From Novosphingobium sp. (GTDB lineage Bacteria; Pseudomonadota; Alphaproteobacteria; Sphingomonadales; Sphingomonadaceae), in contig JANXSP010000099.1 in the NCBI GenBank assembly GCA_025356575.1, positions 1 through 64,000 of the forward strand: a stretch of DNA of 64,000 nt, given 5' to 3'. Made by a program: the position numbers and the translations under genes. Numbering within the stretch: position 1 is the first letter of the stretch; each line of letters starts with the position of its first letter. The notes beneath the pieces are model-generated. The model worked only from the letters and a program-made list of their open reading frames with translations. It was not told where the DNA came from and searched no databases. Of this stretch, positions 1 to 64,000 are shown one piece after another.

Positions 1-773
1 CCGTTGATCGGAACCGCAGGCTGGACGATCCCCCGCGCCGATCTGGCCGCGTTCCCCGAAAGCGGGACCCATCTGGCGCGTTACGCCAGGGTCTTGAACG
101 CGGTGGAGATTAACTCCTCGTTCCACCGCCCGCACCGCCGCTCCACGTACGAACGCTGGGCGCAAAGCGTCCCGCCGGCGTTTCGCTTCTCGGTCAAACT
201 GCCCAAGGAAATATCGCATACCCGGCGGCTGGTCGATGTGACGCGTATGCTTGCGGAATTCGTCGATCAAAGCTCCGCACTCGGCGAGAAACTTGGTGCG
301 GTGCTGCTCCAGTTGCCGCCGAGCATGGCGCGTTCGATGCTGGGGTGGTCGCTCCGTTCATCGCCGCACTCCAGCACGCGTTCGCGGCAGCGGGTTTGCC
401 GCAAGTGCCGGTTGTGTGCGAACCGCGCCATGTCTCATGGTTCGCGCCGCCGGCCGAGGCTTGCCTTGCCGACAACCGCGTGGCGCGGGTCGCAGCGGAT
501 CCGGCAATCGTCCCGGCCGCAGCCCTGCCCGGGGGCTGGCCGGGGCTGACGTATTGGCGCTGGCACGGCAGCCCGCGCATCTATCGTTCGCGCTATGACG
601 ATGGAAAACTGGCCGAACTGCGTGACCGGTTCGTGTCCGCCGATGCACTTGCGCCATTCTGGTGTATTTTCGATAACACGGCCTCCGGCGCGGCGACCGG
701 CGATGCGCTTCGCCTGCTGTCGCTTTGCCAGGGCCCCGACCTGGGTTCGGTAGGCGCTTCCCGCCGTCGTTAA
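1..773 (+). pseudogene. DUF72 family protein, 5'-truncated and frameshifted
   Basis: The reading frame enters from outside the window. It shows DUF72 hallmarks: GTAGW near the start, VEINSSFHR, KLPKEISH and LLQLPPS. The frame is lost just after position 330. The family pattern resumes at 333 in the other frame (FDAGVVAPF, then CIFDNTA) and runs to a TAA at 771-773. One missing base between 331 and 333 restores a continuous protein. DUF72 is a TIM-barrel-like family of unknown biochemical role. The lesion may be a real inactivation or a sequencing error. The gene converges on the acyl-CoA dehydrogenase that follows and looks unrelated to the catabolic operons. Confidence 0.8.
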
Positions 774-814
774 TGTTCCTGGTCCAGGACGCCGGTCAGA
801 ACTGTGCCGAAGCC

Positions 815-840
815 GCAATCCCCCGCGTCCGGGGGATTGC
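815..840. terminator. Hairpin between convergent genes
   Basis: Arms GCAATCCCCC (815-824) and GGGGGATTGC (831-840) form a perfect 10-bp stem with a 6-nt loop, placed between the converging ends of the DUF72 gene and the acyl-CoA dehydrogenase gene. No T-run follows on either strand, so it is not a classical intrinsic terminator. It may be a bidirectional transcription or mRNA end or a dispersed intergenic hairpin element. Confidence 0.4.
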
Positions 841-848
841 TGCCACCA

Positions 849-2144
849 TCATTCGTTTCGGCCATAGCGTCGCAGTTCCGCGCGCCCGACGACGAAGTGA
901 TGGACCTCGTCGGGCCCATCGGCGACGCGTAGAGTGCGCTGGCCGGTGTACATGTCGGCGAGCGGGGTCCACTGCGAGACCCCGGCGGCACCGTGAATCT
1001 GGATCGCCTCGTCGATGATCTTGCAGACCTTTTCGGGGACCATCGCCTTGACCATGTGGACCCAGGTCCGCGCCTCGCGGTTGCCGAGCACGTCCATCGC
1101 GCGGGCCGCCTTGAGCACCATCAGCCGCATCGCCTCGATTTCGATCCGCGCGCGCGACACCGTCTCGATGTTCTTGCCGAGCTGGATGATCGGCTTGCCA
1201 AACGCCTCGCGCCCCATGCCGCGGCGGATCATCAGGTCGAGCGCACGTTCGGCCTGGCCGATCGAACGCATGCAGTGGTGAATCCGGCCCGGCCCGAGGC
1301 GGAGCTGCGAGATTTCGAATCCGCGGCCCTCGCCCAGCAGGATGTTCTCTTCTGGCACGCGGACATCGGTGAAGCGGATGTGCATGTGTCCGTGCGGCGC
1401 GTCGTCGTGGCCGAACACGTGCATCGGTCCGAGTACATCGACCCCGGGGGTATCCATCGGCACGAGGATTTGCGATTGCTGCTGGTGCGCGGGTGCGCCG
1501 GGCGAGGTCTTGACCATCACGATCATGATCTTGCAGCGCGGATCGCCTGCCCCCGAAATATAGAACTTCTCGCCGTTCAGCACCCACTGTCCGTCGATCA
1601 GCTCGGCCTTCATTCCCACGTTCTTCGCGTCGGACGAGGCCAGGTCGGGCTCGGTCATCGCAAAGGCCGAACGAATTTCGCCGTTGAGCAGCGGCTTGAG
1701 CCACATCTCCTTCTGCGCCGCGGTACCGACCCGTTCGAGCACTTCCATGTTGCCCGTATCGGGCGCCGAGCAATTCATCATCTCGGACGCCAGCGGCGCC
1801 TTGCCCAGCTCGACCGCGATATACGCATAGTCGAGGTTGGCGAGCCCCTCGCCCGTCTCGGCGTCGGGCAGGAAGAAGTTCCACAGCCCGGCCTGCTTGG
1901 CCTTGCCCTTGGCTTCCTCGAGCACTTCGAGCTGCCCCGGCGCATAAGTCCAGCGATCGGCGCGGCCTTCACCGAGTTCGTGGAACTTCGCGGCGGCGGG
2001 TGCGGCGGTTTCGGCAATGAACTGCTTCACGCGCTCGAGGAGCGCGAGCCCCTTGGGCGATATGCGCAGATCGTGCAGCTTGTCGTTGGGATCGAACCCG
2101 AACGAGGGCGGCGGTGTCATCTCTAGATCCTGCGGCATCTGCAT
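849..2144 (-). CDS. Acyl-CoA dehydrogenase, ACAD10/11-like
   Basis: This 431-residue protein belongs to the flavin-dependent acyl-CoA dehydrogenase family, which introduces an alpha,beta double bond into acyl-CoA thioesters. Visible motifs are the substrate/FAD loop FAMTEPD (161-167), RRGMGREAFGKP in the C-terminal helical domain, QIHGAAG (382-388) and ADGPDEVH (408-415). The last is typical of the ACAD10/11-like branch, where short-chain enzymes have YEGT. GGGAG lies 6 nt before the ATG at 2138, so translation may start at the third codon. The gene follows the minus-strand TonB-receptor operon after a 175-bp gap and could be its last member or have its own promoter. Its acyl substrate is unknown. 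Confidence 0.9.
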   Translation of the reverse strand: MQMPQDLEMTPPPSFGFDPNDKLHDLRISPKGLALLERVKQFIAETAAPAAAKFHELGEGRADRWTYAPGQLEVLEEAKGKAKQAGLWNFFLPDAETGEGLANLDYAYIAVELGKAPLASEMMNCSAPDTGNMEVLERVGTAAQKEMWLKPLLNGEIRSAFAMTEPDLASSDAKNVGMKAELIDGQWVLNGEKFYISGAGDPRCKIMIVMVKTSPGAPAHQQQSQILVPMDTPGVDVLGPMHVFGHDDAPHGHMHIRFTDVRVPEENILLGEGRGFEISQLRLGPGRIHHCMRSIGQAERALDLMIRRGMGREAFGKPIIQLGKNIETVSRARIEIEAMRLMVLKAARAMDVLGNREARTWVHMVKAMVPEKVCKIIDEAIQIHGAAGVSQWTPLADMYTGQRTLRVADGPDEVHHFVVGRAELRRYGRNE

Positions 2145-2319
2145 CTCCCTTTTCTCGTTTTATAAGCCCCGGGCGATGCCCGGACGGGCGCAGAATTTCC
2201 CGCGTACGTGCGCCGTCATGCGCACTGCGCGAACCAACCACGCCCGTGTTGTTGTTGTCCCTAGCTCGGTTTTGCGGCTGAGCAACGATTGACTCTGGCC
2301 CGAGCGATCGCGGGCGGGT
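2145..2319. other. Intergenic gap with small hairpin
   Basis: This 175-bp gap separates the minus-strand unknown-protein gene from the acyl-CoA dehydrogenase. It holds a 6-bp stem with 3-nt loop (CCGGGC 2169-2174, GCCCGG 2178-2183), and a TATAAA-like run lies between it and the Shine-Dalgarno on the minus strand. No copy of the TTGTCCGGACAA operator is present. Whether it terminates the upstream operon or promotes the dehydrogenase gene cannot be decided. Confidence 0.3.
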
Positions 2320-3048
2320 CTAGCTACGCTCCAACTCGACCAGTTCGTAGCGGTTCATCATGTAACCGTCGATCGATCCGGCGACGAGGATGCAATCGTC
2401 GTCCGCGGTTACCCAGATGTCGTAGTCGGGGTGGGTCGTGCCGCCCATTCCGCCCGCACTGTCGTCGACAAAGCGGAAGTGGCGCGTGGCGAACGTGCCC
2501 GCGGCGACGGTGCGTTCTTCCTCGCCGATGTACTCGAGCGCGATCCTTACCTCCGCGATCAGCGGCGGGGTCGCGCCGCGGTGATCGGGAGAAGGGAGGA
2601 AGCAGCGCAGCGTGCGCCGGTGCGGCCCGCGCGCAGTGTCGATCACCCGGCTGAGGAACCCGTCGCCGACCACCGGGTGCGTTCCGAACCCATCGAAACC
2701 GCCATTGGCATCGACTGTCTGCGAGATGCGTCCGAGCGACGGGCTAAAGCTTTCGCATTCGATCGTGGAGGTCGCGGGATCGTGGCGCAGCCAGCCCGAG
2801 CCCATGAACGCATCGTCGACGGTCAGGTGGACGTGGAGATTGAGCGGCACCCCGCCGGGCCCGAGGTGGTATATGATCTCGCGCAGCACGCTCGGCGCCG
2901 GCTCCTCGATCTCGCAGCGCGCGCGCATGATCGTACTGCCGTCGCGGTGATGGGTGAACGAGAACCATTCGCGCCCGCGCTCGCGCCCGGCCCATTCGGG
3001 CTTGAGCGAGGTATACGAAATACGGCCCGAAACAGTGCGATGACGCAT
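2320..3048 (-). CDS. Uncharacterised protein A (paralogue of 6902-7639)
   Basis: This 242-residue soluble protein has no signal peptide or membrane segment and no family I can name with confidence. It aligns by eye along its length with the protein at 6902-7639. Shared features are GRISQ, GFG-x-H with DGFL, GAT-x-P, a YI-x-E stretch, V-x-AGTF, and a C-terminal GYM with an E-L-x-E-L end. The AGTF segment and beta-rich pattern are vaguely DUF3108-like. The start ATG overlaps the nitrilase stop in TGATG, so translation is probably coupled. Its position as a second copy in the same operon suggests a binding or accessory role on related intermediates. That role is inference only. Confidence 0.75.
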   Translation of the reverse strand: MRHRTVSGRISYTSLKPEWAGRERGREWFSFTHHRDGSTIMRARCEIEEPAPSVLREIIYHLGPGGVPLNLHVHLTVDDAFMGSGWLRHDPATSTIECESFSPSLGRISQTVDANGGFDGFGTHPVVGDGFLSRVIDTARGPHRRTLRCFLPSPDHRGATPPLIAEVRIALEYIGEEERTVAAGTFATRHFRFVDDSAGGMGGTTHPDYDIWVTADDDCILVAGSIDGYMMNRYELVELERS

Positions 3049-4094
3049 CAGATAACCCCGACCTTGGCCAACCGTTCGATCGCCAAGTCCTGCATCCGTT
3101 TGAACGCCTCGCGCTCGGGAACCTTGGCAGCGCCGCTCTCGAGCATGGTATTGCCGGGCTGGCCCACCGCGGCGGCATAAATCCCGGCAAACAGCGACGG
3201 GCGTTGGCGGGCAAGACTGTTGGTCATCGCCGGGACCCGGCGCAGCGCGCGCAAATGTTCGACGTCGATCTCGGCAAACGCGGTATAGGTCTCGCCCGAC
3301 AGCGACTGGGCGAGCAGCTTGCCCGATGGCCCGACGACCTGGCTGTTCCCGTCGGCCGAGGCGAGCGGCATCGCGGTTCCCGAAATCCCCGCGGTGTTGG
3401 CCGATACGACGTAAGCCATGTTCTCCCACGCGCGGGCGCGCTTGGCGATGTCCTTGGGGGTGGCGAGCGGCGATCCGATCTCGCTCGAGGAGTGAGCAAA
3501 CACTTCCGCGCCGCGGAACGCCAGCGCGCGCGCGATCTCGGGATAAAGGATTTCCTCGCTGGCGATGCAGGCGAGGTTGCCGATTGCGGTGCGCGCGACG
3601 GGAAACACCGCGTCGATCCCGTAATGGTCGAGATAAGCGTCCCAGACATCGTGCGGGCTTGGCGCGAACATCGACAGCAGGCGGCGATAGCGCACGATCA
3701 CGTCGCCCGCGGGATCGACGATGAAGCTGGTCTGGAAATAGAAATCGGGAAAGTGCGCGTCGCTTTCGTAGGCGTTGCCCGCGATGAAAAGACCAAGCTT
3801 CTGCGCCAGTGCGCCGAGCGCCGCATATTCCGGGCCATCGGCGGCAAACGCCGCACGCCGCGCGAAATCGGGGATCGAGATGCGTCCCGGATAGCTGGTG
3901 AACAGGTACTCGGGCAGCACCGCGAGCCGCACCTTGCGCCCCGAATACTGCTCGATGAAGATTGCCGCGGTGCGGATCTGGCCCTCGAGCGAAGCAATGT
4001 GCGACAGCATCTGCGCGCGCGCCGCACCGTCGTCGGCGCAGCCTTCGAGACTGCGCGCGGTAAGCTGCATCGCGACTGCGGCGTAAGGCTCCAT
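3048..4094 (-). CDS. Nitrilase-superfamily carbon-nitrogen hydrolase
   Basis: This 348-residue protein has the nitrilase fold pattern: a catalytic Glu in LPEYLF (Glu62) and a catalytic Cys in GNLACIASEE (Cys176), followed by YPEIARALAFRGAEV. The family cleaves non-peptide C-N bonds in nitriles, amides or carbamoyl compounds. At the usual catalytic Lys position (the RK of YRK) this protein reads RYRR, so Arg138 stands where Lys is expected. It may belong to an uncharacterised nitrilase subgroup, or its activity may be altered. The start at 4094 overlaps the FAD-oxidase stop as TGATG. Together with the amidase and isochorismatase elsewhere, it suggests that amide nitrogen is removed in this regulon. 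Confidence 0.85.
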   Translation of the reverse strand: MEPYAAVAMQLTARSLEGCADDGAARAQMLSHIASLEGQIRTAAIFIEQYSGRKVRLAVLPEYLFTSYPGRISIPDFARRAAFAADGPEYAALGALAQKLGLFIAGNAYESDAHFPDFYFQTSFIVDPAGDVIVRYRRLLSMFAPSPHDVWDAYLDHYGIDAVFPVARTAIGNLACIASEEILYPEIARALAFRGAEVFAHSSSEIGSPLATPKDIAKRARAWENMAYVVSANTAGISGTAMPLASADGNSQVVGPSGKLLAQSLSGETYTAFAEIDVEHLRALRRVPAMTNSLARQRPSLFAGIYAAAVGQPGNTMLESGAAKVPEREAFKRMQDLAIERLAKVGVI

Positions 4095-5647
4095 CACAAT
4101 CCCAGGCTTCCCGGGTTCATCAGCCCGCGGGGGTCGACCGCGTGCTTGAGCGTTTCGAGCAGGCCCCACGCCGGCGCGTCGTGGCTGGCCTTGAGCGGAT
4201 AGGTCCGCGCGATCTGGAGGTGGATCGCACCGGCGCGCGTGAAAATCTCGACGATTTGCGCCCGCAGCCGGTGCACCAGCGCGCTGCTGCCTGCATTGGC
4301 GGCAAAACCCTTGAGCTTGGCCAGATGCCCCGCTTCGACCGCGTGACGGTGGAGCGGATTGAGCGCTTCGGGCCAGAAGAACACCGGCTCGATCAGGCAC
4401 GCCTGCGGGCTGACCGCAGCCAGCATCGCCCCCGCCTCGACCCCGTGCGAGGACATTTCCGCGGCATTTTCGGCATAAAGTGCCTGGATCGCCGCCCAGG
4501 TCTCGACCAGCCGCGACTGGCGCACGAAACCGTGGACCGGGACCCAGCGTTCGCCCGCGGGGCCGACCATCGAATTGACCGGGGGAAACGGATTGGCGCG
4601 CAGGATCTTGGGGATCGTGTTCTCGATCGTGCGCCCGCCTGCCCCGGCAACGATGCGCTCGATCTCGGCCATGTCGGCAGCAGCTTCGCCCTCCCGCCGG
4701 CGTTCTGCGATACAATGGAGCGAGAACGGCACGTCGTCGAGGAAGCTGCGCCCCGCCAGCGCGACCTTGGCGCCTTCCTTGAGACCTTTGAGGAGCGAGC
4801 CTTGCGCGCGCATCATCGTGACGAAACTCTTGGCGTCGGCAGTCAGGCTTTCGCGCTTCATCCGCTGGGCCTGGAGAAACGGATCGAATCCGAAGCTTTC
4901 AGCGGCGAGCCCTTCGCGCGCGATCGCGCTCATCGCCCCGAAAATTGCCGCGGGAGTATCGAAAGCGAAGCTGCCGTAGGCGAGCCCCGCGCCTTCGCGG
5001 ACCAGCCGCAGCGTAACCCGCGCCTTGACCCCGAACGCCCCGCAATCGGCCGCAAACAGTCCGGTGAGGTCAGGGCCGTAGGGGCGGAAGAACGCGCTGC
5101 CGGTCGAGATCACTCGGCCGTCGGCAAGCACGATGTCGAACGCAAGCGCGCTATCGACGACGGTGCCGCCGCCCGCGCCCCAGAACACACCGTTCTGGCT
5201 CATCCCCCCGCCGACCGTGGCATTTATCCCAGACAGCGTGCCCCATGCCTTGACCCGCAAGCCCCTGGGCTGGAGCGCCCGGCGCAGCGCATCCCATGTC
5301 ACCCCCGCCTCGACCGTCGCGGTCATGTCGGTCTCGTCGATGTCGACGATCCGGTCGAGCCCGGCGGTATCGACAAGGATGAAGTCGGGCGTCGGCGAAA
5401 GGTAGCCGCCGGTGTAGCTCATCCCGCCGCCGCGCGGGACGATCGCGAGCCCGCCCGCGGTGGCGGCAGCCACGCCGCGCGCCAGTTCCTCAACCGAGGT
5501 CGGTCGAAACACCGCCCGCGGCTCTGGCCCTGAGGAATAGACGTCGTGGCTATAGAGTGCGAGCGTTGCGGGGTCGCTGCGCAAGCTGGCGGGGGCCACC
5601 GCGCTAGCGAGGGATTCAGGCAGGGTCAGCGCTGCAGTCGCCATCAT
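4094..5647 (-). CDS. FAD-binding oxidoreductase (GlcD/D-2-hydroxyacid dehydrogenase-like)
   Basis: This 517-residue flavoprotein is of the VAO/PCMH type. An N-terminal FAD_binding_4 domain (about 45-220) contains PRGGGMSYTGG (71-81) and a second Gly-rich loop near 145-160. The C-terminal FAD-oxidase domain ends in VDPRGLMNPGSLG, a typical closing motif of D-lactate/glycolate-type dehydrogenases. These enzymes oxidise hydroxy acids or activated alcohols; the substrate here is unknown. Two ATGs (5647 and 5644) overlap the MFS stop in ATGATG. The TGATG arrangement used by neighbouring genes favours 5644. It is co-transcribed with a transporter and a nitrilase-like enzyme. Confidence 0.88.
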   Translation of the reverse strand: MMATAALTLPESLASAVAPASLRSDPATLALYSHDVYSSGPEPRAVFRPTSVEELARGVAAATAGGLAIVPRGGGMSYTGGYLSPTPDFILVDTAGLDRIVDIDETDMTATVEAGVTWDALRRALQPRGLRVKAWGTLSGINATVGGGMSQNGVFWGAGGGTVVDSALAFDIVLADGRVISTGSAFFRPYGPDLTGLFAADCGAFGVKARVTLRLVREGAGLAYGSFAFDTPAAIFGAMSAIAREGLAAESFGFDPFLQAQRMKRESLTADAKSFVTMMRAQGSLLKGLKEGAKVALAGRSFLDDVPFSLHCIAERRREGEAAADMAEIERIVAGAGGRTIENTIPKILRANPFPPVNSMVGPAGERWVPVHGFVRQSRLVETWAAIQALYAENAAEMSSHGVEAGAMLAAVSPQACLIEPVFFWPEALNPLHRHAVEAGHLAKLKGFAANAGSSALVHRLRAQIVEIFTRAGAIHLQIARTYPLKASHDAPAWGLLETLKHAVDPRGLMNPGSLGL

Positions 5648-6888
5648 TCGGCCTCCCTGAGCACGGGATAGCGGCCCAGCGCGAGCAGCAGCGCCCCGCC
5701 GATCAGATACCCGAATATCGCGATGTGGAGGACGGGGTCATAGCTGCCCGCGGTGTCGCGCACTTTGGCGTAGACGATCGGCGAGATCGCCGAGAACAGT
5801 CCGAACGGCATGTACAGCATTCCATAGATCTTGCCGTAATGCGCCATCCCGAAATAGCGCCCGGTAAGGTAGGCGAGCAGATCGCTCTCTGCCCCCGCGG
5901 CAAAGCCGAGGAGGAACGCGGCAAGCGTCGCTCCGCTCAGCCCGAGGTTGGCATCGCCGAGCAGATAGCTCGAGATCGCTGGCAGGCACAGCAGCGGGAA
6001 ACCGACGAAACCCGCCCAGATTCGGTCGAGCAGCACGCCCGTGACCATCCGTCCGGCCAGGATGCCGAGACCGAGCACGCCCATCACCGAAGCCGCGGAT
6101 GTCGCGGGGATGCCGTGATCGGAGAGGATCTTGGGCATGTTGATGAACGCCCCGCCGAACGTCAGCGCGATCACCGCGGTCGACAGCCAGATCAGGTAGA
6201 ACCGGTAATCGCGCAAAGCCGCCGATAACGTCATCCCGGTCAGCTTGCCGCCCGTTCCAACGATCGCCGGGGGAACTTCTTCGGGGCGCGGCTCGCGAAA
6301 GAGGAAGTATGCGGTGGGCAATCCGATCACCAGCGGCAGCAGCGCCACTATCCCGAACATCGCCCGCCAGCCATATGTCGCGATGGCCCACACCGCGAGT
6401 TTGGGCACGGTCAGCGCGGCAAGGCTCGTGCCGAGGAGGAGGATGCCCAGCGCCAGGCCGCGCTGGTTGTAAAACCACATGTTGACCGCACGGGTCCAGG
6501 TCAGCGGGGTCGAGCCGATCCCGACCAGCCCGACCACGAGCCACAAAGCGTAATAGGCCATCAGACTTGGCGGGGTCATTCCGATCGCGGCGAAGCTGAG
6601 ACCGAAGGCAAGCAGGCTCGCCAGCGCCACTTTGCGAACGCCGTAGCGATCGGCAAGCGACCCGAATGCAGGCGCGAGGAGCGAGGCGACGACCCCGAAG
6701 ATCGTGATCGGCACAAGGATTTGCGTGGTCGACCAGCCGAATTCCTTGCTCAGCGGGGCAATAGTGAAGCCGATGATGTTGAACGGGATCGGCGAAGCAC
6801 CGCAGCCCACGCCGACCACGCCGGCCAGCAGCGTTTTCCACCCGAGCGCGAATTCCGATCGTCCGCCGCGTGCCGGTTGATCGATCAT
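5644..6888 (-). CDS. MFS transporter
   Basis: This 414-residue inner-membrane protein has about twelve hydrophobic segments and the MFS loop motif after TM2 (GSLADRYGVRKVAL). Lengths and the N-terminal GVVGVGCGASPIPFNIIGF segment resemble the organic-anion/oxalate-formate or monocarboxylate-type MFS branch. It lies 13 bp after the unknown-protein stop and overlaps the FAD oxidase, in an operon headed by a TonB receptor. That suggests outer-membrane and then inner-membrane uptake of one substrate. No strong Shine-Dalgarno precedes the ATG. The transported compound cannot be deduced. Confidence 0.9.
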   Translation of the reverse strand: MIDQPARGGRSEFALGWKTLLAGVVGVGCGASPIPFNIIGFTIAPLSKEFGWSTTQILVPITIFGVVASLLAPAFGSLADRYGVRKVALASLLAFGLSFAAIGMTPPSLMAYYALWLVVGLVGIGSTPLTWTRAVNMWFYNQRGLALGILLLGTSLAALTVPKLAVWAIATYGWRAMFGIVALLPLVIGLPTAYFLFREPRPEEVPPAIVGTGGKLTGMTLSAALRDYRFYLIWLSTAVIALTFGGAFINMPKILSDHGIPATSAASVMGVLGLGILAGRMVTGVLLDRIWAGFVGFPLLCLPAISSYLLGDANLGLSGATLAAFLLGFAAGAESDLLAYLTGRYFGMAHYGKIYGMLYMPFGLFSAISPIVYAKVRDTAGSYDPVLHIAIFGYLIGGALLLALGRYPVLREAE

Positions 6889-6901
6889 GACTGTTTTTCA
6901 C

Positions 6902-7639
6902 TCATGTCAGGCATTCCCCCGAGAGTTCTTCCAGTTCGAACACCGCATTCATGTAGCCTTCGACCACGCCGCGGACATAAAGGAAATCCCCGTCGGAGGT
7001 CAGCCACATCGCATAAGGCGGATGGGCGTTGGTCATGCCGACGAAATCGACGCGGTAGCAATCGAAGGTGCCCGCGGGCACGGTCACGGTTTCGCGCGCG
7101 ATGTAGCGCAGGCCCGAGGTGCTGGTCGCCAGGCCCGGCCCGGTCGCGCCAAAATGGTGGAGGCTGTGAAGCACGTTCTGGCCATAGAACTGCTCGTGCC
7201 CCACGCCCTTGTCATAGGGAAAACTGGCGGCAAGGAACCCATCGCCCATCAGCGCATGGATACCGAACCCGCGCATCGGTCGGGTGATCGCGCGGCGCTG
7301 CGAGATACGGCCCTCGGCGCGGGTGAAGCTTTCGCCCTGGGCCTCGTGTTCGCCGAAGCGGAACCAGCCGCTGCCCGTCCATTCGCCGTGGTTGAGGATG
7401 CGGACATAGGCGTCGGTCGGCTGGTAGGCGGCATCGACCGCCAGGATCGAATCGCGCACCACTTCATCGGCGCCGAACGCCAGCTCGCAATGCGTGGTCA
7501 GCGTTCGCCCGCCCGCCCGGTCGCGCGTGAGGGTGAAATCCTCGAACCCCCACAAGGCGCCGGGCTCGCCCCCCGCGCCGCGCGCGCGGTAGGCAATCCG
7601 CCCGGCGCGGCTGGGAAGCGGAACCAGCTTCGCGGTCAT
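6902..7639 (-). CDS. Uncharacterised protein B (paralogue of 2320-3048)
   Basis: This 245-residue protein is the second copy of the uncharacterised family at 2320-3048, with matching GRISQ, GFG-x-H, DGFL, GAT-x-P, VPAGTF and GYM segments. There is no signal peptide or obvious catalytic motif. The pattern is beta-rich and vaguely DUF3108-like. Its ATG (7637-7639) overlaps the TonB-receptor stop as TGATG, giving tight coupling. The two copies bracket the transporter-oxidase-nitrilase genes in one operon. An inferred role is handling two related intermediates or forming a heteromer. Confidence 0.75.
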   Translation of the reverse strand: MTAKLVPLPSRAGRIAYRARGAGGEPGALWGFEDFTLTRDRAGGRTLTTHCELAFGADEVVRDSILAVDAAYQPTDAYVRILNHGEWTGSGWFRFGEHEAQGESFTRAEGRISQRRAITRPMRGFGIHALMGDGFLAASFPYDKGVGHEQFYGQNVLHSLHHFGATGPGLATSTSGLRYIARETVTVPAGTFDCYRVDFVGMTNAHPPYAMWLTSDGDFLYVRGVVEGYMNAVFELEELSGECLT

Positions 7640-10206
7640 CAGAAGTTGTAGCGCGCCTTGACCAGCCAGCTCATCGGCGGGTTGAGGTAGGTGTAATTGC
7701 CCAGCGAGGACTGCACGAAAGTCGTGTTGAAGCAGTTGGTGCACTCGACCGACAGCTTGATCGCATTGCCCGGCGCGGACAGGGCGATGCCGCCGTTGAC
7801 GAGCCAGTGCGCCGCGCTGCGCGATCCGAAGATCGTGGTGCCGGAATTGAGGTTGTTGGGGAAGGTCCCGTTGGTGCCCGTTATCGCGCCGCTGAAGATC
7901 GTGATGTTGGATGTCCCGACCTCCATCTGCGAGCTGTAGCTGGCGGCGACCGATGGCGTGATCGCCCACCCGCCCGACATCTCCGCGCGGTAGCTGCCGC
8001 CCAGCGAGAAGGTCCAGTCGGGGGTGCGGACCGGTTCCGCAATCGTGCCCTGAGCGGTGACGATGCCCGAGGCGCAGCTCGAGATCGGCGGGTTGGTCGC
8101 GGGCAAATTGGCTCCGCCCGGAACCTTGCCCGCTGCCAGCGCCAGCTTGCAGTTGGCGAGCTGGGTGGCGACTGACTGGATGCCGTATTGATCGAACGCG
8201 GGCTGGCCGGTCTTGAGCACGTAATGATCGCGCGAATAGCCCAGATTGGCGAACAGGTTGAGCCCGTGGGCGGGCGCCAAGGTCAGTTCCGCCTCGACCC
8301 CGCGGTTGCGGTAATCGGCGAAGTTGCGGGTGATGAAGCTAAGCGATCCGCTGGCATTCACGAACGCCGACGGGGTCTGCAGGTCCTTTACATCGAGCTG
8401 GAAGACACTGACGTTGAGCCGGGCGATCCGGTCGAGCAGCGTCGCCTTGAACCCCGCTTCATAACTCCACACTTTTTCCGGACCGAACGGCAGGATCCGC
8501 ACAGGCGAGGTTTCTCGAGCGTTCCAGCCGCCCGACTTGAACCCGCGCGTTGCTGAAACGAACAGCAGCAGGTTGTCGCTCGGCTTGGCATTGATTGCGA
8601 AGCGCGGGGTCCAGATTTTGGTCTCGAGCTTGGTCGGGATCGCCTGCGCGGTCAGCACCGTGGTGCCGTTGGCGGGGACGATCAGGTTGGCGGTGTCGAG
8701 GCAGCTGACGGGAAGCGGCGCCACTGCGCAAATCGCGCGGTTGTCGTGAAAATCGAGCCGCTTGATCTCGTCGGTATAGCGGATGCCCGCGGTGAACTTG
8801 AGGATCCCGACATTGACGTCGGCCTGGAAATACCCCGCCACGGCGTTGGTCGAATTGCGCAGGATGCGGTCTCCCAGGACCGCCGCGCCCGTGGCCGTAG
8901 TCGTGCCGAGGATGTCGGCGAAATCGTCGGACACGTTCTCATGGATATAGAACACCCCGCCGACGTAATCGATCAGCCCGCTGCCGGCGCTGCCCGACAG
9001 CTTCACTTCCTGACTGAACTGGTTCGATTGCTGATCGGCCAAAAAGGTGAAGCCGCCCTTGGGCAACTGCAGCGGGGTCGGATACGCGTTGGCGATCGAC
9101 GGGGCATTCGAACTGCGCCCGTCGAAGAAGTCCAGCCCGTACTGCTGGACCTGGTTCACGAACCCGGTGATCAGGCTGAGCGTCCCCAGGCTACCCACGC
9201 CGATGTCGAACTTGGAGGTGATGAGGTCGCTGTCGTTCCTGACCCCCAGGCCATAGTTCGCCTTTCGTCCGTGGATGTTGAGACCGGCAAAAGTGCCCGG
9301 CACCTTGCTCAGCCCAGTGCTGGAATAGCGGCCGTTGCACTGCGCCAGGTTCAGCGGGTTGCACACGAAGTTGAGGATATTCTCGCCGTCGGCAACGATG
9401 TGCGCGTAGCTGCCCTGCCATTTCACCGACGGCGAAAGATCCCCGCGCAGACCCAGCCGCACGCCCCAGCCATCGTCGTCGTTGAGCCGCTGGCCGGTGG
9501 TGACGTTCTTCACGTAGCCATCGTCGTTCTGGTAATAGCCCGAAACCTTGGCCGAAAACCCAGGCGCGAGCGGCACGTCGATCGAGCCGCGGGCAAGCAC
9601 TTTGTTCCACCGTCCATAACCGACCTCGGCATAACCGCCGAGCACGTCCTTGGGCTGCGCCATGATCACGCTGATCGCGCCGCCGGTGGTGTTCCGCCCG
9701 AACAGGGTGCCCTGCGGCCCGCGCAGGACTTCCACCCGCTCGACATCGAACAGCGACAGGTTGTTGGCGTTCTGGCGCGACAGGTAGACTTCGTCGACAT
9801 ACGTGCCGACGGGCGGATCGTACGTCGGGATCGTCTCGGTCGAACCCAGACCGCGCAGATAATAGGCGTTGGCGCTGCCGAGCCCGGTATTGTTCATCGC
9901 GGTGAGATTGGGGACGAACTGTGCGATCTGCAGCGCGTTCGAAATGCCGCGTTCCTCGAGCTGCTGCTGGCCGAGCGCGGTGATCGAGATCGGCACGTTC
10001 TGGACATTCTCGCTGCGGCGCTGCGCGGTGACGATGATGTCGCTGACGCCGTCCTGCTGCTCGGGAGCGGCAGCGGTCGTGGTCGGAGCGGTTGTGCTCG
10101 AGGTAGCTGCGGTCGGGGTAGTTGTCGCAGCAGTCTGGGCGAAAGCAGGAGAAGCGATCAGCGCGAGAAGCGACCCGGCGCCGAGCAGAACGGAACGTGC
10201 CATCAT
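7639..10206 (-). CDS. TonB-dependent outer-membrane receptor 1
   Basis: This 855-residue receptor has a Sec signal peptide (cleavage after about residue 23, ASPAFA), a Ser/Thr/Ala-rich linker, and a TonB box DIIVTAQ at 56-62. A plug domain carries RGPQGTLFGRNTTGGAI, and a 22-strand-type barrel ends in the terminal Phe of KARYNF. Such receptors import scarce or large substrates using TonB energy; in sphingomonads they often serve carbon uptake rather than iron. AGGA lies upstream of tandem ATGs (10206, 10203). An operator copy lies in its promoter (10292-10303). It heads the operon running to 2320. Confidence 0.95.
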   Translation of the reverse strand: MMARSVLLGAGSLLALIASPAFAQTAATTTPTAATSSTTAPTTTAAAPEQQDGVSDIIVTAQRRSENVQNVPISITALGQQQLEERGISNALQIAQFVPNLTAMNNTGLGSANAYYLRGLGSTETIPTYDPPVGTYVDEVYLSRQNANNLSLFDVERVEVLRGPQGTLFGRNTTGGAISVIMAQPKDVLGGYAEVGYGRWNKVLARGSIDVPLAPGFSAKVSGYYQNDDGYVKNVTTGQRLNDDDGWGVRLGLRGDLSPSVKWQGSYAHIVADGENILNFVCNPLNLAQCNGRYSSTGLSKVPGTFAGLNIHGRKANYGLGVRNDSDLITSKFDIGVGSLGTLSLITGFVNQVQQYGLDFFDGRSSNAPSIANAYPTPLQLPKGGFTFLADQQSNQFSQEVKLSGSAGSGLIDYVGGVFYIHENVSDDFADILGTTTATGAAVLGDRILRNSTNAVAGYFQADVNVGILKFTAGIRYTDEIKRLDFHDNRAICAVAPLPVSCLDTANLIVPANGTTVLTAQAIPTKLETKIWTPRFAINAKPSDNLLLFVSATRGFKSGGWNARETSPVRILPFGPEKVWSYEAGFKATLLDRIARLNVSVFQLDVKDLQTPSAFVNASGSLSFITRNFADYRNRGVEAELTLAPAHGLNLFANLGYSRDHYVLKTGQPAFDQYGIQSVATQLANCKLALAAGKVPGGANLPATNPPISSCASGIVTAQGTIAEPVRTPDWTFSLGGSYRAEMSGGWAITPSVAASYSSQMEVGTSNITIFSGAITGTNGTFPNNLNSGTTIFGSRSAAHWLVNGGIALSAPGNAIKLSVECTNCFNTTFVQSSLGNYTYLNPPMSWLVKARYNF

Positions 10207-10291
10207 TAAATCCTTTCGAAAGAAAGCCTCATTGCCGGCGCCGGGTGATCCCGGTCGCGCAGCTCGAAATCCTGCAGCAAGAAAACCAAAG

Positions 10292-10318
10292 TTGTCCGGA
10301 CATTTGGGCTTTTGTCAA
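10292..10318 (-). promoter_or_regulatory. Operator TTGTCCGGACAT with TTGACA -35 box
   Basis: The palindrome (10292-10303) lies 9 bp downstream of a perfect minus-strand TTGACA (10313-10318), where it would cover the spacer and -10 region of the TonB-receptor-1 promoter. Bound protein should block transcription. Its centre is 42 bp, about four helical turns, from the copy at 10334-10345. Promoter boxes are read by eye. Confidence 0.75.
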
Positions 10319-10333
10319 TCGCGAAAGTATGAT

Positions 10334-10345
10334 TTGTCCGGACAA
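10334..10345 (+). promoter_or_regulatory. Operator TTGTCCGGACAA upstream of membrane-protein gene
   Basis: This perfect 12-bp palindrome follows directly after a -10-like TATGAT (10328-10333) on the plus strand and ends 19 bp before the ATG of the next gene, so it probably overlaps the transcription start. With the copy at 10292-10303 it places an operator on each side of this divergent promoter region. Confidence 0.78.
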
Positions 10346-10364
10346 CGTGATTTTGGAGAACCCG

Positions 10365-11042
10365 ATGACCCTTTCCGCGCTTGCCTATCCGACGCTGGTC
10401 TACATCCATCTCCTGCTGTTCGTGCTGTGGCTGGGCGCAGACGTCGGGGTGTTTCTGCTTGGCCAGCACTTCCGCAAGCGCGACCGCTACACGCTCGAAC
10501 AGCGCATTGCGCTGCTCAAGCTCCTGGTCCTTGTCGATATGACCCCGCGCAGCGCGTGGGCATTGATGGTGCCGCTGTCGCTGACGATCTCGGCGCTGGG
10601 CGGATGGTGGCACGTGCCCACCGCACTGGTCGTCGCGGGATGGCTCATCGGCGGGTTCTGGCTGTGGCTGGTATGGGATTCGCATCACCACGATCAGACG
10701 CCCCGGGCCGCGCGCAACCGCGGGGTAGAGAGCTGGATCCGTTATATCCTCGCCGCTTTCTACCTTTGGCTGGGGGCTCAATCGGTAATGACGGGCTTCC
10801 CGATCGCGCCCGCCTGGCTGGCATGGAAGGCGCTGCTGTTCGGGTTCATCTTCGTGGCTGCGATCATGATCGACGTCAGCTTCAAGCCGGTCGGCGGGCA
10901 GCTCGCTGCGGTTCTGCGCGACGGTTCGCGCGACGATACCGAAGTGCCGCTGCGTGCGACGATGGATCGCACCCGCCGCTGGGTCTGGCTGGTATACGCA
11001 CTGCTGGTGGCGACGTCATACCTCGGAACGGTCAAGCCGTGA
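10365..11042 (+). CDS. Six-pass inner-membrane protein of unknown function
   Basis: This 225-residue protein has about six predicted transmembrane helices. The first (around 8-30) contains a His (YIHLLLFVLWLGAD), and there is a DSHHHD motif in the loop after the third. I do not recognise the family. The His-containing membrane helix recalls haem- or copper-associated proteins such as CopD or HemJ, but the resemblance is weak. GGAGA lies 5 bp upstream of the ATG. The operator just upstream and the adjacent TonB receptors suggest a role in the same catabolic regulon, perhaps transport or electron transfer. Confidence 0.75.
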   Translation: MTLSALAYPTLVYIHLLLFVLWLGADVGVFLLGQHFRKRDRYTLEQRIALLKLLVLVDMTPRSAWALMVPLSLTISALGGWWHVPTALVVAGWLIGGFWLWLVWDSHHHDQTPRAARNRGVESWIRYILAAFYLWLGAQSVMTGFPIAPAWLAWKALLFGFIFVAAIMIDVSFKPVGGQLAAVLRDGSRDDTEVPLRATMDRTRRWVWLVYALLVATSYLGTVKP

Positions 11043-11087
11043 CCTTGCGGCAACAGTCCTGCGGGTAACGATGGGGCAGGCGAAAGT

Positions 11088-11115
11088 TTGTCTGGACAAA
11101 TCTTTGTCCGGACAA
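11088..11115 (+). promoter_or_regulatory. Tandem operators upstream of TonB receptor 2
   Basis: Two copies lie side by side: TTGTCTGGACAA (11088-11099, one mismatch) and TTGTCCGGACAA (11104-11115). Their centres are 16 bp apart, so two dimers would bind on different faces of the helix. They end 50 bp before the receptor ATG. Confidence 0.78.
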
Positions 11116-11165
11116 CAATTCGGCCCGAGGACAACTGCGCACTGGGGCGCATGGGGGAACAGAAT

Positions 11166-13712
11166 ATGATGCGGACCTTGCGCGCACTGCTGTTGACGGC
11201 GACGATTTTGACCCCGGGCGCGGCATTCGCCCAAACGGCTTCCGCGCCGGCTGCGGCGCCCGCGGCGGTGACCGACACTGGCGGAATCGAAGACATCGTC
11301 GTCACAGCCCGCAAGGTTACGGAAAAACTGTCCGACGCACCGGTTTCGGTTTCGGCAGTGTCGGCGGCCACGATTGCCGCTCAGGGGCTGAACTCGATCG
11401 ACGATTTCGCCCGGCAAGCGACCGGTATCAGCTTCAGCCAGGCGTTCGGGCGTTCGTCCGATCGTCCGGTCATCCGCGGCCAGTCGAACGTGCTCGCGAA
11501 CGTCCAGTTCGGGGTCGAGACCGGCGCGGCCTATTTCGTCGACGGGATTTATTACCAGGGCGATATCCAGGGTTTCGATCCGCTGTCGATCGAACGGGTG
11601 GAAATCATCAAGGGTCCGCAATCGGCGCTGTATGGCCGCAATACCTATGCCGGCGCGATCAACTACATCACCAAGAAATCGACCGACACGTTCTCCGCAT
11701 CGGGCCGGGCGACGGTTGCCGAGCATAACGAATACCAGCTCGCCGGATCGGTTTCGGGTCCGATCATCCCCGGCGTGCTCGGCTTCCGTCTGGGCGGTCG
11801 CCACTTCGAATACGGCGGTCAGTACATCAACCAGCTGACCGGCAAGAAAGTCGGCAAGGAAAAAACCGACAGCATCAATCTTACGCTCGACTGGGATGGC
11901 GGCGACCTGCAGGTCAAGCAGCGCTTTTCGTACCAGCGCGACGACGACGGCCCGTTGGCAATTTTCCTCCAGGGCGCCGCGGCGGACAACTGCAAGCCGG
12001 GCTACCGCTCGGCGCGGTACCGCGCGGTATCGCCGTTCCTGCCAAACGTCCCGGCAACGCTGGGAACCTCGACCAATACCAATCAGTATTTCTGCGGTGT
12101 GGTCCAGCCGCAGCCCAACAATGTGCGGCTCAACACCGATCCGGTGCAGACCCCGTTCGGCCTGCTCGACGGGACGGCGTTCGACGGGATCTACAACCGG
12201 CAGTATTATCTGAGCCAGGTTGCCGACTGGAACATCGCGGGCTCGGGCTTCGTGCTCAGCAGCCTGACCGGCTACCGCGACAACGTGAACAAGTTCGGCA
12301 CCGACAGCGATCACTCCGAATCGTTCTTCTTCTTCGGCCCCGCGGTCGGCGAGCCGGCGTTCGCCAACACCACGCGCAAGGATAGCTGGGATTTCAGCCA
12401 GGAGCTGCGTCTGGCAACGCCGCAGGATCGTCCGATCCGGGCGCTGGTCGGAGTCTATTACTTCAAGCAGGTGCAAAGCGGCACCGACCTGACCTTCGCC
12501 AATCCTGACAAGGGCGATCCGTTCGGCAAGCTTGGCTCGTCGTTCAACTGGCTCGAGGATCGGGCGATCTTCGGTTCGGTGACCGTCGAGCCGGTCCACG
12601 GCCTCTCGATCAGCGGCGAAGTTCGCTATGCCGAAGAACGCAAGAAGCAGATCGACTTTTCGTCCGCGCCGCTGTTCTGCGCCGGCTATGCCGGGCAGGA
12701 TACCGCGTTCAACACCTTTGGCGCGAACAACTGCCTGCCCGAACTCAAGGAAACCGGCACCGATCCGCGCGTGACGATCGACTACCAGTTTCCCGGCGGC
12801 CTGCTGCTTTACGGGATTTTCGCCAAGGGCCGCAAACCGGGCGGGTTCAACGGCGCGGCGGGCGCGGTCGCCACCACCCAGACCGGTCAGCCGTTCATCA
12901 ACTATTTGCCCGAAAAGGCCGAATCGTTCGAGATCGGAACGAAATTCGATGCGCTCGACCGCCACTTGCGCGTCGCGTTCTCGGCGTATCACAACAAGTT
13001 GAGTGCGATTCAGCTGACCACCGCGATCCCCAACCCCAACGGGAACGGTGCCATCACGTCGATCGTGACCAACCAGGGCAACGGGATCACCCAGGGCTTC
13101 GAGCTCCAGTTCACCGCCGCGCCCACGCGTGCATTCACGCTCAACATGGGGGTGAGCTATGTCGACGCGCACTTCACGTCGGGCTGCGACGCCGACCAGT
13201 TCATCCTCAATTCGGGCGGTCTGCGGCCCAACTTCGATACCCGCAACCCGCCCGCCGCTGCGCTGCCGCTGTGCACGATCGCGGGCAACAAGCTGCCGCT
13301 GGGCAGTCCGTGGATCGTCAACGGCTCGCTCAATTACGAACTTCCGCTGGCCGGGGATAACAGCTCGATTGTCTTCAACACCAACTTCAGCTACGAAGAC
13401 AGCAAGTTCGTCCAGGTCCACAACCTGGCCGAAACCGGCGATACGTTCCTGCTCAACGCCCGCCTCGGGTTCAAGACGCGCGGGTTCACGATCTCCGCGT
13501 TCGGCCGTAATCTGACCAACGAGAACTCGGTCCCGCTGGCCACCCGCTGGTTCGACTATCGCTACGGCGCGGGCACGACCGGCCTGCCCGCGGCCTCGAC
13601 CGTCACCTTCAACGGCTCCCGCGCACAGATCGAGACGGGCGCACCGCGGGCGTTCTTCGCGACGCTGCGCAAGGGCCGGACATTCGGCGCCGAGGCTTCG
13701 TTCAACTTCTAA
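11166..13712 (+). CDS. TonB-dependent outer-membrane receptor 2
   Basis: This 848-residue receptor has a signal peptide cleaved after about residue 22 (GAAFA), a TonB box DIVVTAR at 43-49, plug motifs (KGPQSALYGRNTYAGAINYIT), a long barrel and a terminal Phe. GGGGGA lies 7 nt before the ATG at 11166, which is preferred over the earlier ATG at 11151. It is preceded by two operator copies and followed by a strong terminator, so it is monocistronic. Being controlled with receptor 1, it may import a related ligand or a different form of the same one. The ligand is unknown. Confidence 0.95.
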   Translation: MMRTLRALLLTATILTPGAAFAQTASAPAAAPAAVTDTGGIEDIVVTARKVTEKLSDAPVSVSAVSAATIAAQGLNSIDDFARQATGISFSQAFGRSSDRPVIRGQSNVLANVQFGVETGAAYFVDGIYYQGDIQGFDPLSIERVEIIKGPQSALYGRNTYAGAINYITKKSTDTFSASGRATVAEHNEYQLAGSVSGPIIPGVLGFRLGGRHFEYGGQYINQLTGKKVGKEKTDSINLTLDWDGGDLQVKQRFSYQRDDDGPLAIFLQGAAADNCKPGYRSARYRAVSPFLPNVPATLGTSTNTNQYFCGVVQPQPNNVRLNTDPVQTPFGLLDGTAFDGIYNRQYYLSQVADWNIAGSGFVLSSLTGYRDNVNKFGTDSDHSESFFFFGPAVGEPAFANTTRKDSWDFSQELRLATPQDRPIRALVGVYYFKQVQSGTDLTFANPDKGDPFGKLGSSFNWLEDRAIFGSVTVEPVHGLSISGEVRYAEERKKQIDFSSAPLFCAGYAGQDTAFNTFGANNCLPELKETGTDPRVTIDYQFPGGLLLYGIFAKGRKPGGFNGAAGAVATTQTGQPFINYLPEKAESFEIGTKFDALDRHLRVAFSAYHNKLSAIQLTTAIPNPNGNGAITSIVTNQGNGITQGFELQFTAAPTRAFTLNMGVSYVDAHFTSGCDADQFILNSGGLRPNFDTRNPPAAALPLCTIAGNKLPLGSPWIVNGSLNYELPLAGDNSSIVFNTNFSYEDSKFVQVHNLAETGDTFLLNARLGFKTRGFTISAFGRNLTNENSVPLATRWFDYRYGAGTTGLPAASTVTFNGSRAQIETGAPRAFFATLRKGRTFGAEASFNF

Positions 13713-13736
13713 GACCACCGCGATCGTCACGAAAAA

Positions 13737-13767
13737 GGCCCCGGACTTGCGCCCGGGGCCTTTTTTT
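13737..13767. terminator. Intrinsic terminator
   Basis: GGCCCCGG (13737-13744) and CCGGGGCC (13753-13760) form a perfect 8-bp GC stem with an 8-nt loop. It is followed by seven T (13761-13767) and preceded by five A, so it can work on both strands: for TonB receptor 2 on the plus strand and for the DUF1838 gene on the minus strand. Confidence 0.93.
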
Positions 13768-13804
13768 GTCCGGCGCGCTGGTCAGTGCGCTGGCGGCGCG
13801 GTGG

Positions 13805-14716
13805 TCAGTGCGCGGGCGGCGCAGCCGGGGGTCGCTGCTGATCGGCCCATTTCTTGAACACCGTCCACGAGGTTTCGTTGGGGCGGGTATCGTCGACCGG
13901 CGGCGGCGCGGTCCACGCCGGGTAGTTCGCCGCGATCTCGGTCTTGAGGACCGGCGACAGCTCTTCGAAACTGCGCAACTTGTTGCCCATGGCGTTGATC
14001 ACCAACTGACCTTGACGTCCGCGCATCTTCATCCACGGGAGGAACTCCGAAACGCGCACCCAACTGACGATCGGATACGCGGTCTTGTTGCGGGTATCGA
14101 GCATCTCGTTGGCATTGAACGCGAAATCGAAGATCTCCATCGCGTGGTATTTGCCGCCGATATAGTCTTGATACGTCCCGGCGAGCGGGTTGGTGTAAAA
14201 CAGCGGCGCTTCGAATGGCATGAAAAAATACTGCCCTTCACGGCGCAGCGAAGGGATCGAATACGGCGTGCCCGACGCGCTCATCGCAAAACTGGGCGAC
14301 TGGTTGACCGGATCGTTGGCGACCTGAAGAACGTGAACCATCTCTCCGGTCCAGGGGTTTTTCCATTCGCGCACGACTTCGCCGGTGAGCGGATCGAGGT
14401 AGAGCAGGATTTCCCGGCTGACGAGCCGCCAGCCCTTGCCGCGCACGGGATCGTCGACCGTGGCGCATTGGCGGATGTTCATCCCCTCGACACGGAACAA
14501 CTGCCGATCGGGCTCGCCATCGACGCGGGAATAAAGCTTGCCAGACCAGTGATAGACCGCCGGCTGACCATCGGCTTCGCCACACTGGACGCGTTTCGAA
14601 ATTTCGAGCGCATCGGCTGGCTTGGCCGGATCGAGCATCCGCGGCGCCGCGGCATTGGCGGTACTCGAAGCGACGGCAAGTGCGGCCCCGGCAAGCATCC
14701 AGCGAAGACTTTTCAT
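13805..14716 (-). CDS. Exported DUF1838 family protein
   Basis: This 303-residue protein has a Sec signal peptide (hydrophobic core up to about residue 21, SSTANA). The mature part matches DUF1838: an early DP-x-KPADALEI segment, WKNPWTGE, FF-x-PFEAPLFYTNP and a W-x-KM-x-GR stretch. The family function is unknown. AAGGAG lies 9 nt upstream of the ATG at 14716, which fixes the start inside a longer open frame. Its promoter contains an operator copy (14770-14785), so it belongs to the regulon and presumably acts on the substrate in the periplasm. Confidence 0.85.
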   Translation of the reverse strand: MKSLRWMLAGAALAVASSTANAAAPRMLDPAKPADALEISKRVQCGEADGQPAVYHWSGKLYSRVDGEPDRQLFRVEGMNIRQCATVDDPVRGKGWRLVSREILLYLDPLTGEVVREWKNPWTGEMVHVLQVANDPVNQSPSFAMSASGTPYSIPSLRREGQYFFMPFEAPLFYTNPLAGTYQDYIGGKYHAMEIFDFAFNANEMLDTRNKTAYPIVSWVRVSEFLPWMKMRGRQGQLVINAMGNKLRSFEELSPVLKTEIAANYPAWTAPPPVDDTRPNETSWTVFKKWADQQRPPAAPPAH

Positions 14717-14769
14717 GAAGACAATCTCCTTCCCCCGCGCCCCCAGTGGCGCTTTCAGCTTGACTTTAG

Positions 14770-14785
14770 ATTTGTCCGGACAAAT
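14770..14785. promoter_or_regulatory. Central operator ATTTGTCCGGACAAAT in a divergent promoter
   Basis: This perfect 16-bp palindrome sits between divergent genes. On the minus strand it fills the 17-bp spacer between TTCACA (-35) and TAAAGT (-10). On the plus strand TTGACT (14760-14765) lies 17 bp from AATTGT. One bound dimer could therefore shut both the DUF1838 gene and the citE-like operon. Confidence 0.82.
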
Positions 14786-14856
14786 TGTGAAGCGCAATTG
14801 TCGCGGATGCTGTGCGGCACGGTGCGCATGCGCGCAGAGGGGATCACGTAGGCTTC

Positions 14857-15681
14857 ATGCTCGCTGCCAACAGCCTGTTATTCGTGCCCGGATCGCGTGC
14901 CGACCGCTTCGCCAAGGCGCGCGCGGCGGGCGCCGGCCTGACCATCATCGACCTCGAAGATGCTGTCGCCCCGGGGGACAAGGAAAGCGCCCGCAGCGCG
15001 GCGCTGGCGCAATTTGCGGATAACGCTTCGGGCTGGGCGCTGCGGATCAACGCGTTGACGACCGCGGCGGGGATCACCGATCTCGCCGCGCTGATCGCCG
15101 CCGAGACGATGCCCGCCGCTTTGCTTGTGCCGATGGTCGAGGCGGCAACCGAAGTCGAGGTGGTGGCCAAGGCCCTGGGCGCGCGCTGTCCCGCACTGAT
15201 CCCCCTGATCGAAACACCGCGGGGGTTGCGCCATGCAGTAGCCATCGCCGCGGTTCCCGGCGTCACCGCGGTGATGTTCGGCGGGGGCGATTTCGCCGGC
15301 GAACTCGGGGTTGCGTTGGCGTGGGAACCGCTGCTTGGCGCGCGCCAGGCAGTGGTGCTGGCGGCGGCCGAGGCGCGGGTTGCCGCAATCGACGTGCCGT
15401 TTCTCGGGCTCGACGATCCTGCCGGGCTCGAGCACGAATGCCGCGCCGCCAAAGCGCTCGGGTTCCACGCCAAAGCGGCGATCCACCCCGCGCAGCTCGC
15501 TGCAATCGAAGCCGCCTTTGCGCCTTCGGCTGCGGAAATCGCCGAAGCCGAGGAAGCCATTGCTGCCTATGCCGCGGGCGGCGAGCGTGCCATCCGGTTC
15601 AAGGGCAGGATGCTCGAGGCACCCGTGGTCAAACGCTATCGCGCCGTGCTCAGCCGACAAGGAACCAACGACGATGCGTGA
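14857..15681 (+). CDS. CitE-like CoA-thioester lyase (HpcH/HpaI superfamily)
   Basis: This 274-residue protein matches the CitE / citramalyl-CoA lyase / malyl-CoA lyase group: LLFVPGSRADRF (7-18), IDLEDAV (31-37), the Mg ligand Glu119 in LIETPRG and Asp145 in GGGDFAGELG. Such enzymes cleave 3-hydroxy-acyl-CoA by retro-Claisen chemistry, for example citramalyl-CoA to pyruvate and acetyl-CoA. It is first in an operon with MaoC, acyl-CoA dehydrogenase and CoA-transferases, as in itaconate loci, which supports a citramalyl-CoA-lyase-like role. The Shine-Dalgarno is weak. The 3' end overlaps the next gene by 8 bp. Confidence 0.88.
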   Translation: MLAANSLLFVPGSRADRFAKARAAGAGLTIIDLEDAVAPGDKESARSAALAQFADNASGWALRINALTTAAGITDLAALIAAETMPAALLVPMVEAATEVEVVAKALGARCPALIPLIETPRGLRHAVAIAAVPGVTAVMFGGGDFAGELGVALAWEPLLGARQAVVLAAAEARVAAIDVPFLGLDDPAGLEHECRAAKALGFHAKAAIHPAQLAAIEAAFAPSAAEIAEAEEAIAAYAAGGERAIRFKGRMLEAPVVKRYRAVLSRQGTNDDA

Positions 15682-16183
15682 TGCTGTGAAGGAAGTCGCC
15701 CCGGGGCGCTTCCGCGAGGTCCAGGGCCGGTATTTCGAGGATTTCGTCGTCGGCCATATCTATGAGCACCGCCCGGGGCGGACGATCACCGATGCCGACA
15801 ACGTGTGGTTCACGCTGCTGACGATGAACACTCATCCCGCGCACTTCGACTACGAATTTGCCAAGAAGACCGAGTTCGGCAAGCCGCTCGTGGTCAGCCC
15901 GTTGACCATCGCCTTGATGACCGGGATGAGCGTGTCGGACACCAGCGGCAAGGCCGTCGCCAACCTTGGCTGGGACGAAGTCCGAATGACCCACCCGCTG
16001 TTCGTCGGCGACACGCTGACCTGCGAGAGCGAGGTTCTCGAAAAGCGCGAAAGCAAGAGCCGCCCCGACCAGGGGATCGTCACGTTCAAGACAACCGGGC
16101 ACAATCAGGACGGCAAGGTGGTCAGCCATTACAAGCGCACCGTGCTCGTCTGGCGGCGTGGCTGCGGCCCCAACGACGACTGA
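15674..16183 (+). CDS. MaoC family enoyl-CoA hydratase
   Basis: This 169-residue hot-dog-fold hydratase has the MaoC active-site region (TDADN around 39-43 and HPAH at 54-57) and FVGDTL further on. The single-domain MaoC proteins encoded next to CitE-like lyases hydrate branched unsaturated diacyl-CoAs such as itaconyl-CoA or mesaconyl-CoA, so that function is the best inference here. The start overlaps the lyase gene by 8 bp. AAGGA lies 10 nt upstream of the ATG. Confidence 0.88.
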   Translation: MRDAVKEVAPGRFREVQGRYFEDFVVGHIYEHRPGRTITDADNVWFTLLTMNTHPAHFDYEFAKKTEFGKPLVVSPLTIALMTGMSVSDTSGKAVANLGWDEVRMTHPLFVGDTLTCESEVLEKRESKSRPDQGIVTFKTTGHNQDGKVVSHYKRTVLVWRRGCGPNDD

Positions 16184-16194
16184 GGATGAAGGAC

Positions 16195-17403
16195 ATGAAC
16201 GTGGCAACCGCACCTGTACTGATGGCCGACCAGGGCCGCACGATCGATCCCGATGAAGAGGCCGCGTTCCTCGACGCGATCGACCGCTGGCTCGAACGTT
16301 CGGTCATCCCGGTGGTGATGCACCATGATCACGGCGACATCTGGCCGGCCAAACTGGTCGACGAGATGGCCGAGATGGGCCTGTTCGGTGCGACTATCGG
16401 CCAGGAATACGGCGGGCTCGGCCTGCCGGCGACGACATATGCCAAGATCGTCATGCGGATATCTTCGTACTGGATGGCGATTACCGGGATCTTCAATTCG
16501 CACCTGATCATGGCCGCCGCGCTCGAACGCTTCGGCACCCCGGCGCAGAAGTCGAAATGGCTCCCCAAGTTCGCCAGCGGCGAGATCCGCGGCGGGCTCG
16601 CGCTGACCGAACCCAACGCGGGGACCGACCTTCAGGCGATCCGCACCGTGGCGGTGCGAGACGGCGACGATTACGTCATCACCGGTACCAAGACGTGGAT
16701 TTCCAACGCATTGAACGGCAGCTGCTTCGCGCTGCTGGTCAAGACCGACCCCGCCGCCAACCCGCGCTACCAGGGGATGAGCCTGTTCATCGCCGACAAG
16801 CGGGCCGGAGAAGCGGGAGCGGGCTTCACCACCGGCAAAAAGTTCGAAAAGCTGGGATACAAGGCCATCGATTCGGCCGAACTGATCTTCGACAACTACC
16901 GCATCCCCGCCGACCAGCTGATCGGTGAGGTCGAAGGTCAGGGGTTCTTCCAGGCCACCGGTGGGCTCGAGCTGGGACGGATCAACGTCGCCGCGCGCGG
17001 GGTCGGTCTGGCCGAGGGATCGCTGCGGCTCGCCACCACTTATGCCCAGCAGCGCGAGACGATGGGCAAGCCGATCGCGCAGCACCAGGCGATCCAGCTG
17101 AAGCTGGGCGAAATGGTCACGCGCGCCCGCGCCGCACGCCTGCTGACGATGGACGCCGCCGAAGCGTATGATCGCGGCGATCGCTGCGACATGGAAGCAG
17201 GCATGGCCAAGTTTTTCGCGAGCGAGGCCGCGGTTGAAAACAGCCAGGACGCGATGCGGATCTACGGCGGCTACAGCTATTCCAAGGAATACGACATCGA
17301 GCGCTACTATCGCGATTCGATGTTGATGTGCATCGGCGAAGGCACCAATGAAATGCAGCGGATGATCATTGCCAAGCAGTGGCTCAAGGCGAACCCGATC
17401 TGA
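16195..17403 (+). CDS. Acyl-CoA dehydrogenase
   Basis: This 402-residue flavoenzyme is of the short-chain acyl-CoA dehydrogenase type, with LALTEPNAGTD, the helical-domain QRETMGKPIAQHQ and the GEGTNEMQ catalytic-Glu region near the C-terminus. It could dehydrogenate a saturated branched diacyl-CoA such as methylsuccinyl-CoA, feeding the MaoC and CitE-like steps. Two ATGs are possible; GAGGA placed upstream favours 16195 over 16186. Its stop overlaps the CoA-transferase start as TGATG. A gene of this family also sits inside the Pseudomonas itaconate cluster. Confidence 0.92.
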   Translation: MNVATAPVLMADQGRTIDPDEEAAFLDAIDRWLERSVIPVVMHHDHGDIWPAKLVDEMAEMGLFGATIGQEYGGLGLPATTYAKIVMRISSYWMAITGIFNSHLIMAAALERFGTPAQKSKWLPKFASGEIRGGLALTEPNAGTDLQAIRTVAVRDGDDYVITGTKTWISNALNGSCFALLVKTDPAANPRYQGMSLFIADKRAGEAGAGFTTGKKFEKLGYKAIDSAELIFDNYRIPADQLIGEVEGQGFFQATGGLELGRINVAARGVGLAEGSLRLATTYAQQRETMGKPIAQHQAIQLKLGEMVTRARAARLLTMDAAEAYDRGDRCDMEAGMAKFFASEAAVENSQDAMRIYGGYSYSKEYDIERYYRDSMLMCIGEGTNEMQRMIIAKQWLKANPI

Positions 17404-18605
17404 TGCACTTGCCGCTTACCGGTTTCCGCGTGATCAGCGTCGAGCAATACGGCGCGGGTCCGTATGGAACGATGTTCCTTGCCCAACTCGGCGCGGACGT
17501 CATCAAGATCGAGCCGCCGCAGAAGAACGGAAAAGGCGGCGGCGACACCGCGCGCGGGGTTGGTCCGCACTATCTGCGCGAGAATGAGAGCCTGTATTTC
17601 CAGGCCTTCAACCTCAACAAGCGCTCGCTCACGCTCGATCTCAACAGCGCCGAGGGCCAGGCGATCTTCCGCAAGCTGGCGGCAACTTCGCACGCGGTCG
17701 CCAACAACATGCGCGGCGATCTGCCCGCGAAATTGGGGCTGACCTACGCGGCGCTCGCGGACCTCAATCCCGCTATCGTCTGCGCGCACCTGTCCGCCTA
17801 CGGGCGGGACAACGCGCGCGCTAAATGGCCGGGTTACGACTATCTGATGCAGGCCGAGGCCGGCTATTGCGCGTTGACCGGCGATCCCGCGGGCGAACCG
17901 CAGCGGATGGGGCTGTCGATGGTCGATTTCATGACCGGCACCGTGATGGCGATCGGCTTGCTTGCCGCGCTGGTCGATGCCCAGCGCACGGGCACCGGCC
18001 GCGATGTCGATACCGACCTGCTTTCCGCGGCGGTCCACCAGACCAGCTATCCCGCGCTGTGGTACATGAACCACGGCACCGCGACCGACCGCACCCCGCG
18101 CTCGGCGCATCCGACCGCGACCCCGAGCCAGATGTTCCGCGCCGCGGACGGGTGGATGTTCGTCATGTGCCAATTGCCCAAGTTCTGGGATCTCATGGTC
18201 ACTCGGATCGGGCACCCGGAGCTGGCCGAAGACGCACGATTTACGACCAACGAGGCGCGGCTCGAGCACCGCGGTGCGTTGTCCGATGCGCTCGATGCGA
18301 TCTTCGGGCAGCAGCCGGTGGCGCACTGGCAGGGCCTGCTGGAAGGGTATGTGCCGGTCGCCCCGGTCAACTCGCTCGAGGCGGCAATGGACAACCCGTG
18401 GCTCGAGACCACGGGAATGCGCGACAGTGTCGATCATCCCGATCTGCCCGGGATGCAAATCCTCGCCAGCCCGATCCGGCTCGACGGGCAGCGCCTGCCC
18501 AACCGCGCGGCGCCGCTGCTCGGGGCGGACAGTGCCGCAATCCTGGGCGATCTCGGCTATGACGCGGCGGAATTCACGCGGCTGCGCAACGCGGGCGTGG
18601 TCTGA
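17403..18605 (+). CDS. Class III (CaiB/BaiF) CoA-transferase 1
   Basis: This 400-residue family III CoA-transferase has the catalytic Asp at about 175 in MVDFMTG and the N-terminal GADVIKIEPP nucleotide-fold motif. It moves CoA between carboxylic acids through an aspartyl-CoA anhydride. The ATG overlaps the dehydrogenase stop (TGATG). With the adjacent CoA-transferase 2 it may form a heteromer, or each may activate a different acid or isomer. Donor and acceptor are unknown; succinyl-CoA and an itaconate-like diacid are plausible by analogy. Confidence 0.92.
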   Translation: MHLPLTGFRVISVEQYGAGPYGTMFLAQLGADVIKIEPPQKNGKGGGDTARGVGPHYLRENESLYFQAFNLNKRSLTLDLNSAEGQAIFRKLAATSHAVANNMRGDLPAKLGLTYAALADLNPAIVCAHLSAYGRDNARAKWPGYDYLMQAEAGYCALTGDPAGEPQRMGLSMVDFMTGTVMAIGLLAALVDAQRTGTGRDVDTDLLSAAVHQTSYPALWYMNHGTATDRTPRSAHPTATPSQMFRAADGWMFVMCQLPKFWDLMVTRIGHPELAEDARFTTNEARLEHRGALSDALDAIFGQQPVAHWQGLLEGYVPVAPVNSLEAAMDNPWLETTGMRDSVDHPDLPGMQILASPIRLDGQRLPNRAAPLLGADSAAILGDLGYDAAEFTRLRNAGVV

Positions 18606-19700
18606 ATGGGCAAGCTTGGCGGGATCACCGTTATCGATCTGACGCAGTTTCTGCCCGGTCCGATGCTGAGCGTGATGATGGCCGATCACGGCGCGCGCGT
18701 AATCAAGATCGAACCGCCCGCGGGTGACCCGGTGCGCACGCAGGCGCCGTTCGAAGGCGGAAATTCGGTGTGGTTCACCCAGCTCAACCGCGGCAAGGAA
18801 AGCCTGACGCTGGACCTCAAGAGCGAGGCCGGCAAAACGGCGCTACGCGCACTGATCGCCGGTGCCGATGTCTTCCTCGAAGGGTTTCGCCCCGGCGTCA
18901 TGGCCCGGCTCGGGTTCGATTATCCCGCGGTCAAGGCGCTGAACCCGCGCATCGTCTACTGCTCGATCTCCGCCTTCGGCCAGCACGGCGCGCTCGCCCA
19001 GCACCCGGCACACGACATGGCGGTGCAGGCACTGGCCGGGTTCCTGAGCGTCAACGACGGGGCAGACGGGATGCCGGTCGTCCCCGGTGCGCCCGCAGCC
19101 GACATGGCCGCCGGGCTGACTGCGCTGGCGGCCGTGCTGATGGCGCTGATCGGGCGCGAGCGGAGCGGCCAGGGCGATTACATCGATACCGCGATGTTCG
19201 ACAGCCTGCTCCCCTGGGCTGCCCACACCGCGGGCAGCGCGATCATGGGCGGGGACGCGCCGAGATCGTCGGCGCAGCGCTCGCTGGGTGGTGCGGGATT
19301 TTACCAGGTGTACCGGACAAGCGATGGGCATCATGTGGTACTGGGCGGACGCGAGCTCAAGTTCGCGCGCAATCTGCTTGGCGCGCTCAACCGCGAAGAC
19401 CTGCTGCCCCTGGCCGAAGCGCCTGCGGGTGAACAGGACGCGCTGATTGCTTTTCTGCGCGATACGTTCGCCGGCAGAACGCGCGCGGAATGGATCGCGT
19501 GGTTCGCGCAGCTCGATGTCGCCTTCGCGCCCGTACTGAATTTCCGCGAGGCCCTCGACGAGCCCCATATCGCCGAGCGCGGCTTGCTGGTTATGGCCGG
19601 CGGGGCGCACCACATCGCTCCGCCGATTCGCTTCGATTCCGAACCCGATTGGCACCCCGGCGCCGTACCCGCCCAGGCGCCCGGCCAGGCGCCGCAATGA
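18606..19700 (+). CDS. Class III (CaiB/BaiF) CoA-transferase 2
   Basis: This 364-residue protein starts on the base after the previous stop. It has ARVIKIEPP, the LNRGKESLTLDLKS motif typical of the family and a catalytic Asp at about 166 in AADMAAG. It is the last gene of the citE-like operon and converges on gntR with 17 bp between stops. Two CaiB proteins in tandem are often found where two stereo- or regio-isomeric acids are activated, but this cannot be tested from sequence. Confidence 0.92.
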   Translation: MGKLGGITVIDLTQFLPGPMLSVMMADHGARVIKIEPPAGDPVRTQAPFEGGNSVWFTQLNRGKESLTLDLKSEAGKTALRALIAGADVFLEGFRPGVMARLGFDYPAVKALNPRIVYCSISAFGQHGALAQHPAHDMAVQALAGFLSVNDGADGMPVVPGAPAADMAAGLTALAAVLMALIGRERSGQGDYIDTAMFDSLLPWAAHTAGSAIMGGDAPRSSAQRSLGGAGFYQVYRTSDGHHVVLGGRELKFARNLLGALNREDLLPLAEAPAGEQDALIAFLRDTFAGRTRAEWIAWFAQLDVAFAPVLNFREALDEPHIAERGLLVMAGGAHHIAPPIRFDSEPDWHPGAVPAQAPGQAPQ

Positions 19701-19717
19701 ACCCGGTCGCGTGCGGG

Positions 19718-20473
19718 TCAGCTATCGACGTCGATGTGCATCGAATAGGCAAAACGGTCGCCCGGATGGTGGCTGACCGAAACCTCGAACAGGCGCCCCT
19801 TGGTGTCGAAATAGCAGCGCAGGATTTGCAGCACGGCGCTCCCCCGCTTGAGTTCGAGCGCGGCCGCGACGGGCGCGGTGGCGATCACCGCCTGGATATC
19901 CTGGGTAACCTTGCCGACAGCGGTGCCCGAATAGGTTTCGATTTGTCCGAACAGCGTGCCCGCGCTGAGATCGAGCCGCTCGGCCGCTCCGGCAAGGCGC
20001 GGGTGGAAATAGGCGTCGGTGGCCGCAAGCGGACGGTCATCGCCTTCCTGGCGGCGCACGCCGGTAAAGCACAGCCAGCTGCCCGCGGTATCCTCGGCGA
20101 TTTGTTCGCAGACCTTTGCGGGAATGGCACAATCGCTGCGCCGTTCGTAGGTGACGTGCGTATCGCGTGCGTACTGGAGGATTTCGCCGACATTGGACAG
20201 CGGCTGGTGGAGCGTGCCGCCGCGCGCCGCCGCGGGCTGGACGGTAGTGCCCGAGCCGCGCCGCCGCGCGATCAAGCCTTCTCCCTGCAACCGCCGCAGC
20301 GCCTCGCGCACGGTGAAGCGGCTAATCGAGTAATGCTGGCACAGTTCGCTTTCGGTGGGGAACTGCCGCGATCCGGCATATTTGCCGGCAAGGATCTCGG
20401 CGCGAAGTTCGGCGGCGATCTGCAGGTAACGGGGCGGCGCGCGGTCGGGCATGACGGTAGCCAGGTCGTTCAA
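19718..20473 (-). CDS. GntR family regulator, HutC type (UTRA domain)
   Basis: This 251-residue regulator has an N-terminal winged helix (about 15-78) with RYLQIAAELRAEI, FPTESELCQHY and SRFTVREALRRL, followed by GLI-x-RRRGSGT. The C-terminal UTRA ligand-binding domain ends with LFEVSVSHHPGDRFAY. HutC-type repressors bind GT-x-TA-x-AC-like palindromes and release DNA when a pathway metabolite binds UTRA. GGGAG exactly 6 nt upstream supports a TTG start at 20473; the ATG at 20452 is the alternative. An operator-like site lies 67 bp upstream of the TTG, suggesting autoregulation. It is the best candidate for controlling the TTGTCCGGACAA regulon. Confidence 0.92.
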   Translation of the reverse strand: MNDLATVMPDRAPPRYLQIAAELRAEILAGKYAGSRQFPTESELCQHYSISRFTVREALRRLQGEGLIARRRGSGTTVQPAAARGGTLHQPLSNVGEILQYARDTHVTYERRSDCAIPAKVCEQIAEDTAGSWLCFTGVRRQEGDDRPLAATDAYFHPRLAGAAERLDLSAGTLFGQIETYSGTAVGKVTQDIQAVIATAPVAAALELKRGSAVLQILRCYFDTKGRLFEVSVSHHPGDRFAYSMHIDVDS

Positions 20474-20514
20474 AGCGTACTCCCGCGGTCGCGTTCCGCC
20501 AGCGAGTCGGTTCG

Positions 20515-21738
20515 ATGAGCGAGCCGCTGCTGGTGCAACTTGTCCGGACTTTAGCCCGGCCCATCGGCGAAAGCGATAGGGCACGTGCGCGGCTCCATTT
20601 GCTCGATTGGCTGGCCTGCGTCGCGGGGGCGCGGGAGAGCGCGGTGGCCGGTGCGCTGAACCCGATGCAGTCCGACCGGATGATCAACGCGGCGTTCCTC
20701 GGCAACGTGCTCGAGATGGACGATATCCACCGCACCGCCCTGCTCCATCCCGGCCCGGTGATCTGGCCTTGCGCGCTGATCGAGGATTTCAGCGATCTCG
20801 ACGCCGTGCTCGACGCGGCGATCGCCGGCTACGAGGTCATGATCGCGGTCGGGGCGACGTTCGATGCGCGGCACTATGCGTTTTATCACCCGACTACGAC
20901 CGCGGGGGTGTTCGGCGCGGCGGCGACATTGGCGAAGGGACGGCAATTGGACCCCGAGCGCTTCGCGAACGCGCTGGCACTAGCGGGTTCGGTAACAGGC
21001 GGCTTGTGGCAGATGCACCGCGAGCCGGTCACCGCCAAGCAGTGGCACGCCGCGCACGCGCTCCAGACCGGGCGGGGAGCCGCCGAATACGCGGACATGG
21101 GGATCACCGGGCCGCTCAGCGTGCTCGAGGGTCCGCAGGGGATCTACGCGGCGACGTGCGATCGGCCGAACGCGATGACGTTCCCCGACCAGTGGCGTAT
21201 TCACGAGGTCAGCTTCAAGCCCTGGGCGGCGTGCCGCCACGCGCATCCGGCGATCGATTGCGCGCTCGAACTGCGCGCAGCGGGCAAGCTGACCGCGCCG
21301 TTCCGCGTCGAAACCTATGCCGACGCGCTGGCGTTCTGCGACCGGTCCGACCCGGTGACCGAGGCCGAGGCCAAATTCTCGCTCCAGCACGCGGTCGCGG
21401 TCATCGCCGACGGCCGCGACGCGGGGCCCGAGGACTTTACCCCGGAGGCGATCTCCGCACTCGCCCCGCTGCGCGCGCTGGTCACCGTGACCGAAGCGCC
21501 CGAGATCACCGCGCGTTATCCGGCGCACTTCGGCGCGCGCGTGAACGGCTTCGAACTGATCGACGCCCGCGGCGATCCCGAACGCCCGGTGAGCGAGGCG
21601 GATGTTATTGCCAAGATGCACGCGCTCGCCGCGTGGGGCGGACTTGCCGGGGAACACGCCGAGCGTGCGACCGAACTGGCGCTGCGCGGCAACGACGCGG
21701 GCGCGATTTCGGCGCTGCTGGCGGAGTGGCTGGCATGA
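20515..21738 (+). CDS. MmgE/PrpD family protein 1
   Basis: This 407-residue member of the MmgE/PrpD family (2-methylcitrate dehydratase, cis-aconitate decarboxylase, related isomerases) shows the N-terminal LLDWLACVAG pattern, the conserved helical segment with HPTTTAGVFGAAATLAKG, and FKPWAACRHAHPAID in the C-terminal domain. It is the first gene of a nine-gene plus-strand operon and is divergent from gntR with only 41 bp between the starts. An operator-like sequence lies 25 bp inside this frame. The ATG at 20515 has no clear Shine-Dalgarno; a GTG at 20533 is possible. The substrate is probably a tricarboxylic or branched acid. Confidence 0.88.
   Translation: MSEPLLVQLVRTLARPIGESDRARARLHLLDWLACVAGARESAVAGALNPMQSDRMINAAFLGNVLEMDDIHRTALLHPGPVIWPCALIEDFSDLDAVLDAAIAGYEVMIAVGATFDARHYAFYHPTTTAGVFGAAATLAKGRQLDPERFANALALAGSVTGGLWQMHREPVTAKQWHAAHALQTGRGAAEYADMGITGPLSVLEGPQGIYAATCDRPNAMTFPDQWRIHEVSFKPWAACRHAHPAIDCALELRAAGKLTAPFRVETYADALAFCDRSDPVTEAEAKFSLQHAVAVIADGRDAGPEDFTPEAISALAPLRALVTVTEAPEITARYPAHFGARVNGFELIDARGDPERPVSEADVIAKMHALAAWGGLAGEHAERATELALRGNDAGAISALLAEWLA
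20540..20551 (-). promoter_or_regulatory. Operator-like TTGTCCGGACTT upstream of gntR
   Basis: One base differs from the full palindrome. It lies 67 bp upstream of the proposed gntR TTG start and inside the N-terminal codons of the divergent MmgE/PrpD gene. It could give gntR autorepression and act as a roadblock or downstream operator for the divergent operon. As it overlaps coding sequence, chance is not excluded. Confidence 0.6.
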
Positions 21739-23015
21739 CCGCCACCGCCGATCTGCTTGCCTTTGCCGCCGCCGATCACATCCTGCCGGCAGCCGTGCGC
21801 GCCGACGCGGTGCGGCTGCTCGGCGACACGCTGATGGTTGGCGCGGCAGGGGTCGGCGCGCCGGGTGAACCTGCGATCCTGACTGGCGCGCGCGGGTTCG
21901 GCAGCGGAGAAGAAGCGCGCCTGCTCGGCACCGGCGAGCGCCTGCCTGCGCCTTCCGCGGGCTTCGTCAACGGCTACCGCATTCATTGCCTCGAATGGGA
22001 CGCAGTCCATGAACCGGCAGTCGTCCATGCGATGAGCGTCGTCACCGCGGCGCTGGGGGCGGCGATCGATCGGCGCGGCGGGTGCGATCCCGAAGCCGCT
22101 CTAACCGCGCTCGCGATCGGCGTCGATGTCGCCAGCGGGTTGGGCCTGGCCGCGACCAGCGGCCTGCGCTTCTTCCGTCCCGCCACCGCCGGGGTGATCG
22201 GCGCAGCGCTGGCGGTGGCGCGGATCGACGGGGCCCCGCTCGATCACGCGCTCGGCCTCGCCTATTCGAGCGCGGCGGGCACGATGCAGGCGCATATCGA
22301 AGGCTCGATCGCGCTGCCGTTCCAGGTCGCCAATGCCGCCCGCGCGGCGGTTGCGGCAAGCGATCTTGCGGGCGCCGGGTTTACCGGGCCGCTCGACGCG
22401 CTTGAAGGGCCGTTCGGATATTTCAGCCTGATCGACGAAGGCAACCTGGCAACCTATACGCGCGATCTGGGAGACGTATGGCGGATCGCCGAGATCAGCA
22501 CCAAGCCGTTTCCCTCCGGCCGTGCCAGCCATGCGGCGCTAGGGGCCCTGCAGCCGTTCGCCAGGCAGCATGTTGCGGAGATCACGCTCGCCGCGCCGCC
22601 GCTCATCCACCGCCTCGTCGGGCGGCCTTGCACCTCCGAAATGTCCCCAGCCTACGCCCGGTTGTGCCTGCCTTTCCTGGCCGCGCTAATGCTGCGCGAT
22701 GGCCGGATCGACCCGCGGGCTTTTACGCCCGAGACGCTGGGTGATGCCGATCTTGCGGCAGGATCGGCAAGGTTTTCCCTCATCGCCGACGGCAGCACCG
22801 ATCCCAATGCCCTGTTTCCGCAAAAGCTGACCGTGACGCTGGGTTCGGGCGAGCGGCATGTGGCCGAAATCCCCGATACGCTTGGGAGCCCGGCCGCGCC
22901 GCTGGACCCTGCGCAATCGCTGGCAAAGACCTCGCTCGCGCGCGATCTTGCGCCGGTCGGGTGCGACTCCCGCCTGTTTTCCAGTCCCCTCGCCTATTTC
23001 ACGGAGCCGCAATGA
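21735..23015 (+). CDS. MmgE/PrpD family protein 2
   Basis: This 426-residue second MmgE/PrpD member shows VRLLGDTLMVGAAG, NGYRIHCLEWDAVHEP, GLRFFRPATAGVIGAALAVA and TKPFPSGRASHAAL. Its ATG overlaps the previous stop as ATGA. It is diverged from the first copy, so the pair may be a heteromer or two sequential dehydratase, isomerase or decarboxylase enzymes. A PrpD-family gene is also part of the Pseudomonas itaconate cluster, which fits the CitE-MaoC-CoA-transferase set next door. The reaction is not predictable. Confidence 0.88.
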   Translation: MTATADLLAFAAADHILPAAVRADAVRLLGDTLMVGAAGVGAPGEPAILTGARGFGSGEEARLLGTGERLPAPSAGFVNGYRIHCLEWDAVHEPAVVHAMSVVTAALGAAIDRRGGCDPEAALTALAIGVDVASGLGLAATSGLRFFRPATAGVIGAALAVARIDGAPLDHALGLAYSSAAGTMQAHIEGSIALPFQVANAARAAVAASDLAGAGFTGPLDALEGPFGYFSLIDEGNLATYTRDLGDVWRIAEISTKPFPSGRASHAALGALQPFARQHVAEITLAAPPLIHRLVGRPCTSEMSPAYARLCLPFLAALMLRDGRIDPRAFTPETLGDADLAAGSARFSLIADGSTDPNALFPQKLTVTLGSGERHVAEIPDTLGSPAAPLDPAQSLAKTSLARDLAPVGCDSRLFSSPLAYFTEPQ

Positions 23016-24376
23016 GCTTTCCGACCTATTTCGAAGCGCTCGATATCAAGGCGATGCTCGCCGACTATCCGATCGGCGACGCGTTCACCGCGCGGTACAG
23101 GGCAATGAGCCGAGACGAGCTCAACGCTGTCCAGGAACGCCAGTTCACCCGCCTTATGGCGCGCGGTTGGCAGGTGCCATTCTACCAGCGGCTGTGGGGT
23201 GCCAGGGGCATCGAACCCGGCGATATCCGCGGCCTGGCGGACATCACCAAGCTGCCGGTTTACGACAAGACCGATCTTATGGCCTCGATCGCCGCGCATC
23301 CGCCCTATGGCGATTTCGCGGGGATGGGCGGCGACGACCGCCCGCCGACGATCTTCCACACCACCAGCGGCACAACCGGCAAGCCGCAGACGCTGATGTT
23401 CGGGCCGAAGGGGCGCGAGATCACCAACCTGCTGGTCGGGCGCATGTACCGCTGGCAGGGGCTGAGCCCGCGCGACGTGGTCCATTCGGTCTATGGCCAC
23501 GGGATGATCAATGGCGGACATTATATCCGCGAAGCCGTAACGCATTTCACCAACTCGGTGTTCCTCTCTGCCGGCACGGGAATCGAGACGCGCTCGGTCA
23601 ACCAGGTCCAGCTGATGGCCGATTTCGGGGTGACGGTGATGGTCGGGTTCGTCGACTATATCCGCAAGCTTGCCGAAGTGGCCGAGGCTGAAAAGATGTT
23701 CGACCGGATCAAGCTCAAGATGATCATCGGCCATCTCGGCACCGAGGACCGCGCCGCGACCGAAGCCGCGTGGCACGGCGCCAAGGCGTTTGACTGGTAC
23801 GGGGTCGGCGATACCGGATCGATCGCCGGAGAAGGCCCCGAGCGCGACGGGCTTTATGTGTGGGAGGACGCGCAGTTTCTCGAACTGCTTGGGGTCGAGG
23901 ACGGCGCACCCGTGGCCAAGGGTGAAACCGGCGACATGGTCGTCACTTGCCTGTTCAAGGACGACATCGCGCCGTGCATCCGCTTCAACACCCACGACAT
24001 CACGCATGAACTGGACGGCCGCGGCGAGCTCGCGTTCAAGCGCATCGCCGGCTTCAAGGGGCGCAGCGACAACATGGTCAAGCTGCGGGGGATCAACCTT
24101 TTCCCCCACGCCATCGCCGCGCTGATCGAGAACCGCGCCGACCTTACCGGCGAATACGTATGCAACGTCCGCCGCGATGCCGGCGGGCGCGATGCGATGG
24201 AGGTGACGATCGAAAGCCGCGGCGGAAGTGCGAGACAAGAGCTGGCGGAAACGCTGCGGCGCGGGCTGGGGGTGGAGGTCGAGGTGACGCTGTGCGAACC
24301 CGGCGGCACCGCTAGCGCGACCCAGATCGATACCCGCCAGAAGCCGATCCGCCTGATCGACGAGCGCGGTCTTTGA
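23012..24376 (+). CDS. Phenylacetate-CoA ligase-like AMP-binding enzyme
   Basis: This 454-residue adenylate-forming enzyme is of the PaaK type: the P-loop motif TTSGTTGKPQ (117-126), a YGVGDTGSIAGE adenylate-binding segment, and KGRSDNMVKLRGINLFP in the C-terminal hinge. It activates a carboxylic acid to its CoA thioester using ATP. The substrate is unknown and need not be aromatic. It overlaps the PrpD-2 stop (ATGA) and the amidase start, so it is translated within the same operon. Confidence 0.9.
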   Translation: MSFPTYFEALDIKAMLADYPIGDAFTARYRAMSRDELNAVQERQFTRLMARGWQVPFYQRLWGARGIEPGDIRGLADITKLPVYDKTDLMASIAAHPPYGDFAGMGGDDRPPTIFHTTSGTTGKPQTLMFGPKGREITNLLVGRMYRWQGLSPRDVVHSVYGHGMINGGHYIREAVTHFTNSVFLSAGTGIETRSVNQVQLMADFGVTVMVGFVDYIRKLAEVAEAEKMFDRIKLKMIIGHLGTEDRAATEAAWHGAKAFDWYGVGDTGSIAGEGPERDGLYVWEDAQFLELLGVEDGAPVAKGETGDMVVTCLFKDDIAPCIRFNTHDITHELDGRGELAFKRIAGFKGRSDNMVKLRGINLFPHAIAALIENRADLTGEYVCNVRRDAGGRDAMEVTIESRGGSARQELAETLRRGLGVEVEVTLCEPGGTASATQIDTRQKPIRLIDERGL

Positions 24377-25515
24377 CAGATTTCGCCGATCTTGGCGCGT
24401 TCGTCGATATGGACCCCGCGGCGGCGTTCGGCACCGGTGTGCTTGGCGATGTGACGGTGGGGGTGAAGTCCAACATCGCGGTTGCGGGGCTGCCGCGCAC
24501 GGGCGGGATGGCGCACCTGCGCGGGCGGATCGCGCCCGCCGACGGCAAAGTTGTAGCGCAGTTGCGCGCCGCCGGCGCCAAAATCCTCGGCACGCTCAAC
24601 ATGCATGAGGCCGCGCTCGGCGCAACCACCGACAACGCGTTCTACGGGCGCACGCACAATCCCCACCATCGCGGCTTTTCCCCCGGAGGGTCGTCGGGCG
24701 GAAGCGGCGCGGCGGTCGCGGCGGGACTCTGCGACCTTGCGCTAGGGACCGACACGCTCGGCTCGGTGCGCATCCCGGCAGCGTATTGCGGGGTCTATGG
24801 CCTCAAGCCGACCGCTGGGGCAATCGCCGAAGAGGGGATGCTTTATCTAGACGCACGGTTCGATTCGATCGGCCCGCTGGCGCGCGATCTGTCGATGATC
24901 GAGCGGGCGTGGGGCGTTATCGGCAATGGCGCGGTCAGCGCCCCGTTCGCACGGGTGCTAACCCTGGCGAGCCTTGGCGGGGTCCAGTGCCAGCCTGCGG
25001 TGATCGAAGGCTACGAACGCGCGCTTGGCGCGTTACCCGCACTTCCCCTCAGCGAGATGTCGCTTCCGGGCGATCCAACCGCGATCCGCACGGCGGCGCT
25101 GGTTCACGCCGGACGCGCGCTGATCGCGTATCTCGGCGAAAACCGCGCCACCGTTTCGCCCGAACTCGCCATCATCCTCGATGCGGTGGATTCCCTGTCC
25201 GAGAATGAGCCCCTGCTTGCTGCCACCCGCACCGCAGTGCTCGACGCGTTCGGCGCCGACGGCGTGCTGATCATGCCGACCACGCCCCATGCGGCGTTCC
25301 CGCACGATACCCGCGCGCCCGCGAGCCAGGCCGATTTCACCACCCTCGCCAATATCGCCGGCCTGCCTGCGATCGCGTTGCCTGCGGGCCGCGATCATGA
25401 CGGGCTGCCAGTGTCGGTCCAGCTCGTCGGGCCGGCGGGATCGGAAACGCGCCTGATCGCGCTCGCCCGCATTCTCGATGCCGCGCTCGGCGGCTATGCA
25501 CCCCCTGTTTCCTGA
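24373..25515 (+). CDS. Amidase signature family protein
   Basis: This 380-residue amidase has the Ser-cisSer-Lys triad: Lys32 in VGVKSN, cis-Ser in GGSSGG (105-110) and the nucleophile Ser131 in TDTLGSVRIPA. It hydrolyses carboxamides to acid and ammonia. It is shorter than the typical 450-500 residues and lacks most of the N-terminal helical region. It starts at TTG 24373, overlapping the ligase stop (TTGA). In this operon it probably deamidates an intermediate, perhaps the half-amide formed by a PuuE-like hydrolase. Confidence 0.9.
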   Translation: MTDFADLGAFVDMDPAAAFGTGVLGDVTVGVKSNIAVAGLPRTGGMAHLRGRIAPADGKVVAQLRAAGAKILGTLNMHEAALGATTDNAFYGRTHNPHHRGFSPGGSSGGSGAAVAAGLCDLALGTDTLGSVRIPAAYCGVYGLKPTAGAIAEEGMLYLDARFDSIGPLARDLSMIERAWGVIGNGAVSAPFARVLTLASLGGVQCQPAVIEGYERALGALPALPLSEMSLPGDPTAIRTAALVHAGRALIAYLGENRATVSPELAIILDAVDSLSENEPLLAATRTAVLDAFGADGVLIMPTTPHAAFPHDTRAPASQADFTTLANIAGLPAIALPAGRDHDGLPVSVQLVGPAGSETRLIALARILDAALGGYAPPVS

Positions 25516-25527
25516 AGGAGAAGACCC

Positions 25528-25833
25528 ATGCGGATCGTCGTCCTGTTCAACCTGCTCCCCGGCGCCAGCGCCGCCGATTACGAGGCCTGGGCCAAGGGCA
25601 CCGACATTCCGGGCGTGAATGCGCTGGCATCGGTCGGCAAGTTCACCGTCCACAAGGCCACCGGGCTGTTCGGATCGGATGCCGCCCCGCCCTATCAGTA
25701 TGTCGAGGTGATCGACATCCACGCGATGGACGCGTTCGTGGCCGACGTGAGCGACCCCGAGTTCCAGAAAGTCGCCGCCGCGTTCGGGCAGTTCGCGGAC
25801 AACCCCGTGTTTATCTTGACCGAGGACCTGTGA
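25528..25833 (+). CDS. HapK/REDY-like small dimeric alpha-beta barrel protein
   Basis: This 101-residue protein has the pattern of the REDY-like/HapK family: MRIVVLFNLLPG at the start, YEAWA, PPYQYVEVIDI and a FADNPVFIL-TE end. It probably has a ferredoxin-like dimeric alpha-beta-barrel fold. Named members occur in prodigiosin-type and other aromatic pathways, but the biochemical role is poorly known. GAAGGAG lies 6 nt before the ATG. It sits between the amidase and the SDR in the operon. Confidence 0.8.
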   Translation: MRIVVLFNLLPGASAADYEAWAKGTDIPGVNALASVGKFTVHKATGLFGSDAAPPYQYVEVIDIHAMDAFVADVSDPEFQKVAAAFGQFADNPVFILTEDL

Positions 25834-25837
25834 CATC

Positions 25838-26635
25838 ATGAGCCGCTTTTCGGGCAAGACCGTCGTCGTCACCGGCTCGGGCCGGCACAAGGGGCTGGGG
25901 CAAGGCATCCTCCAGCGCTTCGCCGACGAAAAGGCCAACTGCGTCGTGTCGGACGTCGCGATCGGCCCGGAAGCCGAGGAAGTTGCCGAGGAATTGCGCG
26001 GGCGCGGGGCGCAAGTGCTGACCGTGGAGTGCGACGTCTCCGATCCCGCGCAATGCGCCGCGCTGGTGGCGCGATCGGTGGAAGCGTTCGGGGCGCTTCA
26101 CGTCATGGTCAACAACGCCGGGATCGGGTTCATGATGAAGCCGCTGCTCGAGGTCGACCCAGCAGACTGGGCCAAGGTCATCGCGGTCAACCTGTCGGGT
26201 GCGTTCTACTGCACCCAGGCCGCAGCACGCGCGATGGTCGAGGCTGGAACCGGCGGGCGGATCATCAACATCGCCAGCCAGGCGGCCAAGACCGGCTTCC
26301 CCCACCTGCCCGCCTACGTAAGTTCCAAGCATGGCATGATCGGGCTGACCCGTGCCAGCGCGGTCGAATTGGGCGGCGCTGGGATCACCGTCAACGCGGT
26401 GTGTCCCAACCACGTCACCACGGCCCTGGGCGCAGAGCAGAACGAATACTTCTCCAAACTGCTCGGGTTCGACAGCGTGGACAAATACCTCGCCAACATG
26501 GCCGCCAAGAACCCGATGGGGCGCCCCGGCCTGCCTACCGATACCGCCCACGCCTGCGCCTGGCTCGCCAGCGACGAGGCATTCTATATCACCGGCGAGG
26601 CGCTCAACGTCTCGGGCGGCGAGGAGATGCACTGA
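25838..26635 (+). CDS. Short-chain dehydrogenase/reductase
   Basis: This 265-residue classical SDR has the Gly-rich TGSGRHKGLG (12-21) cofactor motif, NNAG (92-95), and catalytic Ser147, Tyr160 and Lys164 in YVSSK. It oxidises or reduces a hydroxyl/keto group with NAD(P). The start is 4 bp after the HapK-like stop. The stop overlaps the next ATG in TGATG. Substrate unknown; a hydroxyacyl-CoA would fit the neighbouring enoyl-CoA hydratase. Confidence 0.92.
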   Translation: MSRFSGKTVVVTGSGRHKGLGQGILQRFADEKANCVVSDVAIGPEAEEVAEELRGRGAQVLTVECDVSDPAQCAALVARSVEAFGALHVMVNNAGIGFMMKPLLEVDPADWAKVIAVNLSGAFYCTQAAARAMVEAGTGGRIINIASQAAKTGFPHLPAYVSSKHGMIGLTRASAVELGGAGITVNAVCPNHVTTALGAEQNEYFSKLLGFDSVDKYLANMAAKNPMGRPGLPTDTAHACAWLASDEAFYITGEALNVSGGEEMH

Positions 26636-27507
26636 TGCCGCTGCTCGAGGAACGGATCGACTGGCCGGACGGCGCGAAGATGGCGCTGAGCGTGGTCGTC
26701 AACGTCGAGGAAGGCTCCGAACAGACGATCGCACGGGGCGACCGGGGGATGGAGCCGGTCGACGAGCTGGGCATCTTCATTAAGGCGCCGATCCGCAATT
26801 ATTCGAACGAATCCAACTACCTCTACGGGATCAAGGCCGGCGCGCCGCGCGTGGTCAAGCTGCTCAAGCAATACGAAATCATGGCGAGCTGGACCGTCGC
26901 CGCGCTGAGCCTGGAAAACCACCCCGAGATCGCGCAGGCGATCGTCGAGCTGGGTCACGAGCCGGTTAGCCATGGCTACCGCTGGGTTCATCAGTTCCGC
27001 TTCGACGAGGACCGCGAGCGCGACTTCATCCGCAAGGCGGCCACCAGCATTCACGCAAGTTGCGGCGTGCGCCCGGCGGGCTGGCTGTCGCGCTACATGC
27101 TCACCGACAACACCCGGCGGCTGCTCAGCGAGGAAGGGTTCACGTATCACATGGACGATTATTCGGGCGACGTACCGTTCTGGGACCGGACGACGGTGCC
27201 CGAAAAGCCGATGGTAATCGTGCCCTATCAGCTCGACAACAACGACATGAAGATGTGGACCGACCCGGCCATGACCCCGCAGCAGTGGCTGGATTACGCG
27301 GTCCGTAATTTCGACCAGGTCTACCGCGAAGGCCAGGAAGGAAGCCCCCGGATGATGAGCCTGGGCCTGCATTTGCGGATCATCGGCCGGCCCGGGCGCA
27401 TCTGGGCGCTCGAGGAATTTTTCCGCCACGTCCGCCGGCACAGCGATGTCTGGGTGACGACGCGGCTCGCCATAGCCGAGCATTTCGCACGGATTTCGCC
27501 GGCGTGA
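26635..27507 (+). CDS. PuuE-like polysaccharide-deacetylase-fold hydrolase 1
   Basis: This 290-residue NodB-fold protein carries NVEEG (23-27) in place of the TFDDG of true polysaccharide deacetylases, and HEPVSHGYRW near 108-117. Both features mark the PuuE allantoinase / cyclic-imide hydrolase branch. Such enzymes open cyclic amides or imides. The length matches known imidases of about 290-300 residues. It is coupled to the SDR by TGATG. With the amidase in the same operon it suggests ring opening followed by deamidation; the ring substrate is unknown. Confidence 0.87.
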   Translation: MPLLEERIDWPDGAKMALSVVVNVEEGSEQTIARGDRGMEPVDELGIFIKAPIRNYSNESNYLYGIKAGAPRVVKLLKQYEIMASWTVAALSLENHPEIAQAIVELGHEPVSHGYRWVHQFRFDEDRERDFIRKAATSIHASCGVRPAGWLSRYMLTDNTRRLLSEEGFTYHMDDYSGDVPFWDRTTVPEKPMVIVPYQLDNNDMKMWTDPAMTPQQWLDYAVRNFDQVYREGQEGSPRMMSLGLHLRIIGRPGRIWALEEFFRHVRRHSDVWVTTRLAIAEHFARISPA

Positions 27508-28259
27508 CGCTGCGTCTCGAAAAGGACGGTGCGACCGCGCACCTGCTGATCGATCGCGCGGCCAAGCGTAACGCGTTCGACATGGCGATGTGGACCGCGC
27601 TGCCGCGCATCCTCGCGGGCGCGGCCGAAGACCCCGATCTGCGCCTGCTGATAATACGCGCGGCGCAGCCCGGCGCATTTTGTGCAGGCGCGGATATCGC
27701 CGAACTCCTCGCCAACAAGGACGACGCCCAGTGGCGCGGCGCCAACCAGGCCGCGATCAACCGCGCCCAGTTCGAACTGACCCGCTTCGCCCTGCCGACG
27801 ATTGCCTTGATCGAGGGCGACTGCATCGGCGGCGGCTGCGGGCTGGCACTCGCCTGCGACTTGCGCATTGCGGCGCGGGGCGCGCGATTCGGGATCACTC
27901 CGGCCAAGCTCGGCCTCGTCTATCCCTTGCACGATGTGAAGCTGCTGACCGATCTGGTTGGACCCGGGCAGGCCAAGCGGCTGCTCTACACCGGCAGCCT
28001 GATCGACGCGGAGGAAGCGCTGCGGATCGGGCTGGTCGAGGCGCTGGGCGAGGACGTTGCCGCATTCGCCGATCCGATCCTCGCGGCCTCGCCGCACTCG
28101 ACCCGGCAGATCAAGCGTTTCGTCCGCCGCGTCCTCGACGGGCAAACCGAGGACGACGCCGACACCTTGGCAACCTTTGCGCAGGCGTTTACCGGCGCGG
28201 ACTTCGTCGAAGGGACGAGCGCGTTCGTCGAGAAGCGCCAGCCCGAGTTCAGGCGCTGA
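27504..28259 (+). CDS. Enoyl-CoA hydratase/isomerase
   Basis: This 251-residue crotonase-fold protein has KRNAFDMAMW, GAFCAGADIAEL forming the oxyanion hole, and EGDCIGGGCGLALACDLRIAA, the family signature. The second-site acidic residue is less clear, so isomerase or hydrolase activity cannot be excluded. It starts at GTG 27504, overlapping the previous stop (GTGA). It likely acts on a CoA thioester made by the PaaK-like ligase in this operon. Confidence 0.9.
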   Translation: MTLRLEKDGATAHLLIDRAAKRNAFDMAMWTALPRILAGAAEDPDLRLLIIRAAQPGAFCAGADIAELLANKDDAQWRGANQAAINRAQFELTRFALPTIALIEGDCIGGGCGLALACDLRIAARGARFGITPAKLGLVYPLHDVKLLTDLVGPGQAKRLLYTGSLIDAEEALRIGLVEALGEDVAAFADPILAASPHSTRQIKRFVRRVLDGQTEDDADTLATFAQAFTGADFVEGTSAFVEKRQPEFRR

Positions 28260-28276
28260 TCGCGCACGGGACCATT

Positions 28277-29155
28277 TTGGGCGGATTGTCGACGGTTCCC
28301 GACCTCGATCTGGCGCTTGCCGCATACCGCGATGTTCTCGGGCTCGACCTCGTCGAGCAAGGAACGGTTGCCGCAGAACTCGCCTTGAGCTGGGGCGCCC
28401 ACGCCATCACGGGCGCGCGCTACGCTGCACTGCGCCCGCGCAGCGGTGCGCCGTGCTGGCTGCGATTGGTCGAACAACCCGATCATCCGGCGTTCGTAGC
28501 GACGACGACGTATGGCTGGGCGGCGTTCGAACTTTCGGTGCAGGATGTTTATGGCTGGCCCGCGCGGCTCGCGGGATCGGGGTTCGACATCGTCGGGCCG
28601 CCGCGGACCATTACCGGGATCGAGCCGGCATTCATCCCGATGCAGGTGCTCGGCCCAGGGCGCGAGATGCTGTATCTCAACCAAGTGCTCACCGACATGC
28701 CAACGCTCGACCTGCCGCGCGCAACGTCGCCGGTCGACAAGATGTTCATCGTGATCCTTGCGGCACCCGAACGGACACGCGCGGCTGCGTGGTACCAGAC
28801 TGTTTTGGGGTTCGAGCCGGGCGATAATTTCATGATCCCGTACACGATGATCAACCGCGCGTTCGGCCTACCGGGCGATCATCTGACGACCCTGACCATG
28901 ATCAAAAAGGAGCGCTTGCCCATCGTCGAGATCGACGATTACCCAGCCGGCGCTGCACCGCGCGGCGCACATGCGGGGTTGCTGCCACCCGGGAATGCGC
29001 TGGTGTCGTTAGCCGTTCCAGATCTGGCGGCCTGCCGCTGCGCCTGGATAACGCAACCGTCACAACGCGGCGGCGCGCTCTACGAAGATCGCCGATCGGC
29101 TACGACCCGCGGAATGGCCGGCGAATTGATCGAGCTGATCGAAGTTGGATCATAA
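28277..29155 (+). CDS. VOC (glyoxalase/dioxygenase-fold) protein
   Basis: This protein of about 292 residues contains two VOC-like modules. The first opens with VPDLDLALAAYRDVLGLDLVEQG. The second, after VDKMFIVILAAPE, repeats the pattern with AAWYQTVLGFEPGDNFM. No ATG is available. TTG 28277 with GGGA upstream, or CTG 28256 overlapping the hydratase stop, are the options. VOC proteins include dioxygenases, epimerases and lyases; metal ligands cannot be assigned by eye. It is the last gene of the operon starting at 20515. Confidence 0.78.
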   Translation: MGGLSTVPDLDLALAAYRDVLGLDLVEQGTVAAELALSWGAHAITGARYAALRPRSGAPCWLRLVEQPDHPAFVATTTYGWAAFELSVQDVYGWPARLAGSGFDIVGPPRTITGIEPAFIPMQVLGPGREMLYLNQVLTDMPTLDLPRATSPVDKMFIVILAAPERTRAAAWYQTVLGFEPGDNFMIPYTMINRAFGLPGDHLTTLTMIKKERLPIVEIDDYPAGAAPRGAHAGLLPPGNALVSLAVPDLAACRCAWITQPSQRGGALYEDRRSATTRGMAGELIELIEVGS

Positions 29156-29226
29156 GGTCGACAGGACGCGCAGAAAATTCCGGGCGGCTTCTTTAAGTCC
29201 ATCTAGGCTGCTTTGCCCGGATCAGG

Positions 29227-29376
29227 TCAGGTGACGCGGCGGCCAGTCACGAAATGCACCACCAGCGCGATGATCGCCAGGATCACGAGAATATGGATCA
29301 GCCCGCCCGCGACGTGAAAAGCGAAAAAACCCAGCACCCAAAGGACCGCCAAAACCAACGCGATGCCAATCCACAT
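29227..29376 (-). CDS. Lmo0937-family small membrane protein
   Basis: This 49-residue protein consists almost wholly of two hydrophobic helices (WIGIALVLAVLWVLGFF and GGLIHILVILAIIALVVHF) ending in GRRVT. It matches the widespread lmo0937 family of tiny stress-associated membrane proteins. AGGAG lies 7 nt before the ATG at 29376, fixing the start well inside a longer open frame. It is probably unrelated to the neighbouring catabolic genes. Confidence 0.85.
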   Translation of the reverse strand: MWIGIALVLAVLWVLGFFAFHVAGGLIHILVILAIIALVVHFVTGRRVT

Positions 29377-29649
29377 GATCTGTCTCCTCGGAGTGCAGCC
29401 GTCGTCCGGCCAGGGGCTCTCGGACATACAAACTCGGATCGAGGACAATATATCCCGGCATTGATGCGATCGGGCTTTCCTCCGATGCCGAGAGACGGAC
29501 CGAGCAGCCGCTTGCGGGCGCATAGAGGCCACCCGAACCCTTGAATCGACGGCGCCCCCGAACTTTGCTAGGGCGCAGCGGGGGAGTCCAGGTTCAGCAC
29601 ATACGCCGCCGAAGATGGAAGCCGATTTTCTTCCAAGGATCTGTGTGTA
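29377..29649. other. Intergenic region between lmo0937-like and mlaA genes
   Basis: This 273-bp divergent region holds the likely promoters of both flanking genes. I see no TTGTCCGGACAA copy, clear terminator or RNA gene. Confidence 0.4.
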
Positions 29650-30819
29650 GTGTTCGTATCAGCCCTGGCTGCAGCACCGTTGTTGTTCGTTGCACAAGTT
29701 GCTCCCGCCGAAGATCGGATGTCGGCGCCGTCCGTCAGCGCAGCTGAAATCGCCAGCGAGACGACCGGCATATCGTTCTTTGCCGAGGTTGCCGAAGCCG
29801 GAGCGGGCGCGGATGCGGCATTGTCGGAAACGTCGGCCCGGCAGGTCGTAAGCGGGACTGACCTGCCCGAAGTCCCGACTCGCCAATTCCCGGCACTCGC
29901 GCAATTGTCGCCGCAAACAGGCCCCGGCGCGCTGCCCCAACCTGTGTCCATGGAGGACCAGGCCGATAGCGACATCGTCGTCACCGCGCGGCAGGGCGAT
30001 ACCCCCAGCGACCCCATTGCCGGCGTCAACAAGGTCAGCTTCGGCGCGACCCAGGCCGTCGACAGGGCGCTGATCGCCCCGCTGGCCCACGCTTATGAGC
30101 ACGCGATTCCCCGCCCGCTCCGCGACGGGCTGCGCAACGCGCTCAACAACCTGCTCGACGAACCGATCGTCTTCCTGAACTTCCTCCTCCTGCTGAAGCC
30201 CGGCAAGGCCGCCGAGACCCTCGCCCGGTTCGCGATCAATTCCACCATCGGGATCGGGGGCGTGCTCGATATCGCCAAGCGGCGGCCATTCCATCTGCCC
30301 CGCCGCCAGGTCGGCTTTGCCGATACGCTCGCTTGTTACGGAGTGGGGCCGGGCCCGTTCCTGTTCCTGCCGCTGGTCGGGCCCACGACCGTGCGGGACA
30401 TTTTGGGCGGCGCGATCGATGGCCTCGTCCTGCCGACCCTGGTCGGCAAGCCGTTCACGCAGGTCAAGTTCACGGGCCCCACCGCGGTGCTCCACGAGCT
30501 CGATAGCCGGGTCGCGTTCGACGACGAGCTCGAAACGATCAACAATTCGCCCGATCCGTACCTCGCCCGGCGCGCATCGTATCTCCGGACGCAGCAGGCG
30601 CAAATCGACGCGCTTCATTGCGGTCACCATCGGCGGACGACACCCGCACCGGGCCAGCGTGGTCCGGATCCCTCGATCCCCCCGCAGGCGGCGTTGCAAG
30701 TGTCGGTCCAGGCCGCGTTGCAAACCGCGCCGTCGCCCGCCGACCCTGCGGCCTCGTTGCCCGAGAGCGAACCGACGTCGCTCGCCGTGCCACTGCGGGA
30801 AACCGTCGAAGCGCTTTAG
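29650..30819 (+). CDS. mlaA: MlaA/VacJ family phospholipid-transport protein
   Basis: This 389-residue protein has the MlaA core (about 120-330): DPIAGVNKVSF, RNALNNLLDEP, RFAINSTIGIGGVLDIA and GFADTLACYGVGPGPFLFLPLVGPTTVRD split across the domain. MlaA removes misplaced phospholipids from the outer leaflet of the outer membrane. The start is GTG 29650 with AAGGA upstream. The N-terminus has a hydrophobic segment but no lipobox Cys, and a TonB-box-like DSDIVVTAR (106-114) precedes the domain. Longer than E. coli MlaA (251 residues) at both ends, with a Pro/Ala-rich tail. Confidence 0.9.
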   Translation: MFVSALAAAPLLFVAQVAPAEDRMSAPSVSAAEIASETTGISFFAEVAEAGAGADAALSETSARQVVSGTDLPEVPTRQFPALAQLSPQTGPGALPQPVSMEDQADSDIVVTARQGDTPSDPIAGVNKVSFGATQAVDRALIAPLAHAYEHAIPRPLRDGLRNALNNLLDEPIVFLNFLLLLKPGKAAETLARFAINSTIGIGGVLDIAKRRPFHLPRRQVGFADTLACYGVGPGPFLFLPLVGPTTVRDILGGAIDGLVLPTLVGKPFTQVKFTGPTAVLHELDSRVAFDDELETINNSPDPYLARRASYLRTQQAQIDALHCGHHRRTTPAPGQRGPDPSIPPQAALQVSVQAALQTAPSPADPAASLPESEPTSLAVPLRETVEAL

Positions 30820-30844
30820 ATTCAGCGCGGTGCCGGGACGCCGT

Positions 30845-33472
30845 TTACGCCACCGCACTCACCTGCTTCTTGCGAGCGGCGCTTGCGCGGGAGCCGCCGA
30901 CAAGCGTCTGGAGGTCGAACAGGGCGCGGGCCAGACCGAACCCGGACGGGCCGGCAATGTACCGCGACGCCCACACCGGTGAAAACTTGTCCTTGTAGGC
31001 ACGCAGGCCTTCGAACCCGTAGAAACTATCGCCGTGGCGATAGAGGAACGCTCCGGCCCGCGCCCAGATCGGCGCCAGGCGGCGTGCGGCGATCCCTGAA
31101 AGCGGGGCAATTCCAAGGTTGAACCAAGTGTATCCTTCGGCCTTGCCCCATCGCATCAGGTTGATGAGCAGGAAATCCATCGTGCCCTGGGGGATGGCAT
31201 CGCCGTGGCGCATGAGGTCGATGGAAAACTCGCCCCCGGGGGCGGCTCGCCAGATATTGGCGAAGGCGACCACCCGGCCTTCGTGGCGAATGATCGCGCA
31301 ATCGCACCGGGCAAGGTAGGCGGGTTCGAAGCGGCCCACGCTGAACGCCTTTTCCGACTGGCCCTTGGTCTTGAGCCATTGATCGGAGATCGCCCGCAAC
31401 TCGGGAATGAGCGCCGGCACTGCGGGTGCCTTGACGATCTCGAACCGCGCGCCTTCGCGTAGCGCGCGGCGTTCCGAATAACGCAGGCTCTTGCCCTCGG
31501 CTCCATCAAGGGTGAATCTGTTAAGATCGACCATCGCTTCCTCGCCGTATTTGACGAGCTTGAGGCCAAGATCGATCGCCAGGGGAAGCGCTTCGGGTGA
31601 AAGTTGGTACAGCAACAAGCGGCCCTGGGCCGCGTCGGCGCGTTCGCGGATGCGCCACAGCAGATCGGACCATTGTTCGCGGGGCCCCACCGGATCGCCC
31701 ATGACGACCCAGGTGCTGCCTTGTACCTGATACATCAGGAACGCATCGCCGCCGGGCAGTTCGAGAAAGCGCTTGTCGCCGGTCCATGCCAGCATCGCGT
31801 CCGAACGCTCGCTGTGCGCCAGCAGATCGCCGATCGCGGGCGCGGTGCTGTCGCTCGCGGGATCGGGCCGCGCTGCCGGTCCGAACAGCCACACGACGAT
31901 AGCGCCGACCAGCATCACCGCTGCGGCAAACGTTGCGCGCATGGCGCGCGAGGCGCTTCCGCGCCAGGCGAACTGCCACCACAAGTCGCTGTCGAACGAG
32001 ACATGCCGGAACGCGAACAGCGTGATCCAGACCGATAGCCCGACGGCGATCACGCAAGCAGCGATCCATCCCGCCGAAAACGACCGAACCGTCAGCGCGG
32101 TGTGGCGATAGAAGGCCTTGCGCGACCACTGCAGGAACGCGGCGATCAAGCCGAGAAGCAGCGCCTCTTCGAAATCGATGCCCTTCGAAAGCGAGAACAC
32201 GGCGCCGGCGATGAGCAAGACCCGGGTGACCAGAAAGGCGCCGTCGAGCCGTTTGTAGAGCCCCGGCGCCAACAGCAGCAAACCGGTGCCGGCAAGGCTC
32301 GCACCGATTTGCGAAGCCTCGACAAAGGGCAGCGGCACGAACGCACGCAGGGCTTGCAGACGCCCCGGGATCGCGGGCAACGATCCGGAAATCAGCAGGA
32401 CCAGACCCCCGGCGAAGGTCAGGGCCGAAAGCATCATCGGTGCCATGCTGGATACGACCGATTGCGAAAGTTTATAGACCGCGGCCACGGGACTGCGCCA
32501 CGTCCGGTATTCGTTGATCGACACGATCAACCCGGCCACCAGCAGTGGCAGGAGATAATAGATCGCCCGGTAAGCGACCAGTGCGGCAAGCAGATCGGGC
32601 TTGGGAATGCCCGGTAGAGCCGCGATGATCATCGCTTCGAACACACCGACGCCGCCCGGTATGTGAGAGATCGCCGCGGCGATCACTGCAATCACATACG
32701 CCACGAACACCGCCGGAAACAGCGCCAGACTGATGCCGGGGACCAGGAAGAAAAGAGCGGCGCTGGCGGTTACCAGATCGAGTATAGCCACCACCAACAC
32801 GGATATCGCCTGGCGGCGGCTGGGCATCGGCAGCGTCCATCCGAACAGCGTAAGCAACCTGCTGCGGTTTTGGGTCCGCCACAGCAGCACCCCGGCCAGC
32901 GCCACCACGCTCGTCGCCGCCACAACCCGGGCGGTCGTTCCGATCGCGATGCCGGTGAAGGCCAGCGCCGCTGGGTCGATGATCAGGGCGGCGGCCGCAG
33001 TCATCGCTATTCCGGTCCAGAAGGCTCCGCTCGCGATCGCCAGGATCTGGGCGATATGCACCGTGCCGAGGCCGTTGGACCGATAGACCCGGTAGCGCGC
33101 CGACCCCCCGGTCAGCAGCGAGAGACCAAGGTTGTGGCTAAGCGTATAACTGGTGAACGAAGCGAGCGCGGCGGTCCGCCAGGGCAGCGACTTGTCGATG
33201 ATCCACAAAGCGATCGAATCGTACAGGGTCAGCAGGAAATAACTCGCCGCGGTGAATCCGACTGCAGCGGCAACCTGCCAACCCGCGAGCCCCCGCAAGG
33301 CAAGGCGGACATCGCGGAAATGCACCTGCGCGACCAGCAGATGCAGCGCATACAAGCCAAGTGCCGTCAGCCCGACGACAACGAGCAGCCCGGCCGGTCG
33401 GCGATATCGTGCAAGCTTGCGGAGCAAGCGGGCCTTGCGGATCAGCCCTTGTGCCAAATCTGCGATTTGCAA
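30845..33472 (-). CDS. mprF: Phosphatidylglycerol lysyltransferase MprF
   Basis: This 875-residue protein has an N-terminal flippase region with many transmembrane helices (about 30-530) and a C-terminal GNAT-like synthase domain (about 550-850) with FLMYQVQGSTWVVMGDPVG, GEEAMVDL, KSLRYSERRALREG, MDFLLINLMRWGKAEGYTWFNLG (split) and FYGFEGLRAYKDKF. It transfers lysine (or another amino acid) from aminoacyl-tRNA to phosphatidylglycerol and flips the product, raising cationic-peptide resistance. The frame opens at TTG 33472, overlapping the DUF2147 3' end by 31 bp; no convincing Shine-Dalgarno was found, so the start is uncertain. Confidence 0.93.
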   Translation of the reverse strand: MQIADLAQGLIRKARLLRKLARYRRPAGLLVVVGLTALGLYALHLLVAQVHFRDVRLALRGLAGWQVAAAVGFTAASYFLLTLYDSIALWIIDKSLPWRTAALASFTSYTLSHNLGLSLLTGGSARYRVYRSNGLGTVHIAQILAIASGAFWTGIAMTAAAALIIDPAALAFTGIAIGTTARVVAATSVVALAGVLLWRTQNRSRLLTLFGWTLPMPSRRQAISVLVVAILDLVTASAALFFLVPGISLALFPAVFVAYVIAVIAAAISHIPGGVGVFEAMIIAALPGIPKPDLLAALVAYRAIYYLLPLLVAGLIVSINEYRTWRSPVAAVYKLSQSVVSSMAPMMLSALTFAGGLVLLISGSLPAIPGRLQALRAFVPLPFVEASQIGASLAGTGLLLLAPGLYKRLDGAFLVTRVLLIAGAVFSLSKGIDFEEALLLGLIAAFLQWSRKAFYRHTALTVRSFSAGWIAACVIAVGLSVWITLFAFRHVSFDSDLWWQFAWRGSASRAMRATFAAAVMLVGAIVVWLFGPAARPDPASDSTAPAIGDLLAHSERSDAMLAWTGDKRFLELPGGDAFLMYQVQGSTWVVMGDPVGPREQWSDLLWRIRERADAAQGRLLLYQLSPEALPLAIDLGLKLVKYGEEAMVDLNRFTLDGAEGKSLRYSERRALREGARFEIVKAPAVPALIPELRAISDQWLKTKGQSEKAFSVGRFEPAYLARCDCAIIRHEGRVVAFANIWRAAPGGEFSIDLMRHGDAIPQGTMDFLLINLMRWGKAEGYTWFNLGIAPLSGIAARRLAPIWARAGAFLYRHGDSFYGFEGLRAYKDKFSPVWASRYIAGPSGFGLARALFDLQTLVGGSRASAARKKQVSAVA

Positions 33473-33870
33473 ATCAGACCGCCGAGCACACAGCCGCTTA
33501 TCTTCAAGGTCTCCGCATTCAATTGCGAAATCGTCGAATAAAACCTGTGACCCATGTCGGGAACGAAGACGTGCCCTTCCCAGCGCCCCGGACCGACCGA
33601 ACGATAACCCTGGAGCAACTGGGTCCCGACCAGGTTCTGAGTGCCCGCTTCACGGGCTTCCTGCGCCGCTTCGGGGGTCGCCCAGATCACCCAGCCGCAC
33701 AGCTTGCCGGCGCAATCGCCAGTCTGAACCTTGACGTTACCGTAAGGGTTGACCCAGACCGCCCGCTCAAGCGAAGGCGTGACAGATACCGCAGTGCTCG
33801 CCGCGCCAAGGGTCGGGGCAGTGACCACACAAGCTGCCAGCGCAGCGCCAAGAAACGACCATTTCCTCAC
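33442..33870 (-). CDS. DUF2147 family exported protein
   Basis: This protein of 142 residues (from GTG 33870) has a signal peptide RKWSFLGAALAACVVTAPTLGAA and a DUF2147 core: WVNPYGNVKVQTGDC, LCGWVIW, then GRWEGHVFVPD, ISGCVLGGLICKSQIW. DUF2147 proteins are small periplasmic beta-rich proteins of unclear function. An ATG at 33906 would add 12 residues before the signal peptide and is less likely. It lies between the VirJ-like gene and mprF, which it overlaps by 31 bp. Confidence 0.85.
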   Translation of the reverse strand: MRKWSFLGAALAACVVTAPTLGAASTAVSVTPSLERAVWVNPYGNVKVQTGDCAGKLCGWVIWATPEAAQEAREAGTQNLVGTQLLQGYRSVGPGRWEGHVFVPDMGHRFYSTISQLNAETLKISGCVLGGLICKSQIWHKG

Positions 33871-33950
33871 GATATCAGTCCACAACTCATTTTCGAAGGC
33901 CAGCATACTAGGCTCGGGAGTCTGAACCCAGGCTGATGCGCCACCGGGTC

Positions 33951-34751
33951 CTATAGCTCCTTTCGAGGCAGCTTGTCGACCGTGTGCAACGTGTTCGCGG
34001 CAATGGCCGCGACATCCCAGTGCATCGCGTGACCGCCCGGCAGACCCACTCTTACCACGTTCGGGCCGCGCAAAAGCGGGCACGGACTGTCGTCTTCCTC
34101 CAGTCCGTAGATGCACGTAACCGGCACCCAGTCGAGCGACTGAAGAGTGCCGAGCGTGGGCGCGTCAGGCGCCCCGATGTCGAGCATTTCTTGCGGCGAA
34201 ATGCGTAGGTACAACCCCTTTGTGGGGACGATCAGGACAACCCCGGCGATGGCTGTGCGCTGCGCCGGAGGCAGTGCTGCAAGAGCCGCCTGAAGAACAT
34301 CGGCGCCAAGCGAATGGCCGACCAGCACGACCCGGTCGGCTCCGGCGAGCGCTTTGGCGCGGGCAGTCGCTTCTAGGATCAGGCCTGCGACATCGGCCAC
34401 CGAACGCTGCTTGCGGAAAAATCCGAGCGAATTGATCGCCACCACTGGCACCCCGCGATCGGCAAATCGCTTCGCGAGCATCCCGCCCAGCGCGACCTTG
34501 AACCCGACGTCACCCGAGACGTAGACGATTGCAACGCGCGCACTCTTCGGCCCGGTCACGGCGGCCGCGGGCACGTCGGTAAAGACGTCGGTGTCCCAGT
34601 ATCCGGCCCAGGCCAGGCCGCCTACGCCCAAGCCGATAGTGGTGCCCACGGTAACGCCCAGGACCCTGAGCCAGCGAAAAAGCGGTCGCGTGATCTTGCG
34701 TCTTTCGAATTGCCAAGCTCGTCTTACGGCGCACGGCGCGGCAATTGGCAA
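33951..34751 (-). CDS. VirJ/AcvB-like periplasmic alpha/beta hydrolase
   Basis: This protein of up to 266 residues has an N-terminal membrane anchor (about 26-50) and a VirJ domain: YVSGDVGF, VPVVAINSLGFF, nucleophile Ser147 in GHSLGADVL, the pair CIYGLEEDDSPCPLL, and LPGGHAMHWD with the catalytic His. In Agrobacterium AcvB is a lysyl-phosphatidylglycerol hydrolase encoded with the MprF homologue LpiA. The same pairing here, in one operon with mprF, supports that function. The frame starts at TTG 34751; the true start is uncertain. Confidence 0.88.
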   Translation of the reverse strand: MPIAAPCAVRRAWQFERRKITRPLFRWLRVLGVTVGTTIGLGVGGLAWAGYWDTDVFTDVPAAAVTGPKSARVAIVYVSGDVGFKVALGGMLAKRFADRGVPVVAINSLGFFRKQRSVADVAGLILEATARAKALAGADRVVLVGHSLGADVLQAALAALPPAQRTAIAGVVLIVPTKGLYLRISPQEMLDIGAPDAPTLGTLQSLDWVPVTCIYGLEEDDSPCPLLRGPNVVRVGLPGGHAMHWDVAAIAANTLHTVDKLPRKEL

Positions 34752-34823
34752 CTCGATTTGTCTCTCAGGCCCGCCGTGCGCGGAAAAACCGCCGAAAGAG
34801 TCGTTGTTTCTGAAAGCGGCGCC

Positions 34824-35372
34824 TTATGGCTTCGCCGGCGCTGCGATCTGGACAATGGCCTCGGCGCTGAATTCGGCGCGGTAACCATCCTCGCCGACCT
34901 TGCCGATGAGATCCTCGCGCAAAGGCGCTTCGGGATAGACCGCAACGATGTAGTCGCCGGCCGAAGGATTGAGCCGCAAAGGCTTGATCTGCTCCTGGTA
35001 AACCTTGCTGTTCCAGAACGCGCGCGCATTGGCCATGCAGGGAAAACGGACGATCAGGTTGACGTAGCCCGCGGGCGCGTTGCCCTCGAAGATTTCCTGC
35101 GGCCCGGCAAGATTGACGTAGTAGCCGCCAAGCTGGCGGTAGAGTCCGCTGTCGGCGATCGCCTTGCCGTAAACCATCATCCGGGCACGATCGAGCGTGG
35201 GGCCCGAGATCACCATCACCACCGGCTGGTCGCAGGTGGAGCCTCCCGGCGGCCCGGCGCGCGGCGCCTCGAGCGGGACTTGCGGGGTGGAGCTGCGATC
35301 GGGAACGATCGGGGGCGTGGTGGCCCCTGCGGCGGCGCCCGCGGCAGCCAGGACAAGCAACGAAGCCATCAT
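34824..35372 (-). CDS. DUF1330 domain protein with signal peptide
   Basis: This 182-residue protein has a short hydrophobic N-terminus (MMASLLVLAAAGAAAG) and a Pro-rich linker, then a DUF1330-like dimeric alpha-beta barrel: RARMMVYGKAIADSGLYRQLGGYYV, followed by GNAPAGYVNLIVRFPCMANARAFWNSKVYQEQIKPLR in two stretches. GAGGG lies 6 nt before the first ATG. It is 19 bp after the lipocalin-like gene, so it probably is the last gene of the amidase/hydrolase operon. An exported DUF1330 protein is unusual and may bind or isomerise the substrate in the periplasm. Confidence 0.78.
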   Translation of the reverse strand: MMASLLVLAAAGAAAGATTPPIVPDRSSTPQVPLEAPRAGPPGGSTCDQPVVMVISGPTLDRARMMVYGKAIADSGLYRQLGGYYVNLAGPQEIFEGNAPAGYVNLIVRFPCMANARAFWNSKVYQEQIKPLRLNPSAGDYIVAVYPEAPLREDLIGKVGEDGYRAEFSAEAIVQIAAPAKP

Positions 35373-35391
35373 GATTCACCCTCTTGTTCGA

Positions 35392-35850
35392 TCATTTCGC
35401 GACCCTGCGCTCGTCGCAAAGTGTGCGTTTCCACGGTCCCCCGTCGCGGTACCATTCCCATGTCCGGGCACGGCTCCGGTGGTCGGGCGCGATTGTGATC
35501 ATCTCGGTGTAATAGGCGCCGGGCACGTCGCGGCGGTCAAGCCGCAACATTACGATATCGTCGCCGGTCTGCCAGCCGTGCCCGGCAAACCGATCGGTCT
35601 CCCACACCAGCCGATCGCCGTGGAGCGCACCGCCGAATTCATACGTCGCGGTTCGCCCATCGTCCCACGTCAGCGCGTTGTGCTGGATATAGTGCCACGG
35701 TCCGGTGTCTGGAAACTCGCACCATGTCGCCACCTTGTGGGCGTCGAGCAGCACGCCCGCGCGATCGAGGTGCCGGTACCACCCGTCCCAGTGCCCTTCG
35801 TGGAGCAGCATCGCGGGCATTGCCGCCGCCAGCGCCTCGCGGTTGGTCAT
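35392..35850 (-). CDS. DUF3598/lipocalin-like protein 1
   Basis: This 152-residue protein with the HEGHWDGWYRHLD start resembles DUF3598/lipocalin-like proteins, in which a HEG-x-W-x-G strand opens a beta barrel. It is clearly related to the 184-residue protein at 41177-41731: both have HEG-x-W-x-G near residue 17 and R-x-RTW-x-W near the end. Its ATG overlaps the aldehyde dehydrogenase stop (ATGA). A ligand-binding or isomerising role is inferred; no catalytic residues are evident. Confidence 0.7.
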   Translation of the reverse strand: MTNREALAAAMPAMLLHEGHWDGWYRHLDRAGVLLDAHKVATWCEFPDTGPWHYIQHNALTWDDGRTATYEFGGALHGDRLVWETDRFAGHGWQTGDDIVMLRLDRRDVPGAYYTEMITIAPDHRSRARTWEWYRDGGPWKRTLCDERRVAK

Positions 35851-37286
35851 CGCCCGCCCGGGCCGGCATGCGCGTCTTCGGCATAGGCGGCGAGCGGCAG
35901 CGGGGTGCCGGTCTGCCGGATCAGGGCCTGGCGCCGCAGGAACCGCAGCAGACCCTCGTCGCCCATCCGCGAGGGACCAAGACCGGATGCTTTTTGCGAG
36001 GAATTGGTGGCATCCCAGACCATCGAGGTGAGCGCGCCGTCGTTGATCGACACCGCGCCTACTTCAAGCCGCGCGGCAACGGCTTCCGCCTCCTCTACGC
36101 TCGCGGCGAAGACCGCGGCGGAGAGCCCATATGGACTTGCGTTAGCGAGCGCGATCGCCTCCTCGATGCTATCGAACACGGTCACGGGTAATACCGCGGC
36201 AAACGTCTCGTCGGCCATCACCGCCATGGCGGGCGTGACGTCGACGAGCACGGTCGGGCGCAGGTATTTTCCGCCGTCCAGGGTTTCCACCTGCCCCCCC
36301 GAAAGTATGCGCGCTCCGCCGGCGACCGCGGCATCGATCTGTGCCGCGACCTTGTCTGCCTGCGGGGCGAAAATGAACGGCCCGATCTCGCCCGCGCCGA
36401 TATCAGGATGATTAAGCCGCACACCGCGCGCCGCGGCGACCAGTTCGGCCAGGAACGGTTCGGCGATGGCGCGCGCGACATAAATTCGCTCGATCGACTG
36501 ACACGCCTGACCGCTTGCCACGACGCTGGCCCGCAGCGCGGTGCGCGCCGCGGCGACCGGGTCGGCGCTGGCAAGGACGATCAGCGGATCCTTGCCGCCA
36601 AGCTCGAGGTTGGCCGGGATCAGCGCGCGCGCCGCCGCCTCGGCGACCTTGCGCCCGGTCTGGGTCGAGCCGGTAAAGCAGATGTAATCGACCGCGGCGA
36701 TCAGCGCCTGGCCGGTTTGCGCGCCGCCCTCGACATAAGCCATCACCGCGGCCAGTTCGGGCACTTCCGCCAGTGCGGCGCGCAGCGGCGCGACACAGCG
36801 GGGGGTCACCTCGCTCGGCTTGATCAGCGCGGCGCACCCCGCCATCAGCGCGGGCAACGCGTCGATATGGCTGAGGATCACCGGGAAATTCCACGGCGCG
36901 ATCGCCCCGAACAGAGTATAGGGCAAAAACCGCGTGCGCAGCTCGATCCCGGGTGTGGCCGATGGCGATGGCCCTTCGTCCAACCCGGCAAAAATCTGCG
37001 GTGCGCGGCTGGCCCAGCGGCGGATGCTGGCGGGCAGGCTGGCGACTTCGACCCGCGCGATTGCCCCGCGCCCGGTATCGATCATCAACGCGGCGGTGAT
37101 CGCAGCGGCGTGGCGCTCTACCGCAGCGGCGAATTTCTCGAACACCGCGGCGCGCCCTTCGACCCCGAGTGCAGCCCACGCGGGCTGAGCGGCGCGGAGG
37201 CGCGCGGCTTCGGCGCTGACTGCGGCAGGATTGGCGGGCGCAATCTCGTAATCGAAATCGCCGGTGCGCGGGTTGCGGACTTTCAT
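35847..37286 (-). CDS. NAD(P)-dependent aldehyde dehydrogenase
   Basis: This 479-residue protein has the ALDH signature set: PWNFPVILSH, LIKPSEVTP, GSTQTGRKV, the general base Glu in LELGGKDPL and the nucleophile Cys in SGQACQSIERIYV. It oxidises an aldehyde to acid (or acyl-CoA if coupled). The ATG at 37286 overlaps the deacetylase-fold gene stop (ATGA). In this operon it may finish oxidation of an aldehyde released by ring cleavage; the substrate is unknown. Confidence 0.93.
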   Translation of the reverse strand: MKVRNPRTGDFDYEIAPANPAAVSAEAARLRAAQPAWAALGVEGRAAVFEKFAAAVERHAAAITAALMIDTGRGAIARVEVASLPASIRRWASRAPQIFAGLDEGPSPSATPGIELRTRFLPYTLFGAIAPWNFPVILSHIDALPALMAGCAALIKPSEVTPRCVAPLRAALAEVPELAAVMAYVEGGAQTGQALIAAVDYICFTGSTQTGRKVAEAAARALIPANLELGGKDPLIVLASADPVAAARTALRASVVASGQACQSIERIYVARAIAEPFLAELVAAARGVRLNHPDIGAGEIGPFIFAPQADKVAAQIDAAVAGGARILSGGQVETLDGGKYLRPTVLVDVTPAMAVMADETFAAVLPVTVFDSIEEAIALANASPYGLSAAVFAASVEEAEAVAARLEVGAVSINDGALTSMVWDATNSSQKASGLGPSRMGDEGLLRFLRRQALIRQTGTPLPLAAYAEDAHAGPGGR

Positions 37287-38197
37287 TGCTGTGCGCTCCA
37301 CGCCGCGATGATTTCTCCTCCGGGGGCGAACCACGCCTCCGAACGCGCGGTGAGCTGCGCGAGCAGCGCCTCGACCGCGCCGATGCGGTAAGGCAGCCCC
37401 ATGATGTACGGGGTCAGGTGGATCGGCAGCATCCGCCCGCCGCCGCTCTCTGCTGCCTCACGCGCAAGCCAGTCGAACGCATCGGCCATGCTCTGCGCCC
37501 AGCTGTCCGCCGATTGCTGCTGGACCGCGATGATCTGCCGGTCGGACAATTCGTGGTTGAGCGGCAGGTCGATCAGGCCGTTGGTGAAGCGATACGGCAG
37601 CTCGTCGTTGACCCAGTCGGCGCACCAGGTCAGCCCGTGTTCCTTGAGCAGGTCGAGCGTCCGCCAGCTCTGCGACCGCGCGATCGACAGCCACCCGGTC
37701 GGCTTGACCCCGCTCGCCGCCTCCAGCCGCGCCAGCGCCGAGGCGATCAGCACGCGCTCGTCGGCCTCGGGCAGCGAGCTGTCGATGGTCCCGTTCATGT
37801 CGGTCGAATGCGCGACGATTTCGTGGCCATCGGCGAGGATCGCGGCGATCAGCTCGGGATAACGCTCGGCCACCGCGGCGTTGGTAGCAAAGCTGACGCG
37901 CACTCCCGCGGCCTTGAACGCATCGAGGAAACGCCACGCGCCGACCCGGTTGCCATAATCGCGCGCGGTGTAGTGGCGATAATCGGGATACGCGGTCTGC
38001 ATGTGTCCAGGCGCGCGGAACGGGCTGTCGACGGGCGTTATCGGAAACCATTCGAGGCTGACGCAGATCCACACCGCCACCGCGCCCGAAGGCCAGCGGA
38101 CCGGCGCGCGGTCCTTCAGCGCAGACCACGGGTACAGCGCGTGGTCGTAGCCTTCGGCGCGGCGGGGATATTCGAGGTAGGCGGGATCGAGCGTCAT
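37283..38197 (-). CDS. PuuE-like polysaccharide-deacetylase-fold hydrolase 2
   Basis: This 304-residue NodB-fold protein has SLEWF (47-51) in place of TFDDG, HEIVAHSTDMNG (125 onward) for the His motif, and HLTPYIMGLPYRIGA near the end. These mark the PuuE/cyclic-imide hydrolase branch, not true sugar deacetylases. The ATG overlaps the preceding gene stop (ATGA). It is encoded directly beside a second, diverged copy, so the two may act together or on different ring substrates. Confidence 0.87.
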   Translation of the reverse strand: MTLDPAYLEYPRRAEGYDHALYPWSALKDRAPVRWPSGAVAVWICVSLEWFPITPVDSPFRAPGHMQTAYPDYRHYTARDYGNRVGAWRFLDAFKAAGVRVSFATNAAVAERYPELIAAILADGHEIVAHSTDMNGTIDSSLPEADERVLIASALARLEAASGVKPTGWLSIARSQSWRTLDLLKEHGLTWCADWVNDELPYRFTNGLIDLPLNHELSDRQIIAVQQQSADSWAQSMADAFDWLAREAAESGGGRMLPIHLTPYIMGLPYRIGAVEALLAQLTARSEAWFAPGGEIIAAWSAQQ

Positions 38198-39072
38198 CGC
38201 TGCGCCCGCCATGCATCGACGATCTCGCCCGCGCGCGCGATCCAGGCGCGGCCATCGCCCGCGATATGCCGCAACGCTTCCTCGAACGGGCCGATGCGGT
38301 GCGGCTGGCCGATCAGGTAGGCGTGCAACGGGATGCACATGACCGTGCCCGATGTCGCGCCCTCCTTTGCCAGCCGCTCGAACTGGCGGACCAGCGTGTC
38401 GGCGTATTCGCGCCCGCTCATGTTGTAGACGAAGAACCCGTAATGGTCGTTGACCTCGAGGCTGTAGGGGATCGACGCCAAACGCCCCGACGCAACGTTG
38501 ACCACCTGCACCTGATCGTCGTGATAGAGGTCGCAGGTATAGTCGAGGCCCATGTCGGCGATCAGGTCGAGCGTGCGCGGGGTGTGGGTCAGCGCGGGGG
38601 CGAGCCAGCCGCGGATCGTCTGCCCGGTCGCCTCGCGCACCGTGCGGATCGAATCGGCGATGATGCTGCGCTCCTGCGCCTCGTCCATCCCGTAGGCGTA
38701 GCGGGTGTTGTAAATGCCGTGGCTGAAGAACTCCCATCCGCGCGCGTTGGCGTCGGCGACGACCTGTGGGTGGTGCTGGCACAGCGCCACCGACAGGCTG
38801 ACCGAGCCGGGAAAGCCGTGCTTCGACATGACCTCGGCCATGCGCCAGTGCGAGACGCGGTTCGAATGATCGCGGTGGGCGTAGCCCACGACATCGGGAT
38901 GCGGCCGCGCCCACGCCTTGCGCTGCGGGTGCACGGGCGGGTCGATCTCGTAATATTCGAGGTTGGGCGCGACCCACACCGCCACGGTCTTGCCGCCCGG
39001 CCAGACGACCTTGGAACGGCCGCGATAGGGGGCATAGTCGTACAGGAGCGGGTCGCCGCTGCCCGGCTGCAT
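38194..39072 (-). CDS. PuuE-like polysaccharide-deacetylase-fold hydrolase 3
   Basis: This 292-residue protein has NLEYY (37-41) at the first metal-motif position, FFSHGIYNTRY (115 onward), a conserved HT-x-RTLDLIADMGLDYTCDLYHDDQ run (split here), and PLHAYLIGQPHRIG near the end. It belongs to the same PuuE/imidase-like branch. The ATG at 39072 overlaps the isochorismatase stop (TGATG). The length matches imidases of about 293 residues. It would open a cyclic imide or amide before the isochorismatase-type amidase acts. Confidence 0.87.
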   Translation of the reverse strand: MQPGSGDPLLYDYAPYRGRSKVVWPGGKTVAVWVAPNLEYYEIDPPVHPQRKAWARPHPDVVGYAHRDHSNRVSHWRMAEVMSKHGFPGSVSLSVALCQHHPQVVADANARGWEFFSHGIYNTRYAYGMDEAQERSIIADSIRTVREATGQTIRGWLAPALTHTPRTLDLIADMGLDYTCDLYHDDQVQVVNVASGRLASIPYSLEVNDHYGFFVYNMSGREYADTLVRQFERLAKEGATSGTVMCIPLHAYLIGQPHRIGPFEEALRHIAGDGRAWIARAGEIVDAWRAQR

Positions 39073-39731
39073 CACCGCGCGCCAAACCAGTCGATCACCG
39101 CCGAGACCGGCTCGACATCCGCATATTTGAGCTGGAGGTCGGTGAGGTTGGCGAAGTGGTAGCTCTCGTGCTTGTCGGCGGTGGTCTCGATCGGCACGAT
39201 CGTGCGGTAGCCGCGCGACAGCGCGTCGACCGCGGTGGCGCGCACGCAGCCCGAGGTGCTGCCGCCGGTGACGACGACGGTATCGACCTTGTGCCAGACG
39301 AGGTAGCTGGCCAGCGGGGTTTCGAAAAACGCGCTCGGCATCCGCTTGGTGTACTGAAGATCGCCCGGCGCAATCCGGCAACGCGGGTCGTAGGCGTGGC
39401 GCTCGCTGCCGTATTTGATGTTCTGGAGGCTGTCGGGGGTATCGGTGCGCGTGCCCCAGACCCCGGCATCGCCCGCGTCATCGGCATAGCCGACGCGGCT
39501 CCACACGACGGGCATCCCGGCACCGCGCGCGAGATCGCTGATCGCGTTGACCCATTCGATCTGGCGCGGATCGGTTTCGTAGGCGGTCGCGAACAGGTCG
39601 GTGCGGGTGTAGGCCTGCTGAAAATCGACGTTGACGATGGCCAGCTTGGTACCGAAGCCGAACTTGCGCCGGGCGGGATTAGCCATCACCTCTTCGAACA
39701 ATTGCCGCGCCGTCTTGCCGTCGCTGACCAT
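39072..39731 (-). CDS. Isochorismatase-family amidohydrolase (N-carbamoylsarcosine amidase-like)
   Basis: This 219-residue cysteine hydrolase has the triad Asp36 (VNVDFQQ), Lys129 (YTKRMPSAF) and Cys162 (GGSTSGCVRATA). The family includes N-carbamoylsarcosine amidase, maleamate amidohydrolase and ureidoacrylate hydrolase, all splitting amides of small acids. AAAGG 7 nt upstream favours ATG 39731 over upstream starts. It heads the minus-strand operon and has the double operator in its promoter. A half-amide produced by the adjacent PuuE-like enzymes is a reasonable substrate. Confidence 0.9.
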   Translation of the reverse strand: MVSDGKTARQLFEEVMANPARRKFGFGTKLAIVNVDFQQAYTRTDLFATAYETDPRQIEWVNAISDLARGAGMPVVWSRVGYADDAGDAGVWGTRTDTPDSLQNIKYGSERHAYDPRCRIAPGDLQYTKRMPSAFFETPLASYLVWHKVDTVVVTGGSTSGCVRATAVDALSRGYRTIVPIETTADKHESYHFANLTDLQLKYADVEPVSAVIDWFGAR

Positions 39732-39798
39732 TTGCGTGCCTTTCACGCCTGTCTCCATCAGAATTCGCGTTTTTTCGACCATAAAGCGAGATAAGGGC

Positions 39799-39827
39799 TT
39801 GTCGAGACAAATTTGTCCGGACAAATT
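39799..39827. promoter_or_regulatory. Double operator between divergent operons
   Basis: A perfect 18-bp palindrome AATTTGTCCGGACAAATT (39810-39827) is preceded by the degenerate copy TTGTCGAGACAA (39799-39810). Centres are 14 bp apart. The perfect copy ends 6 bp before the hydrolase ATG, a position that blocks transcription initiation or early elongation. It probably controls both divergent operons. Confidence 0.85.
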
Positions 39828-39833
39828 GAGCGC

Positions 39834-41180
39834 ATGATCACACGTCATTTCATTACGATTCCCGGCTCCGGTTCGGTCCCGCCGCGGCGCGTTCACTTTC
39901 GCCGCTGCGGAAACGGTCCGGCGCTGCTGATGGTCCATCAAAGCCCGCGCAGTTCAGCCGAATACGAACGCCTGATGCAGGAATGGGGCGCGTATTTCAC
40001 CTGCATCGCGCCCGACACGCCCGGGTTCGGCCAGTCCGATGCTCTCCCCGGGCACCCCGAGATTGCCGAGTTCGCCGACGCAGCCGCGGAGTTTCTCACC
40101 GCACTCGGGATCGAACGCTGCGCCGCGTACGGGTTCCACTCGGGCGGGATCATCCTGGTCACCGCGATGGCCCGCCACGCACCGCGGTTCTCGTGCCTTG
40201 CGGTCGGCGGCTACGCAATCTGGACGCCGGAAGAGATGCGCATCTTCGGCGAATCGTATCTCCCTGCGTTTGAACCCTCGGGCTACGGCGAACACCTCAC
40301 CTGGTTGTGGAACCGGATGCTCGAGCAGAGCTGGTATTTCCCGTGGTTCGATACGCGCGACGCGGCGCGGCTGTCCGGGGCGCACGCCGATCTCGTCCGC
40401 GTCGATGCCGCGGTGATGGAAATGCTCGATGCCGGCGCGGCGTATCGGGCAGGTTATGGCGCGGTCTTGCGCGCCTCGCGCGATATCCCGCCTGCCGACG
40501 CGGTAACCCCGCCGGTGCTGATCACGGCGTACGACGGCGATCCGCTTCAGGCCCACATCCACCGCCTGGGCGCGATGCCCGCGGCGTGGAGCGCGCACAA
40601 AGTCTCTGACCCTGCCCGACAGGAGGCCGACAGCCTGGCGTTCCTGCGCGTGCATGCGGGCGACATTTGTCCCGCGCTTGCCGAGGACCTCGACGAAGGG
40701 TTCATCGCGGTTGGCGAAGGTCTGGTTCACTGGCGCGGCGCGCGCGGGGCGGCGAGGCTGGCACTCCACATGCCCGGCGGAGAGCTGGCTGAGCCGCGCG
40801 CGGATGAGATCGCGATCGACGTGCCGGGCCACGGGTTGTCGTCGCCGCAGCCCGATATCGCCGCCGCGATCGAGGCGGCACGCGCCGCGCTCGGCGCTCT
40901 CGAGACCGTCTGGCCCGCCGCGCCTGCGGGCGAACCCGCGCAGCTTTACCCCGATCTCACCCCCGATCGCGCGGGCGGGCACTTGACCCGCGCGTGGAGC
41001 GCGGTGCGCGCTGCGGTGATCTTCGATCCGTGGTACGCGGCGGGCAAGGACAACGCCAAGGCTATCGACCCTGCCGCGCTCGCCCCCAATGCCCTTGCGC
41101 CGCGTGCCCGCGCGCTGCTCCGCGCCGGAACCGCCGCGCGGACCTACCACGACCTGCTCGCATCAAAGGACCGTGCATGA
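39834..41180 (+). CDS. Alpha/beta hydrolase with C-terminal extension
   Basis: This 448-residue protein has an alpha/beta-hydrolase domain (about 1-275): LLMVHQSPRSS, DTPGFGQSD, and the nucleophile Ser103 in GFHSGG. A second, less recognisable domain runs from about 276 and contains GLVHWRGARG and DVPGHGLSS, perhaps a degenerate second hydrolase domain. It may cleave an ester, lactone or C-C bond. ATG 39834 follows the operator closely. The frame could open at 39813, but that would translate the operator, so 39834 is preferred. First gene of a seven-gene operon. Confidence 0.85.
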   Translation: MITRHFITIPGSGSVPPRRVHFRRCGNGPALLMVHQSPRSSAEYERLMQEWGAYFTCIAPDTPGFGQSDALPGHPEIAEFADAAAEFLTALGIERCAAYGFHSGGIILVTAMARHAPRFSCLAVGGYAIWTPEEMRIFGESYLPAFEPSGYGEHLTWLWNRMLEQSWYFPWFDTRDAARLSGAHADLVRVDAAVMEMLDAGAAYRAGYGAVLRASRDIPPADAVTPPVLITAYDGDPLQAHIHRLGAMPAAWSAHKVSDPARQEADSLAFLRVHAGDICPALAEDLDEGFIAVGEGLVHWRGARGAARLALHMPGGELAEPRADEIAIDVPGHGLSSPQPDIAAAIEAARAALGALETVWPAAPAGEPAQLYPDLTPDRAGGHLTRAWSAVRAAVIFDPWYAAGKDNAKAIDPAALAPNALAPRARALLRAGTAARTYHDLLASKDRA

Positions 41181-41731
41181 CCGATATCCGTACTGCCATG
41201 CCGCTGCTCGCCCGCCACGAAGGCGTGTGGGACGGCGTCTACACCTACTTCAACGCCGCCAACGAAAAGGTCGACGAGCACGCCAGCCGCTTGTTGTGCC
41301 GGATGCCCGAGGATGGCCCTCACCCCTATCACCAGACCAATCATTACCGGTGGGCCGACGGCAAGACCGAAATCCGCGACTTTCCGGCCGAGTTCCGCGA
41401 CAACCGCATCTGGTGGGACAACGAGCTTATCCAGGGCTGGGCCGCCGAAGTCCCGCTCGACACGCTGAACCGCACCATGATGCTGTACTGGCAGCGCACG
41501 GGCGATCCGCTGCTGTATCTCTACGAGCAGATCCAGATTTCCGACGATGGCCAAAATCGTTGCCGTACCTGGCACTGGATCCGCAAAGGCATGCTCGAGA
41601 CGCGCACCGCGATCCAGGAACGCTTCGTGACCAAGGACTGGCGCAAGATCGAGGCCGAGATGATCGCTGCCGAAGCCGCGGGGACGCGCGTGCAATTCGG
41701 CGGCGGCTCGGGCTTCGGCGGAGCAACCTAA
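41177..41731 (+). CDS. DUF3598/lipocalin-like protein 2
   Basis: This 184-residue paralogue of the protein at 35392-35850 has ARHEGVWDGVYTYF, PHPYHQTNHYRW, and a RTWHWIRKG segment. The C-terminal Gly-rich tail GGGSGFGGAT is an addition. AAAGGA lies 6 nt before the ATG, which overlaps the hydrolase stop (ATGA). The presence of a copy in each divergent operon suggests a common job, such as binding or isomerising an intermediate, but no catalytic site is evident. Confidence 0.72.
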   Translation: MTDIRTAMPLLARHEGVWDGVYTYFNAANEKVDEHASRLLCRMPEDGPHPYHQTNHYRWADGKTEIRDFPAEFRDNRIWWDNELIQGWAAEVPLDTLNRTMMLYWQRTGDPLLYLYEQIQISDDGQNRCRTWHWIRKGMLETRTAIQERFVTKDWRKIEAEMIAAEAAGTRVQFGGGSGFGGAT

Positions 41732-41740
41732 GCCAAAGCG

Positions 41741-43105
41741 ATGCCGCAGACGCTGTTCGCCAAGATCTGGGAATCGCACCGCGTCGCGGATACCGCCGCG
41801 GGATCGAGCCTGATCGCGGTCGATCGCGTATTCCTGCATGAGCGGACCGGTGCCGCCGCACTGAACGGCATGGTTGCCGCAGGTCGCAGCGTGCGCGATC
41901 CCGCGCGAGTGTTCGCGGTTACCGACCACATCGTCGATACCCGACCCGGCAGGGGCGACGCCACCCTGATGCCCGGCGGGCAGGCCTTCATCACCGAGAC
42001 CCGCGCAGCATGCGCGGCGGCGGGGATCACGCTGTTCGATGTCAACGACCGCGATCAGGGCATCGTCCATGTGATCAGCCCCGAGCTTGGCATCGTCCTG
42101 CCCGGCGCCACGCTCGTCGCGCCCGACAGCCACACCTGCACCCAGGGCGCGTTCGGCGCGCTGGCGTGGGGGATCGGCTCAAGCGAAGCCGAACACGCGA
42201 TGGTCACCGGAACGTTGCGGATGGTTCGGCCCCGGACGATGCGCGTGACCTACACCGGCGCACTGAGCCCAGGGGTCACGGCCAAGGACATGGCGCTGAC
42301 GCTGATCGCGGCGCACGGCGCGGGCGGCGGCGCGGGGCATGTGATCGAGTTCGCGGGCGAAGCGGTGGAGGCGCTCGACATCGAGGCGCGGATGACGCTG
42401 TGCAATATGGCGACCGAATTTGCGGCCGTAACCGCGATCATCGCGCCCGATGCAAAGACGTATGCCGCACTGGCCGGGACGCGCTATGCCCCCGCGGACT
42501 TCGATGCCCCGTATTGGCAGGCTTTGGCGAGCGATGAGGGAGCGGTATTCGACGCCGAGATCGTCATGGATGCCGCGGCAATCGCCCCGATGGTCAGCTG
42601 GGGGACCAGCCCCGAGCAGAGCGTTGCAGTGGGGGCAGTCATCCCGCAAGGACCCCAGCGCGCGCACGACTATATCGGGCTGGCCGCGGGTGAGCGTCTG
42701 GCCGGGACGCCAATCGACGCGGCATTCATCGGCAGCTGCACCAACGCCCGCTTGTCCGACTTGCGCCGTGCCGCCGCGATATTGAAGGGTCGCCGCATCG
42801 CGCCGGGCATCCGCTCCGCGCTCGTCGTCCCCGGCAGTTCCGCGGTGCGCCGGGCCGCCGAGGCCGAAGGGCTCGACCGGGTGTTTACCGACGCCGGGTT
42901 CGAATGGCGGGAAAGCGGCTGCTCGCTGTGCTTTTACGCGGGCGGCGAGGGCTTTGCCCCCGGCAGCCGCACGATCAGCAGCACCAACCGCAACTTCGAA
43001 GGCCGCCAGGGCCCGGGCATCCGCACGCACATCGCCAGCCCCGAAACCGTCGCCGCCAGCGCGATCGCCGGGGTGATCGCCGATCCGCGAGATTATACGC
43101 CATGA
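41741..43105 (+). CDS. Aconitase-family isomerase/hydratase, large subunit (LeuC-like)
   Basis: This 454-residue protein shows all three [4Fe-4S] Cys ligands in LeuC positions: Cys333 (IGSCTN), Cys394 and Cys397 (GCSLCFY), plus DSHTCTQGAFGALAWGIG and the SSTNRNFEGRQG block. Aconitase-superfamily enzymes add or remove water across hydroxy-diacids, e.g. isopropylmalate, citraconate or dimethylmaleate. Paired with the small subunit in a catabolic operon, it more likely hydrates an alkylated maleate than makes leucine. The Shine-Dalgarno is weak. Confidence 0.9.
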   Translation: MPQTLFAKIWESHRVADTAAGSSLIAVDRVFLHERTGAAALNGMVAAGRSVRDPARVFAVTDHIVDTRPGRGDATLMPGGQAFITETRAACAAAGITLFDVNDRDQGIVHVISPELGIVLPGATLVAPDSHTCTQGAFGALAWGIGSSEAEHAMVTGTLRMVRPRTMRVTYTGALSPGVTAKDMALTLIAAHGAGGGAGHVIEFAGEAVEALDIEARMTLCNMATEFAAVTAIIAPDAKTYAALAGTRYAPADFDAPYWQALASDEGAVFDAEIVMDAAAIAPMVSWGTSPEQSVAVGAVIPQGPQRAHDYIGLAAGERLAGTPIDAAFIGSCTNARLSDLRRAAAILKGRRIAPGIRSALVVPGSSAVRRAAEAEGLDRVFTDAGFEWRESGCSLCFYAGGEGFAPGSRTISSTNRNFEGRQGPGIRTHIASPETVAASAIAGVIADPRDYTP

Positions 43106-43701
43106 CCCCGTTTACCACCCTCACCAGTATCGTAGTGCCGCTGCTGCGCGACAATATCGACACCGACACGATCATCCCCAGCCGCGAGATGCGCAGCACC
43201 GGTCGCACCGGGCTCGCGGACGGCCTGTTCGCCCCTTGGCGTTATGTCGAGGCCCGCGTGCCCGATCCGGCGTTCACGCTCAACCAGCCCGCGTTTGCGC
43301 GCGCCGCGATCCTTGCCAGCGGGGCCAACTTCGGCTGCGGATCGAGCCGCGAACATGCGGTCTGGGCGCTGAGCGAATGGGGCATCCGCGCGGTGATCGC
43401 GACCAGTTTCGCGCCGATTTTCGCGGGCAACTGCGTGCGTAACGGGGTGCTGGCAGTGGTGCTGGAGCGCGATGCGATCGCGGCGCTGGCGGGGCACGAA
43501 ACACGGATCGACCTGGCGGCACAGACCGTCAGCGCCGGCGCCGCGTCGTGGGCGTTCGCCATCGATCCCGAGAGCAAGAGCATGCTGCTCGAGGGCTTGG
43601 ACGCGATCGACCTGACGCTGAAGTCGCGCGCCGCAATCGACGCGTGGACCGCGCAGGACCGCACCCTGCGCCCATGGGTCTATCTGGAGCGCGCCGCATG
43701 A
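43102..43701 (+). CDS. Aconitase-family small subunit (LeuD-like)
   Basis: This 199-residue swivel-domain subunit has DNIDTDTIIPSREM (17-30), NFGCGSSREHA (76-86) and FAPIFAGNCVRNGVL, matching LeuD. It completes the active site of the large subunit encoded just before, with the ATG overlapping its stop (ATGA). Its catabolic-operon setting, next to an HMG-CoA-lyase-like enzyme and a CoA-transferase, suggests a hydroxy-alkyl-diacid product. Confidence 0.92.
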   Translation: MTPFTTLTSIVVPLLRDNIDTDTIIPSREMRSTGRTGLADGLFAPWRYVEARVPDPAFTLNQPAFARAAILASGANFGCGSSREHAVWALSEWGIRAVIATSFAPIFAGNCVRNGVLAVVLERDAIAALAGHETRIDLAAQTVSAGAASWAFAIDPESKSMLLEGLDAIDLTLKSRAAIDAWTAQDRTLRPWVYLERAA

Positions 43702-44615
43702 CCGCCATTCTCGTGTCCGAGGTCGGCCCACGCGACGGGCTCCAGTCGATCGACCGGGTGATGCCGCTGACCGCCAAGCAGGCGTGGATCGCGGCCGAGG
43801 CTGCTTCCGGCGTGCGCGAGATCGAGGTTGGGAGCTTCGTGCCGCCCGCCCTCCTCCCGCAGATGGCCGATACCGCCGCGCTGGTCGAATTCGCGCTGAC
43901 GATCCCGGGACTCAACGTCGTCGCGCTGGTGCCCAACGCCAAGGGTGCCGCGCTGGCGGCGGCGGCGGGGGTCCACGCGATGAGCGTGCCGTTCTCGATG
44001 AGCGAGACGCATTCGCTGCGCAACGTTCGCAAGGACCACCCCGTCATGCTCGCCGAGATCGCCGAGATCGCGCGGATCGCCAAGGCGGCGGGAAGCCACT
44101 TCGCGGTCGGGCTATCGACCGCGTTCGGGTGTACGATCGAGGGTGCGGTGCCCGAGGCGCAGGTCGTCCGGCTCGCGGTCGCCGCGGCGGAGGCCGGGGC
44201 GCAGGAGTTCAGCCTGTCGGACACCACGGGATACGCCGATCCAGCGCAAGTCCGCCGCCTGATCCGCGCCGTCCGTGCCGAGGTCGGCGATTTGCTGACC
44301 ACGCTCCACCTCCACAACACCCGCGGGCTGGGGCTGGCCAACGCGCTGGCGGGGCTGGACGAGGGGATCACCACGCTCGATGCTTCGCTCGGCGGGCTTG
44401 GCGGTTGCCCGTTCGCGCCGGGGGCCTCGGGCAACCTGGTGACCGAGGATCTGGTGCTGATGCTCAACGCGATGGGCTACGACACCGGGATCGACCTCGC
44501 CGCGCTGCTCGAAGTGCGCAAGATCGTGGCCGAAGCGCTGCCGGACGAACCGCTGTACGGCTTCACCCCCGACGCCGGGCCGATGCTGGATTACGCAGAA
44601 CGGGCCGCGCGATGA
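43698..44615 (+). CDS. HMG-CoA lyase-like enzyme
   Basis: This 305-residue protein has the HMGL signature: EVGPRDGLQ (Arg12, Asp13), HLHNTRG (His204, His206), and GGCPFAPGASGN with the loop Cys at 237. HMGL-type lyases cleave 3-hydroxy-3-carboxyl acyl-CoA substrates to an acyl-CoA and a keto acid. Between LeuCD-like and a CaiB CoA-transferase, it may cleave a branched hydroxydiacyl-CoA formed by hydration and CoA transfer. The start overlaps the LeuD-like stop (ATGA). Real HMG-CoA as substrate (leucine pathway) is possible but the context differs. Confidence 0.92.
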   Translation: MTAILVSEVGPRDGLQSIDRVMPLTAKQAWIAAEAASGVREIEVGSFVPPALLPQMADTAALVEFALTIPGLNVVALVPNAKGAALAAAAGVHAMSVPFSMSETHSLRNVRKDHPVMLAEIAEIARIAKAAGSHFAVGLSTAFGCTIEGAVPEAQVVRLAVAAAEAGAQEFSLSDTTGYADPAQVRRLIRAVRAEVGDLLTTLHLHNTRGLGLANALAGLDEGITTLDASLGGLGGCPFAPGASGNLVTEDLVLMLNAMGYDTGIDLAALLEVRKIVAEALPDEPLYGFTPDAGPMLDYAERAAR

Positions 44616-45793
44616 TCGGGCCGACCCCGCTCGCCGGCCTTCGCGTGATCGAGTTCACGCACATGGTGATGGGGCCCACGGTGGGCCACATCCTTGCCGG
44701 ACTCGGCGCAGAAGTCACCCGGGTCGAGCCGATCGGCGGCGACGCGACACGGCGGCTGCTAGGCTCGGGCGCGGGCTATTTTCCGATGTACAACCGCGGC
44801 AAGGCCTCGATCTGCCTCGATCTCAAAAGCGCGGATGGGCTGACTGTGGCGCAGGACCTCTGCGCCAGCGCCGACATCCTGGTCGAGAACTTTCGCCCCG
44901 GCGCGCTGGGCCGGCTCGGGCTGGGCTACGATGCGCTCGCCGCCGCAAACCCGCGGCTGATCTATTGCAGCGAAAAGGGCTTTCTTCCCGGCCCGTACGA
45001 GAACCGCACCGCACTCGACGAGGTCGCTCAGATGATGGGCGGGCTCGCCTACATGACGGGGCCGCCGGGCCAGCCGCTGCGCGCGGGCGCCAGCGTGATC
45101 GACGTGACGGGAGGCATGTTCGGGGTAATCGGGGTGCTCGCCGCGCTCGAGGAACGCCACCGCACCGGGCGCGGGCAAAAGGTCGTCGCCAGCCTGTTCG
45201 AGACGACTGCCTACCTCGTCGGCCAACACATGGCGCAGTTCGCGGTGACCGGAAAACCCGCCGCGCCGATGCCCGCGCGCGTCTCCGCCTGGGCGATCTA
45301 CGACGTGTTCCAGACCCGCGACGAGCCGGTGTTCATCGGCGTGGTCACCGACGCGCTGTGGGAGAAGTTCTGCGCGCTGTTCAGCTTGGACGAACTGTGG
45401 GCCGACCGGTCGATCCGCGCCAACAACGCGCGGGTCATGGCGCGCGAGCGCATCCTCCCCCCGATCCGCGCGCTGATCGCGCAGATGACCCGCGCCGAGG
45501 TAATCGCCAAGCTGGACGGGACCGGGATGCCGTTTGCTGCGATCGGGCGGCCCGAGGATCTGTTCGCCGATCCGCATCTGGCCACCGGCGGGCTCGAACC
45601 GGTGACGCTCGACGATGGCCGGGCGACGCAGCTTCCGACGATTCCGCTCGAGATGGATGGCAAGCGCCCGGGCGGCGCCAGCACCCTGCCACGCGCGGGC
45701 GCCGATGCGCGCCGGGTGCTGGCCGGGCTGGGCTACGACAACGACAGGATCGCCGCGCTGATCGCCAGCGGCGCAGTGGAGGAAAGCACATGA
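44612..45793 (+). CDS. Class III (CaiB/BaiF) CoA-transferase 3
   Basis: This 393-residue family III CoA-transferase has GAEVTRVEPIGGD, VENFRPGALGRLG and the catalytic Asp at about 164 in VIDVTGG. It presumably makes the CoA thioester of the hydroxydiacid formed by the LeuCD-like isomerase, for cleavage by the HMGL-like enzyme. It starts in the HMGL stop (ATGA) and its stop overlaps the VOC ATG (ATGA), so all five genes are tightly coupled. Confidence 0.92.
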   Translation: MIGPTPLAGLRVIEFTHMVMGPTVGHILAGLGAEVTRVEPIGGDATRRLLGSGAGYFPMYNRGKASICLDLKSADGLTVAQDLCASADILVENFRPGALGRLGLGYDALAAANPRLIYCSEKGFLPGPYENRTALDEVAQMMGGLAYMTGPPGQPLRAGASVIDVTGGMFGVIGVLAALEERHRTGRGQKVVASLFETTAYLVGQHMAQFAVTGKPAAPMPARVSAWAIYDVFQTRDEPVFIGVVTDALWEKFCALFSLDELWADRSIRANNARVMARERILPPIRALIAQMTRAEVIAKLDGTGMPFAAIGRPEDLFADPHLATGGLEPVTLDDGRATQLPTIPLEMDGKRPGGASTLPRAGADARRVLAGLGYDNDRIAALIASGAVEEST

Positions 45794-46404
45794 AAGCAGC
45801 TATCGTCGCAGGGTTCGCGATTGCGGGATTGACCCTGAGCGCAAACGCCGACGCGCGGACGGCGCGTCGTCCGGTGGTTGCGGAGCATCCCGCGCCGCCG
45901 CATGCCTCGCCCGGCGTGACCGCGCCCACGGTGCGCCTGCCGACCGACGTGCGCCGCACCACGATCATCGTGCGGAGCATGGAAAACAGCCTCAAGCTCT
46001 ACCGCGACGTGATCGGGATGAAGGTCAACTACGATGCGGTGGTCGAAACCTCGGGCGTAGCGCTGCCCGCGGGCGCGCCGGGGGCCAAGACGCGGCTCGT
46101 GCTGCTCAACGCCAACGATCCGTTCGTCGGCTGGATCGGATTGATGGAGTGGCTCACCCCGCCGATCCCCGCGGGCGAGTACCCCAAGCGGATGGGCCCG
46201 GGCGGGGTGGTGATCGTGATGAACACTGACGATGTCGACGGCCGCTGCGCCCTGGCGCGAACGGTTCCGGGGGTGACGATGACGTCCGAGGCCCGGATGC
46301 AGGAATACCCCGGCCGCAATGGCGCGCCGCCGATCAAGGTGCGCGGGTGCAATTTCTTCGATCCCGACGGGGTTCTGATCGAGATGAACCAGTTGCTGCG
46401 CTAG
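45790..46404 (+). CDS. Exported VOC (glyoxalase-fold) protein
   Basis: This 204-residue protein has a signal peptide (MKAAIVAGFAIAGLTLSANADA) followed by one VOC domain from about 54: RRTTIIVRSMENSLKLYRDVIGM, then GCNFFDPDGVLIEMNQ. The final Glu and the conserved N-terminal His/Gln-type ligand positions suggest a metal site, but these were not assigned. Export is rare for VOC enzymes, so it probably acts in the periplasm on a compound before uptake. It is the last gene in this operon. Confidence 0.83.
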   Translation: MKAAIVAGFAIAGLTLSANADARTARRPVVAEHPAPPHASPGVTAPTVRLPTDVRRTTIIVRSMENSLKLYRDVIGMKVNYDAVVETSGVALPAGAPGAKTRLVLLNANDPFVGWIGLMEWLTPPIPAGEYPKRMGPGGVVIVMNTDDVDGRCALARTVPGVTMTSEARMQEYPGRNGAPPIKVRGCNFFDPDGVLIEMNQLLR

Positions 46405-46566
46405 GCAGGGAACAATGTCTCGACGGGCGCGGCTGCGCCGCTGCTCGACACGAACGGGGTAGGAGCGGGGGAGCAAGCCAACCCGCAAAGGATTTCCGAA
46501 CCTATCCCCGTTCGGAGTGAGATGGTTGCCCGGATTGCAGGGTCGCAGCGCGCTGGCCGAAAGCCC

Positions 46567-46932
46567 CTACTCGCGCGCCAGTTTCTCCACCCAGTCCTGC
46601 ACCGGCGGGTCGGCGGCTTCCAGCGCCTCGACCTCCTGCTGGTAGCCGCGCATGATCCGGGCGATATAGGCCTTGGTCGCCACCCCGCGTTCATAGCCCG
46701 CGGCGGTATCGGGCACATATTCCTCGATCGCCCGGCGCTCGAGCGAGCCCCCCGCTTCGAGCAGACGCTCCACCGTATCGAGCCGTTCGCGCAGCACCGA
46801 AACTTCCGAGGCCAGCGCGGTTGCCAGCGAAAGCAGGCGGTCGATTGCGGGATCATCGAAATATTCGGGCCGCTTGCCCTTGGCGCGTTTGCCCGCGCGC
46901 GCGATCCAGTCGAGCGGAGCGTCGTCACTCAC
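46567..46932 (-). CDS. Small uncharacterised protein
   Basis: This 121-residue, Glu/Ala-rich protein has no recognised family. A helical, coiled-coil-like stretch (around residues 30-65) contains LLSLATALASEVSVLRERLD (30-49), then a YVPDTAAGYERG linker and a YIARIMRGYQQEVEALE helix. GTG 46932 overlaps the methyltransferase stop (GTGA), so it is co-translated and could form a complex with it. It is too small for a typical enzyme. A subunit or chaperone role is speculation. Confidence 0.72.
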   Translation of the reverse strand: MSDDAPLDWIARAGKRAKGKRPEYFDDPAIDRLLSLATALASEVSVLRERLDTVERLLEAGGSLERRAIEEYVPDTAAGYERGVATKAYIARIMRGYQQEVEALEAADPPVQDWVEKLARE

Positions 46933-48143
46933 GCGGCGGCAACCTGCGCCAGCGGCTTCCATGCGCCATAGGCGTTCCACACCGCGGCGCGGCCGTAATC
47001 CTCCGCCTCGCCGCTCGGCGCATCGGGGAAGATCGTCCGGTCGACGACCGCGCGCACCCCGACTTCGAACTGCGCATCGCGCGGGAAGCCGGCACGCGCG
47101 ATCACGTCCTTGAGGTCGAAAGCGTGCATCGAGGACCAGAACGGCTCGTTGTTGTTGAACGCATCCCAGTCGCGCATGAACTGCTCGTAAAGCGGCATCG
47201 CGTCCGAATATTCGGGCTGTTCGATGTGGAATATCAGCCCGCCCGGCGCGAGCACGCGGCTCGCCTCACCCAGCACCTTCGGCAGCGCCTTGCCCGAAAG
47301 TTCGTGGAGGAACATGGTGGTCTGGACCCAGTCGAAATAGCCATCGGGCCAGCGCGAGAGGTCCTCGCCAGAAGCCTGGACGAAACGGATGTTCTTCACC
47401 CCCAAGCCCGCCGCGCGCGCCGCGCCGTAGCGCAGCGAAGCGCCCGCGGTGTCGATCGCGATGACCTCGGCATCGGGAAACGCCTGCGCGATCGGCAGCG
47501 CATTGTGGCCGACCGTGGCCCCGATATCGAGGATGCGCTTCGGCCGGAAATCGGGGTGCGCCCGCTTCGCCCACTCGGCCACCGCCGCGCCGCCGCCGTC
47601 GTTGAGCGCGCCCATCGCGCCGCCGGTGGTGGCGAAAATCCCGACATCGTAATTCGCGCCCGCAGCGACATCGCCCGCGCGCTCTTCGGTATGGTACCCG
47701 CCAGGCTGGCAGTGGATATCGACCGCGGTCTGGTAATGCGGCTGCGCCACCGCGGGATCGAGCTCGAGTTGCCCCGAATGCGCGTTGAATTGGCGCGCCA
47801 GCGCGTCGAGCTGGTCGAGTTGGCGCAGCGTCGTCTGGCGCCCGTTATGCTGGCGCAGCTCCATCGAATTGCGCTTGAGCGCCGACCACATCCGGTGCCA
47901 CGGATCGCGGTTCATCGCCTTGCGGATTTCGTTGCGGTGCTGCGGATCGCGGCCATGTTCGGCGCGGAACGCGGGCAGCACGCGCTTTTCGTAAGCCAGC
48001 TTGTTACCCGCGCCGATCGTGCCTGACAGGTACCGATTGAAATTGGCGAGGAAGTTGAAACGCGCCGCTTCGTCGTGATCGACCCGCGGCATCATCGGAT
48101 GGCGAGTCAGCGCGGTGTAGGGCGGCGGTACTTCCTGGGTCAT
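46929..48143 (-). CDS. SAM-dependent methyltransferase with long N-terminal extension
   Basis: This 404-residue protein has a class I methyltransferase Rossmann fold from about 200: ILDIGATVGHNALPIA (motif I), EVIAIDTAGASL, LSRWPDGYFDWVQT and EASRVLAPGGLIFH. The first 200 residues, with HWEYXT-like helical content, are not part of the core fold. An operator lies 15 bp upstream of the ATG at 48143. It may methylate or demethylate a pathway intermediate; the acceptor is unknown. Confidence 0.86.
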   Translation of the reverse strand: MTQEVPPPYTALTRHPMMPRVDHDEAARFNFLANFNRYLSGTIGAGNKLAYEKRVLPAFRAEHGRDPQHRNEIRKAMNRDPWHRMWSALKRNSMELRQHNGRQTTLRQLDQLDALARQFNAHSGQLELDPAVAQPHYQTAVDIHCQPGGYHTEERAGDVAAGANYDVGIFATTGGAMGALNDGGGAAVAEWAKRAHPDFRPKRILDIGATVGHNALPIAQAFPDAEVIAIDTAGASLRYGAARAAGLGVKNIRFVQASGEDLSRWPDGYFDWVQTTMFLHELSGKALPKVLGEASRVLAPGGLIFHIEQPEYSDAMPLYEQFMRDWDAFNNNEPFWSSMHAFDLKDVIARAGFPRDAQFEVGVRAVVDRTIFPDAPSGEAEDYGRAAVWNAYGAWKPLAQVAAA

Positions 48144-48155
48144 CGGCTCACTCGC

Positions 48156-48171
48156 AATTGTCCGGACAATT
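48156..48171 (-). promoter_or_regulatory. Operator AATTGTCCGGACAATT upstream of methyltransferase gene
   Basis: A perfect 16-bp palindrome ends 12 bp before the methyltransferase ATG. TTGACA on the minus strand (48192-48197) lies 17 bp from GCAAAT, which abuts the operator. Repressor binding would cover the transcription start. Confidence 0.82.
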
Positions 48172-48290
48172 TGCCGCCACGCCGGGACTTTTGTCAAGCG
48201 AAGCGGTGCTGGGAGCGGCGCGAATTTTGCCGGCGATGCCGGCGCGGCGGCCAGGAAGAACGAACCCCGCTCTGCCGGAAACCCGGCAAC

Positions 48291-48998
48291 CTAGTTGAGG
48301 ATGTTCACCGCGCGCGCCGCCACCAGCGCCAGCGTGAGCAGCGAAATGGCCGATTCCGCCATCATCAACATCTTGGCCCGGTCCGAAAGCGGCATGGTGT
48401 CGGTCGGCGAAAAGGCGGTGGCATTGGTGAACGAAAGATAGAGATAATCGGGAAAGCCGGGCGACCAGTCCTCGCATCCCTTGAGCGTCATCTGCGGAAA
48501 CAGGAAATCATCCTCGCCGACAGGGGTGATCCCTTTGGACGCCGGCCCCCCCCGATCGATGCTCCAATACCACAGCGCGAAGGCGATGACGTTGGTTGCC
48601 CAGATGTTGAGCGCGTCGAGCAGCAGCGTCTGTCCGGGCGCGCCGAGATGCCCGACGAGCAGCTGGCGCACCAGCAGCAGCAGCGACCCGAAGTTCATGA
48701 TCGTCACCAGCGCGGTCAGGAGCAAGGCCAGCCGGCGGATCCATCGCCGCTGCCGCGCGATCCGCTGCCAGTGATGATCTTCGGCGGCTTCGCGAACCAG
48801 CCCCTGGGTCCACGCCGTCGCAAACGACAGCGGCGCAAGCAGTGCGAATTCCAGCGCCGGAGCAAGCCATCGCGGCCCCAGGGTCAACTTGTTGATGATC
48901 AGGAGCTGCAGCGCCCCGATGACGACGACCGAGGCGCGCGCGAACCAGAAATCCAGCGCGTGCGTGTGAATGGCCTTGAGATGCGCGCTCATCGGCAT
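48291..48998 (-). CDS. Multi-pass membrane protein of unknown function
   Basis: This 235-residue inner-membrane protein has about five hydrophobic helices and a C-terminal segment PDYLYLSFTNATAFSPTDTMPLS before the last helix. The SFT-x-x-x-x-F-x-x-x-D pattern recalls DUF1345 membrane proteins, or the pore loop of two-helix channels, but no family assignment is secure. ATG 48998 or 48992 are both possible. It is separated by 147 bp from the methyltransferase operator and is likely independent. Confidence 0.7.
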   Translation of the reverse strand: MPMSAHLKAIHTHALDFWFARASVVVIGALQLLIINKLTLGPRWLAPALEFALLAPLSFATAWTQGLVREAAEDHHWQRIARQRRWIRRLALLLTALVTIMNFGSLLLLVRQLLVGHLGAPGQTLLLDALNIWATNVIAFALWYWSIDRGGPASKGITPVGEDDFLFPQMTLKGCEDWSPGFPDYLYLSFTNATAFSPTDTMPLSDRAKMLMMAESAISLLTLALVAARAVNILN

Positions 48999-49138
48999 TC
49001 CAGTCCATTGTTCGGGCGCCCCACGACCGGGGCCCGCGTGTAGCCGATCCCCGGCAGCGCAACAAGCTGGGCCGCCAACTTTGCGCGGCGATGCGCGCCG
49101 GATATACCTGGGCCGGCGACACCGCGCAGCGAGGTAGG

Positions 49139-49528
49139 ATGAGGATGGCACGCAGCCGGACAAGAGTGTTCTTCGATGGCGGCTGCCGTCCCAACCCCGG
49201 ACGGATCGAAGTGGCGGTGGTGGTGGCGGGCGTAACGCATCTGTTCGACGATCTGGGACACGGCACGAATACGGACGCGGAGTGGATGGCGCTGATCCGC
49301 GCGGCGGAATTGGCCCGTTCGCTGGGACTGCGCGATGTGGAACTGGTCGGTGACGCTCTTGGGATAATTCGGGAAGCGAACTCCATCTTGCGCGAAGGTC
49401 ACGCGCGACCCGGCCACTCGAGCAGCTTTCTGAAAGCGACGCTTCGGGCCCCGCCGGCCAGGGTCCGCTGGGTCCGCCGCGCGCAGAATCTGGCGGGGAT
49501 CGCGCTGGCCGCGCGGCATCCCCGTTAG
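49139..49528 (+). CDS. RNase H-fold protein
   Basis: This protein of about 129 residues has the RNase H pattern: RVFFDGGCRPNPG with the first Asp, TDAEWMALIRAAELA with the catalytic Glu, and VELVGDALGIIREANS with the second Asp. It resembles short RNase HI-like/reverse-transcriptase-RNase H-type proteins but lacks an obvious fourth acidic residue. Starts 49139 and 49145 are both plausible (GAGG upstream). It sits beside cls with no operon link to the catabolic genes. Confidence 0.78.
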   Translation: MRMARSRTRVFFDGGCRPNPGRIEVAVVVAGVTHLFDDLGHGTNTDAEWMALIRAAELARSLGLRDVELVGDALGIIREANSILREGHARPGHSSSFLKATLRAPPARVRWVRRAQNLAGIALAARHPR

Positions 49529-49627
49529 CGCTGCATCGGCAAAGCTCGCGGCCGTGGCGGTCGCGCCCGTTCGCCGCCAGCATTTGGCCTGCTGCCTGCC
49601 TCCGCATAAGGCGCTATAACCGGGCCC

Positions 49628-51067
49628 ATGTCCGTCCATCGTGGCCTCTTGCTCCTCGTCTTCCTGCTTCACGTAGCGGTGATGGTCCGAGCTTTGCTGG
49701 TCGAGGGCCGCGACCCTTACGCGCGCCTGGCGTGGGTGCTTGCGCTCGCGCTTTTCCCGATCGGCGGCGTCATCGGCTATGCGATGTTCGGCGAGCCGTG
49801 GATGTCGGGCCGGTTTCGGCGACAGGCCAACCGCGCGTACCGCCGCCTCGAAAACCTGCCGATTGCCGGCCCTTCCGAGGCGCCCTTGCGCGATCTGCCC
49901 GACCACTTCATCGGCCCGTTCCGGACATGCGAAAGGCTCAGTCAGTCCGCCGCGACCGATGGCAACGTGGTTGCGCTGATGGCCGATTCGGACGCGGCAA
50001 TCACCCAGCTGGTGGCCGATATCGAAGCCGCACACGATACCATCCACATCTCGTTCTACATCTGGCTGGACGACACCAACGGGCTGAAGGTCATCGACGC
50101 GGTGTGTGCTGCCGCGCGCCGCGGGATCACCTGCCGGATCGTTGCCGACGCGATCGGTTCGCGGGCGATGATCGGCTCGTCGCATTGGGCGGCCATGCAC
50201 CGGGCGGGGGCCAAACTCTGCGCTTCGCTGTCCGCTCCGCTTGGCTTCGGATCGATCGCGGCTCACCGTCTCGATCTGCGCAACCATCGCAAGATTGTCG
50301 TTATCGACAACATCATCACGTACTGCGGCAGTCAGAACTGTGCCGACCCCGCTTTTCTGATCAAGGCCCGCTTCGCCCCGTGGGTCGACATCATGCTTCG
50401 CTTGACCGGGCCGATCGCGGTCCAGAACCAGTTGATCTTCGCGAGCGCCTGGGCGGTCGAGACCGGCGAGGACCTGGCACCGTGGCTGCGGACGGTCACT
50501 TGCCCCCAGGGAGACGGCGATGTGCTCGCGGTCGCGTTCGGCACCGGACCGCTGTCGCCCAGGGGCGCGATGTCCGGAGCCTTCGTCAGCCTGCTTTACG
50601 CAGCCAAGCGCGCGGTCGTCATCTCGACACCGTATTTCGTACCCGATCCGCCGCTGTTCGCGGCAATCATCGCGTGCGCCCGGCGCGGCGTCGAAACCTC
50701 GCTGATCTTGCCGAAATCGAACGATTCCCGGGCTATCGGCGCAATCAGCCGCGCACTTTACCCTCAGATGATCGCCGCGGGGGTTCGCATCTTCGAGTAT
50801 TCGGGCGGCTTGCTGCATGCCAAGACGCTCGTGGCGGACGGCGAGGTTAGCCTGATCGGATCGGCCAACATGGACCGCCGCAGTCTGGAATTGAATTTCG
50901 AAAACAATATCCTGCTGCATTCCAAAGCGCTCGCTGCTCAGATCGGTGGGCGGCAAGCGGTTTACCTCGCGGCGTCGAACGAGATTACGAAAGACGAAAT
51001 TGCCGCTCAGTCGCTGGTTCGGGAGCTAGTCCAGAATGTGGTCGCCATGGCCAGCGCGATTTATTGA
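49628..51067 (+). CDS. cls: Cardiolipin synthase (phospholipase D family)
   Basis: This 479-residue protein has two N-terminal hydrophobic segments (the second VLALALFPIGGVIGYAMFGEP is the PLD-nuclease N domain) and two HKD motifs: His220-Lys222-Asp227 (NHRKIVVID) and His397-Lys399-Asp404 (LLHAKTLVAD). It condenses two phosphatidylglycerol molecules to cardiolipin at the inner membrane. The length matches bacterial ClsA. It is probably independent of the catabolic regulons. Confidence 0.93.
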   Translation: MSVHRGLLLLVFLLHVAVMVRALLVEGRDPYARLAWVLALALFPIGGVIGYAMFGEPWMSGRFRRQANRAYRRLENLPIAGPSEAPLRDLPDHFIGPFRTCERLSQSAATDGNVVALMADSDAAITQLVADIEAAHDTIHISFYIWLDDTNGLKVIDAVCAAARRGITCRIVADAIGSRAMIGSSHWAAMHRAGAKLCASLSAPLGFGSIAAHRLDLRNHRKIVVIDNIITYCGSQNCADPAFLIKARFAPWVDIMLRLTGPIAVQNQLIFASAWAVETGEDLAPWLRTVTCPQGDGDVLAVAFGTGPLSPRGAMSGAFVSLLYAAKRAVVISTPYFVPDPPLFAAIIACARRGVETSLILPKSNDSRAIGAISRALYPQMIAAGVRIFEYSGGLLHAKTLVADGEVSLIGSANMDRRSLELNFENNILLHSKALAAQIGGRQAVYLAASNEITKDEIAAQSLVRELVQNVVAMASAIY

Positions 51068-51163
51068 CCAAACCGCAATCCCGCGGTTCGCCCGGCGCGG
51101 GATGAGATCGAGGCGTGTGCAAAAGGCTGGCGTAATGCGGTGAGACTTGGCAGTCATGCTACC

Positions 51164-52225
51164 ATGGAAAAACGGTCGCCGCGGCGGACAGGTACCGGCG
51201 AAAACGTGCATTCCGCGGTAACCTCGTACGATGTCGCGCAGCTGGCCGGGGTTTCGCAATCGGCGGTTTCCCGGTGTTTCCGTCCTGGCTCGAGCATTGC
51301 CCCCAAAACCCGGCTGCGGGTCCTGGAAGCCGCGCAACAGCTTGGCTACGCGCCCAACGCGATGGCTTCGGGCCTGATCACCCGGCGCACCAATCTTGTT
51401 GCCGTGCTGATCTCCAACCTGACCAACCTTTATTATCCCGAAGTCCTGGCCGAAATTACCCGGCGCCTGTCCGATCACGGGATCCGCGTCCTGCTGTTCG
51501 CGCTGCCGGCCGAAAGCGAAGTCGACAGCGTGCTCGATCAGGTTTGGCGCTACCGGGTCGACGGTGCGATTGCGGCGCTGCGCCTGTCGCCCGACCAATT
51601 GCGGGATTTCGCGCGGCGGCGGGTGCCGGTGGTGCTCTATAACCGCTTTGGCGAAGGCGAGGCCGTGCCCAGCGTGTGCTGCGATTCAGTGGGCGGGGAG
51701 CGGCAACTGGTCGATCGCCTCATCGCCGCCGGACACAAGGCATTCGGGATCATCGCTGGACCCGACGATTCCTATGTCAGCCAGGAGCGCGTGCGCGGCG
51801 CCCGCGAGCGGCTCGAAGAACGTGGTCGGAGCGCGCTCGTCACCACCGGTTCGTTCGATTACAGCAGCGGCAACGCCGGGCTCCATGCGCTTATGGCGCA
51901 GTCGCAGGGGAAGCTCGACGCGCTGATCTGCGCCAACGACTTGATGGCGATCGGGGCGATCGACTGCGCGCGCAACGACTTCGCTCTTGTTGTTCCGGAC
52001 GATCTCTCGATCGTGGGGTTCGACGGGGTCGCCCCGGCGATGTGGTCGAGCTATCAGCTCTCGACCATCCGCCAGCCCGTGCGGCGGATGACCCAGGCGG
52101 CAGTCGACATGCTGCTCGAACGGATCGGCGATCCCGATCTGCCGCCGGAAGTCAGGACCTTTGCCGGTGCGCTTATCGAGGGCAGTTCGGCCCGGCTTGC
52201 GGCGCGGGCCGAACCTTTACCCTAG
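51164..52225 (+). CDS. LacI family transcriptional regulator
   Basis: This 353-residue protein has the LacI HTH (20-45: TSYDVAQLAGVSQSAVSRCF, cut here) and hinge helix (PNAMASGL, 64-71), then a periplasmic-binding-like core with GHKAFGIIAGP, ICANDLMAIGAID and VPDDLSIVGFDG. Such regulators bind palindromes with a central CG, which the hinge leucine contacts. Start 51164 (ATG) is preferred over GTG 51140. It lies next to TonB receptor 3 and is the likely regulator of the 52-64 kb block, with operators at 54940 and 60955. Confidence 0.93.
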   Translation: MEKRSPRRTGTGENVHSAVTSYDVAQLAGVSQSAVSRCFRPGSSIAPKTRLRVLEAAQQLGYAPNAMASGLITRRTNLVAVLISNLTNLYYPEVLAEITRRLSDHGIRVLLFALPAESEVDSVLDQVWRYRVDGAIAALRLSPDQLRDFARRRVPVVLYNRFGEGEAVPSVCCDSVGGERQLVDRLIAAGHKAFGIIAGPDDSYVSQERVRGARERLEERGRSALVTTGSFDYSSGNAGLHALMAQSQGKLDALICANDLMAIGAIDCARNDFALVVPDDLSIVGFDGVAPAMWSSYQLSTIRQPVRRMTQAAVDMLLERIGDPDLPPEVRTFAGALIEGSSARLAARAEPLP

Positions 52226-54888
52226 AACTTGACGCTGCCGCGGACCCCGAACAACCGCGGCGGGGCATAGCTCGCCTGGAGGTTGTTGCCGCCGCCATAG
52301 ACGAAGCGCGTCGCAGTCGCCTTGTTGGTGACGTTGGTGACGAAGCCTTGGATCGAGAATCTATCGTTATAGTCCCACGTCAGGCGCAGATCGAGCTTGG
52401 CGAAAGCGGACTGGCGATCGAGAATCGAATTGATCGGCTGCCCGTAAAACGCGCCCGAAAAGCTGACCTGGGCATAAGGGGTCAGATGCCCGGCGCTGCC
52501 CAGGTCGATCGCGTATTCGATCGCGACGGCACCCGAATAATCGGGCGAATGGGCAATCTTGTTGCCCGACAGGTCGCATCCATACGCGGCACCGGGCTGG
52601 CCGACGCCGCCGGTACCCGGGATCAGCCCGCAGTTGTACCCCACCGCGAAGATGCGGCGCTGGCCCGCAGGCGCGATCGTCACGCCGTTGACCAAGGTCG
52701 GGGTGAGCGCGGTGGCATCGGGGATCAGGATCGAGGTGCCAAACGGCGCGGCAACCTGATCGTACTTGGTGTAGCGGGCATTGAGATAGGCGAAGCTGGC
52801 GTTGATCGTCAGCGCGCTGACCGGGCGCCAGATCGCCTCCAGCTCGGCCCCGTATGAACGCGCCTTGCCGCTGTTCTCGATGATCGAGAGCGTCGTGTTG
52901 CCGACCGGAATCTGGCGCTGTTCCTGGAGATTGTTGTAGCGGTTGTAGAACGCCGCCAGGTTGATCTGCACGGTGTTGTCGGCAAACCGGTTCTTCGATC
53001 CGATCTCGAACGCGGTCACCGTCTGCGGGGTGAAAGTACCGCGGCCCAGCGCCAGCGCGGCTTGACTGCCATTGAACCCGCCCGAGCTGAACCCGGTGGA
53101 AGCCGAAGCATAGAGCAGGTTGGTCGGGGTTGCCTGATAATCCGCGCCGAGCCGCCAGGTGACGCGCTCGAACGTCGCAGTCGGGAAGGTCGCGCCGTTG
53201 AACCGGGTCGGGATGTTGTCCAGGCAGCGGAAGCCGGCCACGGGCAGCGGGATCGACGTGTAGGTGCAGTTGGTCGCCGCGCCTTGGACCCCGAACGAAT
53301 AATCGGGCACCGGCCCGGTCGCGAAGGTTATCGCGGTCCCATCGGGTACACCGCCGGCAAGCGGCAAGATCGCATCGGCGTTGGCGAACTGATAGTCCTT
53401 GCGATCGCGTGTCCAGCGAATGCCGCCGGTCAGCTTGAATTGCTCGGTAAGCGCGTACGTCGCCTGCGCATACGCCGCTATCGAAACGGTTTTCCCGCGG
53501 TTCTGCGAATAGAACCCGCCCGCCCGGGGGCGCGTGATATTGGGGGTCACGTTGCGCACGATCTGGTCGAACTGCTGGTTGATGAACACATCGCGAAGCT
53601 GATCGTGGAAGTAATAGCCGCCGATCACGTACTGCAGTGGCCCGGGCTGCGACGAAAGCAGTTGCAGTTCCTGCGTGAACGTCTTGGCGGCGGAGAACTG
53701 GTAATCCGCGCCGATCTGGTTGCCCGAAAAGTCGGTATCCTGGGTACGGGTGGTGGCGAAATCGTTGTACCCGGTGATCGATTTGAGCGTCACGGGCCCT
53801 AAATCGTAGGCCAGATTGGCGGCAAACCCATAGTTCTTCAGCGCCAGCGTGCCGCGATAGTCGTTGTCGATATGGTACGGATCGCCCGCTGCATAAATCG
53901 GCACGCCGGCGTCGATCGTCAGGGGCGAATCGACGATTCCGTCGCGGTTTCCCGCCCGGGTGTTGAGGATCACCGGGGTCGCGTTGAACAGCGCGGTGTT
54001 GGTCGGGACATAGACATAACTGCCGACCAGCTTGTAGCCGAAGGCCGACCCGCCGATGCCGCCGCGCGCCGAATAATCGAACTTGAGCGTCGCGGTGAAG
54101 TCGCTGCTTGGCTTGAAGGTGATCGCGGCCCGGGCATAGGTATCGTCGTTATCGAACAGGTTGCCGCCCGCCGGATTGATGTTCTTGACGTAGCCGTTGG
54201 ACTTTTCGTAGCCGCCCGCAAACCGCACGGCGACGGTCTCGCTCAGCGGAACGTTGACATAGCCGGTCACGCGGATCTGGTTGTTCGAACCGACGGTGAC
54301 GTCGCCCCCGCCCAGCATCCGGTCCATCTTTGGCGCCGCGGTGACGACCGAGATGTTGCCGCCGAAGGTATTGCGCCCGTACAACGTCCCTTGCGGGCCG
54401 CGCTGGATTTCCACCCGCTCTAGGTCGACGAAACCAAGCGTCCCTTGCGAAGCGCGCGACTGGTAAATGCCATCGACGAAGAAGCCGATCGTGGTGTCGG
54501 CGTTGATCCCGACGTTTTCCGTGCGAACCCCGCGGATCGCCGGACGGGCATCGGTGCCCGAGCGGCCGAAGGTGAAGCCGGGAACCAGGCCCTCGAGCCG
54601 AGAAATATCGGTCAGGCCCTTCTTGGCGATTTCGGCCGAGTTGAATGCCGAAACCGAAATCGGGACGGTCTGGAGGTTTTCTTCGCGGCGCTGGGCAGTG
54701 ACGACGATGTCCGCGATCCCGGACGCTGGCTCAGCCTCGGGGTCGGTGCTTGCGGTTGCGGTTGTGGTTGCCGCGGCGCTTGCCGCCGGCACGGTCTGCG
54801 CAAAGGTCGGGGTGGAGCACATGGCCAGTGCCAGTGCGCCGAACGAAACTTGCGCCGCGCGCTGCTTGGCGAAACCGTATACCCTCAT
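52222..54888 (-). CDS. TonB-dependent outer-membrane receptor 3
   Basis: This 888-residue receptor has a signal peptide (cleavage after about residue 30, TPTFA), a TonB box DIVVTAQ at 60-66, plug motifs (RGPQGTLYGRNTFGG) and a barrel ending in Phe. AAGGGG lies upstream of ATG 54888. Its promoter has a LacI-type operator, not the GntR one, so it belongs to a different circuit. Its stop nearly abuts the convergent LacI gene end. The ligand is unknown. Confidence 0.95.
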   Translation of the reverse strand: MRVYGFAKQRAAQVSFGALALAMCSTPTFAQTVPAASAAATTTATASTDPEAEPASGIADIVVTAQRREENLQTVPISVSAFNSAEIAKKGLTDISRLEGLVPGFTFGRSGTDARPAIRGVRTENVGINADTTIGFFVDGIYQSRASQGTLGFVDLERVEIQRGPQGTLYGRNTFGGNISVVTAAPKMDRMLGGGDVTVGSNNQIRVTGYVNVPLSETVAVRFAGGYEKSNGYVKNINPAGGNLFDNDDTYARAAITFKPSSDFTATLKFDYSARGGIGGSAFGYKLVGSYVYVPTNTALFNATPVILNTRAGNRDGIVDSPLTIDAGVPIYAAGDPYHIDNDYRGTLALKNYGFAANLAYDLGPVTLKSITGYNDFATTRTQDTDFSGNQIGADYQFSAAKTFTQELQLLSSQPGPLQYVIGGYYFHDQLRDVFINQQFDQIVRNVTPNITRPRAGGFYSQNRGKTVSIAAYAQATYALTEQFKLTGGIRWTRDRKDYQFANADAILPLAGGVPDGTAITFATGPVPDYSFGVQGAATNCTYTSIPLPVAGFRCLDNIPTRFNGATFPTATFERVTWRLGADYQATPTNLLYASASTGFSSGGFNGSQAALALGRGTFTPQTVTAFEIGSKNRFADNTVQINLAAFYNRYNNLQEQRQIPVGNTTLSIIENSGKARSYGAELEAIWRPVSALTINASFAYLNARYTKYDQVAAPFGTSILIPDATALTPTLVNGVTIAPAGQRRIFAVGYNCGLIPGTGGVGQPGAAYGCDLSGNKIAHSPDYSGAVAIEYAIDLGSAGHLTPYAQVSFSGAFYGQPINSILDRQSAFAKLDLRLTWDYNDRFSIQGFVTNVTNKATATRFVYGGGNNLQASYAPPRLFGVRGSVKF

Positions 54889-54939
54889 GTCCAGCCCCTT
54901 GTTGGATGCATTGACGGGCAGCTTATAGGTCGGATTTCG

Positions 54940-54959
54940 GTTTTGCAATCGCAGTCAAA
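54940..54959. promoter_or_regulatory. Candidate LacI-type operator 1
   Basis: TTTTGCAATCGCAGTCAAAA has symmetric outer TTTTG/CAAAA arms and a central CG, the architecture of LacI-family operators. It lies in the divergent region between TonB receptor 3 and the MFS gene, about 52 bp from the receptor start. A near copy is at 60955-60974. Confidence 0.62.
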
Positions 54960-55070
54960 AATAATCCAGCGATGTGACATTAATACGATTCGCGGTGGTG
55001 TCTGAAGCTTCGCCGTGCCCCGTTTTGCGCCAATATACCACCCCGCTTGCTTTTGCATCCGGCAGCATTC

Positions 55071-56342
55071 ATGTTCGTTTCGCAACACGCCGTGTCGGAG
55101 AAACCCATCGCTAGTTCAGCCAAGCCTTGGATCAACGCCGCCGATCTTTCGGCCACGCGTCGCTATGCTGCGCTAGCGTTCCTGCTTGTCGCTTATTTTT
55201 GCTACGCGTGGTCGTGGAATACCGTCGACATCTTGCGCCCGTACATCAAGGACAGCCTGCATCTCACGCTGACCCAGTCGGGATCGCTCTATTCGCTCCA
55301 GGCGATCGGGGCGATTGCGGGTGCGGTCGTCATGGGCCAGATCGCGGACAAGATCGGGCGGCGCAACGCGCTCAGCATATCGATGCTTGGCTATGGTTCG
55401 GGAATCCTCGCCGCGCTGCTGGTCCACGATTATACGCAGTTGATTTTCCAGCGGATTTACCTCGGATTCTTCATGGGCTCGATGTTCCCGATTGCGGTGG
55501 GGATCTACTCCGGGCTGTTCGCGCGCGATGTCCGGGGACTTATCGCGGGGATCGTACTGGGCACGTACAACGTCGCGGTGGCGGTGCTCGGATTCATGTC
55601 CGCCGCGGTGTTCCGCGCGGGGTACGACTGGACGGTGCTGCTCTACATTGGCGTCGTTCCGGTTGCGATGGCACTGTTCGCACCGCTGGCCATTCCCGAC
55701 GACCGTATCCTGATTCCGATGGACGGGATCGCCGATGGCCAGACGGTGGCCAAGGCCAGGCTCCCCATTGCCGAGCTGTTCGCACCCGGGGTCGCCCGCC
55801 AGACGATCCTGCTGGCGACGATGACGGGCCTCAACTTCTTTGCGTACCAGGCGTTCACTGGCTGGGCGACGACCTACCTCAAGACGGTGCGCCTGATCCC
55901 CGATACCGTGATCGGCGATGTGCTCGGCTGGCAGTTCATCGGCGCCGCAATCGGCGGGCTCGGCTGGGGCTGGATCAGCGACCGGCTCGGCCGCCGCGCC
56001 GCGGCATGGGGCTTTGTCGCCGCTGCCGCGATCATCCCGATCTATCTGTTCGTACCGATGGGCGTCCGCCTGCTCGAGCTCACCGGGTTCGTCTACGGTG
56101 TGATGCTGTCGTGCAGCGCGATCTGGGGACCGTGGTTGTCCGAGCTCTACCCGCCCCACTTGCGCTCGACCGCCGCGTCGATCTTCAACTGGGGCCGGGT
56201 CATCAGCATGACCGCTCCGCTGATTACCGCGCCGCTGGCCGAAGCGGTCGGGCTGGCGCCGGTGATGTGCCTCGCGTCGGTCAGTTTCGTTGCCGCGGCA
56301 GTGATCTGGCTGAGCTTGCCCGAAACGCTCAAGCGGGCATAG
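55071..56342 (+). CDS. MFS transporter 2
   Basis: This 423-residue transporter has about twelve hydrophobic segments and the MFS signature GQIADKIGRRNAL between TM2 and TM3, plus a second half-copy WGWISDRLGRRAAAWG. The N-terminal cytoplasmic stretch and motif resemble aromatic-acid:H+ symporter or sugar-acid types. The Shine-Dalgarno is weak at ATG 55071. It is divergent from TonB receptor 3 and shares its operator, suggesting they import one substrate. Confidence 0.9.
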   Translation: MFVSQHAVSEKPIASSAKPWINAADLSATRRYAALAFLLVAYFCYAWSWNTVDILRPYIKDSLHLTLTQSGSLYSLQAIGAIAGAVVMGQIADKIGRRNALSISMLGYGSGILAALLVHDYTQLIFQRIYLGFFMGSMFPIAVGIYSGLFARDVRGLIAGIVLGTYNVAVAVLGFMSAAVFRAGYDWTVLLYIGVVPVAMALFAPLAIPDDRILIPMDGIADGQTVAKARLPIAELFAPGVARQTILLATMTGLNFFAYQAFTGWATTYLKTVRLIPDTVIGDVLGWQFIGAAIGGLGWGWISDRLGRRAAAWGFVAAAAIIPIYLFVPMGVRLLELTGFVYGVMLSCSAIWGPWLSELYPPHLRSTAASIFNWGRVISMTAPLITAPLAEAVGLAPVMCLASVSFVAAAVIWLSLPETLKRA

Positions 56343-56344
56343 CG

Positions 56345-57415
56345 ATGCGGTGGGACGATCTGCCCGAGGTCCGCTCGCCGGCCGGACGCACCCTCTCCGA
56401 TTTGCTCGAGGAAGGCCCGCCGCGGCAGGATTTGCCGGGCTACGATCCGGTCTACCGCGATTTCGTCGACTACATCATCCGCTGCACCCACCGGATCTGG
56501 GAGCAGAAGAACGTCGGGCTATGCCGCACGCACTATAGCGATGACTGCGCTATCCACACGCTGGCCGGGCCGGTCAGCGGGGTCGAGGCAGTCGTCCAGA
56601 ACACGATTACGACGCTGGCGGCGACCCCGGACCGGCTGCTGATCGGCGAAGACGTGATCTGGTCGGACGACGGCGCCGCCGGGCTTTACAGCTCGCATCG
56701 GATCGTCAGCCGGTCGACCCATATGGGCGACGATCCATTACTCGGCGGCGCGACGATGATACCCAACGGGGTGATGACGATCGCCGATTGCCTTTGCCGC
56801 GAAAACCGGATCGTCGAGGAATGGCTGGTCCGCGACAACCTGCGCGGCGTGCTCCAGGTAGGCGGCGATCCGTGGGCGGTGGCGCGGGCGCAGGCCGAGA
56901 CCGACCGCACCGGCGATCAGACGCGGCATGCGTGGCGCAACCAGGCGATTGCTGCGGTCCGCGGTGAGGCCGATGTCGCAATTCCCGAAGGCCATCCCGC
57001 GGCTGCGCCCGTCGCCATGCTGATCGCGACATTGCGCGGCGACCGTTACGGCGACGGTGCCGAGGCGCTGTCGCCCGCGTGCGAAGTCCGCTGGCCGAGC
57101 GGCCGCCGCGGGTTCGGACGCGGATACTGGATCGGCTGCCTGACGCAGATCCGCAGCGCTTTGCATGACCCGGTCTTTCGCGCCGAACATGTCGCTGCGC
57201 GCCCGCTGCCCGGCGGCGACATCGCGGTGGCGGTGCGCTGGTCGCTGGCGGGCAGACACCGCGGCGACGGACTTTGGGGCGCTGCCAGTGGGCGTGAAAT
57301 CATGATCATGGCGGTTTCGCACTACCGGCTGCGCGGCGGGTCGATTGTCGAGGACGTGACCGTGTTCGATGAACTCGCGGTCCTGCGCCAGATCGCCGGA
57401 GGCCTGGGCGCATGA
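56345..57415 (+). CDS. Tandem NTF2/SnoaL-like protein
   Basis: This 356-residue protein appears to contain two NTF2/SnoaL-like cone domains. The first (about 35-190) has HYSDDCAIHTLAGPVSGVEAV and VEEWLVRDN; the second (about 215-350) has SPACEVRWPSG and YRLRGGSIVEDVTVFDELAVLRQI. Such domains act as cyclases, dehydratases, isomerases or hydrolases. ATG 56345 lies just 2 bp after the MFS stop. The specific reaction is unknown. Confidence 0.82.
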   Translation: MRWDDLPEVRSPAGRTLSDLLEEGPPRQDLPGYDPVYRDFVDYIIRCTHRIWEQKNVGLCRTHYSDDCAIHTLAGPVSGVEAVVQNTITTLAATPDRLLIGEDVIWSDDGAAGLYSSHRIVSRSTHMGDDPLLGGATMIPNGVMTIADCLCRENRIVEEWLVRDNLRGVLQVGGDPWAVARAQAETDRTGDQTRHAWRNQAIAAVRGEADVAIPEGHPAAAPVAMLIATLRGDRYGDGAEALSPACEVRWPSGRRGFGRGYWIGCLTQIRSALHDPVFRAEHVAARPLPGGDIAVAVRWSLAGRHRGDGLWGAASGREIMIMAVSHYRLRGGSIVEDVTVFDELAVLRQIAGGLGA

Positions 57416-58059
57416 GCGCGGGCGTGGCACTGCGCCAACTGGCACGCGGCGAGCGCCCGGGCGAGGCGCTGCTCCATACCGCGCGGCTCGAAGCGCTGGG
57501 CGCCGAATATTACGGCGAGGAGGCGATCCTCGCCAGCTTCCGCGGTGATCCGCTCGACCTGGGGGCCGGCGCGGTGCTGCTCGAAGCCCCTGGCTTTTGT
57601 TTCGTGATCGACGGGCAAACCGCGCTGTTTGCCGAGTTGACGGGTAACTACATCGCGCGGCTGTGGCGTTTGGGCAGCGGCGCGCCGGGCGCAGCAGAAA
57701 CCGCCGTGGCGGTCGCGTTCGACCCCGATCTGAGCCAGTCACGCGGCGCGGTGATGTTCGCCCCCTGCGATCACCCGGCGCTGGCCGGAGACGCTGCCGA
57801 ACGCGTGGTCGCTGCGGCCACCGCGCTGACCTGCGATCCCGCGCTGCGCACGCGCGTTTTCGTGATCCGCGCGTTCGGCGACAGCAAACAGGGGGCTGCG
57901 CTCTACGCCGTCTACCGGCTGGGGGGCAGTGGACCGCTGAAGTCCGGTTTCGCCATGGCCTTGAGTTGGTGGACGCCCGCCGGCGACGGCACGATCCGCG
58001 ATCGTGCGGGCGAAGCCGCGGTCGCCGTGCGGGTCTGGACCCCGCGCGTCGGAGCGTGA
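57412..58059 (+). CDS. Uncharacterised protein
   Basis: This 215-residue protein has no recognised domain. It has an EAILASFRGDPLDL stretch and a beta-rich middle (FCFVIDGQTALFAELTGNYI) that hint at another NTF2-like module. It begins in the previous stop (ATGA) and so is translationally coupled to the tandem NTF2 protein, with which it may form a complex. No signal peptide. Confidence 0.75.
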   Translation: MSAGVALRQLARGERPGEALLHTARLEALGAEYYGEEAILASFRGDPLDLGAGAVLLEAPGFCFVIDGQTALFAELTGNYIARLWRLGSGAPGAAETAVAVAFDPDLSQSRGAVMFAPCDHPALAGDAAERVVAAATALTCDPALRTRVFVIRAFGDSKQGAALYAVYRLGGSGPLKSGFAMALSWWTPAGDGTIRDRAGEAAVAVRVWTPRVGA

Positions 58060-58081
58060 TTTTTATCGAGGACCTTGCTGA

Positions 58082-59233
58082 ATGACCGACCGTATCCTGA
58101 CCACCCACGTCGGTTCGCTGCCGCGCTCCGCCGCGGTGACCGACCTGATCTTTGCCGCCGAGCGCGGTGATGCAGTCGACCCGGTCGAGTTTGCGGACGT
58201 AGTCGGCGCCGCGGTGAGCGAAGTCGTGGCCCGCCAGCGCGCGGTCGGGATCGATCTCGTCAGCGACGGCGAGATGTCGAAGATCAGCTATGCGACCTAC
58301 ATCAAGGATCGCATCACCGGGTTCGAGGGCGACTCCCCGCGCACGCCCCCGGCCGATCTCGAGGACTTTCCCGAGTTCCTCAATCGCCAGGCCAAGGGCG
58401 GGGGCACGCCATCGTATCGCCGGCCCAAGTGCGTCGGCGCGGTCGCGCCCAAGACGCTTGCCCCGCTTCAGGAAGACCTGCGCCACATGGAGTCCGCGCT
58501 GGCGCCTTATCCCGGCACGCAAGGGTTCATGAACGCCGCCTCGCCCGGGGTGATCGCGCTGTTCCAGCCCAACGAGTTCTATCCGACGCAGGACGCGTAT
58601 CTCGAGGCGCTGGGCGAAGCGATGCGCCCCGAATACGAAGCCATCGTTGGTGCCGGACTGATCCTCCAGCTCGATTCTCCCGACCTCGGGCTCGGGCGCC
58701 ACATGATGTACAAGGGCCGCTCCGACGCCGACTATCTGGCGCTGATCGGGGTCCATGTCGAAGTGCTCAACCACGCTTTGCGCAACGTGCCTGCGGACCG
58801 CGTGCGGATGCACGTCTGTTGGGGCAACTACGAAGGCCCGCACACCCACGATGTCGAGATGGGGGTGATCCTGCCGACGCTGATGCACGCCAAGCCCGCG
58901 GGGCTGCTGTTCGAAACCTCCAATCCCCGCCACCAGCATGACTGGAATTATTTTGCCGAGATGATCGCGCTGATCCCCGAGGACAAAGTCCTGATCCCCG
59001 GGGTGATCGACAGCACCACCAATTTCGTCGAGCACCCGCGCGTGGTCGCCGAACGGATCGAACGGTTCGCCGCAATCGTCGGGCGGGAGCGCGTGATCGG
59101 CGGGACCGACTGCGGGTTCTCGACCTTTGCCGGGTTCGGCGCGGTCGATCCGGACATCGTCTATGCCAAGCTTGGCGCCCTGGTCGAAGGCGCAGCCCTG
59201 GCGAGCCGCAACCTCTACCGGTCGGCGGCGTGA
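58082..59233 (+). CDS. MetE C-terminal-like methyltransferase/alkyltransferase
   Basis: This 383-residue protein matches the C-terminal catalytic domain of cobalamin-independent methionine synthase: THVGSLPRS, DLVSDGEMSK-like VSDGEM, HVCWGNYEGPH (zinc ligand His), LFETSNPRHQHD and TDCGFSTF with the zinc Cys. This stand-alone type is used for alkyl transfer, C-S bond making/breaking or related chemistry in catabolism. GAGGA lies upstream. The stop overlaps the aldolase GTG (GTGA). Confidence 0.9.
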   Translation: MTDRILTTHVGSLPRSAAVTDLIFAAERGDAVDPVEFADVVGAAVSEVVARQRAVGIDLVSDGEMSKISYATYIKDRITGFEGDSPRTPPADLEDFPEFLNRQAKGGGTPSYRRPKCVGAVAPKTLAPLQEDLRHMESALAPYPGTQGFMNAASPGVIALFQPNEFYPTQDAYLEALGEAMRPEYEAIVGAGLILQLDSPDLGLGRHMMYKGRSDADYLALIGVHVEVLNHALRNVPADRVRMHVCWGNYEGPHTHDVEMGVILPTLMHAKPAGLLFETSNPRHQHDWNYFAEMIALIPEDKVLIPGVIDSTTNFVEHPRVVAERIERFAAIVGRERVIGGTDCGFSTFAGFGAVDPDIVYAKLGALVEGAALASRNLYRSAA

Positions 59234-59988
59234 ACCTGCGCGAACGGATTCGCGCCCGCGAACTGCTCGCGGCGACGTGGGTCAAGACGCCGCACCCGCA
59301 CGTAGTGGAAGTGCTCGCGCTCTCGCCGCTCGACTTCCTGGTACTCGACGCCGAACACGCGCCGTTCGACCGCGGCGATCTCGACGCCTGCATTCTTGCC
59401 GCGCACGCGGGCGCCAAGCCGGTGCTGGTCCGCCCTGCATCCGCCGCGCACGAGCAGCTCCTCAACGCGCTCGATCTGGGCGCGGACGGCGTTATCGTCC
59501 CGCATGTGCGCTCCGCTGCGGAGGCCGCCGCCATCGTCCACGCTTGCCACTACCGTCCGGGCGGGCGCGGCTTTGCCGGAAGCACGCGCGCGGCGGGCTA
59601 CACCACGCTGGGCATGGCCCGGCACCGCGCCGCGGCGCAAGGGGCGATCGTCATCGCCCAGATCGAGGACGCCGAGGCGTTGGGCGAAATCGATGCGATC
59701 GCCGCCACCCCCGGCCTCGACGCTCTGTTCATCGGGCGCGCCGACCTGACCGTTTCGCTCGGCGCCGAGACGCCCGATGCCCCCGAAGTGATCGCCGCGG
59801 TCGAAGCGATCTGCGCTGCGGGCCAGCGCGCCGGGATCGCGGCGGGGATGTTCCTCGGCCGGGTCGGCGACGTGGCGCTGTGGCGTGAGCGCGGAGCGAG
59901 CCTGTTCATCCTGCAATCGGATCACGACTTCATCCTGCAGGGAGCCGGCGCGCTGGCCGGGGCAATCAAAGGAGCGCGCGGCGGCTAA
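59230..59988 (+). CDS. HpcH/HpaI-family aldolase
   Basis: This 252-residue class II aldolase has DAEHAPFDRGDL, the metal ligand Glu in IAQIEDAEAL and Asp in FIGRADLTVSLG, and VLVRPAS. Family members cleave 4-hydroxy-2-oxo acids to pyruvate and an aldehyde. It starts at GTG 59230 overlapping the MetE-like stop. It may perform the final carbon-carbon cleavage of this catabolic block. It converges on the bicupin gene with 12 bp between. Confidence 0.92.
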   Translation: MNLRERIRARELLAATWVKTPHPHVVEVLALSPLDFLVLDAEHAPFDRGDLDACILAAHAGAKPVLVRPASAAHEQLLNALDLGADGVIVPHVRSAAEAAAIVHACHYRPGGRGFAGSTRAAGYTTLGMARHRAAAQGAIVIAQIEDAEALGEIDAIAATPGLDALFIGRADLTVSLGAETPDAPEVIAAVEAICAAGQRAGIAAGMFLGRVGDVALWRERGASLFILQSDHDFILQGAGALAGAIKGARGG

Positions 59989-60000
59989 ATCGGCTGCAAT

Positions 60001-60921
60001 TCAGGCGCGCCGAACTGCAAAGGCGATCGCCTCGTCGCCTCGAACCGCGGCAATCGCAACTCCATCGGGGACGGTCATGGTGTCCCCCGCGTCCAGCCGG
60101 ACGGGCACGCCAGCGAGCGTGAAGGTCATGGTCCCGCGATGGATGAACACGACCGCGCCCGTCAGGTCTAAATCGCTGGGACCGGCAAGTGCGATCCGCT
60201 CGAGCGTGAACCCGTGCTCCCACGCAAGCGGTCCGCCCCGCCCGATGATCGCCGCGCTTTGGGCCTGCGCCCGGACTACCAGCCGCTCGGCCTCGCCCAT
60301 CGATGGCACCGCCAGCGCCGCCGCCTCGGCGGGCGAAGTGCGCGGCATGGGCGCGACATCCGCGGGCACCGCCTGGCCCGCCGCCGTGTCGATCAGGGTG
60401 CCGTTCTCGAGCAGGACGAGGCCGTAATCGGCGGCCATGTCGAACACCTCCGGAGCCCACAACACGCGGCCCGGAACATCGCTGCCGAGCACTGCCCACA
60501 GAAACCCGATATCATCGCCGATGTTGGTAAAGCCGCGGAACATGCCCGTGGGCAGAGAAATCGTATCGCCCGGCCCGCACTCGACCCGCGCGGCATCGCC
60601 GTGCTCGCCGAGATTGAAGCTCCACCGCCCGGTGTGGACGACGAAAACCTCGGCCGTATCGTGGCTGTGCTGCGAATTGACGCACCCCGGCGGCTGGCGC
60701 GCTCCGCCGATGTTGAAGCCGTGGGGCTGAGTAATATGAACGTGCTGATCCGGGTTCTCCGAAACGCCCGGGCCGATGATCGTGAAGTTTTCCTTGGCTT
60801 CCGAACCCGGGGTCCGGGTATCGATAAACGCGTTGAAGCACGGTTGAAGATCGCGGTAGCGGACGATCCGTGCCGCTATCGCCTCTGCGCTCCACCGCGC
60901 CGTTGCCGTTACGTCATCCAT
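60001..60921 (-). CDS. Bicupin (cupin-domain) protein
   Basis: This 306-residue protein has two cupin barrels. The N-terminal one (about 70-150) has the metal-binding run QHSHDTAEVFVVHTG and ends in PTGMFRGFTN. The C-terminal one (about 225-300) has GAVVFIHRGTMTF and LDAGDTMTVPDGVA but fewer His ligands. Cupins include dioxygenases, isomerases and binding proteins. It is divergent from the NTF2-like gene at 60983, and the second LacI-type operator lies between them. Confidence 0.86.
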   Translation of the reverse strand: MDDVTATARWSAEAIAARIVRYRDLQPCFNAFIDTRTPGSEAKENFTIIGPGVSENPDQHVHITQPHGFNIGGARQPPGCVNSQHSHDTAEVFVVHTGRWSFNLGEHGDAARVECGPGDTISLPTGMFRGFTNIGDDIGFLWAVLGSDVPGRVLWAPEVFDMAADYGLVLLENGTLIDTAAGQAVPADVAPMPRTSPAEAAALAVPSMGEAERLVVRAQAQSAAIIGRGGPLAWEHGFTLERIALAGPSDLDLTGAVVFIHRGTMTFTLAGVPVRLDAGDTMTVPDGVAIAAVRGDEAIAFAVRRA

Positions 60922-60954
60922 CGCCCACCTCGACCTTGATCAGTGGTTGCAGTG

Positions 60955-60974
60955 CTTTGCATTCGCAGTCAATA
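60955..60974. promoter_or_regulatory. Candidate LacI-type operator 2
   Basis: CTTTGCATTCGCAGTCAATA is the second copy of the LacI-type site; TTTGCA(A/T)TCGCAGTCAA is identical in 16 of 17 positions to the 54940 copy, with central CG. It lies between the divergent bicupin gene and the NTF2-like gene, ending 8 bp before the latter's ATG. Confidence 0.62.
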
Positions 60975-60982
60975 TAACTCGC

Positions 60983-61938
60983 ATGATCATCGATTTTCCC
61001 GCTGGCACGATCCCGCACAGTATTTTCGCCGGTGCGCCGTTGGCGCCCGACCACCTCTTGCGCGCATTCCACCCGGTCGGCGAAGGCCGCGGCGCAGGGT
61101 TTGTCGGCGACGCGCTGCTTGGTCCGCTCGGCCGCGCCATCCCGCGGTTCGAAGCGCGCGCCGACATTGCGATGAAGGGCCGCTGGCAGGAGGGCAGCTG
61201 GACCGGGACGAGCGGGCATCTGCTCGGGCGCTTCGTCGCCCCGTTGTGGGGAATTCCCGCAACCCAGCGCATCGTGTTCATCCGCTTCGGCTGTTTCCAG
61301 TTGTGGCGCGCAGGCGAGGTGACCGAAACCCTGCTCCTCCTCGATCTGCCGTCGCTTATGATGCAGGCGGGCGTCTGGCCGCTGGCCCCGGCGATGGGTC
61401 CGGACTCGATGGCTCCCGCTCCGCTCGGCCTGGCAGGTGTGTGGCCGGACGACATCGGCGAAAGCGCAGCCAGCCTCGCGCTGGTCGAGGGCATGATCAA
61501 CGGGCTCAAGAAGTTCGACGGCGACGGGCTGGCGAAGATGGGCATGACCGATTTCTGGACCGACGAGTTCTGGTGGTATGGCCCCGCCCCGATCGGCAGC
61601 TTTCGCGGACACCGGGATTACGAACGCGGTCACCAATTGCCGTTCCTCACCGCGTTTCCAGATCGCGTCGGCGGCAACCACCGCGCGCGGTTCGGCGACG
61701 GGATGTTCGTTGCTTCGACCGGGTGGCCGAGCATCGCCGCGACGCACAAGGGCAGCGGTTTCATGGGCTCGCCGCCACCGACCACGCGATCACGATGCGA
61801 GTGATGGACTTCTGGCGGCGCGAGGGTGAACGCTTGGCGGAAAACTGGGTGATGATCGACATCCCCGATTTGCTGAATCAAATGGGCCTCGATGTATTCG
61901 AGCGGATGCGCCTGCTTGCCGAGGCCCGAGGCGGCTGA
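60983..61938 (+). pseudogene. SnoaL/NTF2-like protein, frameshifted near 61766
   Basis: The frame from ATG 60983 is a SnoaL/NTF2-like tandem protein (FHPVGEGRGAGFVGD, LLGRFVAPLWGIPATQ, KMGMTDFWTDEFWWYGP). Near 61766 the frame is lost. The sequence expected from the family (FMG-L-AATDHAITMRVMDFW...[11 protein letters not shown]) continues in the other frame to 61938. One G missing from a GGGG run at the ATGGG position would explain it. As the change is in a homopolymer it may be a sequencing error, or a real inactivation. Otherwise the gene would be about 318 residues. Confidence 0.8.
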
Positions 61939-61975
61939 ACGGCGCACAACGAAGTTTCATCTTTCAGGAGCGATC

Positions 61976-63295
61976 ATGGCCGAATATCTCAAGCGCGGAG
62001 CCACCGCCGAAGCCAAGGCGGACAGCGACCGCAAGGTGCGCGACACCGTCGAGGGGATCCTTGCCGACATCGCCGCGCGCGGCGACGCTGCGGTGCGCGG
62101 GCTCTCGATCAAATTCGATGGCTGGGACCGCGACGACTATCGCCTGAGCCCCGACGAAATCCAGGGGTGTCTCGACCAGCTGACCGGCCAGGACCTCAAG
62201 GATATAGAGTTCGCGCAAACCCAGGTGCGCGGTTTCGCGCAGATCCAGCGCGCCTCGATGACCGACGTCGAAGTCGAGACGCTTCCCGGTGTCGTCCTGG
62301 GCCACAAGCATCTGCCGGTGAACGCTGCGGGTTGCTATGTCCCCGGCGGTAAATACCCGCTGCTCGCCTCGGCGCACATGAGCGTGATCACGGCCAAGGT
62401 TGCCGGGGTCGCGCGCGTCGTCACCTGCGCCCCGCCGTTCGCAGGCAAGCCCGCGCCGGCGATCGTCGCGGCGCAGGCGATGGCCGGGGCGGACGAGATC
62501 TGGTGCCTCGGCGGGATCCAGGCGGTGGGCGCGATGGCGCTGGGCACCGCGAGCATGGCGCCGGTCGACATGCTTGTCGGGCCGGGCAATGCGTTCGTCG
62601 CCGAGGCCAAGCGCCAGTTGTTCGGCCGGGTCGGGATCGACCTCTTTGCCGGGCCGACCGAGACGCTGGTGATCGCCGACGAGGTCGGCTGCGACGGCGA
62701 ACTGGCGGCGACCGACCTGCTGGGCCAGGCCGAGCACGGCCCCGATTCGCCCGCGGTGCTCCTCACCACCAGCCGCGCGCTGGCCGAGGAAACCATGCGC
62801 GAGATCGAGCGCTTGCTGACGATCCTGCCGACCGCGGACGTCGCCCGCCGCGCGTGGGAAAACTTCGGCGAAGTGATCGTGGCGCAGGACGATGCCGAGA
62901 TGGTTCGCATCGCCGACGAGATCGCCTCAGAACACGTCCAGGTGATGACCCGCGATCCCGAATATTTCCTCCAGCACATGACAAATTACGGCGCGCTGTT
63001 CCTGGGTAGCCGCACCAATGTCAGCTTCGGCGACAAGGTCATCGGGACCAACCATACCCTGCCCACCAAAAAGGCCGCGCGCTATACGGGCGGCTTGTGG
63101 GTCGGAAAATTCCTCAAGACCTGCACCTATCAGCGCGTCACCAGCGACGCTGCTTCGGCGATGATCGGCGAATACTGCAGCCGGCTTTGCGCGCTCGAGG
63201 GATTTGCCGGACACGGCGAGCAGGCCAACATCCGCGTGCGCCGGTTCGGCGGGCGCAACATTCCCTACGCCGGCGCCGCACAGCCGGTGAGCTGA
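61976..63295 (+). CDS. Histidinol-dehydrogenase-family enzyme (HpsN-like)
   Basis: This 439-residue protein matches the HisD fold: [19 protein letters not shown] (motif, cut here), [21 protein letters not shown] with the catalytic Glu-His pair, and [17 protein letters not shown]. It resembles the HpsN (sulfopropanediol 3-dehydrogenase) branch more than biosynthetic HisD. AGGAG lies 5 nt upstream of the ATG. Placed beside a MetE-C-like enzyme, an aldolase and an SDR, it probably oxidises a primary alcohol of the catabolic substrate; a sulfonated substrate is one possibility. Confidence 0.88.
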
Positions 63296-63296
63296 C

Positions 63297-64000
63297 ATGG
63301 CGCTGCCGCAAACGCCCTCGTTCCGGCTCGACGGACGCCGCGCGTTGGTCACCGGCGCCGGGCGCGGGATCGGCCTGGCGCTGGCCGCTGCCTTGGCCGC
63401 GGCGGGGGCGCAGACCACGCTGGTCGCCCGCACCGCAAGCGAGATCGAAGCCGCTGCTGCAGAAATGGGGGCGGAATGGGCCGTGCTCGACGTCAGCGAT
63501 CTGGCGGCAGTCGCTGCGTTTTTCGCCAGCCGGCCCGCGTTCGACGTGCTGGTCAACAATGCCGGAACCAACCGTCCCATGCCGATGACCGCGGTGAACG
63601 AGGCAGACTTCGACGCGGTGCTCGATCTCAACCTGAAGTCGGCGTTTTTCGTGACCCAGGCCTGCGTGAAGGAAATGATCGCCGCCGGTACGGCCGGCAG
63701 CGTGATCCACATCGGTTCGCAAATGGGCCACGTCGCCGGTCCCGAGCGCAGCCTCTATTGCGCATCGAAGTGGGCGCTGGAAGGGATGTCCAAAGCCTTC
63801 GCGCTCGATCTCGCGGCGCACGGCATCCGCAGCAACACGATTGCCCCGACGTTTATCGAGACCCCGCTGACGAAGCCTTACTTCGAAGATCCGGCGTTCA
63901 AAGCTGCGGTCTTGTCCAAAATCAAGCTGGGCCGGCTGGGGCGGGTCGAGGACCTGATGGGCGCCGCGGTGTTCCTGGCATCGGACGCTTCGGCACTGGT
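63297..64000 (+). CDS. Short-chain dehydrogenase/reductase 2 (truncated at window end)
   Basis: The frame opens at ATG 63297, 1 bp after the HisD-like stop, and runs off the window without a stop. About 234 residues are visible, with the Rossmann TGAGRGIG (18-25), NNAG, the catalytic Ser in IGSQMGHV and YCASK Tyr-x-x-x-Lys, and NTIAPTFIETPL. It is a classical SDR oxidising or reducing a hydroxyl/keto group, likely in the same pathway as the HisD-like dehydrogenase. Some 15-25 residues lie beyond the window. Confidence 0.93.
   Translation, partial: MALPQTPSFRLDGRRALVTGAGRGIGLALAAALAAAGAQTTLVARTASEIEAAAAEMGAEWAVLDVSDLAAVAAFFASRPAFDVLVNNAGTNRPMPMTAVNEADFDAVLDLNLKSAFFVTQACVKEMIAAGTAGSVIHIGSQMGHVAGPERSLYCASKWALEGMSKAFALDLAAHGIRSNTIAPTFIETPLTKPYFEDPAFKAAVLSKIKLGRLGRVEDLMGAAVFLASDASAL

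Follow-up and report, generated by a model that had tools for sequence, protein, structure and literature searches.

The MlaA of E. coli forms a ring within the inner leaflet of the outer membrane, and its helix 1 is regarded as the barrier to inner-leaflet lipids (PMC10212509). The gain-of-function form mlaA* is a deletion of Asn41-Phe42 in this same helix (PMC10212509). MlaA homologues that are not lipoproteins have already been described (PMC11131202). TonB boxes are known in proteins other than receptors, e.g. in the flexible N-terminal region of colicins B, M, Ia, 5 and 10 and of klebicin C (PMC11658791). As both ATP and an ion gradient are missing at the outer membrane, how lipid movement is energised there is an open question. 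In the open-access literature searched, no paper was found in which a TonB box occurs together with MlaA or VacJ, or MlaA together with TonB and either sphingomonads or Alphaproteobacteria.

The DNA analysed here, referred to as the window, is a stretch of 64,000 nucleotides from Novosphingobium sp. (GenBank assembly GCA_025356575.1, contig JANXSP010000099.1, positions 1 to 64,000 of the forward strand). It encodes a protein for which the most fitting label is a new MlaA variant with a TonB box. We give a probability of roughly 60% to the reading that this protein belongs to an MlaA branch specific to sphingomonads and has turned into a TonB-coupled outer-membrane lipid channel. A preliminary description of the window had proposed a link between lipid transport and TonB energy for this gene; taken as a whole, its interpretation is partly supported and has been considerably strengthened.

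Architecture of the window protein

The features of the locus and the receptor boxes used for comparison are given in Table 1. The gene begins with GTG, and its product has a single Pfam match, PF04333 (MlaA), with an E-value of 1.1e-49 and a score of 169.2 bits against a curated cut-off of 25, which places it in the MlaA domain family, as the preliminary description had it. The best fold matches of the predicted model are MlaA structures of the E. coli type (5nuo, 5nur, 5nuq, 5nup, 8i8r and 8i8x), with TM-scores by target length of 0.72-0.84, and all of the top 9 Foldseek matches are MlaA (E down to 1.4e-9). In the model, pLDDT is about 90 across the ring domain, dipping to 61-75 around aa 201-220, and is low (about 40-60) in aa 16-120, the box included. 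In blocks 101-120, which hold the box, pLDDT is 52-53, so that the motif is predicted to be disordered and lies directly before the ring. The preliminary description had named lack of exposure as a reason to abandon its reading, and the predicted disorder gives no such reason. With PF04333 only and a helical model, the protein has neither the plug nor the beta-barrel of a TonB-dependent receptor; as an MlaA-domain protein, it departs from the canonical Mla-pathway lipoprotein in both lipobox and MlaC.

Table 1. Coordinates of the type B mlaA gene, its parts and the receptor boxes compared with it
Feature	Position in window	Strand	Basis
mlaA-like gene 'type B' (TonB-box MlaA), 389 aa	29650..30819	+	PF04333 match; MlaA structures as best fold matches
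Hydrophobic leader at N-terminus, aa 1-22; hydrophobic stretch not preceded by K/R, no lipobox	29650..29715	+	sequence
Long low-complexity linker, predicted disordered, aa 23-105	29716..29964	+	pLDDT 40-60
Putative TonB box DSDIVVTAR, aa 106-114	29965..29991	+	receptor-box matrix; conservation in relatives
MlaA ring domain, aa 120-317	30007..30600	+	PF04333, predicted model, fold matches
Ring helix 1, aa 122-152; holds mlaA*-equivalent position	30013..30105	+	DSSP on model; alignment
C-terminal tail, predicted disordered, aa 325-389	30622..30816	+	pLDDT about 44-62
Comparator TonB box DIVVTAR, TonB-dependent receptor (plug 11328-11657)	11292..11308	+	
Comparator TonB box DIVVTAQ, second receptor (plug 54358-54675)	54695..54711	-	
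Comparator third receptor, box DIIVTAQ	plug 9676-10005	-	

A lipobox Cys is absent from the window protein, as had been noted before, and, ahead of the domain, from the whole 58-member clade described below. The earlier statement was right that anchoring must therefore differ, but a missing lipobox is common to the sister MlaA proteins and to the published non-lipoprotein homologues (PMC11131202). By itself it is neither new nor special to the window protein, since the hopanoid-locus sister MlaA also lacks a lipobox. An ordinary lipoprotein with a misread start was considered and rejected, because the leader region has no Cys and, in several members of the clade, the start lies within 0-3 codons of an upstream stop. 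The leaders of the clade (MSLSALxxALxLA-like) are free of Lys and Arg in their first 14 residues in 50 of 57 cases, in contrast to sphingomonad receptor leaders, none of which (0/30) is without K/R. As the clade leader has no positive charge, export remains an assumption; an uncharged leader is unusual for Sec export, and this counts against the TonB-coupled reading. The linkers of the clade consist of 23% Ala, 19% Pro and 1.8% K+R.

Other observations concern the surroundings of the box-bearing protein. The C-terminal tail (30622-30816) has a repeated QAALQ-type segment (PQAALQVSVQAALQTAP). The convergent neighbour at 30845-33472 (-) encodes bifunctional MprF (lysylphosphatidylglycerol synthetase/flippase) and is another membrane-lipid gene; linkage of MprF and mlaA was not seen as conserved in relatives. 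No conserved functional gene neighbourhood of type B was found, a dnaX-ybaB-like context occurring in about 8 loci only, and no conserved barrel gene was seen among the type B neighbours.

The TonB-box-like motif and its conservation

The preliminary description had equated DSDIVVTAR with the TonB box of the receptors in the window, and this is confirmed for the core: the heptamer DIVVTAR of the window MlaA is the same as the box of the TonB-dependent receptor at 11292 (+), and the other two receptors of Table 1 have DIVVTAQ and DIIVTAQ. The genome contains 23 matches to the plug domain and 5 C-terminal domains of TonB, and all 20 of its receptor boxes that were examined follow I-[IV]-V-T-[AG]. 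When the exact pattern [DE]IVVT[AG] is searched in the DNA of the whole genome, 7 sites are obtained, namely four receptors, the window MlaA and two sites in folded enzymes, while the reversed control pattern gives 0 sites. The two enzyme sites, in aspartyl-protease-like and aminopeptidase-like ORFs, were rejected as TonB boxes since they look like chance strands; the former (L145, contig C63:3690) has DIVVTARR between its halves, a full box match in a non-receptor. A scoring matrix built from the 20 receptor boxes of the same genome gives the window motif a score of 20.9, inside the receptor range of 17.5-24.6, and none of the shuffled linkers, 11,600 in number, attains it. Receptor boxes of other sphingomonads lie 9-25 residues ahead of the plug, and 6 of 30 are without Thr at the fourth core position. 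A second MlaA of the same genome (contig C124) has GDAIVVTGR at the equivalent place.

Conservation of the motif among sphingomonad MlaA proteins, which had been proposed as a check, was found in two samples. The first is a tree of MlaA genes sampled across the family and the order to which the window organism belongs; it was computed from domain columns alone, which begin after the motif. It contains a clade of 58 sphingomonad members (SH-aLRT 100), here called type B, and the core motif is present at a steady distance before the domain in 58/58 of them and in 0/84 of the remaining MlaA proteins. Within the clade, Ile is kept in 57/58, Val in 57/58 and Ala/Gly in 50/58, and the columns flanking the core have an entropy of about 3 bits. 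Box and domain are 14.5 +/- 1.1 residues apart (range 11-17), and start and box 83 +/- 25. Seven members have box variants such as EILVTHR, and a simple sorting by regular expression into lipobox, motif or neither places these seven under 'neither' and so undercounts; some outgroup sequences of that class, e.g. L012, L016, L020 and L022, do have a lipobox. For about 14 of the 58 motifs, taken singly, roughly 4% or more of shuffled linkers score at least as well, so that for these the argument rests on their fixed position. The box is also looser than in receptors, as 23/58 type B proteins have Thr at the fourth core position compared with 20/20 receptors of the window genome, and this is a point against the TonB-coupled reading, although some receptor boxes of other sphingomonads lack this Thr as well.

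The second sample is a scan of named genomes, in which loci were fetched by domain peptide patterns and not by the motif; as a caution, the query used to rank candidates by similarity takes in the motif region. The box is found in 80/80 of the loci kept, six of them counted under a wider reading (e.g. DVVVTGR, DIVITGR), and the domains of 69 are not identical to those of the first set. These loci come from Sphingomonas, Sphingobium, Novosphingobium, Blastomonas, Sphingopyxis, Erythrobacter, Altererythrobacter and other genera. In 384 other alphaproteobacterial genomes, the exact-box-plus-MlaA pattern, which misses looser boxes, gave 0 matches. On these sequence comparisons, identification of DSDIVVTAR as a TonB box is well supported.

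Mla components and the hopanoid-locus sister

The strongest supporting fact for the TonB-lipid idea is the absence of MlaC, which the preliminary description had missed. MlaC (PF05494) was counted on 94 genomes of the family with classified MlaA. It is found in 0/40 genomes that have type B only, which are spread over 18 genera, and in 54/54 genomes with any other MlaA (Fisher 1.7e-27, kinship ignored); the window organism's own genome has no PF05494 match. The box-bearing MlaA does not, therefore, depend on MlaC. Nine genomes have type B together with another MlaA and MlaC, so type B is not simply a substitute for MlaC. MlaC is likewise absent from 10/10 of the MlaA-less genomes tested, and a match to MlaE is present in 36/36 genomes tested, with or without MlaA. 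An MlaA match is missing in 81/151 near-complete genomes of the family, and the Mla pathway seems often to be lost in this survey at the level of Sphingomonadaceae. The only MlaE permease of the window genome (G000 contig C19:13179-13811, L175) has a long N-terminal extension (403 aa); an MlaF-like ATPase adjoins its gene.

In the tree, type B is nested beside MlaA proteins of the hopanoid locus (hpnM-mlaA-hpnN), which lack both lipobox and box and whose genes are adjoined by an MlaC-like gene. At L068 (376-2557), a lipobox-less MlaA lies between HpnM (TIGR03481) and hpnN, and the MlaC/HpnN coordinates of G007, G014, G015, G027, G070, G149 and G205 fit the same arrangement. A hopanoid role for type B itself is unsupported, since none of the 39 type-B-only genomes that were searched has HpnN above cut-off. 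The branching suggests that a lipoprotein MlaA became a secreted linker MlaA in the hopanoid locus and that the box was gained later, away from that locus; this order we infer from a tree rooted by midpoint.

Proposed coupling, its rivals and known systems

Helix 1 of the window protein begins at aa 122, 8 residues past the box, and the position affected in mlaA* we take to be about aa 132-133, by alignment and with E. coli precursor numbering from general knowledge. With the mlaA* site in the helix that follows the box so closely, TonB gripping the box would pull the gating helix. Once exported, the protein would lie in the outer membrane, its N-terminal tail reaching into the periplasm, where the C-terminal domain of TonB could pair with the disordered box in the same way as with the boxes of receptors. 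ExbBD-TonB would then pull on the adjacent helix 1, and this pull may open or reset the channel, gating lipid passage by the proton-motive force. Misplaced lipids could then exit the outer leaflet without the classical MlaC/ATP pull. We infer TonB binding and lipid gating by type B, and with them the link between lipid transport and TonB energy, from sequence and predicted structure. Since MlaA carries a TonB box and MlaC is often absent, the proton gradient may drive lipid traffic at the outer membrane directly. Somewhat short of even odds, we would tentatively extend this to the lineage as a whole, in which a directly TonB-driven MlaA channel may have replaced the MlaC/ATP-driven end of lipid retrieval, the proton-motive force acting on outer-membrane phospholipids.

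That MlaA offers TonB neither plug nor barrel counts against the TonB-coupled reading, and the lack of a plug-like element to unfold fits a role of the box in recruitment instead of force. The box would then be a true TonB box that brings MlaA to TonB or to clusters of receptors or competes for TonB, and lipids would move passively. Any TonB-binding role would fit the conservation of the box, and the loose Thr position fits weaker binding; a tether, however, should tolerate more variation in spacing than the 11-17 residues that are held while the linker varies three-fold or more, and we regard recruitment as unlikely. Another explanation is that the likeness to a TonB box is convergent and that the conserved strand binds a partner other than TonB, e.g. 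an outer-membrane barrel, a TolA-like protein or a processing protease. E. coli MlaA does need a barrel partner (PMC10212509), and the motif varies at both the Thr and the acidic position. The core and its polarity nevertheless match the receptor boxes of the same genome, sometimes in all seven letters, and the distance from the folded domain is similar, which makes such convergence quite improbable. That the motif is chance, or a functionless relic of fusion with a receptor N-terminus, is hardly credible: MlaA linkers are Ala/Pro-rich like receptor linkers, but the core is kept in 58/58 and 80/80 sequences across many genera while the linker around it is saturated with change, and chance is rejected by this conservation together with the genome pattern count and the matrix tests.

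If the TonB-coupled reading is true, outer-membrane phospholipids are driven by the same device as nutrient receptors. A natural TonB-box MlaA without MlaC would mechanically connect the proton gradient with lipid asymmetry, and it would extend the clients of TonB among resident envelope proteins past the receptors. The direction and energy of MlaA transport would become testable in a group that can be cultured and is mostly harmless.

Among known systems, E. coli MlaA/VacJ (MlaA-OmpC/F; 5nuo, 5nur, 8i8r) shares with type B the PF04333 domain, the ring fold (TM up to 0.84), about 30% identity and a helix 1 with the DP....N signature. Type B differs in having no lipobox and in the long low-complexity linker and TonB box that precede helix 1, and MlaC is missing from the genomes that have type B only. 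The hopanoid-locus MlaA sits on a neighbouring branch of the tree and likewise has a linker and no lipobox; unlike type B it has no TonB box, and its gene adjoins those of the MlaC-like HpnM and the RND transporter HpnN. Neither of these two was found where type B is the only MlaA. TonB-dependent receptors (PF07715 plug, barrel) have the same TonB box shortly before a folded domain, whereas type B has neither plug nor barrel, so that the box alone is in common. The bacteriocins with a TonB box are toxins imported from outside, unlike type B MlaA, which is a resident envelope protein.
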